Assembly: GCA_034670405.1 (NCBI GenBank) | Contig: JAXDDX010000001.1 | Location: 6,009,501-6,073,500, forward strand | Reading direction: 5' to 3' | DNA from: Hoplostethus atlanticus | Lineage: Eukaryota > Chordata > Actinopteri > Trachichthyiformes > Trachichthyidae | DNA length: 64,000 nt | In this document: one piece after another, positions 1 to 64,000 of the stretch | Numbering within the stretch: position 1 is the stretch's first letter | Layout of the letters: the number at the start of each line of letters is the position of its first letter | Translations under genes and position numbers: made by a program | The notes under the pieces: model-generated | What the model saw: only the letters and a program-made list of their open reading frames with translations | Database searches by the model: none | Told to the model about the DNA's origin: nothing

Positions 1-310
1 ACACATACAGTATAGGCAGACTCATAAAGAGAGCGAGCACACAGACCAAGTGACTAGTACTGAAAAAACCCACGGGACAACATTTACAAAGCACACAGAC
101 TTTGATTGGCAAGACACAAGGCTCTGAGTGAAAAGCTAGATTGACTGATTATGAGCCAAAACAGTAACACTGGTTACGAGAACAATTGTCTTTCATTTGG
201 TCTTGATTTCTCGCATCCTGTGGGAGGCATAATGTTTCAGACTCATTGTAAGAACAAAAGAGCCCTTTTCTTATGAAACAATGGACTTACTCTTGTTTCT
301 TTCATTTCAG

Positions 311-1472
311 GTTGAACATTGCACCCTTTGTGCAGGCAAGGTCCATATTGGAAGGCCTTGAGACAGAGGTTTGCGAGAAAGAGAAACCTGTGAAAGTGGA
401 GATCACAGACACAAAGGTGAAAGAACATGGCAAGAGACACAGTTCCCAGATCATCAAACGCTCAACTCCATTCACTTTCTATTTTCTGACAACACCGCTG
501 TGTCTGGTTTTTAAAAGCCCGTAGGCAAAACTATAAAGAAGAAAGTGAAAACGGAGACTGCTGACCTACTAAGATTGTGTCATACAGTTCCTCTGGAGGT
601 GGTGAACCTAGGTAGGCTTTAGTGTTGTCTTGTGTACTCATACATTTACACCACACCACAGAATGATCATGAAGAGCAGACTAATGTGTGTGATACAAAG
701 GTGATAATTCGGTTTCTTTGAGTGAAAGCCTTCTGAATTCAGAGCTGATAGTTCCTCTGAAATGCTTCTTTGTTGTTGACCCGTTGAATTCTGTGATTAT
801 TTTACCCTTAAGGTGGAAAGGGCTATGATCCGGAGAAGGCAGACTACTCTGACTTTGAGGCATGGCTTCAATGTTACTATGTCGATGGAATGAAATCTGT
901 CAGAGACCACAATGGCAGAACTATGTGGTTCAGAGTGAGTAGTGGAAAAGCATATGCCTTTTTCTCTCGTAGAGGAATTTAAGCATCACTGGTACAAATA
1001 ACTACTGTTGTTATTTCAGGGAGATCCAGGCCCCATGGTGCCTAAAGGTATGGAATATTTGTTCATTCTTGCTGAGATGTGTCTATTAATACTGTCTATG
1101 CATTCGACTGAACAGTCTGGCATTTTCTCACCCCATAGATTCAAAATCACCCAAAACAAAAAAGAAAGCAAAGAAAGAGGATGATCATGATTACACGGGC
1201 AAGAAAAAGGTACAAACCAGCACTTTATTCCTTTACCCCAGTGAGAAACTCAGACAGTAACACCAATTTGATATCATTAGGTGGCCAGGAGTTGCTCTGA
1301 AAGCACGGTAAAGGAAAACGTGATTAAAAGCGAAACTGTAACAAGAAAGCCAAAGAAAGAAAAGGATGCAACTCAAAAAGAGACGGGATGCAAGAGACGG
1401 AAGTCTGGACTGGATGTCAACACACCACAGGATAAAAAAGGATCACGTAGGAGGAAGGACAAGAGGTCCTAA
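311..1472 (+). CDS. neil1: NEIL1, endonuclease VIII-like DNA glycosylase (3' part, 5' end outside window)
   Basis: Bifunctional DNA glycosylase/AP lyase that removes oxidised pyrimidines in nuclear base-excision repair. Only the C-terminal exons are here: 311-416, about 525 or 539 to 611, 813-934, 1020-1047, 1139-1209 and 1281-1472 (stop TAA 1470-1472). The first reads RLNIAPFVQARSILEGL, matching the conserved end of the glycosylase fold; the 813 exon has FEAWLQCYY and NGRTMWFRGDPGP, which are diagnostic of NEIL1. The last two exons encode a lysine-rich, disordered tail (KTKKKAKKEDD, KKGSRRRKDKRS) like the basic interaction tail of vertebrate NEIL1. The catalytic N-terminus and H2TH residues lie upstream of the window. 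Phases join cleanly except between 416 and 539: an acceptor at 524/525 or 538/539 is possible, the first needing a non-GT donor. A donor-like site at 1478/1479, just after the stop, suggests a 3' UTR intron. Family assignment is from recognised sequence. Confidence 0.93.
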
Positions 1473-1860
1473 CAAGAGGTGAGAATCTGATGGCAGGAGA
1501 TTCACAACTCTACTGGAAATTAAATGAGGCAAACACTAAAAAATAAGCATATGCAATGTTTTTGTATTGATGGGGGGCCTCATTGGTAGAAAATATCCAA
1601 AACATTAAAAAAATTGTAAGCATTTTTGAGCAAGATTGAGTAGTCAACATGTGCTGATAATTTTGTAGATGTTTGAGTATTTTGTGTCCTTTCTGTTGCA
1701 GGTGCACAGAGGCGGAGTAGGAGAGTGACCAGCAGCAAATAAACACAAGCTGACTACAGAGGAATAGACACGGTTATATCTATTGTTTTGAGTATTTTAT
1801 AGTGTTTTTATACAGTGGAATGTTTTTAAAAAAACAAATAAAATGTTCTTACAAAAGATC
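1473..1860 (+). other. neil1: neil1 3' UTR with a UTR intron and poly(A) signals
   Basis: A GT donor follows AACAAGAG at 1478/1479, six bases after the stop, and a polypyrimidine-AG acceptor ends at 1701, so the last UTR exon probably starts at 1702. AATAAA hexamers lie at 1738-1743 and 1837-1842. The splice junction is too close to the stop to trigger decay by the usual 50-nt rule. Confidence 0.6.
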
Positions 1861-1911
1861 CATAACTGTTCATTGAACAGATCCAAAGCAAGACAATTAC
1901 TCCTAACAAGA

Positions 1912-2263
1912 TTTATTCAATTTGTCAGCTGTGATTAATGCATATAAATCTTAGGACAGAACGTGTAAAATTTTATTTAATAACATGTTTGGAACTGATA
2001 GCAGTACTAAAATATAAAAAGGTCATACAAACATCAAATGAATGTACATCATAATTCTCCCCATTCATTGTCAATAGAGCAGCTCTACATTGGTAAGACA
2101 CCACAAATTAGCCTAGGTTTAACTAGTTTCTAGAGTTCATGTTGAAATATTTATTGGATTGATCATTATGTGTGAATTCCTGAGTTGTACTCCATTAATT
2201 TTATCCTAATAATAGACATTAACACTCAGAATGTAACTGAGACTTGGTAGAATGCAATTCTGA
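1912..2263 (-). other. man2c1: man2c1 3' UTR with candidate poly(A) signals
   Basis: Downstream of the man2c1 stop the minus strand carries AATAAA at 2155-2150, 1977-1972 and 1917-1912. If the distal signal is used, the transcript ends within about 100 bases of the neil1 poly(A) site at 1837-1842, leaving the two convergent genes nearly abutting. Confidence 0.5.
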
Positions 2264-5200
2264 TTACAGGAGGAGGAGGAGTGACACAATTTGAAAGGGA
2301 CTGAAGTTTAAAGTAATTCCATCTGATGTCATTTGCGCTGGCTGGGTAGGGTGCGATCGCTCCAGAAGGTCACAACTGGGTGGGGAAGAAAAAAGGTTTT
2401 ATTACTGGCACGTACTGCAACAAAGACGTCAATCCACAATTACATGTATAGAACATGGAAATACTTACTGCCAGGCTTCTCTGACTGGGAGGGTAGTGTA
2501 GAGAGTTGCAGTCACACTGCTTCCATGTGACTCATACAGGCGGACAAGAAGCGCACCCTTTCTGTCCTCAGCCTGACGGGGTAAACAGTCATTAATGGGC
2601 TGAGTGGACTTAGTCAAACAAGGTCAAGCTGAGCATTTCATGAAATACCTGTTTAATTGTTTCAAGGATGACTGCTGCGGTGTTCACAGAGAAGGCACTC
2701 CATGGTACCGTGTCAGGGCAGCATTGGATTCTCCTCAAAGGGAAGTTGAGGTTGTAGGCACACTGGATGACTGATGCATCTTGGAAGGATCCTGCATTAC
2801 AGCACACAATCGTATTACATGTATGTCAGTTTCACCATTTATCATGTGCAAAGTACAAATACAGCTTGTATTTAGGAAAATATTATAAATTCAATATAAA
2901 GAATTCAAACCCACCTGCATGTGGCATGATTGCGTAGGTGAAATGATGAGTCCCCATATCAGCATTGGCATCCGGGGCCTTAGGTGCTCTAAGGCTGAGA
3001 TCAGACAGAGATCTGCTATTAGCCAACTAGATGTGAGGATTATTTATATTCAGTGTCATCAGATTGTATTATTTGTGGTGGTGTTGTATATGAACATTGG
3101 GGGAACAAACTCACAGAGATAAAGTCATAGTGTTCTTATGAACCGAATAGCCATATTTGCAGTCATTCAACAGCGCAACTCCAAAATTGTGCTCCGACAG
3201 GTCTGCCCATTTGTGACCCCAAACCTGAATTAAAACAGCATGATGGAAAACAGCATGTGTGTCATGAGGATAGCAATGCATTGGGTGTTAAAACAGCATG
3301 TTTGACATTGGTTGTGAAATAAGTGAAGTATTTAGTGTTCAGGGCCAAAATATTAAACAAGCTGTCTTAGTACCTCAGTTCACTATAATCACACTAATCA
3401 TACAGTTAATTACAGTGCCATACCTCAAATCTGGCCCAGTCCCAGGAAGTGTTCCTGTGTGTGGGTCTCTGCAGGTGGCCATACTGGATCTCATAAGTAG
3501 CGTTGGGGCTGCGTACTCGAACCGGGAATTCCACCTTGAGGAACTTATGTGACTCCGCCCACTCAACCTGTATTTGGAAAATTCACAAGGTGGATTTTTA
3601 CTGCCCATTTCTTGTTTTTGATTTTATTTATATCCTTTATCTTCTTTTATTTTCTCTCTGTGAATCACTTGTGACAAACATGTTTTGTTAAAAGAACTTG
3701 ACTTGACAGCATATTTTAACATTGATCTTTATAAGTCAACATGTAACAACAGCAATATTGTGTACCTGTGTGTTGAACTTGATGTAAGGGCACATGGCAT
3801 CTAACACAATCTCCTGTGTGATGGTGCTCTTATCACTGATCCTAAGGGTGAAGCTGACGCTGCCCCGGAGGCCATCTGACGACAGCACTTGAGCAGGCTG
3901 CACCACCTCCAGCACTGGCTTCCTATGGGGTCAATACTACAGCTGAGTCTATGATATTCATATCTAGATAGGCTACTGCATGTGTCTCAATGAGATAAAG
4001 TTAAATATTAGGCATACAATGGACACTAGTAATGACTGATACCTTGTCTGAAGGTGGTAGTCCATTACATCCCAAGCATCCCAGTACAGGGGGACATCAT
4101 CAAACATGACAAACTGGTTTCCATGACAGCCGTCAGAGATGGCTTCTCTGAAAGAGAGAGTGGAGACAGAGGTTAATTCAGCACTGTGGTGCTGTAGTAC
4201 ACAATGCACAAGTGTTTCTTCATGTGGTCCTACCTGTTTTCATTGACCAGACACAATGATGCCAAACTCCCATCCTTGTTTATGGTAGTTCGTAAAATCC
4301 CATTCTCCATGAGGACAGTACCATCAGCCTGTAATGTTAATCAAGGCTTCAGTCAGTAAAGTTAAATCATACTAGAGCTGCTTTAACAAAATGCCCTCTG
4401 CATACAGTGTACCTGAACAGTGACAGAGACTGGAGTCGCAGGCTGTGTGTCTTGGACGGTGGTCAAACCAACGCTAGGAACTCTCACCAGAGCTGCAACA
4501 CCACAGATACAGAGCACCGGACATTAACGTGGGTCGGAAGGTGTTGAATAAAAATCGTCAACTAAAGATTAAGAGTTCAGAGTCAAGTCGTTATTGACAC
4601 ACACAGGGTAGGGTGTGCAGATCTCTGCCAGAGAACTATCTGAACAGTGATTATAAAGGAGCAGGAGATAGGAGGGGGGTAGTTTCTAAACATCTACAAG
4701 GTTATTTTCAACCTAGACTGAACAATATGTACTGTGTTAAAGGTTTCTTGAATCTCTCATGGGGTCGGCCTTCAGTATGGGCTCATAGAAATGCAAGTTA
4801 GGATCACCTCATACTAGCACTAGAGATGTGTACAACACAATCATATTACTCAGAAAGGTGGGGATACAGTGATTAAGACATAAGACACGGTGATTAAGAC
4901 GGTGATCTTCCACAGAAGGCAACAACGTAAATGACTAATGTAAATGTCTAATATACCTAGACCAGGTTGGCCAGCTCCATCTTGGAGTTGGATGACTTCA
5001 TTGCGCTCCCATGGCAGGGAATTGAACACAGCCGTGGAGTCCCCCTTCTGGTCCTCTGACCCCAGAGCTCCGCACGCATCATGCAGCAGCCTGGCACCAA
5101 CGCTACGGATATCTAAGACACAGAGTGACATGTTTTATTTTGAAAAACCTCAATATGGCTGCTATGCTGTTTAAATGGACAGCTATTCTGGTCAATACAA

Positions 5201-8200
5201 ATCTCATTTTTCATAATGTACCTTCATAGTAACGGAGCGCATCCTCCACAACCATCTCTATACAGCTACCAGGGATCACATCATGGAATTGGTTGAGAAG
5301 CAGCAGCCTGCAAGACAAAAAAAACCCAAAATATGTCCTACTGGGAACACCAAGACTATCTACCCCTCCTACACCTTATCAAATTCTAGTTGCGTGTCTG
5401 TACCTCCAGAGCTCCTGCAGCTGTTTCACAGGATACTGAAAGGCCTTGTGGCGCCACAGTGCCAGGCTGCTGGCTATCTCAATGTCATGTAGCAATGTCT
5501 CACACTGGCGGTTCCCACGCTTTATCTGCAAACATCAGACCAGCGTGAACACGTTTTGACTACACTTCAGCAAAAAGTACACAGTTTACATTCTGTTTGT
5601 TTTTATTTTTACTATTATTGTATCTACTGTATTTTTTGCCTATTTTATATTCTATTTGTACTGTTTTTCGTTTCCATGCTCAATCCTATTACTTTTACAA
5701 TGACGGAATTTCCCCACAGTGATCAATGATGAAGCAGTTTTTAACCAACCATGCCCACCTGTGCCTGTGTGGTGTAGGTGCCATTGTGCAGTTCTAGAAA
5801 AAGCTCTCCAGTCCAGGTACACAGCAGATCTGAGTCAGCGTGAAGCTGAGAGAAAAGCTGGTCAGGAACGGACATCTGGACCCTAGTGAACATGGAAAAA
5901 GTTACAATGGAAGGGAGGTGACCACTGACATAAATCAGTCTCCGGTCACCTGCTTTCATTTTGACTAAAACATGACTGTAATAACTCCAATTCTCTAACA
6001 ATGCCACAATGACATCAGTCATATCCTGTTGTATTCAACAAACGTGTAGTAGTCTGCTGTATACGTGGTACAATGCTTGTTTGAAACATGCATCATAGAC
6101 GAATCCCACGGTGTAAAAAAAGTAATAACATTAGTGACCAATTTATTGTTGGGAAGTCTTTCCATTAACGTTTTAACGACTAGAGTGGGCATGGTGAGTG
6201 TTACTGATGTGGTTCAGGAACTGACTTGGGAAGCCCATCTGTATCCTGGATTCTCTGGAGTCTGTCTAGCATCAGCTGTGTGGGCCCACCGCCACCATCA
6301 CCAAAACCAAACAAAGCTGCACTGTGATTGGCTCTGCCTTTGTCCTTGTTGTTCTTCACAGTGTTGACCAGCTGGGGGCAGAGAAAAAGCCAGAGGAATT
6401 TGAGCATTGTGAGGATTGTTAAAGTTTCCTTCACAAATGCATCATTCATGACAATATGTGTGTGGGAAAGAAAACTCACTTCTTCAACCTTGCCCTTCAT
6501 CTCATATGAATTTCCTGGAGGGAAATGGGTTAGGACCTGGGAGCCGTCCAGACCTTCCCAGAAAAATGTGTTGTGCTTAGGAAAGATAAATTGTTATAAA
6601 ATCAAACTTGTTCATTTCACTTAGATTCACTGTGCATGGCGTTTACTTACAGGGAATGTGTTGACCAGGTTCCAGCTGAGCTTCTGTGTCAGGAAATGGG
6701 AAATGCCACTTCCCTGCATTATTTGAGGAAGTTGGGCAGAGTAGCCAAAGGTGTCTGGCAGCCAGAACTAAAAAGCACAGAGAAAAGACCCTTAAAACCT
6801 CCTTGATCCTTACACGATGCATTCATAATTACAAAGTTTCTACAAATGTAGCAGACATATCATATGGAGGTTGGCACACAGATCTAGTGTTTTGTAAATC
6901 CATACCTCTTTGCAATAAATTCCAAACTCTTGTTGAAAGAAGCGCTGGCCTTCCAGGAACTGCCTGACCATGGACTCGCCAGAAGGCAGATTACCATCCT
7001 GACAGGCAAACATCAACAGCACGAAATGATTTATAAAAAAAAGGGTTATAAGGCAACAGACCCATTACAGTTGGTAATAAGTAATGATGTACAAGAAATA
7101 AGAGGTCATGCTTGCCATTTCCACCCATGTGCCTCCAACTGGTATGAACCGGCCCTTCTTGACGTAATGCTGAATCTGGGAGAAGAGTCCTGGGTACCAG
7201 CTCTTTACCCACTGGAACTGCTGGGCCTGGATGAAGACCAACGCGCTCAAATCTGAACTGCATTCCTTTGATTTGTAGACTGATCAGATGCACTGTACTC
7301 GTGGGGAATTACCTGAGAGCAAGTGAATACAAACTCTGGATTCTTTTCCATTAGACGGATCACTGTCACCCAGCTTCGACCACATTTGCGAATGGTCTCT
7401 TCGTAGGGCCAGAGCCAGGCTGGGGACACAGGATCAGGAATTATTTACTCATTTGCCAAAAAATGGGACTATGACAAGACTGTATGTGCATTGTCTGACA
7501 GTGTCCTATTTTAGTGATGAGCTGAGACCTGAATCTATGTGGCAGTGGCCCATTGCGTGGACAGTGTGCTGGCTTTGTCCATTCCGCTGGCTGAAGAACT
7601 TGTGGGCCAGATTGTGTGCTTTGCAAAAAGAGCTGGGATTGGCTGGGTCGCAGAGGTTCACCATCTCATTGACAGTGAAGAGTGCCTGGTAGCCTCGTTG
7701 CTCTCCTTCCCCCAATTGCTGTAGTGAAAGAGGATATTAATAGCATAAGCTTAACGTTTGTCTTTAGCGATCATCTATTTGCACAGTAAACTAATGCATG
7801 AACACGTACCTTTACAATGTCAATCAGCATCTCAAAATCAGTCAGCAGCTCCCTTACATCCCGGTTAAATACCACCAGCTCAGCCTTCTGCACAGAAAAC
7901 TTCCTGCTGGGGTCTGGGGCTGCAATCATGGACCCTTGACCAGCTCCAAAAAGTCCATTACAGGCCAACTCCACATAAAGGGTGACACTGAAGATCGAGA
8001 GACAACATGAAAAGCACACTGTAGCAGCTGAGAACCGGGCCAAAAGGCCGATATGCTAAGATGGTTACAGTCGTAGCAATGTACTCATGCTCTAAGTTGA
8101 CTGACCTATGTGGCTCCTCATCTTTCAGACAGTTAGTCAGAATGTAACTGGTCTTTTCACCTTCTTTAGTCAGCCCCTGTAAGTGAATGTTTTACACGGT

Positions 8201-9295
8201 ACAGCCTAGTGAAATCAAGACATGGAAAACACTTAGTAGCAGTATAGAAGTTAGTAGTAGTTTATTTCCATCTAGCCTGAGGGAAAATGAGTTAGTGCAG
8301 AGCAACAGAAGTTGAAGTGAAGGCTGTTACAGTAGACGTTACCTGAACTGGTTGTTCATCTCTCCAAACCATTGCTTCCCCATCGCTCTCCCACAGAAGA
8401 TGAACCTCTTTCCCTCTCCAGGACTCGGGGACTTTTCAGGGTTACTTTGAACCAGCATGTCCACCATCTGAAAAAGAATCAAACCTTGCTTAGGATTATT
8501 GCCCAGATCTTAAGAAATTATTTCGCAAAGAAAGGTGCCATAAAATATGATGTTGTTACTTACGTAGGTCCAAAGGTATCACCAACTTTATAAGGTGCAA
8601 AACTCTGCCTGGCAGCCTCCGCGAATGGGATCCGTTTAGAGGACAGGAACGAGGTGAGGGTTTCAAGAGGGCAAGAGTCTCCATGCAATCTGCAAAGAAC
8701 AATCACCTAGACTGTCTTCAAAATGCAAAGTATACCGTTCACATGATCTATGCTCAGAGCAGATCAATGTCCAAGTCCACAGTAGCCTGTAAAGAGCAGC
8801 ATGATGAGTGATATAAAGCCAATCATCCCTTATGAGAAACAACTATAGAAATCCTATAATCGATTTTAGAAGTATACTACACAGAATGTAATATTATAGT
8901 GATGCCACAGCAGATTAAATAGTATGATATGGTCACCATTAACTCACTATTGAGTACCACAGACACACGGTCTATCCTGAGCAGATTGTCCAGCTCACAC
9001 TAGCCTGCAGCTTTTAGCCTGCAGCTATGTGAGTAGCATGATGTGCTTGAAGTGAGTGTGACACGAAGCGGTCTTTCAAAGTAACTTATAGATGGACTGC
9101 ACCAACAATAGACATCTCTTTAAGGCCTAACATCACCAGGAAGTTTTGTCAAACTCCAAATGCTGCATGAAGCGATGCACGAAAGAAGTCTTACCGTCCT
9201 CTGAGATTGCAGTCTGTGAAATAAATATCTGATATAAATTTCTCTGCTCTCTCCAAAAGAGTGCGCCTGTTCTTTAAAACAGGCTGGTGATACAT
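2264..9295 (-). CDS. man2c1: Cytosolic alpha-mannosidase MAN2C1 (GH38), complete
   Basis: Trims mannose from free oligosaccharides in the cytosol. Exons in transcript order: 9195-9295, 8564-8689, 8343-8467, 8106-8176, 7810-7987, 7529-7718, 7313-7419, 7116-7226, 6906-6998, 6651-6767, 6480-6575, 6226-6371, 5759-5882, 5404-5525, 5222-5307, 4957-5112, 4413-4492, 4234-4328, 4043-4147, 3766-3922, 3424-3567, 3115-3224, 2915-2994, 2649-2791, 2469-2572, 2264-2375. This gives 26 exons and about 1025 residues, close to human (1040). GH38 landmarks: GHCHIDSAWLWP with zinc ligands His260 and Asp262, nucleophile Asp372 in [10 protein letters not shown], and His577 in NQFHDV; numbering agrees with human once one base is removed from exon 3. 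No signal peptide, as expected for a cytosolic enzyme. Exon 3 is 125 nt where phase 2 entry and phase 0 exit require 124, so the frame breaks at a homopolymer (8427-8436). Exon 8 uses a GC donor at 7115-7114. The start ATG precedes the conserved [15 protein letters not shown] segment. Confidence 0.97.
7114..7117 (-). other. man2c1: Non-canonical GC-AG splice donor of man2c1 intron 8
   Basis: The exon must end GTGGAAATG to give WVEM, which joins DGNLPSGE of the next exon; the following bases are GCAAGC rather than GT. No GT donor nearby preserves the conserved [11 protein letters not shown] junction. GC-AG introns are spliced by the major spliceosome, so the gene is not broken by this. Confidence 0.8.
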
Positions 9296-9600
9296 GACAA
9301 CTTAAAGACAAACGCAACACCTGTCAGCGGACAGGTCCTACACCAGATACTGAAACCTCTACAAGCCTTGTGCCGAAAATCGACTGTGACTGCCGAAAAG
9401 TGCCAATAATCTGAAAATGTATAATTGTGCCGAAAATCGAGTTACTGCCGAAAATTGAATGCCCCCTCCTATCTGTGATTTAATAATCTGAAAATGTATA
9501 TACATGTATATAATAATTTATATAATATATAAATTCATAAAATTGTTGGAGCCTACAAATCCATGCCCTTGATCATAAAGCTTCGCCAAAAGGTTTTCTT
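9296..9600. other. man2c1 5' flank with a near-tandem direct repeat
   Basis: About 75-205 bases upstream of the man2c1 ATG, TTGTGCCGAAAATCGA occurs at 9368-9383 and again at 9425-9440. Each copy is followed by CTGCCGAAAA and then AATAATCTGAAAATGTATA (9405-9423 and 9482-9500). The second unit carries about 20 extra bases. The rest is AT-rich, with no TATA box or CpG island seen. Confidence 0.75.
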
Positions 9601-9601
9601 C

Positions 9602-9634
<33 letters not shown>
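9602..9634. repeat. (AAT)n microsatellite
   Basis: Eleven uninterrupted AAT/ATA units in the man2c1 upstream region. Confidence 0.95.
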
Positions 9635-9899
9635 CGTTCTGTACACTTAAAGGTATCGTCCACCTCATCTATCTGAACACTTGAAGGTCTCAAATCAATT
9701 ATTATTAACTGATGTTGGCCCCCGACTCTGTTGTTTGTAAAAAGAAATTGACCAATTTTGGTGCACATACATTTAAGGAGGCACAGATACTTATGGAAAT
9801 ACAAATATCCTGATTATTAAACCACAGTTAGGAGGGGGGGTCAACTTTCGCTACGACACCGGAAGCAGAACTCACTATTATTGTATTTACAGAAAATAG

Positions 9900-9915
9900 C
9901 CGCTAGGTGGCAGTG
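9900..9915 (+). promoter_or_regulatory. CTCF-like core motif
   Basis: CCGCTAGGTGGCAGTG differs from the vertebrate CTCF core (CCASYAGRKGGCRSYV) only at the third base. It lies between man2c1 and ca12, where two blocks separate in mammals are joined. Binding is inferred from the motif alone. Confidence 0.5.
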
Positions 9916-11800
9916 GTAGCTTTTAGACGGCAACCACCGACTGCACTAAATCAGGTCATTTTTCATTCCCAGCTGAAGAGCGTCAAATCAACAGTGCAAA
10001 GTAGATGCTGTCACTTGTTCAAAGGGTAACACTGAGGATATGAGAACCAAAAGAATGTAAAATAGGTGGCATGTCCCTTTTATTGGGGTCTTGTGAATAA
10101 CTACTCGAGATATTATTTTGAATGCTAGAAGTGATTGAGAGCTAAAAAGTCTGCTAAACATGACCACCATTTATTCCAAAAAGTGACAACTAAACTGTTA
10201 AGCATTTTTGTTATGGGTTGGAAAAAAAGGTGAAGACATTTGTAATAATTTACTTTTCACAGATGCAATTAAAATAGAGATGCTTTTTGTAACACCTTTA
10301 ATATTAGATTCTGCATGAAGTTGAAAGCATGAAGCGGTTGTTATGTACAGCAATTTTACACAAAGTAACAATTGAAAACACTACAATTGGCACTAAAACA
10401 CAGTTTACAAAGCAAACATGCTATCCACACACATATACATGGCCATCTTATTTTAAGTTTAACACATGCTTACTGGGATTTTGGTTTTTATACTAGGTCT
10501 ATTGTGACACTACATATCAACAGGATATCAACAGTAAAGTGAGGCCACAAGCAGCAATGAGTAGGCAAAATGGTCTTAATGTTTGGGGGTCTGGTTGATA
10601 ACACTTTGTAGTGCAATATTAAGTACCACAGCGAAGACGTCATGGAGGGGAAACAGTCACCCAGTACTCCCTACCAGTTCTGCCCTTTCATATAAAAACA
10701 ATGAAGACAGCCAGCATTGATATTTATTGACATTTCCTCATTTTACCAGATAGCCTGTTTAATCAATTTGGATCTGAAATTTCTACAAGTCAAATCTTTA
10801 CCTTCTAAACCACGTGCATGCAGTTGCATGTTTCTACTTGATTTCAGTTAACGAACATCAAAACATGATCCAAGAAATATGTCTGAATACATCAAAAACA
10901 GCAGTAGTTATTAATTGCCAAACCAGGTGAAACCTGTGAGGATGAGATGATATTATGTTCATTCTACAGTGGTCCTGTGGTCAACTCCATCGGCTGCAGT
11001 CTAACTAAGAAGGTCACAGGGGAGCTGGGGAGTTAGTCTTGTGATCAGACTGGCGGAGAGGGGTTAGGGGTCAGCCCACATGCCTGAAGAAACAAAAGCC
11101 TTTTTCTCAGCATTATTCACAGGGAAGGAACTGTGTGGTTCTGTGTTTGTATGGAGCAAAGCGCCCTTTTATTATAAAATCCATAGAGGAGCTCTAAGTA
11201 CAGGGTTGGTAAAGCTGTGGTATAGCCCATCCCTCTCAGGGCACCCTACCATCAGTGGATGCCTGTCGACTCCTATCCCCCTATTGTTTGGACTGCGGTT
11301 GTGCTTTCCGCCATGTCTGGACAGCCAAAGGGAACAGTTGCCATGGTCAAGGCTTGACCTGCGGATCTGACCAGTTCAGCTTTGGCCTACTGTGCTTGCC
11401 TAAGAAGCTTCTGTGTGGAGCTCTCCTTGTGAAACTCAGCACACCATGTCAGATAAATGAGTGGGACTTGAAGAGAACAGCTGTTACTCTTGCTCAAAGG
11501 AAAGTCATACAGCATAAAAACACCCTTTTGAACATCCAATATGGACCTACCATGTTCTGCTGGCCACAACAAAAGGACGTCCAACCGGATTGTGGCTGGA
11601 AAAAAATAGACTGCTTCCCAAAATGTCACAACAGCATGCAAACTTTGTCTTCTGATTTGATTGAACCCCAAGTTCCATACATGTCCAAACTGATTCATAT
11701 GACAAGTTCAAAAAACATAAATACAGTATGAGACATAATACATAATGACATTGGCTCTCTTCTGTTTGAGTTCCTTTGAAACAAGGTCCAGTGTGACGAG
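9916..11800. other. Intergenic DNA and presumed ca12 3' UTR
   Basis: No coding exon recognised on either strand. The part nearest 11800 should be ca12 3' UTR; candidate minus-strand AATAAA signals are at 11173-11168 and 10728-10723. A 158-codon plus-strand frame (11255-11731) lies here and looks fortuitous: no family resemblance, cysteine-rich by chance, opposite the UTR. Confidence 0.5.
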
Positions 11801-14800
11801 CTATACTCTTGAGCCATACTCATCTCTCTCTCCAATGTTGTACCCAACGCCTTTATTCTTGTCCTGGTTGGCATCAGATCTAAGGAGTAAATCATAGAGA
11901 GGTACACATAACTTAATTCTTTCTGTTACTGAAATTTTGTCTTCTTCTTAAAGTAGTAGTATATAATATTTGATTCAATTTTCTAAAAAAAAAAAAAGCT
12001 TTGTGACCTTGATCTTTGAAGGTTTTTTTGTGAAGTTGTTGTTTAGTGCCATGATACATGAGCAAGATTTTGAGCCTATGTAGGTAACTTTAACTTTTAT
12101 TTTCATGATATTTCTGTTGGTTAAGATGGACTCTTATCAATTTTGTCCCCGTTAACAATTCCTGTTTCCACAACAGGCAATATTGCCCATGTCGTTTTAC
12201 TCAAGACCTTACCCGTCTATCATCAGAAAGAAATGGCATCGTCGTTTTTTTTGTCATAATAAAATACCAACGCTTTGGAAGTTGGGAAGAGTAGAAGAGA
12301 GCAGGAACGTTTCCCATAGTCTAGTGCAGAAAGCCCATCTGTGATGAACCAGGAGCTCAGTCTCTCACCTCCAAAAGTGTTTTGTACGTCATTACCATAA
12401 GGAAAACGTAAGAGGGTGTGATGCCCTCAGCAGGTGTCCTCACACACACACAGCACATTTTACCAGTGGAGTAAAATGTCCTGCCCTTTTGGGGTTCTCC
12501 TCTCTATTCATTCATATATTGTATCTCGTAGACATAATTTTCCTTTTCATCAGATCCACTTTTCACACAGATGACATCCAGCTGCATTTATTTGTTGATC
12601 CAATTACAAAGCCTTCACAAAAATTGCATGGCAGATATTGCATGTTGGATGTCTGAAAATGAGATTGTGCCATTTGATCATTCAAACGTCAAATTCACAA
12701 AAATCTCGGCAACATGAAAACGAATGTAACACCTACTGCTGGAAATCTGTGAAATTGTTTTATTCTGGTAATCATAAAAAATATTTGAAATGGCTTATTT
12801 CATCATTTTAAGAAATATTTTTAACATTGCTTTGATGTTAAACAAATGTTAATTTTTAATGGTCTTTAAAAAAAGAAAAAAAATGTATCTTGTCTGGACG
12901 ATTGTAATTTTTTTAATGTAATTTTTTTCTAGCCTCATTCTGCATCCCTTTCTCAGCTCTCAGTTTTATCCTCTCCACATTGGCTTCCAACTAAGCTAGC
13001 CCCAATTTGTATGTTGTATATACACTATATACAATTTAAATTTTGCCTTCCTCCCAGGTTTCCTCTGACCATTTGAAAGTCTAAAATGTACTTAAATCTC
13101 TTTCTGAAAGACTGTTCTCTCATATCTAAAAGTTAATTCAATTCTCTGAATCTATTATTGACTATGTACTATATCAAATCTGTGCTAAACACAACAATCC
13201 AAACTCCAGAAAATATACACCACGGTGCAACTCTTATGGAAAACCACCATCACACAAAATGTGCTCTTGATTTAAACGATGTCACACTGTCTAGTGTGGC
13301 ACAAATGAGTGTACAGCTGCTTCTCTTGAAATATCCTCTGCAATTGTCCATTTTAACTTTTTTTAAATGTAACCTTTTATATATATGCACCCAAAATAAA
13401 TCTTGGACAGCTCTGTTCTGAGTTTGCTCTACCACTTAAACATATGCCCTCTCAATGACAGGAATGTTTTGGAAAATCCCTATCAGGCACATAACTACAA
13501 AATAATAACAGACAAATGATAGATAGACACATCAGGTTCCAGTTCTCAGACAATCAATTCTCAAGTGTTAGTTTTAGTTAGTTTTTCAAGTCTTGATTAT
13601 GAAAATCATCAGGTTTACCAGCTGTGTTTAGTCGATTTTAACTGACCTTTCAATATTATAGGCGCAGCGTGATTTTAACAAGCACAATGATGGTCTTCTG
13701 TTGGTGTTTCCCCTTTACCTACCTTTTTTGCTTTATTTGGCAGCATACTAAAAAGACAATGAGAACAAGTCCCAGTGCAGAGGCCAACACTGTGGACACC
13801 AGTACACCTGCAAGGTATGGGAGCAACAGCATCAGTAATCACCAAAGGCAATAAGGGATAAAAGGATAATTGGGGTCTTGGACTCAGTGTGTGTGTGTGT
13901 GTGTGTGTGTGTGTTGGGTATGTGTTTTCAAATTTTGAGTGTGTGAAAAATTAAAAAATTAGGGCAAAAGATTAGAGAGAAAAACAATCAAAACTTTGAC
14001 CAAAACTGCTCCAAAATCCAAATGTTAAAATATTTCAGTGCCGTTAAAAATATCTGCTATGGTGAGGTGAGATTTTTATATAAATATCTGAACTCACAGT
14101 TGTTATATTCTAAACTATTGACCTATGTTCTGTCATAATGTATTAGATATCCACACAGATCCATTGATAGTTTAGTTTGGTAATTTCTATTCCTTTACAT
14201 CTACAAACCAGTTTTCTGATTCCACTGAGTCGACGTGGGGGCTCACAGAGATAAAAGGGCTAATTTGAACTCTTGTGTTACTCATTTGCTAAAACCCTAA
14301 CAAAATGTTAGTGGCCAGTCTACTATACAGAAAGTGAGAGTCACGTGATGCTGGATAAATATGAGATAGCCATGGAAAGGATGACATGCAACAGGAGGTA
14401 AGTGTAAATGTACAAAATAGAAAAATACAGAAAAGCAACATACCAAGATTCATCCAAGACAGGTCAGCTGAGTAACAGAGAAAAAGAGAAAAGAAAAGTG
14501 AAAATAAGATTCATAGAGGAAAAGACACCAATACCATCATAGGAAGAAGAGTCAAAAGGAAAAAAATGACCATTAATAACTGCAAAGTCGACTTCACCAC
14601 AGACAGTTCTTTAAAAGACACTAGCTGGCGGTTTTCACAGTTCAAACTAACAAACAGAGTCAGACAAATTCATGAACTTTTTGCTGAAAAATGGTGACAT
14701 CAGTTCTTTGCTCCTGTCATCCCCCTTGCTCTGTTCTTGATCAGTCTATCCTGTCTACTCACAGCATTTAAACCTGCCATTTAACGTGACAGGCATGTGG

Positions 14801-17800
14801 CCAATGCCTGCCTCCTCATGGAGAGGGTTGTTAAATCATCCCTGGACTGTGGTCATGTTTGTTACCATACAGACACTATCACACCTGTTCTCAAAAAAAA
14901 AACCTTCCCTTTTTGCCAGGGATGTAGAAAAGGGAAAACCTCCCTAAATTCAGTTTACCCACCTTTTCATTTGTGGAACAGAGTTTCCTCAACTTTTAAG
15001 GCTGACACATTTTTTCATGACAGAAATTTGTAGTACGCATCATATATATAGTATAAACCAGTGTAGGTGATGAGCCTGCGATGGCTAGTGTGACAAATGA
15101 CCTTTTGATGGTTGCTGCCTCGCATTATATGAGTATCCTCATCCTTTTAACCCTGAGCACAACTTTCAAATTTTCTCCATCTGGAAACTGTAAACAGCAT
15201 CAAATCAACCACATCAACTGCTCCTTATGGTTTCAGTGCTTGTCTGATGAAGTGCATTGTGGCTCGAAATGTTACCAGGTGGTAATACATTTTTTATTTT
15301 GTCTTTGATCTGCCCAGCACCTGCACTTAAAACGGATATGCGTGCCTCCTTTTTACGTCTTCAGTCCTTGGCTCCCTTCTTGGTCATATAATCCATAGCC
15401 ACAGTCTCAAATATCATCTCAACGCTGATGACACTCCTATCACCCCTACCAAATTATACACCTCATCTGCACTACACGTTCCACTACTGCCTACATAGGA
15501 TGAAAACCTGATGATGATGTAGTGTTGGTAGCTGCCTCCCTTCATGCTCCAAACTTGGGAGTGCTCCCCATCTGCACCATGTCTTTTGAAACACACGACA
15601 AGGCATGACTGCCCTGTGTCACCGCAGGAGCATTTCTTTTCATTCGTTATTTTCTTTATTTCTGATGCCAAATGCATCATCCACCTATTAATTACCGTTT
15701 GTCTAGATTATTGCAACTTCATGCTCCACGGTTCCTTATGGAGCAGGTTACTGTAATTTTCAATTATGTTGCCCATTTCCTCATATGCACTATATTGCCA
15801 GCACCTCCAAGATCTTCACCTCAGCTTTGTCTACCAGAACTTTGTCTGCTAGAAGTCAGCCTCCCGTGACACTGAAAAGGTTTAAGCTGGAGAAAATGAA
15901 TGAATTAGTAATAATACTAGTTACATGAGTTCAGAGCAAAAGGTATAGTCGAGGAGGGAAAAAATATGCTTCATATATAATGCTTTTATTCAAAACAATG
16001 CCAAGTCTAGTGGCTTCCTTACTTATTTCAAATGGCATTTAGAACAGCAGCACAAATTGGTACAGAATCCAGGAATGTTTAAATGCTTAAGCTCTCGTAA
16101 ATGCTTCTGGTTTAGCTGCCTTTTCCATTGTGCAAGACAATAACCACAATAACTACTTACATAGCATAGCACTAAACTTTCCGAAAAACTCTAATCTCCT
16201 TTCCAGGCAGTGTCTTGTCTTTGCGTGTATTACATATAGCGTCATGGTCAGTTTATAGGCAAGCAAGGTTAAGCTAGAAAACTCTCCAAAGAGACAAAAT
16301 TCCCATTGTGAGATACCCTCATTCATCATTTTGACAAAAACAATCTGAAATGAACATAATACACTAAAATGTGCCATTTTAAGATACTATGGGAATGGGA
16401 ATTTTGTCTCTTTTGAGCAGTGGTTTCAATATTTCAATATTTTCTTCAAAATATTAAGCCTGAGTACTCGTATTTGTAAGAACAGTAACTACAGTAGATT
16501 AAGTAAAGCTACAATCTTTTTCTAACAAAATGATTATGTGCACATACTAAAAATAATAATTTAATATTAAATAATTTTGTGAAAAGTCATCAGAAGATGA
16601 CAGTTTGGTCAGGAGAACTTGGGGCTACAATGTGTTGAAATAATAATCTTTCATTCTGGGATACACAACTGATGTCCACTACAGAAGGTGATATAAACTG
16701 AGTCTAGATTGTCTACAATATCTTGTCAAGAATATTTCTAGTCTTCCCACTCCATTGGCAGAAGCCAGGGATGTGGATGACCCTGACTGGGCACAGTGGC
16801 AGGGGAAAGACCTCCATACTTTGTCAGTGGCACGGTGTGCTTCAGTGCTGTGGAAGTGTCCCTATGGCCCATCGAGGCTTTGGTCAGAGAGCGATCTAAT
16901 TCAAAAGCCTCATCTGTTGGCCGTCCACGGAGGATATGTCTGATGGTGGAGAGGGCTAGGTCTGACTTACAATCCAGGTAGCTCCTGAGGTTGAGCTCAG
17001 GGAAAACTATGTCTTTGAGAGCCTGAACCAGCTGAATCTCAGTGTGGGATTGTCTGAGCTGATGGATAACTCTCTGTTCCAACGAGACATAGCATAATGT
17101 GTCCTCAGTGAGTCCTGACTTTCCCACAGAGCGGTTGGTCTGGCTCTTTTTCTGTAGAGAGGATTTCAGCCGTTGTAGTTTGGGGTTGGCCAGGGTCCCG
17201 CTGTGCTGGTTCTTGAGGTCTTTCCACTTCTTGCCAACACGAGGCTTTTCTGAGCCACTTGGTAGGAGTTGATAGAGCCCTTCGTCAGCCAGGTCTGCTA
17301 GGTCACCAACCAGTAGCTGTTGAATGATTTTCTTCCTCACAAGTGGAGATGTGACTGTAAGAGTACCATGCAGTCCTCTGCCTGCATCAGACACAGAGCC
17401 AATCACAACTTGTTAAACAACCCAGCTCAAGGGATATTCCAGGGTCTGGAATAAAAAAAAGGGTCTTTGGCCTACAGGCCCAGCATGCAACAGCGTTACC
17501 TGTAGTGGTAAACTGAATGTATAAGCCATCTCGTGCTGAATGCCTCATGAAAGACAGAATAACAGAGGATGATGCACTGCCATGTCAAAACAGATCTGCC
17601 ATTAGAAAAGTATAGCCCTGAGAGAAATGAGGAAAACATGCAGATTCTTAACATACAGCAGTGTATGGCATTTACGTCCATACAGTGCGGTAAACCACCA
17701 CTGACTTAAAGTACGCCTTTGAAGACAGATTTAATTGGCTGTTGAGTAGTTTGTTATATAAAAGGAATGGTTAATTTGTTTGCATCTTGAAGGATGGCCT

Positions 17801-20800
17801 ACTTTCCAACAAGCTCATCCCTCGCAATCAACTTTACAGACGGTTATGAATAACATCAAGGCAACAGCTTAACCACAAGCAGGTGATACCATACGAGCAA
17901 AAGACAGCTTGACAGCCCTGTAGAAGAGAAAAATAACACCCACACCTCATTCAAACCAAACTCAAAGCCATTTTTAAAGCAGTGCAGTGGCTATGCCATT
18001 CAAACAAGTATGGTGAACTTTTCCCCTCATGCTCCAATGTCGAGGCAAACCCATTTTGAAGACCATACTTACCATCCTTAAAAGATACCAGGACTACTCG
18101 GTTGTCAGTGAGTTGTAGTCTCCTGTAGTTGTCATTCAGAGGCACAAGGGCTGATTCCTGAGCATAGGAGGAGTAGATGGCAGTTGCTAGGGCCAGAAAC
18201 TGGGGAGACACAACAAAACAAACATGTTAAACATAGACAGACCTTAAAAAACATTATCATTTAATTTGCAGACTAATTTGGGTGTTAAATTAGGTTGATT
18301 TCAAGGTTAAATTCAAATGTTAGCCCCTGTGAAAACATCTGGAACAATGATGGTAAATCTAATTAAACAGAATAGGCCTATTTTAGTAATTGAAAACCTG
18401 CTTAGAGAGGTTAAGAGTGTTGAAGCACCTGTTTGCGAGAAATTGTCACAGGATTCCTGAACACCGTCCACAGCACGCTAGGATAGCATGGAGGAGTCGT
18501 CAGTGACCCATCATAGCGGTAATACTCATCCAAACGTGCAGGCAGCAGCGCTCTGATGTTGAAACCTGGCACCTGCACTCTCTGATCTGCCGGTTGAGAT
18601 GCACAACGCAATTCATTTCACTATGAAACACCAATCTAAGTGGGAGTAAACTCTTTTGGATTAGGTTTTCAGAATGAATGCAAGTGGATGAAGATTCAGA
18701 AAAAAAGCCTGACTACTGGTGATGTCTGTGGATCGCCAAAGTAGTTGATGTTGATGGTTAACAGCTCATGAACTTATATGTTGTGTGCTAAAACTGGAAA
18801 ATGTTCCACCAAGACGTGAAATATCTCTTTAAACTCACCTCTGTATTTGATACCATTGATGAATTTCAGAAACTGTTCGAAGGTTGGATTGAACTCCCCA
18901 ACCTGTATGTAAAGCATATTTAGAAAGGTCTGCTCCAGAGGCATTCGGTATTAAGGTCACTTTCCCAACCCGCTGACCCTCTCCACAGAGTCTCACCTCA
19001 ATCAGAACACCCAGCACAGCCAGGCCGTCAGATTTGTCTATAGCCATGGAAAGGTTGGCGTATTTGTCCGAATTGAAGTGGACAAGATGCATCTGTGAAA
19101 GTGAAGAGAAAAAAGTCAAGATCATGTGCCTCATAAAAGTTTATATATCTAATCAGTCAGCCTTATTTCAAAATATGTTGACCGGTCTGCCTTCTGCTCT
19201 ATCTTTATCTTATAGTTTCTCTCTTCTTTGTAGTCCTTCATCTTTATAAATACACTTTATGGCAAACTTTTGTCACTAAACACATTTTTTCCACATAGGT
19301 GTTAATTGGATTGGAAATAGCTGGTACTGTTCAGCTGATGGCATACTGATGAGAAGTCTGTGTGTTACAAGAAAAGCGTACAAGAAATATTGGAGTGGGT
19401 GGACCATTACAGCACAGGAGTAGGTACCAGATGTGTAGTTGTTTTGCCGATGATATTGTGTACGTATTCTGGGTACCACAAAGGCATGTTAGTCATGCAA
19501 GCAAAATATGCAGGAATTGTATTTATGGACTATGGTCTGTCCTGGGAAAAAGGGGGACCATTCCACTATTTCTGGGAAATGTTCAATTTGACATCATTCC
19601 ATCCCTCCAAAACAACATGTCATCAAGGAAAAGTAAGAGACTGTGGTTGTGGAGTCTGGAGACACTTGAAAAGATGCATGCGCTTGACGTGTCCACTGAC
19701 AAACTCAGGTCAAACCACAGCACCTTAAATGTGGTTGTGCTGCAGCAGGAGCATGGTCCCATAAAAGGACACAGGTTGTAACAATTTCAGCTCCTACCCA
19801 CAGCCATTTAAATGAACGTTGAATGATATAAAAAGTCACATGTTTTTTGTCTGTGTTATGAAGTAGAGTGCCGTCAAATTTGTCTTTTCTTTCTCATAAT
19901 AAACTGCGTGACTCTTCCTCGTGTGCAAAACTGCTTACTGGCCTTAACACATTAAATAGCACAGCCAGACACTCTGTTCAAGAGGTGGTTGAAAACCCAA
20001 GCATATAATAGTCTAGGACTCTAATCCCCGAAAAGCCTGGAAAAATAAGAGGTGCTGATCGTACTGAGGTTGACTGAAATTACGTCTTCGCCTTTTGGTA
20101 TGTGCAACTATGTGAAAAAATATGTACATTTCTGAATGGTAAAATGTTAGGGCATACATTTTGAGCTGAAGTTAGGCCTAGTAATCTGGCACAGAATATT
20201 TTATTTCCATTTATTGTGTACACTGCAATTTGGCAGTTTGATACAGATCATAATATTTTAGTGAGCATAACAGTGAGCTCCTTCTAATCTCATTGGCTGT
20301 CTAGCCTCAAAAGTCATTTATCATATTCTTTATCATATTCTTCTTACAGTGGCCTGCCTCACAACTGCTTGTTTAAAGTTACAGTGTTCCAAGCCTCTTT
20401 AATTAGAATGACTCATGGTTTCAGATGTTTTATACAAGCATTCAATTATACGAAGTCAATTACATAAAGTGGATAAAGTGGAAGATGCATCTCAGCTGCT
20501 TCTGAAACCATCTAAAGGGTGGATGCTACAAAACTGCCACGATGCTGGGGAACTGGGACAGGAATATGCACATAGGCAGCTCTTCACAAGTTTATTCAGC
20601 CTGAGCAGCATTGTCTGAAAGCCTTGAAGGGTGTCAGTGGGTCTGGTCACTCTGCCAGTCAAATGTCACACATTTAAGTCATAGAGTATTAAATCATTTG
20701 TCTGGACGCTGAGATACTGTGGCATGATGCTGAGACCGGTGAAAGACCTGTTTAAACCAATGGTCTAAGCTGCACTCAAACAATGATAGTGACCCCTCAA

Positions 20801-23800
20801 TTTACTTTTTGCACCCACCGCTGCAATAAAAGTGCATCAGTCGAGGGGAGACAGAAGTGCTCTTTGCTCTGTTTACCTCTGCTGCATACTGCTTACTGTG
20901 CACCATGTGTTCAGAGCCAGCGAGCCTGTTGGAGGAACCCCAGTGGAAATGGAGTTGAGCTGCAGTATAGCGATGAGGCAGGCTGGAGATGTGCATCTTG
21001 GAGGGCAGTGATAGTTGCACTGTGGACATAAAGACAAAAACCCCACACATAGCAGAGCAGGGGAGGGAGTTACATCAGCTGACCACTTATTTGATCATTT
21101 GTAATAGTGCATTAATCATGAATTTGTATCAGGATACTTGGTGGTCAGGAATAAGCATGCTGATATCAATTTACTGAGCATATCTTATCAAACAGGAGGA
21201 TCAGGAACGAGAACAATGGAATCATATGAATCATCAGTTTGATCTATCCAACACCTAAACTGAAGAATCCAACAAGGCCTGCTCTGTGCTGCCAGATGTA
21301 TCTTTTAAAAGCTTTTAGCAGTGTTTGAGATATGTCAGATACATGGAGTGATGCAGTCACATGCCACTGTCCAGATGTTTGTCATTTAGACACTGTATGA
21401 CAAATGGTTGCTTAAAAGTAAAAGAACTGTGTCAGCATATTTCAGACACACGTCATGCTGATAATGCCACTCAGCTAGTGGCTTTGTAACCCATTGGGCA
21501 TGCACACATAAGCACTTGGGTGGTGAAACAGTGGCTGCTGAGTAATAGCCATCCTAATGTTGTGACCAAGACAGGGCAGATATTACATGCATAATATGCT
21601 ACAGATGCTTTGATGGACATTCCTCATATGTACCATTTCCTTCATCACGCTTCGAGAAACATGTAAGAAACGAATCTAGTCGGTTCTGCAGCAAGCTGTT
21701 TGGTGCCACAGTTTACACCACTTTTCTGTGACTGCAACTGTATACCTTCTCTTCAAACAAAGCAGAATCACACAATAATAAAACAGTGTAATTGTGTGGA
21801 ATAATCACATTCATTGGCCTAAGTAATCAAAATAACTTGTCTTTATGTGGTGCACGGGCATTGTTGTCTAAAAGCTATATTGAGATCTAGCAATTAAATT
21901 TGAGTGTGTTGAGAATAGATATCACACAGAATTGTGGGAAATAAAACTGATGCAGGTTTCTTTTGTTATGATGCACCAGACCCAGTGGGGACGATGACTT
22001 ATCTCTGCTCATATTTTCCCAGACTAAATATGGGGCTCTTTATTTGGGTGAAAGGACAGCAAAGATAATAAGAGAGTGATTATGGAAAATTGCTGTGGTT
22101 GATGGAGAAAGGCGATCCTCCTATCATTTTCCTTAAGTTGACCCAGAAAGACAAGAAGAGACTATTCCTCATACATTTATCTGGGACCATTTCTAATGAC
22201 GCCATTGGAAAATATTTATTTTTTCGTTTCAAGATGTCTGTGTTCTATAGGCTCAAGCCATGCAGAGTCTATCAGTCTACCTTTATTAAAATAGTATTGT
22301 TAATTGTGATGGGTTGAGTTTATAAATAAAGCTTGATTTATCAATTCTACATCATCGTGTATTTCGTGGATAACACTGATGATTCATGCTCACCAGAATG
22401 TCCATTGTTTCCAAGAGTAAGCTGCTCTTTGGCTGACAGGTTGTAGTTCTGGACCTCAATTGGACGTAGAGTAGGGTCAAATCTTAGCAGCTCTGACTTG
22501 ATGTCTATTGGAGACTGGAATGCCCCACCACAAAAAGGATAGTGCTTGTACCAATGGTGCTGTCCATCCGGTCCTGCAACAGTATCAACATAAATCATTA
22601 CACTACAGTACCTGTTGCAGCCCAAATGATATTATCACGACAGCTTCAGGTGAACAACATAATAAACTGTAATATTGCATGTACTGTAAAGCATCAGAAA
22701 AGTGTGTTTCTCCAATGAGAGTATAATGGGGTTGCTTCAAAACATGAGCAGTTATTATACATCACATGGCCTTTCAAATGTTAAACTGTTCCATCTTAAA
22801 GGGCAAACGAGCAAAGCATGCCCCAATGTAAAGTGCAGGAGAGGATGACTTCAGAGCACCAGGGCTTGTCCTGGCCTACTGGACACCGTTATCTGTAATC
22901 AAAGTGAAGTATTATTATCTGCTTACAGAACAGCCTGGGAGAGGCCTGTGGCTTATTCCCGGCTTGCTCCTTGCCGCATTGAAGGCAGTGAGAGTGAGAA
23001 CCAGGCTGTTGTTAGCTGGAAGAACCAGTGAGAATACTGTCTCTTTCCAAATGAGAGGTTACTATAAAGCACAGAACACCAAAATGGCCACTCTTCAAGT
23101 CATGCACTATGTGACCTCAGCTGAGGGTGTCTGAGGAAGCAATGGAGCACGCTGGCCTTGGAAATAATGCACGTGAGAGAGACAAATGATAATCACAAAT
23201 TGATTTTGAAGAAAAGAAAATCAGGAAGTTCTTGATTTCTGGGATGATTTCATTCAGCGTGTTGACTGAAGAGTAAGGATCCATGCTGAGCTTTATGACA
23301 TTCATAGTTTACTAAGAATGACCCTCTCAAAACAGTGATACAACCCAATGGTAGCTGAGTAAACAACTCAGTGAAAGGCATTGATTGTAGCTGTGCTCAC
23401 ATCACTGTTGCATTTTAACAATCAAGTCATTATCCATTCAGAGTCCATTTAAAGAATTCACCATTCAACATATGCCAGATGACTGTCATTAAACATGAAT
23501 GATGCAGCGTGTAGCCTTCCTCCATCACGACTGTCACTTCTCACAGAAATGTGAATCGATTCTTCATGACATGCCAAACGGCATCCAGAGAATCTGTGAA
23601 GTCACTGAACACTTGTTTGAGGGAAAACTCAAAGGTCAGACTAGGCAAAGTATTCCTATAATAAGAAAGAAAGTTAGTCTCACAGCTATAATTACTCAAT
23701 GTCAAATTTATTTGCTATTTAAATTAGAGCCGGCTTGCCCTCTCATAATCACATCAGTTTCCTGTGGTGTCCCTTTAGTGTTCCCTGGCAGAACATGACT

Positions 23801-26220
23801 GCTGGTAATTTTTAAAACCTTGGCATTCTGTTATGTAAAATGAAGCAACAATTCATCTAGATTTCTATAGGCCATAAACCCTTTAACTGCATGATATCAC
23901 TGGTCACAGTAAATAAAAAGAAAAACAGAATAACTGAGTAGGGTGAGAAAACTACAATAGTCATCATCAATGTCATTTATTTAACCTCAGGCAAGTAGGG
24001 AAAGACTCCCTGTTTCACCATCACTCAGAGGTTGTGTTGAGGTGAAGATGTAACGTATGACTCAGCTATGCCCCCATCAACAGAAAGTGCTACCACCCCT
24101 CCAGACTACTGACTACAATGACAATGCTTCTCTAGAGTTTGACTGTAACTGAGGATGAAATCCATTATGCTGCACTTCAGCATCATCGTCATCACAAAAT
24201 CCTCCACTTTGGCTGCAAGTTAGTGTTAGTGTGTGTAATTAAAACAACAACAGCTGATTATTTGTTTGTGTCATTTATTAAGTGTAATAGACTGTATGCA
24301 TTTTTAGAAGGTTCCAAGTCTAATGTACTTTGAAAATAGTATGGATCATTATAAGCACACGTTTTTCTCCAAGCTCAGTAATCAACACTGGGGGAATCAC
24401 CATCATCATCATCAAGATATTTTAAAGCCACACTGATATTCCCGGTAATGACACATAAATTGTATCTTTTTCATATTATTTTCCCCTTTTTTCTGAATGC
24501 CCACACACATAGAAAGGTATTTTCATTAATGCCAAGCCATGGCTGTAATAATATTTATAACAGGGTGGATCAGCCTTTCTCGGTGTTCCAAGTTAAGCAA
24601 GTATCATTTTCGACTTACTATAATTATTCAACCATAAATTACTGTGCAGAAAAATGAGATCATGTTCAAAAAAGCAAAGCTTTCTTTTTCGCCGTGATGT
24701 CCTTGTGCAAAATAATTTGACGGCTATAAACTCATCTCAAAAACAATACAACCAATTAGACCAGTGAGTTTGTTCAAGATTGAGATTAATATTTGACTAA
24801 ATATTTCATTAAGAAAAATGGCCATATAATGATTTCATCCACTTACCTACTTATTAGTTTTAACATTCAGTCCCTGAATGCTACAGACTATTGAAAAGCA
24901 GTGACGAATTGACAAGAAGGTAATTCTGTGAGCTCAGGTTATGTAAGAGATAGACCTTAAGGCACAAGTCACAGGCAGCCAGACACTTATGAAATGTTGT
25001 TATTGCAGAAAAAAATTAGGTGACAGAGGAGTCAAAGGGGAGGTCAAAAAAAGTTCAAATAGTGGTTTGATTTTGATAATATTTGCCATGTGGCAATGCT
25101 AGTTTCAGGCATTGTTATGGGAGAGAAAACATGTTAAGGGCTTGCACAAGAATAAAGTAAGCTCTGACTCAGTAATGGCCTATCACAGGATTGCATCAAA
25201 ATGAAATTTAACACTCAGTTAGTTAATGCTGGTTTAGGGGTAGAATTGAGACACATGTACCCATGTTTATATCACAATGAGGCAAAAAATGACAAAACTT
25301 ACCATTGTATGTCCATTTGGCACCTGAAACAGATAAATGAAAAATCAAGAATACAATTTGATATCAACTTTGAGCAAATGTTCACAGAAAAGAACCACTT
25401 CAATAACGAGTTTGTGCACTATGGCTTTGCACATTTTCACACTTTTATTAATTTTTAATTTTTTAATTTTTACACTTAAGCCATAATCATCTTTATTTGC
25501 CTTCTTCTCTGCATTATTAAACTATCAATTTTGCAACAGGAACATTGCTTCTACATGAAAAAAGCTAAATGGCTATAATTGAAGCTGAACAGGCATCAGG
25601 TGTAATCTCAGTGCCAAGTGGCCATGTCTCATATCACCCTCTCCTCTCCCTTTTTTCCCTTCCAGTGTCAGAAATAGCCTGTGGTTGATGGAGATGGACC
25701 AGACACTGTCGTGTTATCTAGTTAATAACGTGAGTTCACTCTACGAAGGTGTGTACCATGCTTTAATAACACGTCTTCTTTGTACATGCTAAATACGGAA
25801 GCCCCGAAGGCTTCCCCCTTGCACCTTTTATACCTTAACATGGGCTAAACCAAATATAGGGCAGGCTAAACCATTCACATGGGTATATTCAGTTTACACC
25901 ACAGACACCTGCCATGAAGCATCTTTTCTACCACTCTGCTCTAGAACCCGCAATTGCTAAATAAATAACCCACCGTCAATCTAATCTTATTTTCTTTTTA
26001 TTATAATTCATTTTTAATGATGTTTCAGAAAACGTCTATTTCCCATGCGCAGATGTATTGGGATTCAATAGTTGTTGTCTACACACTCTTCTCTTCACTC
26101 TGAGCACTTAACAAAGTACATCCCAATACTTTTCTTCCCAGCAAGAATGTTCTTACCATGCAAGACGGCGAAGAAAGTCACTTGGAGGAGAACAGTGGGT
26201 GTGAAGCTCAGAATCTGCAT
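11801..26220 (-). CDS. ca12: Carbonic anhydrase 12, membrane-bound extracellular enzyme, complete
   Basis: Zinc enzyme that interconverts CO2 and bicarbonate at the outer cell surface. Coding exons in order: 26157-26220, 25303-25323 (21-nt microexon, AKWTYN), 22394-22573, 20877-21019, 18997-19092, 18839-18902, 18429-18586, 18073-18199, 14444-14467 (24-nt microexon, ADLSWMNL), 13723-13807, 11801-11879. All phases join, giving about 346 residues (human 354) and 11 coding exons. Seen: signal peptide ([12 protein letters not shown]...), proton-shuttle His87 in NNGHS, zinc ligands His112 and His114 in AAQLHFHWG and His138 in [14 protein letters not shown] with the catalytic Thr, a transmembrane helix at about 294-317 ending [10 protein letters not shown], and a short tail ending GSRV, a class I PDZ-ligand shape. 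CA12 is preferred over CA9 or CA14 because usp3 and fbxl22 follow as in human 15q22. Intron 8 contains a second reading frame described separately. Confidence 0.95.
12480..13060 (+). mobile_element. Decayed L2-type LINE reverse-transcriptase fragment
   Basis: In ca12 intron 10, opposite orientation. GGGGTTCTCCTCTCTATTCA resembles the VLGPLLFSIY segment, and CAGATGACATCCAGCTGCAT resembles the ADDTQLY catalytic segment of fish L2 reverse transcriptase. A CACATTGGCTTCC string near 12977 resembles the HWLP region. Frames are broken by stops and indels. The assignment rests on remembered motif order. Confidence 0.45.
13887..13914. repeat. (TG)n microsatellite
   Basis: Fourteen TG units in ca12 intron 9, 72 bases upstream (in ca12 sense) of the transmembrane exon. 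Confidence 0.95.
14444..14467 (-). other. ca12: 24-nt microexon of ca12 encoding the juxtamembrane linker
   Basis: CTGACCTGTC... is preceded by a CTCTGTTACTCAG acceptor and followed by a GTATGT donor. It keeps phase 1 on both sides and adds ADLSWMNL between the catalytic domain and the transmembrane helix. Skipping it keeps the frame, so an isoform without it is possible; human CA12 also has an isoform differing by a short insert near this site. Confidence 0.7.
14770..15900 (+). mobile_element. Decayed L2-type LINE fragment
   Basis: Sense-strand remnants in family order: DTITPVLKK at about 14873-14900 (compare ITPVLKKPSLD of fish L2), [13 protein letters not shown] near 15395-15431 (the YADD catalytic box region) and [12 protein letters not shown] near 15700-15740 (compare RLDYCNSLLYG). 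Stops and indels interrupt it. A short piece at 15238-15300 ending in a GGTAATA motif resembles another fish repeat tail. Inserted antisense in ca12 intron 8. Confidence 0.55.
16738..17548 (-). CDS. Unidentified two-exon gene nested in ca12 intron 8
   Basis: I do not recognise this protein. Exon A 17500-17548 starts at the first ATG after an in-frame stop ([17 protein letters not shown]), then a 118-base GT-AG intron, then exon B 16738-17381, giving about 230 residues. Exon B alone is 214 codons open in an AT-rich intron, with no methionine until near its end, so it must be spliced to something upstream. Seen: no signal peptide or membrane segment; a basic middle part ([29 protein letters not shown]); probable helices with [18 protein letters not shown] and [12 protein letters not shown]; and a proline/histidine-rich end ([14 protein letters not shown]). 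A TATA-like string (17753-17764) lies about 200 bases upstream. Alternatives: more upstream exons; a 3' alternative exon of ca12, because ca12 exon 8 also ends in phase 1 and joins exon B in frame; or an old retrocopy. The ATG context is weak. Confidence 0.5.
17856..17917 (-). other. Possible alternative terminal exon of ca12 with a hydrophobic end
   Basis: A strong polypyrimidine acceptor (TTTTTCTCTTCTACAG) is followed, in the phase left by ca12 exon 8, by [20 protein letters not shown] and a stop. A short hydrophobic C-terminus directly after the catalytic domain resembles a GPI-anchor or tail-anchor signal. A chance occurrence is quite possible. Confidence 0.2.
18200..26156. other. ca12 introns 1-7: no further genes seen
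   Basis: The gaps between ca12 exons (largest 22574-25302, 21020-22393 and 19093-20876) were read on both strands. Frames of 60-140 codons occur, but none shows family motifs, splice-phase continuity or a signal peptide. Sequence is AT-rich and unique-looking. Confidence 0.5.
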
Positions 26221-26298
26221 CTTGATCTCTCTCTCTGTGTGGTATTGTGAAACAGTTGAGACCGGGGGCTTTGGAGCGGAGCACCGGCTCTCAAACCG

Positions 26299-26340
26299 GC
26301 TTTTATGTTGTCAGCTTCATTGCAACTCGCCGTGACGTCA
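26299..26340 (-). promoter_or_regulatory. ca12: ca12 core promoter: palindromic CRE and TATA-like box
   Basis: A full cAMP-response element TGACGTCA lies at 26333-26340, and CATAAAAG reads on the minus strand at 26307-26300. The spacing would put transcription start near 26270, about 50 bases before the ATG at 26220. Position and order fit a CRE-TATA promoter; activity is inferred. Confidence 0.55.
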
Positions 26341-26571
26341 GAGCAATGATAAACAGCCTCCGGAGTCATCTGGGCAACGGAGAGTGACAACTCAACAGCG
26401 TCGACCGCATCCTTGCAAAAGTTTCTCATTTAGGGCGCAACGTCAAGACCTGCCCCTGCAGGATGCGGGAAATGGTGAGCACCATGCCAGTGCATCCACT
26501 ACTGTAAATGACCCGCCTCCCCTCCCCAGTGCAAGTTACTGCAATTGCATTGTTTTACAACATGTAATGCA

Positions 26572-26572
<1 letters not shown>

Positions 26573-26631
<59 letters not shown>

Positions 26632-26652
26632 GCTATCTAGCTATCTATCTAC
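26573..26652. repeat. (TCTA)n microsatellite
   Basis: About 20 units with two CTAG variants near the 3' end, between the divergent starts of ca12 and the Kunitz gene. Confidence 0.95.
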
Positions 26653-26844
26653 CTGTATTTGTATATATCTTATAATCTTATATTCTCACTCATTGCAGGA
26701 TAAAGACATAACAGAATTGGAAATCTTTGTGTAGGGTGTTATTTTAACTTGGCTAATGATGACATTAATATTCTGCCCTGTCTATGTGCATCTGTGCTGC
26801 TGTTAGCTGGAATTCTGGGTAATTGGGTCCCTGAATGTTCCCTG

Positions 26845-26905
26845 AACATTGAGGCTTGTTTGTGATAGAGGGCTATATAAATAAACTTGACTTGACTTGA
26901 ATGTG
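26845..26905 (+). mobile_element. Fish LINE/SINE 3' tail
   Basis: GGGCTATATAAATAAACTTG followed by the repeated pentamer ACTTG is a common 3' end of non-LTR elements in teleosts. Only the tail can be recognised. Confidence 0.45.
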
Positions 26906-27182
26906 CAAAAACGTATTCTGAATATAAACTAATGTATAGCTGCCATAAAAAACTGTTATTCTCCCACTTTATTGGTGCATTAAGTCCTAATGTAATCAAC
27001 GGCCACCTTTCCTACAACACTAAGAGGAAGATGTTAGTTCCCGCCATTAACTTTTTCTTCAAATGACACCTAGCGAGAAAAAAGGAGAAGAACATCGGTC
27101 CAAAGTTCAAAACTGACAATGACAACTGTAGTTTACAACCACCATTCACTCCAGGAAAGAGCACACAAAGTGAAGCAGCAAG

Positions 27183-28942
27183 ATGAAGCTCCTTCTAGTT
27201 TTTGGAATTGCTTTTGCTGCATTCCCCATCAGCCATTCTGCCATACCAGGTATATATTTTTTCTTGTTGAATTACAGTTAATTTAAAACCACAGCCTTGG
27301 GTAAGTTTATATACCTGAATTTAACTTTCGGAATAGGCTACGCCATCAACCTGTGGGTTGGACTTCACTGAAAGAGTATCAGGTGTTAGCCTCGTGCATT
27401 ACTGCTGTTTTGAGGGAAAATATAGTTTATTTTATATAACATTGTCAATTTCTTTCTTTCATTTAAACAACAGCTATATATAAAGTGTCAGTTTCACTGA
27501 AACTACAGCAGTGAGATGAAGCTTCTCCTTTAGGGTTTTATGAGCCATTATTACTCATGCTTACACGGTGGTTACACTGGACGTTAGGGGTTTCACTTTT
27601 GCTGTAACATACTGTGGACTGAATCATATATAGCTATGATGTCTGCATATTTTAAATTTGGAAAATCCATTCAGTTCACGTAGATTTAAAAGTTGATGGG
27701 GGTTAGACATGATTAAGCAAATCTAGGCTGTAATTGTTGTATTTTACTTTCCACTGACTATATTTTCATGTTGTGACTTGCACCTGAAGCCAACAATGAC
27801 CACCTCTAGACAGTGTAGACTTGACCAGGAAATAAGATGGTGTATGGGTCTACTGTCCTGGAAATGCTATTTACACATTGTTAATGAGTGTGCTAAACTG
27901 ACTCCATAATTTCTTCTTCCATAATTCCAGTTTTCTGAACACTGAGATCACTGCTGTCTGAGTCGGATAGTTTTGAGCATTATGAGCTAATACTATGTTT
28001 CTTCTACTATTTAACTTTATCTCATCTCACTACTGTGGAGATTGCAAGCACACCAAATTGTGCCAATCCAGGAATAGCCAGCAGTCCTCTGTTAGTTTCC
28101 CTCCAAGACTTAAGTGTTGGTTTTATTGGAGTTTGTAATCTTGTATTGTTAGAGGAAGAAGAAGAGAAACTTCTTCCCTGCTATGAAGGGTGGGAGTGCT
28201 GGAAATTATACCATAAATGACACATTTTATTGCAGTTATAAAAAGGAGTGGGTTAGTTAAATATTAGTCATGTGAAGAGAGAACTCTTGGTGGTTTGCAC
28301 TGAGCACTGTATTGTATAGTGTGCTGTGTGCTATACAGTGCAGTGTTCATCTCGCTTGTTTATTCTGTGTTTGAAATGTACCAATAGTAGGATATATGAC
28401 ACTACAAATATAAATACTTTGACTTAGAAATCATACATTTCTGTCCAGAATATATTAATACTGTATGCAGCCTTGAACCATCAGCAAATAACAACTCATG
28501 TCTTTGTCATCCAACAGAATTTTGTAAGTTGCCCCCTGCTGAAGGTGAAGGCATGAACTTCAATTTCGCTCTATACTATGACCACATTAAAGATGAGTGC
28601 CAGCCTTTCATATACAAAGGAGAAAAAGGAAATGACAATCGGTTTGGAAATGAGAGAGAGTGTATCAGGAATTGCTCGGCCAACGCAGACATGATCTATC
28701 CCATGAAAGGTGAGATGAAAAAAAAAAGTGTTGATTCATGTTGATTTACCTTGACACTGTTCATTTGGAATATGCAAAATATCTAATGTATCTTCAAACC
28801 CCACCTAAAAGAGGGTTTGGCACATGTCTTTCATACTGGCTATAAACTGAGGACTTTGGAACATTAACTGAGTTTTATGGCCTTCAGGACTATGAAAGGA
28901 AACACGTCATCAAGCCTCCCTGATAGCAAGTCATTATTGAGT

Positions 28943-29016
<74 letters not shown>

Positions 29017-29819
29017 AATGGTCATCTAATGTTGGGTTTCTTGAGGGCTATCTCAGCTTCACGTTAGGCTGGGATCTTTGCATTGTCATGTCTGCAGAGG
29101 AGCATGCTCATTATATGACCACAAAGCCTACTGTATCAGTGCCAGTGCTATTTCACATAAAGTAAATATGTGTCTCATTAACAACTGTGTAATAGTCAGG
29201 CCCAAATAACTTTACTTTTAAGTTTACTTTATCATGCCATTATTACTTCAGGGGCTGTTCAAGGACAATTCTCAGCATCAGGTGATAGCAATATGCCATC
29301 AAGTGGTGAAAGAGCTCATGACACAGAAAAGAGAAACAGTGAGAGAAAATACCAACAGGCCAACATACAGTTGGTTAGATTTGATCATGTCATTATAATT
29401 AGCAATCTGTTAACATTTGTGTCTTGCTTTGAATTAGAAATAAAATACTACTACTACAACTATTACTACTATGAAAAATAATAAATATGTCCTGCTTTTT
29501 CTCCTTCACAGCATCTAAAGCTTGCAGCTTTCACAAGGAAACTGGCAAATGCAGTGGTAATTATTTGAGGTACTACTATGATTCTATCCATGACAAATGT
29601 AAAAAATTCCTTTGGTCTGGCTGCATCGGAAATGGAAACAGATTTACTGATCAAGAAATCTGCAACGCTACTTGTGCTGGTGTCCATGGTGAGCCCACAT
29701 CCCTCTTGTTTAACCTATAGTTTTTCTTTCTTGTTTAGTCTAATTTTTCTCTTCCTCTTTCTTCTTCTCATTGTTAAATGCCTTGGGTACTATGAATGAA
29801 AGGCGCTCTTAATTTAAAA

Positions 29820-29855
<36 letters not shown>

Positions 29856-30642
29856 GTTATTATTAAGCAAGTATCAATTATTTTGTTTCATTAGATGTTG
29901 GTGATGAAGAGGAAGAGGTTGAACCAGACACTCCAGTTGGTGAGTAGACATACTGTATGGTGGCATTACAGTAAATGTATATACATAAGCTTATATGCAG
30001 AAAGTGTGTTTTTAGAATATGGACAAAATATTGTATTGCAATTATTTTTACCTGTGTATTTAAGTTGTAATGCGACTTATATTATATATTGCAAATTGGA
30101 ATATTGGAATATAATTGGAATATTGGAAATTATTATATTGGAAAAAAGTGATACTGGTCCAGATTCATGTTTTCAGTATGTTTTCCACATATCTCTGTGT
30201 CATGTGCTATGTCTATAACAAGTTCTTACAGGTTCCAACTACCTGGATAAAAAATGTTGTGTACTATGTTGAGAACGGTCTACTTATTGACTGCAGGTGA
30301 ACCCTTCTCGGTTGTGAAAATATTGTCTTCTTTATCTTAACAGCACTCATCTGTGGAATTGTGCTTGGTATCATTGGTGCCATCGTCATCATAGTTGTAG
30401 TTGTCTTGTCTGTGAAGTCAAAGTAAGGCAATATTTGTTTTTCATTTCTACTTTTGATCTTGTTTGGCAAAAAAATAAATAGATTGAGTGCAACTAAAAG
30501 TAATACATCTTCTTGACAAGAAAGAAAATTCATGACAATTGAAAATGTCTTCATTTTCTCTAGGGATACACCCAAAAAGGCAACAAGGAAAGAACCCAAG
30601 ACTGAGTTACCTCTTCAGGATAAAGGGACTGACCTGGCATAG
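27183..30642 (+). CDS. Single-pass membrane protein with two Kunitz/BPTI domains
   Basis: Exons 27183-27249, 28518-28709, 29252-29281, 29512-29688, 29895-29939, 30344-30422 and 30564-30642 join in phase to give about 222 residues. Order: signal peptide (MKLLLVFGIAFAAFPISHSA), Kunitz domain 1 (25-75), a short GAVQGQFSASG linker, Kunitz domain 2 (101-151), an acidic linker (DEEEEVEPD), a transmembrane helix (171-192) and a basic tail. Domain 2 has all six cysteines at BPTI spacing (101, 110, 126, 134, 147, 151), but its P1 residue is Ser111, unlike trypsin inhibitors. Domain 1 keeps cysteines 25, 50, 71 and 75, but Gly34 and Glu58 replace the pair that forms the exposed disulfide. Sequons NCS and NAT suggest glycosylation. 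The family is clear; the orthology is not, so no symbol is given. Possible roles are serine-protease inhibition at the cell surface or a non-inhibitory ligand function. Transcribed away from ca12, with about 960 bases between the two ATGs. Confidence 0.92.
28945..29012. repeat. (GA)n microsatellite
   Basis: More than 30 GA units in intron 2 of the Kunitz gene; it creates an artificial Glu-Arg reading frame. Confidence 0.95.
29760..29865 (+). mobile_element. SINE/LINE tail with (TTA)n
   Basis: AATGCCTTGGGTACTATGAA and GAAAGGCGCTCTTAATTTAA, followed by about 15 TTA units, resemble the 3' end of teleost non-LTR elements. In intron 4 of the Kunitz gene. Confidence 0.4.
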
Positions 30643-31500
30643 AAGACACCTCTGTAGCACATCTGGGTTTGCTGTGTGCTTGGTTGTGTGTAGTAATGCT
30701 ACCAGTCTTGATACTAAACATTCAAAAGAACATATCAGTGTTGCAACTCACAACAACACTTGTATGTTTAGCAGACATATGTGAAAGCCATCACAATATA
30801 GTTCAACTCTACTATGTATGCTTTGGTCTGGATGACTGCCACACACAAAACAAATTGAGATGTTGCAGTGATAAGAGACTTTTATCAGACAACATTTAAC
30901 AAAATACTTGATCAAAATAATAGGTTAGCTACACAATGCTAAGTCTACTACTATTGTTAAATACAATAGTAAGTAAGTAAGTAAGTAAATAAATACTTAA
31001 ATACAATGATGCAAATGGTGGCTCAGACCAATGTGTACAGAAATAGAAGTGCCTAAAATGATTTCAACCATGATGCCAGGAATCTCATAAATACTTCACT
31101 GGTTTAAAGATGCATTTGCATTATTATATATCACCAGGGTCAATGATTTTCTGAACATAATCTGCACTATAAATTTAAAAAACAATAAGTGATGAATTTA
31201 GAACTTTTGTTTACAGTGATACCTACTTAAATATGTATAATTCAATATGCAATACTTCACTTTCAGTCCAAACTTTCACATTGAAACAAATTCCATAAAG
31301 TTCTGAATACAGGTATTATGAAACATTCATATTTCTAAAGATGCTACTCAATAATAGGCAAAAGCATATATATTAGTGCATATTCAGTCCCCTCTGTCAT
31401 AGTGTAACACAGAAGATGTTGGTACAGTATCCTGCTCAGAATTGGTGAAGCTTTTGTTTCAGGTTTTGAAGATTCTAGCACAGAAGCTTTGAAAATAAAC
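30643..31500 (+). other. 3' UTR of the Kunitz gene
   Basis: Non-coding sequence after the stop at 30640-30642. AATAAA occurs at 30988-30993 (next to an AAGT repeat) and at 31494-31499; either could end the transcript. Confidence 0.45.
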
Positions 31501-33780
31501 CTTCTCCCCGTTCTTTTTTAACCTTTTTTTTTTAAATCATCACTGAGAGGTGATAACATAATTCATATTTTGTGTTTGTGATTTGAAATTATTCTTATGT
31601 ATGATTGTGTAGTTTTGCAGACTAATCATCAGAACGTCTTTTATAAGGAATTTGCAAAGGGTTTTTTATTAATTAAGTAGTATCATTCTCCTTAGAACAT
31701 TGTGATTATTGTCTATTGTCTATTGTCTATATCCTTTTGTAATTGTGGTTTAAAAGTATTCTGAAGTGTGATAGTGTTGTTTAACAAACTAACTAATTAT
31801 CACAGTGTTTGTGTATTGTTTGAGTTGCAAAAGGCTTTTTCTAAGTTAGGTGGTTTGACTAGCTGATCAGAACATACTGTTGGCACTTCATCTTGATGCT
31901 GAGTCCACCACCATCATCACTCATACATGTAAAAAGATTGCGGGTCCAAATCCATAGCCAAGCAACCAAGAAGGGTCCTAGGAAGAACCATGCATGGTAT
32001 CACCTCTGAGACCTCTACAACAGGGCCCTCTTGGGGAAACTCAGAAAGGTGCTACAAGAACCCATAAGGTGCTAGGTTTAACTTTTATTAAATGTAGTAT
32101 GTCTTAATAAGCCATGTATGAAAGCACATAAATTACTGAAAGGTATAACTTGATGGAAAATAGAGGGTACATCTATTCCTATTTCTATCTACACAACTCT
32201 AATATTTACAAACACTAATTTAAACAGTGATTTTAGAGCTTCGAAACACATTGCACTCATGTTTCAGTTATCACGTACACAGCCACAGTACTTGCAGTGT
32301 TCAGAGAATTGATTTTCTGATTAAAAGAATGTTTCCAAAGTCGTGTTTTGACGTTCTGTAAAAGGTCTTTAGTCTTCAGTATTTGAATTAAAGGTTGGGT
32401 CTTCAATATAAGATATAAACAATAGGCCTGGACAGGTGAAGCATTTGGCAATAAGCATCAAGTTGACATCTCATTAAACAAGAAAGAAGACAGCCTCTAG
32501 GCCCTTGTGTTCAAGTATAATTTGGGTACCTTCTGTATCCTGCTCATAAACACACAGTGAAATAAAGGGAATATAATAGGGGATATTGACAGCTTTTGCA
32601 TTGTTAGTGAAACTTGCACCATTGATTTTGTGTTTCTGTCAGCTGGTAAATATTTTCTCAACACAATCATGGCTATCACTGCTGAATACCATAGCAAAAT
32701 ACAGTATGATTAAGTAGTCATTTAAAATGTTAGCAATATGAATGAATCCTTATACCCTGAAAGGGGAAGGTAAAGCAAGTGTAAAGGAAAGGGAAGAGTG
32801 GCTTCAGCAGACACGGTAGACTACAATCATTGGGCCATAGGGCCATTAGAGTACAAGCAGTTACACAATTTAAAAGTTCCTTTCAATCTGGTCAAGGGAA
32901 TATACCATCACACTGTGATGATCCCAGCAGATTTAGTGAATAGGATTACACTTCATGTGTCCCTGTGAAGAGACAGCACCTCTCTGAGAGGCATTCATTT
33001 CCCAAAGTAAAGAGGAGATCCTAGACTCCTACATTGATCAGGATTAGTGGCCTTGAGTGATAGGAAGCCCTTGCGGCTCCACATCAGCAGGGTGTACACC
33101 AGGGAGGGGAGAGGAAGAGACAATATTCTAGAGATTCTAGTACCTGCAAACCTCACATTTGATCTTACAGAGACTTGCAATGGATTGCAATGGAGACACA
33201 GTCCATAATGCAGGATCATTCCTTAATGAAGAGCAACATGTTGTATTCCTTAATGAGTCAATACGAAATGTGATTTGTTCTGTATTTCAGAACTTGAGTG
33301 ATGAAAGTCTGAATTACACAATTTTTAATAAAAATTAAATCATTTTCATTCTAAAATGTGACTACAGAGCAAATATGAGAGAAAAAACTAGAGCCAGCAG
33401 GCAGCTCTCTCTCCTCTTCAGCGTTCTTTCTCATTCTGTGTGTGATGGCGTGTGTGTCCACATTGGCTGCTGCTATGTTACGGAATCACAAGCGAGAGGG
33501 CAGCGGGAGTTGGACTGATATTGTTGCAATTCCCGCTGGTCGCCGATATAGATTATATTACTGTTTTGATTAATAAACTTAATATTAATACGCCTTCATC
33601 TATCAAGATAGTTCACATGCTGTTCCAACGTACAGGGATATCGCCGTACTACGCGTGCGTGCCTGACAGAGGAGCACCCGCAAAACAGTTTTTACTTTAC
33701 TAATTTAAAGACACTCTTGGTCTCATAACACTATCAATAGCGTAATAAGATGTTAATAATTTACTCTGCTTGGCTAAATC
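31501..33780. other. Intergenic region between the Kunitz gene and usp3
   Basis: No coding exon seen. It holds a weak tandem similarity between about 31570-31690 and 31735-31855, a small GTCTATT triplication near 31711-31733, and an 83-codon plus-strand frame (33452-33703) without family features. Confidence 0.45.
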
Positions 33781-33784
33781 AAAT

Positions 33785-33900
33785 AAGCCTCTCGCGGGAA
33801 AAACATTTTTGACCGAATGCGAAAACGGAAGTAGACAGAAGTGAGACCTCTCGCGTCGCCTGGATACTGTCTCGTTGGACCCTTGAGTTGGAGAAAAAAC
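33785..33900 (+). promoter_or_regulatory. usp3: Probable usp3 promoter (CpG-containing, TATA-less)
   Basis: A local GC-rich, CpG-containing stretch about 400-500 bases before the usp3 ATG has an E2F-like CTCGCGGGAAA (33791-33801), an ETS-type CGGAAGT (33826-33832) and a CTCTCGCG string near 33848. No TATA box. This is typical of a housekeeping promoter; the start site is not defined. Confidence 0.4.
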
Positions 33901-34289
33901 AAGCCGGCAGATGCAACGTCATTTCCTCAAGTTATTTCCATTTGTGTATAGCTAAAGCCAACTGTTATCTGTTACCTTATACAGCATAGCCAATGTTAGC
34001 GCAGTGTGCAGCAAATGCTTTCTTCTTATTTTACCAAATTGACAAGAAGAAAACACCATTACTTGGATTTGCTATAAACAGCTATACTTTGGAGTAATAT
34101 TGGCCATATAACTAGATATTTCGCGTGTTAGCTTTAGCTAAATTGGGTAAACGTGCGTTAGCTAAGTAGTTGGTTGGTTAGCTAGCTAGCTACCTTTAGA
34201 CTAATTAGCTAACTTTAGTGAGTCACCCTGATCTCTCTTATTGTTGATGTTGGGGCTGGCTAGCTGACTTAGCTAACAAGTCTAAATTG

Positions 34290-36997
34290 ATGGAGTGCCC
34301 TCATCTGAACTCAAACGTATGCTTTACCGTCGATTCCTCTAGGTTCCCTAATGGTACTCCGTCCTCCTGGTGCTGCAACGGTGAGAGAAATTAATATCTG
34401 GCTTTGTGTTTGCTGGAGAGCTAAAATTAATTGTGAAGTACAAACATAAATATTTCTGTAATAAATATGTAGATCCCAGGCCCATGTCTGTGACTGACAT
34501 TGATAGTTTTCATCTAGGGCTGCTAACGTAGATAGCTACCTGTAACGTTAACGTCAACAGCAGGTCTATAGCTTTGGGATATCATAACGTTACTACGTAG
34601 TTCTACACCTACCTCATGTGAGAGAATACTCCCTTCACAAACAATTCAAAACATTAACTTGTTTAATAGTCACCGGTCAACGATTAGAACAGCAGAGCAT
34701 GCCTAACTTCTTCTTTCATATCCAGTTTGCAGATCTAATAAAAGTCCATGGGTTTGCCTTACCTGTCTGATTGTGCATTGTGGAAGGTAACTGTTAGCTA
34801 CTGTTTTGTTTGTCAATAAATCTATACTCTGAAACATGCATGCCACACTAGTAAGTGAAATAATACACTAAATATAATTTGCCTGTTACCTTTTTATAAA
34901 TACTTTTTGTAGTGTGTTCTAAAGTAATCTCTTTCTGTAAAGATATGTAAATGGACATGCAAAGAAACACTTTGAGGACAGTCAAGTCCCTGGCAATAGC
35001 CAGAAGAGGGGTGAGAAGCAGGAGAAGGAGAAAACCCATCATTCTGTCTGCATGGACTGCAGCACCTACAGCATATTTTGGTGAGTGGACTTAATAAGGA
35101 GCCATCTCAATTAATGAGCTATGTCTCTGCTTTGAACACTGTGAAAGGCACAATCATAAAAAAGCAACAGCCAGAGGCTTGTAATACTGTGATCATATGA
35201 ACTGTTCTGTTTTTATTTATTTATTTATTTTTAGCAGAAATCCATTACTTTACTAGTGATCCCACATTCTTCTCTCCATTTGCCTCAAGATTTTGTCTCA
35301 ATAAGGCAACATGCCACATTGGAACACTGGTGTAAACTACAACCAAAGAGGTTTCGAATCAGATTTTTTTCCCCCCCAAGCTATCTCCAAAAATAGTTTT
35401 GGAAAATCTGTTCTTGTTCACCTATGTTCAAATGTGGCTTGCTGCCCCATTGAGACAAAATGCAGATGCATTTTTAAATGTTTACTGTGGTTATAATGCC
35501 AGGTGTGAATGGGGTTAAAGTTTCAATCCATTATGTGTTCAGAGATATGTATTGTATGTCTATGTGTCTTGGAGTTGATTTATGTGGATTTATAGTTACA
35601 GATGTGATGACTTTGTTGTCAATGACACCAAACTTGGACAGGTGCAGAAGGTGAGAGAGCATCTTCAGAGTTTGGAAAAGTAAGTACTGATTCTACGATT
35701 AAAGTCTTTATTCTCAATATTAGTCATCATATTTGTTTTTATATTTACTGTCTTAGATTTTGAATCTTATAATTAGCTATGCCAAATGTGAATTCATAAT
35801 AATTAAAAATTAGCGTAATTGTTGGATAGTTTCACAATTCTTGACATAAATCTTTCAACAAAGGGCATGATAAGGCTTCTTTGCCAAAAAATCTGCTATT
35901 AATGAAGATTAAGTAAAATTCTTCACAGCAGTGAAGGCTAGGTAAACGTTTTCAGATAAAACAATTTTTCTCTTACAGCTCAGCATTGACTGGTGACAGA
36001 CAAAGGAAAAGGAAACTTCTGGAAAGTCCAACTGTAAACATCAAAGTGTTAAAAGGCAATGTAAGTGCCAAAATATCATGTATGTTTTCAATTTTAACAA
36101 TAATAAAAGTGATGTCAATCCACAGGTGAGTTCTTCATTACAAACAAAGGACACAAAAGTACTCAAAAATGTCCTACAAGTGTATATCCACGCTGCAAGT
36201 GCACGCCTTTCTCACAGTCATAGCAGAGTTTATGAATCTATATATATACTATGAGAAGAGCACTTGAGTTACTGTCACAAGCTTGAATCTCAGGGGATTA
36301 TTCTCAGTATAGTTAGGTAGAATAAAATAATTCTTTAGCATATCCAGTGTGTCAAGCGATCAAACAAACATCAATTATCAAATACTGTTAATACATTTTC
36401 CTTATTGCAGCGGCCCTTTGTACAGTTTTTTAAATGATTAGTGGTTGAATAAAAAATACATTTTTGTGCATTTCATATGTCTCTGGCAGGGTGGGACCAC
36501 AGGCCTATGTGCCACAGGCCTGCGGAACCTGGGCAACACGTGCTTCATGAATGCCATTCTGCAGTCCCTCAGGTAAGGATCTGCACTGAGGATGTGGTAT
36601 GTGGGTGGCCCATTGGGTTTGCAGTGTGGTTCAGTAGCTCTCTCCTAGGCAGACACCCCATGGCCAGTCATCCTTTCATAATGCAGTCTGGGGCATAGCC
36701 AGGGGATTAGGCCAGCTGCTTGGAAACCAGAGGCAGTCAAAGGCCTGATTTCCCAGCTAGCTTTCATATTGGCTGGTCCTTAAGAGCATTAATCAAGAGC
36801 CCCATAGACTTGTGGAGATAGTGCCGCTCTATATTAATAGGACGAAATTGGTTTATTTCCCACGTGTTTCCTTTGCAAACACAAGGTAATTCCCTCAAGT
36901 AACCTTCAGCACAGTCACAAGGGCAGTCAGTTGTTTATGGTTGTTTTCCCTCATGTACTGCATGTATTGCCTGTTTTTATGTTTGTTCTCAGTTGTC

Positions 36998-37028
<31 letters not shown>

Positions 37029-40000
37029 ACCAGGAAAATTTGTGTGTTTCTTTGACAGCAACATTGAGCAGTTCAGCTGTTCTTTCAAGGAGTTGCCAGC
37101 AATGGCACTACGCAGTGGTAAGACGGCAGGAAGAAGGATGTACCACACCCGCAGCCAAGGGGACAACAGTGTGTAAGGTCCTATTCCGGAGGAGGGACGA
37201 GCTATGTCACTGACTACATTGTTCTGTTTAATTGCTACATCACAGCAAGCATAAAATAGTTTAGAGACGTGAGCCAGATAAAGCATACCCCGCTAAGTAT
37301 GGGAGATTGTGCACATCCTTATGACCTTGTTGCTGGGGCAGTTAGAGTGAAACAATAATGGCAAAAATCTCAGTGGGGAAAATGTAATCACTTTAGTACA
37401 GCACATTCTACTTTTCTGTTCCTTGCTCCAATTCTGTCTTTACCATGACCTTGTTAGATTTGCACACATGGCAGCATTTTAACAATATCCTGGATAGCTG
37501 TGTTTGACTTTTAGATACTGGTAAATGTGAGAGTTTGCCTGACGATGTTTTGTAATTGATTTGCCTTTACTCAGAGTATGAGATGAGATATGCTGTGATG
37601 TAGATTGTGCCAAACTGTGCCGCATGCCAACAGGGTTTCTCTGTGTGTTTAATAGGTCGTTGGTGGAGGAGTTCAGGAAAACTCTGTGCTCCCTGTGGCA
37701 AGGGAGCCAGACCGCCTTCAGTCCAGACTCCTTATTCTATGCCATATGGAAAATCATGCCAAGTTTCAGGTATATCAGCATTGTATAGTCTTTAATTCTG
37801 GTTTGATGTTGTCTCCTTTGAATTAGATTTCCACGGTTAAGTTCATTATATTTAGCGGCACCCCCTTGCAAATCTATTTCTGAGCTGAGCATTTAATTTC
37901 TTCCCTGTTGACCTGTAAAATCTGTCTTTTCTGTGTCCAGGGGGTATCAGCAGCAGGATGCCCATGAGTTCATGCGTTACCTGCTGGATCACCTCCACAG
38001 GGAGCTCCAGGGTAGTTGCAACGGGGCGACCCATCCAGTCTCACCTCAGGGCGGGGTCAGACTCTCCACCTCAGGGGGCAAATGCTGCATGTGCGACACC
38101 CTAACTTTACTGATTTTTTTTTTCTGTCATTTGTGCCAGGTTGTGTGTGTATTTTTCTGTTTCAAGTGTCTTTTCTTCTGCACACGTGCAAAAGTCTACA
38201 GAGGCTTTAGAACACACTAGACAACGTTAACATTGTAGGAATCACGTGCTGTCACTCATCTGTGACATTGCTTATGAAGGTGTCTGTTTCCATTTGCTGT
38301 CCCAACACATCCACTTTGTTATGGGGTCTCGGTGTACATGCTTGGACTGGGCTTCCATATACCCAGTATATGAAGAGCTGCCCATTTGTCATTACATAAG
38401 ATCCCTGTGCATTTGACTTGGCAAAAGAACCTCATAGTTGGATAGGGAGCCCTCTCAGCAAGTGGATTTGGTGGGCTATTTCAATGGCACCTCTTTGTTG
38501 GGACTGGCTTGGTGGTTTGTGTTGGGGGAGATGGTGGTGCCATAGTCCTGATAGGAATGCCACCATATAGGAGAGAATAGATGGCTTTACATCTTGGCCA
38601 CGCTGGTGAAATGGTTGAGTGTACCAGTTACTAGTTAGTAATCATTCACTGGTCCACCCAAACTACCACACGCATGGGATATGATGTGTTCTTTTAAAGA
38701 TACTCAGTGTTACATTGAAACGTTTGTTGATTGTGTTGTAAAACTGCCCATGTTTGCCTTTGGTTCTTTTCAGAAATGGGACCGCCACTGTTGTCACATC
38801 TTTGTTTGGTGGCGTACTTCAGAATGAAGTCAACTGCCTGATATGTGGGACAGAGTCTCGGAAGTTTGACCCATTCCTTGGTAAGATTAAACTGCTGTTC
38901 GTCTTAGGCAGACTCCACTGGCTGATTAGGTACCGGTTCAGGATTCAGTTCCTGTCTTTTCCCCTGTAGATCTGTCTTTGGACATTCCCAGCCAGTTCAG
39001 ACAAAAGAGAAGTAAGGACCAGGAGCCTGGGCCTACTTGCACCTTACGTGGTACGTTCTGTTGCCCAGTGGTTGGGCAAATGACGTAGCAGATTTTTTTC
39101 TTACCCTCTAAATGTTTCCCAGTGGGATTCAGTATGAGCATTTAATGTGTGGTTGGTCTCTTTTTAGACTGCCTGCGTAGCTTCACAGACTTGGAAGAGC
39201 TTGATGAAACAGAGCTCTATTTGTGTCACAAGTGTAAAAAGCGACAGAAATCCACCAAGAAGTTCTGGATCCAGAAGCTTCCAAAGGTTGGAGATGAACC
39301 ATTCTCATTATATCACTGAATATAAAGACAGTTTACTCATTTGGTAACACTTGAAATTTGAGTGTTTTGATTTAATGTTCCCGATGGTAGGTTTTGTGTC
39401 TGCACCTGAAAAGGTTCCACTGGACAGCCTTTCTGAGAAATAAGGTAGATACCTATGTGGAGTTCCCAGTACAAGGCCTGGACATGAGGGGCTACTTACT
39501 GGAGGTGAGCAGAAAACAATATTGTAAGAAACCTAAAGGTAAAAGTCTGCAGCTTAGCACAATATTAAAATGTTGACTTGAGAATAAAATACCAGCACCA
39601 ACATTGTTTTGATTCTAAACCAATAGCTCAGAGGCCAACTGTGCTCTTGCAGTTTAGGTCTTTGTGTAATTGGCCACAGGATTGTGGGCTCCCATGGACA
39701 AAGAGAAGCTTAATTCTTTACCAATACCACAGTATACAAAGTCAATATTAAGGCAAAGTAATGAAATAACAACATGTTGTTTCATAATGTTTCTGTTCTT
39801 TCGCCACAAAGTCCACTTTAGAAAGAGTCATGGATTATAAGTGGAACTGGTGGTAATGGTCTAGTGGTGGTGTTATCTCAGAAACTAGAAATCCTTACCT
39901 ATACAGGTACCAAAGTAAAAGTAGTACTTAAATTCTCAATTCTTTAATTCTTTAAATTCTGGTAGAGAACTAATTGCAAAATATGTGTGCCATTACATCT

Positions 40001-42802
40001 TTTTTTGACAAGTAGATTATGACCTCAGACATCGTTCACAAATTTAATCCTTTGTGATGAAGGGAAGTGGTTGGGTGACTTCTTACAAAATCATAGGGTC
40101 AATACACAGATTTTGACAAATCACTAAAAATAATGCCACATTTCACATTCACGGTATCCGCCCTTTAATTGAAATGTCTTCAATCTTTAACAAAGCTTTT
40201 AAGTCTTACCTTTAACCTCTTCATGTAACTTGATTTCTTATGCAGTACTTATTAGACATTTGACTTAGTCAACACATGAAATGTCACTGTCTATAAGGTC
40301 CACATTGAGAGTTGGACACAAGCAGAGCAGCCACAGACGGCATGAACAAGAGACAATGTATATGTTATCATACAAGGTCTGTTTATATGCAGAAAATTAC
40401 AATATCTGCTTTGCAAAACTGGTGATTTAGTGAGACTGGAGTGTAATGTTACGTATCTAGCTGATGATAGCTTCATAGCCAATGCAGAGAGAAAAAAACT
40501 GGCTGGCTAGTCAGCAACCAGAGAAGAACACTGATTACCTCTGCCTGAGCAAAGATAAGCTAAATGTGGAAATTTAAATGCTAGTCTTAAAATTACAATG
40601 TGCTTTCCTACACACACACACACACACAAATGACTTGTAAAGGACCAAAAAATAATTTTCATCTTAATTTTCAATCAAGTTTTTGGTCTATTATACACAC
40701 CATATTTTAACTGCCTACATTATGCCTATTTCACAGAATTTCTGTCCTTGTAACTGTTTGGCTGTGAACGAACAAAGTTGATGACTATGATGCACGAAGA
40801 CTGATGTATGCATGATTCCTAAATGCTTCATGCTAGAGAAATCAAATTCTCCCCCCACTACACTAAAAAATACACTGATCAACCAGATAGTGGCGCTATA
40901 ACGAGTAGTGTTACATATTGGCCAATAAAGTTCCCAATAACCAGGTGAACTGTATAGCCTAGAATCTTTTTCCCCCCTCATATTTCCTCGCTCAACATTA
41001 ATCCATTGTACATACGCGTTTCATTTCTGTGTTGATCATTTTTCTGCCATTTTGAGTTTCAGGCAAAACCTCTGTTGCTATTTGTCCCCACAAAGTTGAT
41101 CCAACCTCTGGAAAATTTTGCACAGGCTTGACTTTACTTATTTGTTCACATAGAAATACCAGATTTTGCCTTTGCTCCTTATTAATAGGATAGCATTTTT
41201 TCATTCTCTTTCCACATGCTACAAAGCATACCCATCCACTCACTGGTGGAAAACATTTTTGTTTTGATAACTGGTTCCCCTAGCATTGAAATAAAATGCC
41301 ATGGAAACTTCATGAAAGTACTAACTAGGAAATTCTGGTAGAGAACTAATGTCAAAAATAAGATGCAATGGCACTTACAATGTGTAGCAGTAGTGATATT
41401 TAACAAAATGTATTATGCCTTCAGACATCTTTCACATATTTATGTCAAAAGTGACTTTTGAGCCCACAGTCTTTGAGCCCATTATTTAGTTTTATACTTC
41501 ATTTTACACTTATTGGTTAAGAACACTGTGATTTTGGCAGTAATACAGTACTTAGTCCAGAAGAGGAATTCTCAACCTGCAGTTTTGTGTTTACAGCCAG
41601 AGAATTCCTTACCAGAGAGTTGCCTGTATGATCTGGTTGCTGTGGTAGTGCATCATGGATCTGGGTGAGTAGATGTTTGTGTTGACTGGAACTGCTTTTG
41701 TCACCGAGATAATGAAATTAGCAGCTCGTCACCTACATGGCCAAAAGAAAAACGGAGCAAAAAAATATATAAACATTACCATCTGTCTGCCAGCTCTGCC
41801 TATTGTAGTTGGTTGTTAATCACGATGGCGGATATGTCACCCAATCTCTGCTCTAAATAATTCAGATCTATATTGTGGGAAAGCCTTGTGGACAGCTGCA
41901 ACATAAAAACTCATGTACCCGCTAGACAGTGAAAGGCATTAGATGGATGATGGATTTTTGCGTCATGTCCTGTCTCCCTGCATGCTCTACCCAGGCCCCA
42001 CCCCTTGCCTAAACTAACCAGAGTATTTTCTGTTGTTGTGAACGCATCCAAAATGGACATTGTCCGGTAGTGTGCTATATGTGTGGAAGGGCAACTCCGG
42101 TTAAAGTGCAGTCCTGATTCTCTGGAGAATATCCAAAGTGCATGTCTGAAAGAGGCTATACTGATACTGTTCATCAATCTGCTGCTGTTTTCCCCATTGG
42201 CCACTAAGTGGTGATATTGTACTGTTACTGCTGCAAGCTAAATATTATTCTCATTTTGTTGCTTTAAGCAATGTATTGAATGAAGGCAGGTAACAGAATG
42301 TGAGATCTCCATCTGTGTTCACAGGGTTGGGTCAGGACATTATACAGCATATGGTAACCACGAGGGCCACTGGTACCACTTCAACGACAGCACGGTGACT
42401 CTGACAGATGAGGACACAGTGAGGAAGGCCAAGGCCTACATCCTCTTCTATGTGGAGAAGCCTGGCAAGGTAGCTTTAGACAGGGCTGCCTTGGATAATG
42501 TAGCCACAGTCACGGACGGGGCTGCCCTGGAAATAGTTGCTCAGGACAGGGTTGCAGTAGAAATGGTAGCTACAGACAAGGTTTCGCTGGACATGCCAGC
42601 CTCACACAGGGTTGCCCTGAGCATGGGACCCCCAGCTAAGGCTGCATTGGAAAAGGTAGGCGAAGACATGGCTGTGTTGGATAAAGCTACCTTGGAGAAG
42701 ATGGAGAAGGTTGCAACAGATAGCGATACCTCAGATAAAGGTGTCTTGGAAAGAGCCGCCACAGAGAATGCTAGCCAAGCTGTACACCCTACTGTACAAT
42801 GA
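34290..42802 (+). CDS. usp3: Ubiquitin carboxyl-terminal hydrolase 3, complete
   Basis: Nuclear cysteine protease that removes ubiquitin from histones H2A and H2B, with roles in S phase and the DNA-damage response. Exons: 34290-34380, 34726-34786, 34943-35080, 35596-35679, 35979-36060, 36490-36572, 37059-37172, 37656-37769, 37941-38090, 38774-38880, 38970-39050, 39168-39286, 39391-39504, 41597-41664, 42325-42802. All 15 join in phase to give about 627 residues. The N-terminal UBP zinc finger runs from MECPHL through SSWCC, VCLTC, HCGRYVNGHAKKH and CMDC to YRCDDF. Catalytic Cys170 in LGNTCFMN, His474 in GSGHYTAY, and Asn489/Asp490 in HFND are intact. CysXXCys pairs are present in NCLICG and CHKCKKRQK. 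Human USP3 has 520 residues; the difference is an added C-terminal segment from about 515 made of 10-11 residue imperfect repeats, within the last exon. The exon 9 donor GTGCGA is weak but preserves the KCCING junction. Confidence 0.97.
36998..37025. repeat. (TA)n microsatellite
   Basis: AT-dinucleotide run in usp3 intron 6, ending about 35 bases before the exon 7 acceptor. Confidence 0.9.
39954..41444. repeat. Diverged direct repeat pair in usp3 intron 13
   Basis: Segments at about 39954-40048 and 41329-41444 share AAATTCTGGTAGAGAACTAA-type sequence, followed by TTATG(A/C)C(C/T)TCAGACATC and TTCACA(A/T)ATTTA. The copies are clearly diverged and about 1.38 kb apart: two copies of an old interspersed repeat, or a local duplication. 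Confidence 0.5.
42479..42694 (+). repeat. usp3: Coding minisatellite (30-33 nt units) in usp3
   Basis: Near-tandem units of 33 then 30 bases, each with a GACARGGYTGC-like start, encode about seven imperfect 10-11 residue units such as DRVAVEMVAT (543-552) and HRVALSMGPP (563-572). No unit carries a stop and the frame holds throughout. Confidence 0.8.
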
Positions 42803-43890
42803 TGCCTTCAGACTGTTATTGCCTCAGACAAGTTCTTAAGTCCATTTCTGCCTCACCTGAATCCAATTTCTCACAGTGCTTGATTTTAATTAGTTCGTTT
42901 CACATTTGATGTATGTGCAAGTGCTTTGTTTGTATGATGTTTTATGTATGACAGCCTCTTGTATAACTTGCTGCTTGATTTTGTTTTGATTTTTGTTTTG
43001 CATCTATTTCCTTGATGTCACATTCCTCAAATGAGGTTGACTTCTCCTAATGTAATAGATTCCAAAGGTGATCGTTTAAAATAATGGAGAATGCTTTAGC
43101 CTTGGAAAACCTCACTTGGTCCAATGTTAAGCCCAGACTGAAGAGATTCACATTTTGTGTCATTGTGATATTTTGATTTTTATATTGTTTATAATTTTTT
43201 TTAAGTTCCTAGTTGACTTTTGTATTTACCACCTCTAAACAACCTAGTAATGCACTTCTCCAGTTAGTAGGGGAGATTGTAGGCATTAGAATGTGATGGA
43301 TGTATTGATTGAAAAGTACTTACAGGGCTATAGAAAGTTGTTGTGACCTCTTGATCAGAACCAATGTGAACAGAGATGATCACCATTCTGAAAATGTGTT
43401 TCTGTCCTACATCTGTCTCTAGTCTTGAATTTATCATTTTATGTTGATCTGAATTGGTCTTGAAAAATTGTCCTTAAGAAACATGTAATGTTTGAAATCA
43501 GCCAATGTGGAAATGAAAGTTAGGTGGGAGAAACAATCTTTATTTCAAATGTTTATTGGAATTTGTGCATGTTAACAAATTTGTTTTCCTGCCATCCGCT
43601 GCCTTGCCCAAACCCAAACCCAAGACCACGGCACCCTCCTTCATAGTACCCAGCCCATCGCCACACCTCACCCTGACAACCTATATCAGCTAGGACAAGA
43701 CAAAAACATACTGAATTTTACGAAACAATCTTTTTTAAGCAGTTGAAATCTTGTTTGTTTAGCAGGTGCTAATGTCTTAGTCTAGTAATATTTGAAAGTA
43801 CTTGAATTGAAATGAATAGGGCCCAGTCGTCACCACAAGCCTTCTAAGGCAAAATCCATCCTCCAATAAAAACATACAGATGGAGTTTAT
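42803..43890 (+). other. usp3: usp3 3' UTR
   Basis: About 1.1 kb of T-rich non-coding sequence ending near AATAAA at 43865-43870. Confidence 0.5.
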
Positions 43891-44795
43891 TAGAGACTCA
43901 GTTTCTTTGATTCCTTCAGTGGGGTACGTGGTTGTTAAGTGACGTTGAAAAACATTGCTTTGGAAATTGTCCTACAGTTGATTGGTATTCACAGATGTGT
44001 GTTTAATCTGAAGTTTGAAGAGCAAGTAAATTAAGATGAAACAATTTAAGGGCAAATGGAAAGAAATTGTTAAAATGCAACAGCACTACTAGATCAGAAA
44101 AGAAAAGTATTATAAAGTTGCCAATTCTCTCAGCAGCTATAGCTGGATTTTATAGTTAACCTGTTTTCTATGTACAGTTTCTTTATATTCCTTGAGGACC
44201 TTTTATAAAGCAAAAAGCACTGAACTCAGAAATATGTAGACAGGGCTTAAGATATCAGTGCACCTATGGCATATGGCATATATGTGAGTGTGTGTTCTTG
44301 AACATACGTTGTCACATGAGTATGTAAGCTGGCAGATACATTGTCTTGCTAAACCCAGCGTCCATCAATCTGTTAGCGCTTGTAATAGAAAAGCGCCTCT
44401 GATATGTCGAACAACAACCTTTGAGGAGGGAGCAAATCTTTCAGCAAGGCTTTATGTTGTTTTCCTTTTCCCTCTAGCGAACATCTCCGCCCACACAAAC
44501 AACACATACGCACACACACACACACACAGGAGCTCCCCTCAGGACACGTGCCAGCCAGTCCGCCTTCTCGCTTAGGCAGGAACAAGCACTCCTGTATGTT
44601 AAGAAGGAACAGCTGCTCTTCCTAGCCTGCTCACAGGTGGCTGGCTGTGGGCTCGCAACTCTGTCCCCATTAAAGACACAAGTGGCTTTTTCTTTTTTCT
44701 TTTTCTTTTAGAGTTTAGGTCACTGCTGCTAATAAGCTCACTGTGCCCTGCGTTTCTAATGCTTTAGATGAGAGCTGCTCTCTGATAGGACGTTA

Positions 44796-44812
44796 TGACT
44801 CACAGTGAGTCA
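44796..44812. promoter_or_regulatory. Inverted pair of AP-1 sites
   Basis: TGACTCA at 44796-44802 and TGAGTCA at 44806-44812, separated by three bases, form a perfect palindrome around the spacer. About 0.86 kb upstream of the fbxl22 ATG. Motif evidence only. Confidence 0.4.
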
Positions 44813-45499
44813 CGGTACAGGCTGTAACCACCTTCCCTACATCGGGTTTAATAGACTGGTGATATCAAGTAGAGCTGGAAATAACTGCGGATGGGTACAC
44901 ACTGTGCAGTGTGGACTGTGATGAAATGGATACAACAGTATTTGTTTGTGTCATCTCAGAAGATCCTCTCAGCGCTGCACATGTACAATTTAAAGCACAC
45001 GTACTGAGTCATAGTTCACTGTTCAAGTTAAATAAGTGAAATAATTAGAGTAGGTTTTGTAATTGATTTATTATCCTAAGAGATGTATGGAGTATGGAGG
45101 GAAGCGCTGGTCCTAAAATGGGTCTCAGGGTTGTATAACGCTGTTGTAACACCAATCTTTGTGCTTTATATTTTTTAACTTCAGTAGAAATATTACATGC
45201 TCCTCTATGGGTTGAGAAACTCCTGCCACCCTTGATCTTATGAAACTCTGCATGGTGGTCAAGCTGAAAACAAGGCTGTTTTTCATTGTTCCTGTTTTTG
45301 TAGATACAAGGTTTCTACTTGATGGTGGCGATATGTAAGGCCCAAGATACATACTGTTAGCGAAGTAGACCAGGGCAGTGTAAACATCTGGCCCAGTCCA
45401 GTTGGCTGCTTGCCGCCTGTTGAGGGCCATATGACAGATGGAATGGGAGTGTTTGGCTCCACACACTCACATCTTTGACTGTACCGGCAGTTGTCTTCC

Positions 45500-45530
45500 T
45501 AAAATAGCCTCCACTCCACGGCCTTATATG
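45500..45530 (+). promoter_or_regulatory. fbxl22: Near-consensus MEF2 and CArG elements before fbxl22
   Basis: CTAAAATAGC (about 45500-45509) is close to a MEF2 site, and CCTTATATGT (45522-45531) is one base from a CArG box (CC, six A/T, GG). They lie about 140-170 bases before the fbxl22 ATG. Mammalian FBXL22 is enriched in heart and skeletal muscle, so such sites would make sense; neither is a perfect match. Confidence 0.3.
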
Positions 45531-45672
45531 TGCAGCCCTCCAGTGTGTGTCTAAGGAGGCATCATGTATCTAGGCCACACAATACAGACTCCAGGCTCAT
45601 TGTTGCTGTGTAACAGCAGGCCTGTCACTACCCCGAGGACGAGGCCTCTCTTTCTCTCTCGGTCGGCTCACC

Positions 45673-48600
45673 ATGCATCTCACCCAGCTCAACCGTGAGT
45701 GTCTGCTCCACCTCTTCTCCTTCTTGGACAAGGGCAGCCGGAGGAGTCTGTCTCTTACGTGTCACCGGCTCCGTGAGGTCTTCCTGGATCCCTGCCTCTG
45801 GTCACTACTCCACTTCAGCTCCCCATGTCAGCTGAGAAGGGACAACTTTGTGCTGGGACCCTCTTTGCGCTTCTTGACTATTTGCTGGTACTCCAGCAGG
45901 GTCCTGCAAGTGTGCAACATCGAGGACTGGTTGAAGAGCTCATTTCAGAGGGACATCTGCAGTAAACATGAGAGTCTGGTCAGCAATTTCCTGGCCCATG
46001 TCTGCCATATGTGAGTGTTTGTGTGATTCTCCCCTATTTTGTCACATTCTCATTAATCTTAATGGTCAATAATGAAATACATACAACCATTACACATAGA
46101 TTGTGCTAGGATGTGGTAGGGAGTCACTGGTGCCTAAGTTTCAGTTTTGTGTTTCGCATGAGGAAGTTTGGCTTTAAAAGAAAAAACTTCAGTGACTTTC
46201 AGGCGGCTGTCTCTTGAGGAAGATCAGACCCCATGAAGCGTCTGTCATTCACACACACCACAAGATGCAAAACTGTTTTCATTCAATAGTACATTGCTTA
46301 GTAAAATCCATTATGTTTAGCTCAAAGCGCTATGGGGACACAGGTGACTTCGATCTAACCTGCAATGTTTTTGCTTTTTGTGCCGGTGTGTGAACAACAC
46401 CTCCATGATTTCCCTCTAAAGAGAGATCATTTTGAGGGAAAACAGTGTTTACCTCAATCAATCACCTCTTGGACTAGCATGTCACTGTGAGGGAGAGGGC
46501 AGATAAGAACACGTCCACATTTAACATCCTGCATTGATTGTTCACTGTGTCCTCATTAGAGACAGACAATTTGCTATAGAGACAAAAAACAAATGACATC
46601 TGAGGGACATGAGACCACGACAGTTGTATTAACTAATACTTTATAACTAGGATCAGGTTACTGAAAAGTAGAACTTGCAAATTCTATTAGCTTTTGGCGT
46701 TCTGCATAGCTGGCTGCACAGAGGAACAAGCCTTGAGAGGCATAATGAGGTCTCTGGACAATTTCTTCAAGGCAGCCAGCAATAACCATTGATGTGAAGG
46801 AGCCTGGCCACCACAGCTGTCTGGGACAAGAGGAGGGAAGAGGGGCTGGCTCATTTGCAAAGAGCTCAGTGTATAACCCCATGAGGATTTCCGGCATTGT
46901 GAAACTTGAGAAGCGAGCCAGAGCTAGACCAGTCAAAAATTGAACCACCTACTTTGTCTGGGTTTCCTATCTCACCCCCTCAAGCCACTATGAAATGACA
47001 TACTGATAAGGCCTCCAAAATTGTTTAAGCCAAAGAAAACAAGGGCACGTGACAAAGTGGTAGCAGGGGGGTGGGGGGTGATAAAGAGACCCTCCCAGTC
47101 TGCTGCAGACTGGAGGTTTACACAAGCAGGTGGAGCCTACAATTGGCTCTTTGTTGCTGTCAGAGGAATGAACATGTGCGTCTGTCTCTGCCTCTTCCTG
47201 GATAAGACTCCACACACACTCTGAGGCTGAGCTCAGATCTGTTTTTTTTCTAATGGAAAAACTATAAAACTTTGGAACTCTATTTATATGTATTTTCCAA
47301 TTGAATGCTATTCTAATACCAGCTGACTACAGTGCATCAGTTATTAGCATCAAGGGCTCAATTAAAGTATCGCAATTATACAGCGAAATTAGGTCTACTC
47401 AACGTGCAGAATATTCTGGGTGGGTGTTACAGAGGGTGACACAATGAGCTTTGGCATGAGCTGATACATATTCTTACAGTTCAGAAGTTGATATGGTTAA
47501 TGAATATTGTTGGCTTGTTTCATTCCAAAGTGAGATATCCACCATTTGAATAAACTGACGCCCTCTCTTACAAAATGATTATTTATTTATTATTAAATTA
47601 TTAAGGTTATGAGTCATCTTGTGACCTGTGCAAGCATTGAGATGGCTGTGGTTTTGACATATTCACTGCTGAATTTTATACAGTAAAACATTTCCAAAAT
47701 CAATATCGCGTTTTTTCAAATATAAAACACCTTGACTTTATCGGAAGTCGCTTTAAGAAATCTCAGTGCCAAAGAGGGCAAAGGAGTTGAACACTAAATG
47801 TATGTCTTAGTTCCCTCTGGAGTTCACTGGACGATTTGACCAGACAAAATAACTGTTAGGAAACCAAACAGGTCATTAGAGAGATGATTACAGGTCTCAA
47901 GAGTGGTGTGGAGTTCAGCCATGGCCTCTGCAGTCTGCTGCCCTCACCTCAAACTAATCTCCTTTTAGCTCGCTTTAGTCTAAACCATATCACAAGAAAT
48001 GTGTCAGACATGAATGAGAAGGGGAAATACTGTTGATTTTGAAGCTGTTCACTGAGATATTAAAGTCAAAACCGATGACAGATCATGATAAGATGGCAAA
48101 TACCTTGGAGACAAATGGATGGATGATTTAACTTGTTTTAACTTTTTTTTTTGTTATAGTAGACGAGAAGAAAAGATGGCTTCGCAAATCCCACATTGAC
48201 ATCACAAATCCCATAGACTTTCATCTTGCATTCCCAAGAGCAGAAACTATACTTCAAATATTCCCATGCATGCAAGCTGACATGAAACCAGAAAAAGACA
48301 CCACTGGAATAAACCTGCCACAGGGCATAGCTTTAAAAGTATTAGAATTTAGTCAAAAACAAAAACAAAATACACAAAAAATACACCAACAAAAACACCC
48401 ACCTCTCTAACCCATCCCATTGCTCCTCCCTGCAACCATTCTGATCCGAAACCGAAGGGTGCATACTGTAGCTGAAGCTGTGATAATGGTGGTGGTGGAT
48501 GATTCGCACCACAAAGAGGGTCCAAAGTGCCTTGGCCACATACTGATACTGTCCTACAATAACTTATATACTGATAGGTGATAAGAACTTTGATCAAAAT

Positions 48601-48860
48601 CTTATTTTAATTGCTCTGACACAATTTTTCCACGAGCTCAAATCTTTTTGTAATCATTGGGTGCATACATACAGTCTTGAAGGGTGGGACTTGCTGATGG
48701 AAAACAATATAGGTGCCTCATACAGAATCTCATTTTGAGGGGCAATACTGACTTCAATCAGAACAAATAAACTAAGCCATTAGTAGGGTGAGCATTAAAC
48801 CACAGGAGGTGCTGTGAGCCCGTTCCAAATTAGGTCGTAAATACGAAGATATAAGTTAAT

Positions 48861-48897
<37 letters not shown>

Positions 48898-50441
48898 GGA
48901 GTGAGGGGACTTTGAGGAGGAGGAGAGATTAAAGCATGAGAGACAGTCTGTGCAGACAGTTAGGCTTTCAAAAAAAAAAGCCAAACATCTGCACAAAGGA
49001 AAGGGAGGTGCCACGAGAGCAGGGCGTGTGATTATGTAACAAGGGTTGATGAAGTTTTTTTTTTTCTGTCGTGTTTACCTCCATTCATTGCTCTGAAATA
49101 CCATCGCTCCTTAATTATACTAACTGTAGTCAACAGAGAGCAACTGAACCTCTAAATACCACCAGCTTAGAGCGCTTTGTCATTCCAAAAACCCCCCTTT
49201 CTGTTAATGTCAATACCATGCAATCACATCCGCTGATAAAGCCCCGTACTGGCCCCATGCAACAATGCAACGGGGCACGTGGATTGACTGCGCTATCCCA
49301 CGTACAGAGGTTATTGGGATAGTACCCATAACACTCACAGGCAACTGGAATGTGTTTGCCTCACATGTGGTAAAGTGGTAAGATTATGTAAGTCTTTATG
49401 TAATCTGCATCAGTGAACGTGAATAACATCCCAGAGCCACTGCCATCAGTGTGTCTGTCTGCCAGCCCTGTGCTGTGGGCCTGCCAGTGGGTTGCAGTGC
49501 ACTACTAGGGGGCAACAGCTCACTCTCATTTCAGACATTGATGTGTGGTAAAAAAAATAAAAATAAATAAAACATGAAAAACTGTCATTTTATGTCATGT
49601 TCCAATTCATCGGGCATCCTGCAAATGTTCTGTACTACAGCATCAACGTACTCCCCATTTTGTTTTCACAACACACTGATGTTTAGAGGTGAGAAACACA
49701 TATGCCCGGTGGGACAGTGAGTAAAGAATAGATAGCTTGGTCTACGTATTAAACTGCTCCATTGTCAGATAGATCAGGTTGCTGCCTCTCAATAGTGTTG
49801 TTTACAGCCCATTGACATATGGCACAGATCAGGCCCTGATCCATATGGTGTCCTCTGTTATCTGATTCTATTCAAAAGACTTGAAGAGTTTTCATCTTAA
49901 CATCGGCACACACGCCAAACAGTATTGCTTACTTTAGACAAGTCCTTATCCAAACAGAGTAATCCCTCGCTACTATACTGTATGCCCTAAGGCACGATGA
50001 GTAACAATGACGCACTTAATCTACTCCATCACATGTGTGTCAACCTGTCTTCAGTTGATGATGTTTAAACTAGACTGCTTTCTCCCCCACAGGTGTCCCA
50101 ACCTGCTCTCCCTGAACCTGTCTGGCTGTGGACACATCACTGATCAGGATGTGATAGCTGTGTTGCAGGGCTGCAGGAGGCTGCGCTGCCTCCGCCTGGA
50201 GAACTGCGTCCGTATCACCGACTGTGTCCTGGAGGCGGTGGCGGCCCACGGCATTAGCCTGGTGGAGGTCCAGGTGGACTTCTGCCGGAACATCACGCAG
50301 GCGGGGCTGCAGGTTGTCAGGGAAAGGAGGCCGGCCATCCGGCTGGGTGCAGAGAGGAGTGCCGCCATGATCCCAGACAGCAAGCCTGACGAGAGGCTGC
50401 AGCTCAGGAGGACGCTGCAGAAGGTCCTGCAGTTCTCCTAA
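45673..50441 (+). CDS. fbxl22: F-box and leucine-rich repeat protein 22, complete
   Basis: Substrate adaptor of SCF ubiquitin ligases, reported at the sarcomere Z-disc in mammals, where it promotes turnover of alpha-actinin and filamin C. Two exons, 45673-46010 and 50093-50441, join in phase 2 (AT|G) to give about 228 residues, with the same two-exon layout as human. The F-box is [20 protein letters not shown] with [10 protein letters not shown]. The exon 1 end has [13 protein letters not shown], typical of FBXL22. Exon 2 carries leucine-rich repeats ([36 protein letters not shown]) and the conserved RSAAMIPD segment. AATAAA at 50718-50723 gives a 3' UTR of about 290 bases. The start ATG matches the family's usual first residues (MHxTQLNREC). 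The 4.1-kb intron shows no other coding sequence. Confidence 0.96.
48863..48895. repeat. (TG)n microsatellite
   Basis: About 16 TG units in the fbxl22 intron. Confidence 0.95.
49500..49515 (+). promoter_or_regulatory. CTCF-like core in the fbxl22 intron
   Basis: CTACTAGGGGGCAACA matches the CTCF core except at two positions. It lies 580 bases upstream of fbxl22 exon 2. Motif evidence only. Confidence 0.3.
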
Positions 50442-50740
50442 TGGCAATGCTACCACTACCCTGACCTATGGACCACACCAAGGGACCACAAGGAGGCGCA
50501 CTGCTGAGGAAAGCTCAGTGTTTTGAACTAACCGTTTGAAGGATTGCACTGTCTGTCATGTTTTATTAGGTTTTGTATTTGATTTGTATCTGTATTTGAT
50601 AGAAATGTTTTTACGCACATTTTTTTGTTACTGAGACTTTTTATATACACGTGTTGTATGTCAGTGTTCCTTGTAAAACAGCTTCTATTCCATGTTGAAT
50701 TCCATACACACTCACACAATAAAGTCTTATCAAGACATGT
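50442..50740 (+). terminator. fbxl22: fbxl22 3' UTR and poly(A) signal
   Basis: Non-coding sequence after the TAA at 50439-50441, with AATAAA at 50718-50723 and TG/T-rich sequence downstream. Confidence 0.65.
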
Positions 50741-50831
50741 GGCCTTATCAAGATGTTTTAATCAATACGTTTTGATGAAATGTGTTGGGATTTTATGGTT
50801 GTTGTTAATAGTATTTGATAATTTAATTAAA

Positions 50832-50854
50832 AACACACACACACACACACACAC
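50832..50854. repeat. (CA)n microsatellite
   Basis: Short CA run just downstream of fbxl22. Confidence 0.9.
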
Positions 50855-51058
50855 CTCCCAGAGGAGCCATGCACACCTACAAAGCACAGTAGTGAAGAAG
50901 AGAAGTAATAGCGTGCTTAATCTTTGCGCCGGTAAGCCATGCCAGTGCTAGGTAGGGTCCTCTGAGGGAAAGTATGTTATATAACTGACTGAGGTGTATG
51001 AAAGTAGGTTGATCAGGCAAAGTGTGCCCGTCTGTAAAATCCATGTGACAAATTAATT

Positions 51059-51063
<5 letters not shown>

Positions 51064-51090
<27 letters not shown>
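51064..51090. repeat. (CTG)9 trinucleotide repeat
   Basis: Nine uninterrupted CTG units in apparently non-coding DNA; it explains a minus-strand polyserine frame. Confidence 0.95.
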
Positions 51091-51091
<1 letters not shown>

Positions 51092-52169
51092 AGCTCCATG
51101 TGCTGTGTCTGCATCTCTGAAGCACGGACATATTTTCTTACAGAAGGTCACCAATAAAGAAAGGGCTTTTTCCACCTCCTGTTTCTACAACGACCTGTGC
51201 TTTTCAGGAACTGTTCTGAAGCCGTTATGTTGCAAACACACCTCTTTCCTTTTCTTGTTCAAACAGAGCTACGCTATTGTACGCTGATGACCCGATGCAA
51301 ATTAGAACTGTTACAATGTTAAAATTTGTATGAGCTGTATATTTTAAGAAGGGTAAACACTTGTTAGTGTTTCAAAGGTCCAGTCTAGCACTTTACATTT
51401 CAAAAGCAAATCATACATAGAATAATGATTCTATGTAGAAGGATAGCAGAAAAAAAGAGCCGTTATCAGCAGTTGCAACGAGCGATCGTTCCTGGGTATA
51501 CAGAGACACTTCTTATCAGCATCATCATGATTTTTTTTTTTTTAAGACTACTCAGACAATGAGTGGACTGTATCCCAGTTAACCTATTCAACACAATGTG
51601 ATTTGTGATAGATAATGACAAAAATGTTGAGAATTTCTATTTGAAATCATCCTTGAAGGCCCCCTGAAACTCCCTTAGCATGTTGGGTGCTTGGTTGCAT
51701 TACTCTTTGACCAATATGATGTTGGAATAACCTGACTGCTGTAAGTTTTCAGCTGTGATATTTCCAGAGAGCAGAAATGTGCTTAGAGCGGTGAAGTTGT
51801 TTGCATAGATTCACATATTGATAAAATTCAGATAGAATAACAATATTAGAATCACAATATTAGAATAACAATATTTACAAGATCCTTTTTTTCTCCTCCG
51901 GCATCTCCGTCTGTGGATGGATGGCACCTATGGCAGCTGCCTACACATCTAATATGGCTTTGGTTTTTTTCTTGCCATGACCTTTAAGACTGATCTTGCA
52001 TCTTCTCCACAGTTACACTGATGTGACGCTTTGGCAGATGAACCGAAAAGTGTGAATAGCACACACCATGGTGACACAGGAGAAAGACATATGAAAGATG
52101 TGTTGTATTCCAACGAAAAGCCCCAAACCAACAACTAGATAAATATTACTAATATTGCTACTATTAATT

Positions 52170-52230
52170 CTATTATGCTGCTGCAACCCAAGAATTTCCC
52201 CCCGGGGGTCAATAAAGTATCTATCTATTA
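52170..52230 (+). mobile_element. L2/CR1-type non-LTR element 3' tail
   Basis: TGCTGCTGCAACCCAAGAAT, then a C/G-rich stem, then GTCAATAAAGTATCTATCTA is a widespread teleost LINE/SINE 3' end. A second copy in reverse orientation is at 59284-59338. Confidence 0.6.
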
Positions 52231-52832
52231 CACTGATACAGAGGCTCATTGTTTAGAGGCCAGAGAACAAATGGCATATTATCCACCATGTAGAATAGGC
52301 CTCAATAATAATGTAACTCCAGCAGGGATCATTTAGGGTTACGAGTCCTAGGTGGGTCTTAGGGAGACTCCCGAGGTACATCCGGCTGCCTACAGTCCTC
52401 CAGCACAATAACAGGAATGAGCCATGGACATGTAACAGCGTGACTGTATCGCGTCACTCCTCTGTTTTTTGCCCACTGTTTTTTTTTTTTTTCTGTGGCG
52501 GTATGGTTTCAAAAGAAGGCAAACTGGAAAGACCTGTTGCCCAGATGTTTGTCCTTAAAAGCACTGCATTTTGCTGTGTAACTTTCTACTGTGAAACCTT
52601 TTGTTACCTTGCTAATACTGTTTAACTGTACAATCTATCACCTGACTCCTTATCTGAGCAGCACCTTCAATCCCAATTGTGAATTGGACATGCAAGCACA
52701 GCCTGACCCGGCACTCATGGAAGCAACGGACAAATAGCCAGTTTGTGTTTGAAAGGTCGAGTGACTACCATGTTGAAAATCATTTCATTAAAGTGTGGGA
52801 GGAAGTCACATTGTGGGCTGAATAGCTCTCTC

Positions 52833-52835
<3 letters not shown>

Positions 52836-52877
<42 letters not shown>

Positions 52878-52883
52878 TGTGTT
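52836..52883. repeat. (TG)n microsatellite
   Basis: About 23 TG units with one GG interruption. Confidence 0.95.
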
Positions 52884-53528
52884 TCAATAGCTGATTGTTC
52901 AAAACCCTAATATACACACTAAAGAAATACATAGTATCTGTTATTCTGACCTTGCACATTTCATGAAATATGAATACCCTACTTGGTTCATGGATTTCTG
53001 GCAGATTCGATAGAAATCTGTCCTTGAGTTGGTCTGTTTCAGTATTCTTGGCCTTGGTTGGTTTTATTTCACAGTATTATGATAAGGTTCAGTCTGTGGT
53101 GTAATATAAACCCCCCCATGATAAAATGAGAACCCCCACACGTGTGCCTGTCTCCACAAGGGAGTGTGAGGGGGCTTAAACCGGTAAAGCAACCCTGCCA
53201 GAGATGGGAGAGACAGAGTGTAGGGTTGGGGGTTGAGACTAACTGCATCTTCAAACAAACCACGCTTTGTAATTACGCCTTGGTTAAGAGAGCAGTCTGC
53301 TAGAAAGTTCATGTTCAAAAGCGTGTGGAATTTTTTGCCAACAGATTATTGCTTTTCCTCATTACTCCATTTCGTGTTCACTACCTGCTTCAGAGGGCAA
53401 TGCATGTTATCGAGGATATGGCTGCTTGTTTGCCCCAGAACCTTTTCTTCTTCATTTTCTATGTGACACCTCCACTGGGTTCACTTGATTGTTTAGATTT
53501 CATATCTGGCTGTTTGCTGATATGCTCT

Positions 53529-53581
53529 CTACCTGTGGATTACCTGATTTAAGAGGCTTAAATCAGGTAATCCACAGGTAG
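53529..53581. repeat. Perfect 25-bp inverted repeat with 3-base loop
   Basis: Bases 53529-53553 are the exact reverse complement of 53557-53581, separated by AGG at 53554-53556. Pairing stops at 53528/53582. A GATTTAAG end lies at the inner edge of the left arm. Not a terminator context in a eukaryote. Confidence 0.95.
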
Positions 53582-54672
53582 GCTACAGGACTTAGTAGTG
53601 GTAGTAGTGTGTCATATGGGGCTTGTAAAAGCAGTTTAAGTAGAAATTGGATCAGTTTCAATAAACAACAATCTAAATGAACATCGAGATTTCAATTTTG
53701 TGGTCCTGACAGAAAATAGTATAAAAGGCTCGTTCCAATGGTTTTGTTTCCCCTGCTGGATTGGAATAACAAATTTCATTGAAACATTTCAACAAAAGGA
53801 AACAATGAACTGTCTCATCATTTTAATTCCGCTGTCTTCAAGTGGTGTCACACAGAGAGATGTGGACTATACTGTGACAGGCGCAACGTGGCCTAGTATG
53901 TTCAGTCAGGAAGATGTGTGTTTAGATTACATTTTTATGTGACTCATAAGAGGTGGCGTGGTAAGGAGTCTGTATTTTACTTTACCTTCTAGATAAGTTC
54001 AATACACTTCAGTACACTAAGCAGTTATGGGCTCTCTTGACTCCTTTGCCATGCAAGTGCACTGTTTATTTTGGTTCCAGATGACTTCTGAAAGCCATAG
54101 TTTAGACAGGAATGGACTGCTAAGCCGGTGGAATCAATCCCATAAAATGAGACGTGGTTTCCAACAGCTTCAGAACAGCTTTGTCTCATTAATCAGCTCT
54201 GTTGTGGGAGAGTCAATGTTATCAGGATTGATCCTGGATCAGTAAATGTCCAAGACATCCATAAATGCTATACACACACTATGTGAAACATTTGGCTTTT
54301 TATGAGAAAGAAAGCACAACGTAGAGTCTGCACCCTGCCGTTAGCAGAGCAGAGATGCTGTGGATGATAATATGTGGATATTGAATGCGAGCAGAGAAAA
54401 AAACAGATGTATTATTTCAAGGATTCATACTGTGAATGTGACATTTGGTTAACTAGTAGTACATGGCCTTCCCCTATGTGAAATATGAGATGATAAAGGC
54501 AGGATGTTGGTAATAGAGGGAGGGGGAAGTGAAGCAATGGAGGTAAGAGGGAAGGGGCAGCCATTTGAGCCCTGAAACCTGAAATCAGCAGTTTCCTGAC
54601 AGCCTTATAAGGTCAGCCATGGGAGGCATTCCAGTACCAACCCACTGATTACTCGCCCGTGGAGGGTGGGGA

Positions 54673-54705
54673 GTGTGTGTGTGTGTGTGTGTGGGGGGGG
54701 GGGGG
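54673..54705. repeat. (TG)n followed by a poly-G run
   Basis: About ten TG units run into 13 consecutive G bases; potentially G-quadruplex-prone and hard to sequence. Confidence 0.9.
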
Positions 54706-55687
54706 TATGAGCGGAAGGAGGGAAAAGGAATGGGGGAGGAGTTGGCTTTTTTTTGTTTTTTGTTTTAGTACTTTGTGTGTCTGCGAGTGCGTGACCGACT
54801 CTGTGTGCATGTATGGAGCCGGGCCAAAGGCAGGGAGGGGCTTTGTTGATCTCCATCTTATTCACTACAGCGGATAAAGCGAAGACATAGGACATCTGAA
54901 CCTCAGTGTGATATGAGATGTGGAGCCATTTGGCTTCGGGGACTAACTAACACATCAATAACTGTTCTACTTTTCACAACCCTTAGCTTTATGTCACAAG
55001 AGTCTGGGGCAGGCTGTTACCCAAAACCTCTATTCCAGATTTTACATTCTACAGTGTGATGTTTAATACAGTCTAGACAGTGGGTGCATGCGTCAACATC
55101 CTTTGTATGATAGACTCACGGGGGAAGGTATAAATTCTCACCTCCACTGTCTCATGTAAACATGCATGTAAGCATTGTGTCTCACCTGACAAGCCTGTGC
55201 AGAGCTTCATATCAGAGTTTGATTATGAAACTGTGTGTGACTTTAACTGACATTCCAGTGGTGTGTGTGTACTTCGCTGCTTACACCTGCTCCTGTAGGT
55301 GTGAGTCTGTCCTCGGGGGCCCAGTCTGCAGATGGAGAGACCAGTTTAAATAATGCAGCAATGCTTTGAAGCCCCTTGTCTTGTCCCAGTATACTTTATT
55401 CACCACATTTCCCGATGGAGTAACTCATACACTCCGTTTCCTGCAGCCTAGCTCCTTGGATTGCTGTCTAGAGTGTGCTTTGTAGCAGAGGCCATAGTTG
55501 TGAATTATTTACAGAGTTGTAATCTTTGGTGGACACGAGACAGCTATAACCCTATTTGTTTACAATAATTCAAACCTAGGATATACAAAGCATTACATAT
55601 CAAACCTGCAACTAAGAATAACAATAAATAGAAATACTTTTAAGGTCATACTATTTATTAAAAGACCCTCAATCTGGAGTGAAATGA

Positions 55688-55703
55688 GTGGCGCCATCTT
55701 AAG
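55688..55703 (-). promoter_or_regulatory. YY1/CTCF-like motif
   Basis: Read on the minus strand, AAGATGGCGCCAC matches the inner core of CTCF sites and also the AAGATGGCG YY1 motif. Function not testable from sequence. Confidence 0.25.
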
Positions 55704-58700
55704 TACACCAGGGCTATGAGTGGTTTATCCAGCAGCTATGGCATGTCCTTTCCTGGAGCGCAGTAGAATCCCTCAGTATTATATACGGATGGTGCATAGC
55801 CATGATACAGATATTGTATAAGCTGTTGAAATGAGACGTTGCAGACTAGAGGAGGGAAGGAGAGGGCAGTTGCACAGCAGCATCCCGGCAGGGGTGAGTA
55901 GACGGTGGGCTCAAGGGCAGGGCAGCTGTGGAGTCGAGGGCAGAGAGGATGTCTGTGTCTGCCACAACACAACATGGCAGCTAAAAAAAAATAAAAACGA
56001 AGCAGGAGCGGCAACACAGACGGAGGTTTGACTCACTCATTGGCAGTCTCTCACCTCCCACATTCACACTCTGTGAAACCACATCGAGATATCACCCTGA
56101 CTTTACATGCAGACTTTTTTTTGCATAGGAAACTCCACGTTAATACTCTACGTACATTCAACCCTAAAGTTACATTTGGAACCAACCTAATTTCTAATTT
56201 TTAATCTTTTTCCCCCCATTTGCTTCTAACGTTTTCTTCCCTATTACACTAGCATTGTGCTAACTCAGCACAAACTAACACGTTGCTGCCTCTCTCCAGA
56301 CTCCTGTACCACGCATCCTTTTAGTGTGAGTGCCGCTGCCTTCTCATCACCCATAGAGCATCATGTAACATGTCACCGTCCCACATGGGAGGTTGTGAGC
56401 TTGAGTAATCCGATCGCCGTGCAAGTGGCACTCTGCAGAGAAAGGCTCCTTTTTTTTAATCTTTTCATCGTCTATATTCGGACTCAGTCTCTCTAGCATA
56501 GACTTTGAGCACTGTAGATTAGTTTCACTGTTATTTTGTCCTGCCATTTCAAACTGCACTGCTCTAGATTGTCCTCTGTTATTGACCAGACTGCAGGAAG
56601 CTCCAGAAAGCCAACCTATTTTCATAACAATTTGTATTTATGCACACATTTCTCTTTCTCCCTGGATACTCTGGGTATGATCTAATAATTCCAAATTTGA
56701 TTTCCCAGTGGTTCTTAGCTAACTTGTTTTGGCCCGAGGCACACACGAAATAGGAGGCAAGAGCACACAGAAGTGGGGCTACTGGTCCCCTGTGGGCCGG
56801 AGGATGGGTCTATTTGTGGAGCTATTTCTGTTTCCGTCTGTTAGAGCATCCATAAAGGCTGAGCTTCGGCCAGAGCGCATGTGAGGGAGTAACTGGAGCA
56901 CTAAGGGGAAGAAACGTGAAGAGGTTCGATGGCCACTGATGATGTTCCTTGGTCTGGCTTCAGGCAAGGACAAAATCAATCAATGTTATGCAATGCAGGA
57001 TGTGAAGCAGGCGCAGAGTTGATACTGTACACCCTGTGCTGCTTGCATGGCCCCCACATGGCCTCGTAATTAGGCAGACACTGTGCGGGACCTCTGTGTC
57101 TGCTGTCAGTCAGAGCTTCTACAGAGAGGTTGGATACTTGGAGCAAGCTGCCTACCCAACTGGTCGCACTCTGCAGGGGATGGAGGAGGACAGCCAGCCT
57201 CCTCTGACGTTAGTATGGGTAGAGGACAGAGCAGCAGATGACGTGCAAATAGGAGTGGGAGGCTGAATGAAACATGCTACTTAGTCACAGCATGGGCACA
57301 TGGGAGCCCTACTTCTTTTGACAGGCTTTCATCTTGACTGCATTCACTGCATTGTTGGTGGTGCTCTATGGAAACATTCCTTCAAAGACGTATGAATCAT
57401 TTCTGTTGTAAAATTAATGTTTGGAGCAGTGAGGGAAACTAGGTTTCTGACCAGGCTAACACTGATGTCTCCTAAGATCACGCTCTCTCATATATTCTGG
57501 GTGAGGCCACATTTCAGCATCTGTGCTCAGTGTTAAGTGGGGAAGGTCAATCACCCCACTTGTTTTGGCACAAGACGAACTACTGAGTGTTGGAAAATGC
57601 AAGAAACAATAATCCAGACGGATGCGCACTCTCTGACCGGCCTAAGTATTTAAGACAGCAAGCCAGCTTTCAGAACTAGCAACATTGCTGGGAGAGTGAA
57701 TGCTGGTGCTTAACCCTGCAGTCTGACCAAGCTAAATGTCCAGACTCCTCGACCTGGCCCTTACTGTGCACACGTGGAGCTGAATGATTGATCATGAGGA
57801 ATCAGCTGTTTCCTCTCTCCTGCTTTAGTTTTAGCCCTTCTTGGCCACAGATCACACAGCCATCATCATTATCTTCATGGTGTACAACATCATCCCCATT
57901 CTGCTCATCTTCAGTGTAAAACAGTGCAACCTGACATATTTCATAGTGAGCCATCAGAACTCTGACCTCATTCAAATGGCATCCCGGATCATATATGGTT
58001 CAGCAGTGACATTTTACCTGACTCTTTTAGAAAATGAATTCCCTGACAGGTCAGGCTAGACCTCACATTTCACATTGTGTCTTGTTACATTCCACTCAAA
58101 AGGCAATGCCAAAGGTCAGGTCAGATGTGGTAAGAATAGCTATGAGCTGTTCTTGTCAATACCTTCCTATAGAAACTCAAGAGAATGAATGGGGACCTAT
58201 TCTTGGCCCATTTCTATAGCATCCTATTGTATCATATTTTGTCCACCAGTGACAGAAAGGAAAAATAAACTCATATTCACAGGTACAAGGAGTGACAATA
58301 TACTCACAGTAGAAGGACAGACAGTGAGTGTTTTCATAGCATCAGGCAAGAGGACTAGAGTGCTTGTATTTGTATTTTGTCTTTGTAAGGGAACATCAGA
58401 AAAGCTGAAGGCCAATGAGAGGTCACTTCAGGTATTGAGGACTACCAAGTGGACGATGACTTGGACGATGTGCTTAAGTGTCTCAGTATCAAATGCCAGA
58501 AAGAAAGAAAGAAATACACAACTGCACAGAATTTGTCATTTTGGATAGAGCTTGTGACTATGGGCTGACAGTACGTTACATCCATTACTTGATTTCTCAG
58601 AGAATGCCTTTAAATTGAGATTGTGTCATCTCTATTTCAAAAATGCATCCAAAAAAATCATATTTCTCTGAAGACTAAGACGATACACTTACTCTTTCTA

Positions 58701-58739
58701 AACACACTAATGCACCTGGCTGTACACATATGTTCATAT

Positions 58740-58742
<3 letters not shown>

Positions 58743-58776
<34 letters not shown>
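58743..58776. repeat. (CA)n microsatellite
   Basis: About 16 CA units. Confidence 0.95.
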
Positions 58777-58782
<6 letters not shown>

Positions 58783-59283
58783 ACACAAACTCATTGACCT
58801 GCTGCAGGCTCATCCCCCTCTCTCTTTGCTAAGAAATGCAAGCTATTCAGCTCCTGGGCTCAGCCATCTGTGACACTGTGAACCGACTGACCCTGTCCTG
58901 AAGCAGACCACAATTAGCCTAAAACATTTGGCTGAAACCTGTCCTCCATAGGATCAGTTGTCAGAGTCCTTGGGCTTAGTTGTGTTTTGAGGCTACTTCT
59001 CTTCCATTCACACACCCATACCACCTGTACCTGGCTGGCGTAGGCACGTGTGTCTGAGAAGGTCATACCATTACACCATTGCTCAGAAGAAAAATATGTT
59101 TAAGATTCCATTGCCTAATGCATCCTGCTTACATAACGATATGGTCGCGTTTACCCGCTGTTAATATTTTATTTCATTGTTTAAGCGTGTAACATTGTCC
59201 ATTGTCAAAATTACACTTTAATGTTGGCTGGCTGTTGGCACATAAGGCTGGTTTTTTTTTTGGTATTGAGAAGAAGAAGAAGA

Positions 59284-59338
59284 AGATAGATACTTTACTG
59301 ATCCCCGGGGAGAAATTCTGGGGTTGCAGCAGCATAAC
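59284..59338 (-). mobile_element. L2/CR1-type non-LTR element 3' tail, inverted copy
   Basis: GATAGATACTTTACTGATCC through GGGGTTGCAGCAGCATAACA is the reverse complement, with a few changes, of the element at 52170-52230. Confidence 0.6.
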
Positions 59339-60805
59339 AGTATCACAAGAATGTGCAAAATACAAAGGCAAGGTACAAAATACAAAATACAAAAAACAAA
59401 GGCCTAAAAACGAAATACTAAAAAACGTATAAATAAGCAGAGCGAATGAATGGATGGTACATGTATACAGAGTTAAAGAATGGTAATGGGTGAATGAATG
59501 TGAAAGGGAATGAATAAAGTGCGTAAAGTGAATAATGTGTTGAAATGTGTTTTGCAGTTTCGTAGTCTTGTAAATCTAGTTACGAAAACACATACGGCCC
59601 TTTATCTAGGAGGAAGTTGAGCACCATTCAGTGGGAAAATAACCTACGTTGTCACTAGACGGTCACGTTTTATTGACTAAATGAAAATACCACAGAAAGG
59701 ATGGGCTTAACTGGGGTGAATTCCATCCAACTCGCTATGAAATCATACAGAGGAGAATGGGATCCACGTGCTTATATATATAAGGAAAATCACTTTATTG
59801 GTACAGAGAATATATCCAAAAGCTGAGGAGCTTACGGCAAAGCAAGATTTAATGCTGGATAAATGGCTGTAATGTGGAGTGTCCTTGACTGGCTCGGTTT
59901 GTGGCTACATAATTAGCCGTGTGACCATTAAACTGTTTAACCAGCATCCAGCTGAGCCGGGCTCTACTGGAATTCAGACCTCCTAGGAAACTTAATGGGC
60001 CATGGGGGAGAGTTGAGCTAAAATTAGGAAAAGGAGCTTCATCCTGACTATGAGATTTGTATCCAAAGTCCACTGAATCCCCCCCCCCCCTCTCTGTCAC
60101 CACTAGTCTTTAGACGGTTGGCAAATTCATTTGTGCTTGACCTAGTTAGTGTCTCTGGAGAGATGGAGTAGTAAACGCACGCAACTGTTCTTCCCTCAGA
60201 TAACCTGAAATTTTCCACACTTTCCACGCCCAGTTCACAGGCCAGGCTGGTGTCCACACCAGGTGAATGGGAGGAGGAGCATTTTTTTGGCATGTGATGT
60301 GCTGTGGGGAAAAATCCCCAGCTTTACAGCATTGTGACACAGGCATTGTTACAAAACAGCCCATGGTGTCATTGTAGATTTGATAACAGAAGATCCACAC
60401 TACATTTCAGAGTTATCCAGTCATCCAGTCATTCTCTGATCTCAACCCACAAAGTGCCAAGAGTAAGACATGCTGTGAAGTTATTCCATTACATGTAGGG
60501 TTTTGCATGAATCAGGTTTTGCCTAATTGTTTAAAACCACGTTAAAAGAGCACAAGCTTGATTTCATGAACTCCATCAAGCTGAAGATCACATAGGGGAA
60601 GGATGCTGGTGTTTGCATATGTGTGTACTGTGTGGGCCTGTGGGTGATGTGTGAGAGAGATGGACGATACAGTACTAGGGAGGGGGGGTTGAACTGATGG
60701 AAAGATAGCTAAAGGAAGAGGGAAGGGGTTAATGAGAAAGTGAGAGAGAGAAGTGAGAGAGCAGCAACAAGAATAGGACATATAGAGAGACAGGAAGTGT
60801 GAGAT

Positions 60806-60808
<3 letters not shown>

Positions 60809-60849
<41 letters not shown>
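60809..60849. repeat. (GA)n microsatellite
   Basis: About 20 GA units; produces low-complexity Leu-Ser frames on the opposite strand. Confidence 0.95.
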
Positions 60850-60851
<2 letters not shown>

Positions 60852-60930
60852 GGGGGCAGGGTAGTGAGAGAGCATCACGTGTATCCCAGAATAAGCACAG
60901 AGCTCCACTAGAGCAATTTCTGGACACAGT

Positions 60931-60952
60931 AGCAGCAGCAGCAGCAGCAGCA
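60931..60952. repeat. (AGC)7 trinucleotide repeat
   Basis: Seven AGC units in apparently non-coding DNA, about 80 bases after the (GA)n tract. Confidence 0.9.
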
Positions 60953-63900
60953 CAGACCCTCACGTCCCTCCGGTCCCTCATGTTCCTTCCACATGTATTC
61001 CTCTAGCAGCCACACAATGCTCTGACACCTGTCCTCCCCCTTATCTAACCTTGGCCCCGGGGCAGTCTCTCTCTCTCTCTCTCTCCCTCCTTCTCTCTCC
61101 ATGTCTCTCGAGCATCACCCGCCTCACGTGAAGCACTAAAAATCAGAACCATCTACCAACTGAGTCGTAGTCTCTATCGCCAGAGTTTCCCCCGTGAAGG
61201 AAGAGGATTCTGAATGATTTCTCAACATGATCTTTGTCTTGTCTGTTGACATTTAAAAGCATTTACACATGTACTGCCTCCTTTGAGCCCATGTGTAAGG
61301 GCAGCGTCAGTATGGCTAAGTATAGGGAACGCTTAGTCAGTCATCGCTTGTCAGTGGCATCTTAGCATTTCTATTTCAACGGAGGTGACGGGGGAAAGCA
61401 AATTCCACAGCGGCACTCGCCGTCCCCCGAGCCTCAACACTATTCCTCAGAAGAGGGCTGGAGGGGTGCCAGGTACTTTTTCACTTTGTAAAGGTTGGGA
61501 TGATTTCCAAACAAAAGAATTATAGTCCTAATGTGGGCCTCTTAATGTTATGCAAGTGTGTGAGTGCGGCAGCCCGATAAAAAATAGAATTACATAAAGC
61601 CCACGTTTCTACTCTTCTGTTCCTATTGGTGGGGAAAGCAGAAACCTCACACCTGGGGGCAGGGCCGAGGACATGTGTTACCCACCATGACCCCTTGGTG
61701 AAACCGCATCACTATTAGCGACATTGATCACAGACATTTCTAGATCGGTGGCTAATGAGTGTCTGCTGCTCTGCTACAGTGGTGAGGCGTGACTAGGGTT
61801 ATCTCAAAGTGAATTTGCTACACTCTGCCAGTCTGTACTCAAGGTCAGGCCTGATGTTTTGACATACCTCAGGTTCAGAAAGCAACCCTTCCAAACATTA
61901 TTAGTGTTGAATAACTGATCTCTGGTGGTAAAGAACAGCATGTTCAGATGTTATTTTGCATGGCCTGATCAGATACTATAATGTGTTTCTGCTGGGCAGG
62001 ATCCATTGTTCAGTCCGTAAAAACATCATGTATTTATACTTGAATACCGAGCAATCTTAAATGGCCATGTAGCTTCCCTGTTTTCATGAGCTGTTAATAC
62101 AGGCTTCATTCTGCAGTTTAAACTGTGATATAGCAGGTATACTTGGATGGATGTCATTTACATTGCACAGTACCTGTGTGTTAAAAAGCATTCACCATCT
62201 TTATTGCCATTATTGGTTTGTGCAGCAATCAACATTTGCAGCTGCTAGGCCTCTCCTAATAACCAATCAAGTGTAATAGCCTGAGAAGGGAAAATAAAAA
62301 TCGTCATCTGGTATCAAATTTCAGCATTGTGCATTCTGCAACAACGAGTAGGCATTGCTTCATTTTTGGGGGATGAAGAGCCAAAAAGGTTGAGAGCACT
62401 GGTTCTCAACTGAACTTGCATCAGGACCCAAATCTGACCTTGTCCATGAAATTGTAACCCAGTGTAGGAAATAGTAACATACTAGAATGAACAAAGTTAT
62501 TCTTTATGAGAAAAGAAGGACAGAAAGAATAAAAATCAACTTAGAAAACATGAACACCTTGTGTATTGGAGCTTTATAACTGTCCTAAGTGTGGTTTAGG
62601 TGGCTGATAACTACCTGCTACTTGTATGGACACATGGCCGTGATGCTGTCAGACCAGTCCTGCCATGTAGTTTTAGGTCAAAACACTGTTGGAGAGAACA
62701 CATTTCTATGAGCCATGATCATCAGTTCCCCTCCAAGTGTGGCTGAAACCTTACTGTAAGAATTTATCACTCCATATCTCTTCACATCTAGATAGGAGCT
62801 CACACTAAAACACCCACATAATGATTCCATAAAAGTGCTAGCAGAGGGAGCGTGGGTAGTACTACATTAGATGTGGATTTGGCGGATAGCCTGTTGTCAG
62901 CCAACTCATCATTTCTCCACAGGGAGCCTGAAGTAAAGGCTCAGTCAACCTACCAAGAAGTAGCTTCATGATATGCTCCACGTTCACACAAAGCTATCGC
63001 CAATCATTGCAATGACTTTCATTTTATGATATACTGTATGATCTCAATGCACTGAAGTTTGTTTGTATGGTTGAGGCTCTTTTTTTTTATTTTTTTTACT
63101 CTTTCTACTTTCTTTATTTTTTTTAAACTTTTCTCTCCAAATCCTAGCAAGGGCAGGATGTAATCTTACACCTTCTGACCTCTTCCACTGCTTATCAGAA
63201 CAAAGTAAACATGACATTATACTGCTCCCAACTGAAACTGTTATCATCACCTGAGATGACAGAGAATGACACACTTGCTGACGGCACAGTTCAGCCTTAA
63301 TAACCAGGAATCCCACGTGAATAGAGTCCAGCTTGTTGGTGGAAACCAACTCTGGAAAGCAAGTTTAATGTTGTGTGTATTGGCTGTCCAAAGTTCCAGC
63401 CTAGTGAAGGAATTATTCAATGTGCTGTGAAGGCAACGCTTGTGGTGAGCTCACAGTGCTCTGTATCATGCGTCGCCCTCCTCATCCGTGCGTGGAGCGC
63501 AGGCTGGAGCACTTACATAACCCAGTTAAAATATACCCCCAGTCACATGTAACGTTCAGCCCTGCAGATAGATATCCCACTGTCGCTTGAGCTGCTCTGG
63601 CAGCCGTTCAGACATTAGAGAGACTATAAACACACACACACACGCACACACACAGCCATTAAAGATTCGATCGTGATTCGCTGCCAGACATTCTGAACTG
63701 CCTCCATGTGAACTAACTATCTGTGGAAAATGGTCAGGGAGCTGAAGTGCATGTGACTGACTGGAGTTGGACAGAGAGAAGCCACAAAAAGAGAGGGCGG
63801 GTACGTGACGGGGTGCCGGAGGACCAACCCTTTAAAGTCACAGCACAAGCCTCTTGGAAACGGGCCAGGTATCACTTCCTCTCCGACTACATAACCCCTA

Positions 63901-64000
63901 CCACCAGCCCAAAATGCTATTGGTTGAACCTTGCCACACACAACTGGTACTTTTTTTTTTCCACACTGCTGCAGCGTGCCCACAGTACGTGCAGTCATAT

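Follow-up and report, generated by a model that had tools for sequence, protein, structure and literature searches.

A long open reading frame (ORF) within an intron of the carbonic anhydrase gene ca12 of a fish raises the question of where such a frame came from and whether the host has made use of it. The window, that is, the whole 64-kb stretch of DNA analysed here, carries exons matched in Pfam: those for carbonic anhydrase on the minus strand (about 18.4-19.1 kb), and on the plus strand a ubiquitin hydrolase exon (42.3 kb) and F-box and leucine-rich exons (45.6 and 50.0 kb), an order which we take to be that of the CA12-USP3-FBXL22 neighbourhood. The ORF lies on the ca12 strand, in the intron that separates an exon with its end at 18073 from the transmembrane exon at 13807 [Table 1]. 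The former was assigned from its position, splice sites, and frame, its own ORF being matched neither in Pfam nor in PDB; the latter encodes, as judged by eye, a hydrophobic run followed by basic residues. Downstream of the ORF, the same intron also contains an inverted repeat (window 16284-16417) with 24-base arms that are 96% complementary and separated by 86 bases, a small hairpin or MITE-like repeat.

Table 1. Features in and around the ca12 intron (window positions; a slash marks the splice junction).
Feature	Position	Strand	Remarks
ca12 exon upstream of intron	18073..18199	minus	phase-1 donor ATG/GTAAGT, best in the stretch scanned
Possible first coding exon, 118 bases, weak	17500..17617	minus	acceptor 17617, ATG 17548, donor 17499
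Putative GT-AG intron, 118 bases	17382..17499	minus	donor CAG/GTAACG
Open exon	17381-16738	minus	214 codons including a split first codon, then TAG stop; predicted Gag-derived protein
N-terminal stretch	17146..17328	minus	collinear with L010 Gag ORF residues about 67-130
Capsid core	16882..17127	minus	homologous to L010 Gag ORF residues 175-256, the first half of its capsid region
C-terminal tail, 45 residues	16741..16875	minus	without detectable Gag homology
Possible polyadenylation signal ATTAAA	16560..16565	minus	about 170 bases past the ORF stop
ca12 transmembrane exon downstream of intron	13723..13807	minus	phase-1 acceptor

The open stretch that the initial annotation described on the strand of ca12 is present as reported. 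Measured from stop to stop, the ORF spans 17412-16738 (-) and 224 codons, which become 214 when counted from the acceptor at 17382/17381. No other stop-free run of the window is as long, the next two having 172 codons each, and the remaining two frames of the ORF strand hold 9 stops apiece. Order-2 Markov copies of the window contained a run of at least 224 codons in 1 case of 100, those of the ca12 intron in none of 1000, and copies of 4.2 kb with the composition of the ORF region in 3.9% of 1000. The length by itself is just mildly unusual, and we count the ORF as real because of its homology to Gag rather than its length. Elsewhere in the window, 11213-11728 (+) is a stop-free run of 172 codons without a Pfam match.

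The annotation had found no family that fits the protein. This has to be revised, since the middle of the ORF is homologous (37-39% identity over about 83 residues) to the capsid region of Ty3/gypsy-type Gags of the same genome, from elements that also encode reverse transcriptase, RNase H, and integrase. The core aligned with the Gag of one such element, L010, at 38.6% identity over 83 columns (tblastn E 9e-9); its alignment score of 123 was reached by none of 1000 shuffles, the maximum of which was 54. Residues 1-60 scored 45 against the N-terminus of the L010 Gag (shuffle maximum 43; 0 of 1000), and the score of residues 1-80 against the whole L010 Gag was reached by 6 of 1000 shuffles. In the same shuffle test, this N-terminal stretch found no match in the L011 or L013 Gag. 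Both homologous parts fall within a single tblastn alignment spanning ORF residues 19 to 167 at 28% identity. Beyond it, the tail (residues 166-214) scored no better against the three Gags than shuffled sequence did (289, 449, and 302 of 1000 shuffles equalled its score), and its placement by MAFFT on later capsid columns, with large gaps, gained no backing from the shuffles. Since the alignment ends past the first half of the capsid region, the ORF is without the second half and without a zinc knuckle, which makes an intact Gag less likely and leaves descent from Gag unaffected.

The ORF protein matched no Pfam family, its matches in PDB were not convincing, and a profile search of PDB did not find a capsid. 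A single-sequence structure model of the core shows five helices (pLDDT 61) and matches none of the solved capsids with confidence; from its position and helix content, the core may be a capsid N-lobe. On the strength of the alignments, the ORF almost certainly derives from the capsid region of a Ty3/gypsy-type Gag. A new lineage-specific gene without relatives, to which the missing Pfam match and the unconvincing PDB match might have pointed, is contradicted by this clear homology and is very improbable.

The search of the own genome with the ORF covered 632.8 Mb in 1161 contigs; besides the ORF it matched nine places, with identities of 29-39% (E 5.7e-7 to 1.3e-4). Seven of the nine lie in open frames of 404-592 codons, and the other two have a stop. 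In L010 and L011, the Pfam domains RVT_1, RT_RNaseH, Integrase_H2C2, and rve adjoin the matching Gag frame, and the Gags themselves (L010, 1839-3503; L011, 6702-8477) are matched by no Pfam capsid model; this Gag lineage seems to be absent from Pfam. A further search with the L010 capsid region gave at least 23 hits, the candidate and the query's own place included, at no fewer than 21 places, two of which appear twice; 12 hits are free of stops and 11 carry them. Among the matches listed, the L010 and L011 groups account for four places each and the L025/L026 pair for two, and the other 11 are divergent. Stops interrupt eight of these 11, the stop-free ones among the matches listed being the candidate, L034, and L036 (73 and 71 residues matched, respectively). 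L034 (G000:C7:8560058-8560282) and L036 (G000:C34:2401816-2402028) are Gag-like and lie in frames that stay open for 128 and 77 codons; they could be further retained pieces or the result of chance.

No structure of a retroelement was detected at the locus. DNA searches of the own genome, which skip very common words, matched nothing but the query itself, both with 1471 bases spanning the ORF and with 841 bases beyond its stop. When three Gag and six pol queries were run against the window by tblastn, only the ORF itself came below E 1.9; direct repeats of at least 18 bases are absent from the ca12 intron, and around the ORF no remnant of pol, LTR, or another gag was detected. Collections of viral contigs and genome contigs gave no relative. 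With neither adjoining pol and LTRs nor further copies, the ORF differs from an active LTR retrotransposon copy and, according to the DNA searches, has the form of a domesticated gag, a single copy without element structure. The lack of any other copy, LTR, or pol trace argues for an old insertion. In composition, the GC content of the ORF by codon phase (0.60/0.42/0.54) exceeds that of the flanking intron (0.37-0.44) at two of the three phases; its high GC3 is not special because that of the L011 pol is 0.52. The CpG ratio of the ORF (0.26) is similar to that of the window (0.31) and lower than those of the L010 gag (0.40) and the L011 gag (0.36).

We then compared the candidate with its relatives in two trees, one built by FastTree from 11 sequences (the candidate and 10 of the 22 other hits listed) and a second of 84 columns from which three near-identical sequences had been removed. 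The candidate branch measures 1.79 changes per site in the second tree and 1.19 in the first; the terminal branches of the seven other sequences in the second tree range from 0.01 to 0.53. The initial suggestion of a fast-evolving gene agrees with a branch of this length (1.2-1.8 changes per site). The candidate groups with A, B, and F at a support of 85/87, a placement that is not firm; an alternative that unites A, B, C, E, and F and sets the candidate on the side of D was not rejected (p = 0.069). By a rough conversion, 1.2 changes per residue correspond to about 0.54 per base if neutral, at which the chance of 214 stop-free codons would be about 5e-6 with indels not counted, and hence the branch was not neutral over most of its length. 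The constraint may have been that of a host gene, or the sequence may have accumulated the changes of this long branch while still a constrained element of a family that has since disappeared; in the sequence of one genome, the two would look alike. Conservation of single residues did not help to separate a gene from a fossil. The candidate has the residue of A at 16 of the 27 positions where A, C, and E agree and at 11 of the 44 others (p = 0.004); the counts are 21 of 43 against 9 of 37 where A and C agree (p = 0.02), and 9 of 21 against 21 of 58 where A, C, and D agree (p = 0.39), all three p values being uncorrected. As stop-carrying copies lean likewise (L020, 33/45 against 22/38; L030, 23/32 against 13/30), the test fails to tell the two apart.

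The likeliest single account, which we give about an even chance, is that the ORF descends from an ancient insertion of a Ty3/gypsy-type gag in the ca12 intron and is now a domesticated, host-retained remnant, presumably transcribed, spliced, and held open by host selection. Its most serious competitor, an appreciable possibility of somewhat lower probability, is a functionless retrotransposon fossil whose lack of stops is due to luck or to a recent insertion. The genome holds both open and decayed relatives, the ORF was selected as the longest open run of the window, and in neutral simulations, with and without indels, the frame stayed open with a probability of 0.21-0.64 at 2% divergence and 0.03-0.31 at 5%. 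At 10% neutral change, however, it survived in 12.5% of indel-free runs and in none of 1000 that allowed indels, most of the divergent places among the matches listed have acquired stops, and a young copy should show near relatives or LTRs or pol nearby, of which none was found. The branch length weighs on both sides, as element lineages can have long branches too: the stem of group D (L025, open) and L038 measures 1.19 in the second tree. An old host-retained gag exon is favoured over the fossil, not firmly, because the branch is long and yet no stop has arisen.

How a retained exon would be joined into a transcript bears on the remaining alternative, in which the ORF is an alternative last exon of ca12. 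The acceptor in front of the open exon (phase 1) has two in-phase upstream partners, donor 17499 of the proposed first exon and, in ca12 itself, the donor at 18072, and no in-frame ATG lies near the start of the open exon. Splicing from 18073 to 17381 would yield a carbonic anhydrase with a Gag-capsid end in place of its membrane anchor. The ca12 donor is likewise of phase 1 so that the join is in frame, the two lie on the same strand, an ATTAAA follows the stop, and an exon without an ATG of its own near its start would suit such a fusion. Nevertheless, we consider it unlikely, since agreement in phase is expected by chance in one case of three and the acceptor is middling (rank 18 among the 281 AG sites of the intron, scored with simple matrices), with stronger sites at 17917 and 17617 closer to the donor. 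The other partner is the first exon of the initial annotation, whose hidden gene in the ca12 intron is sustained in part. Its 118-base GT-AG intron (17499-17382) and its ATG at 17548 after an in-frame stop are in place, and a coding exon is plausible; the two-exon model is just one of several, and the proposed first exon is weak. By the same matrices, donor 17499 ranks third between 18100 and 17391 and is the best among 23 possible in-phase ATG exons, and the acceptor at 17617 ranks first among the 281 sites. By eye, two other ATGs with short frames precede ATG 17548 within the exon, and no likeness to Gag N-termini is seen in it. A gained intron would be out of the ordinary in a fish gene.

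Host retention of a gag remnant would add one more gene of the domesticated-capsid type, a kind already known; we hold this to be an evenly balanced proposition. The Gags of both the L010 and L011 groups share with the candidate the first half of the capsid region, and those of L010 only share the N-terminal stretch; in contrast to them, the candidate turned up a single time, ends in a tail of its own, and is without the second half of the capsid, zinc knuckle, protease, and pol. Human RTL8 is a truncated relative of PEG10 that has the N-terminal capsid domain in common with it (PMC11684626), and LDOC1 is a mammalian gene with the N-terminal capsid lobe only (PMC11011659). In form, the candidate resembles these two mammalian genes as a Gag derivative cut down to the first part of the capsid (PMC11684626, PMC11011659); unlike them, it sits in a ca12 intron. 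The PNMA, RTL, and ARC genes, domesticated from Ty3/gypsy-type capsids, have no introns inside the capsid region (PMC11011659), and neither has the candidate. The domesticated capsid genes drawn on here from these two papers are mammalian.

On the account that we favour, the remnant of the inserted Ty3/gypsy-type gag has kept a helical stretch at its N-terminus together with half of the capsid region, the first, while losing the second half, zinc knuckle, and pol and gaining a new tail. The half-capsid might then bind the capsids of related elements and spoil or tune their assembly, as RTL8 does to PEG10; RTL8 alone makes no particles, is incorporated in those of PEG10, and reduces particle yield by binding the N-terminal domain of the PEG10 capsid (PMC11684626). 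We give low weight to such interference, which is proposed by analogy. A possible target exists, as the gag frames of the near-identical L010-group copies L016, L017, and L018 are open. There is a slim chance that the half-capsid, within ca12 or in a transcript of its own, acts as a restriction factor against related open-gag elements, perhaps in the form of an alternatively spliced carbonic anhydrase-capsid chimera. If host retention is true, this would be an example in fish, from a Gag lineage that no Pfam capsid model matches, and would show that such genes can escape family searches; its half-capsid form would also test whether truncated Gags are repeatedly retained to control their relatives.

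A separate observation concerns the pol frame of L010. To our knowledge, a MYND finger is unusual in a gypsy-type pol frame, and among the titles and opening lines of abstracts in the literature searched, no paper on such a finger was found. At L010:3455-4954 (+), a zf-MYND domain (Pfam, E 1.3e-10) opens this frame, ahead of a weak match to a protease.
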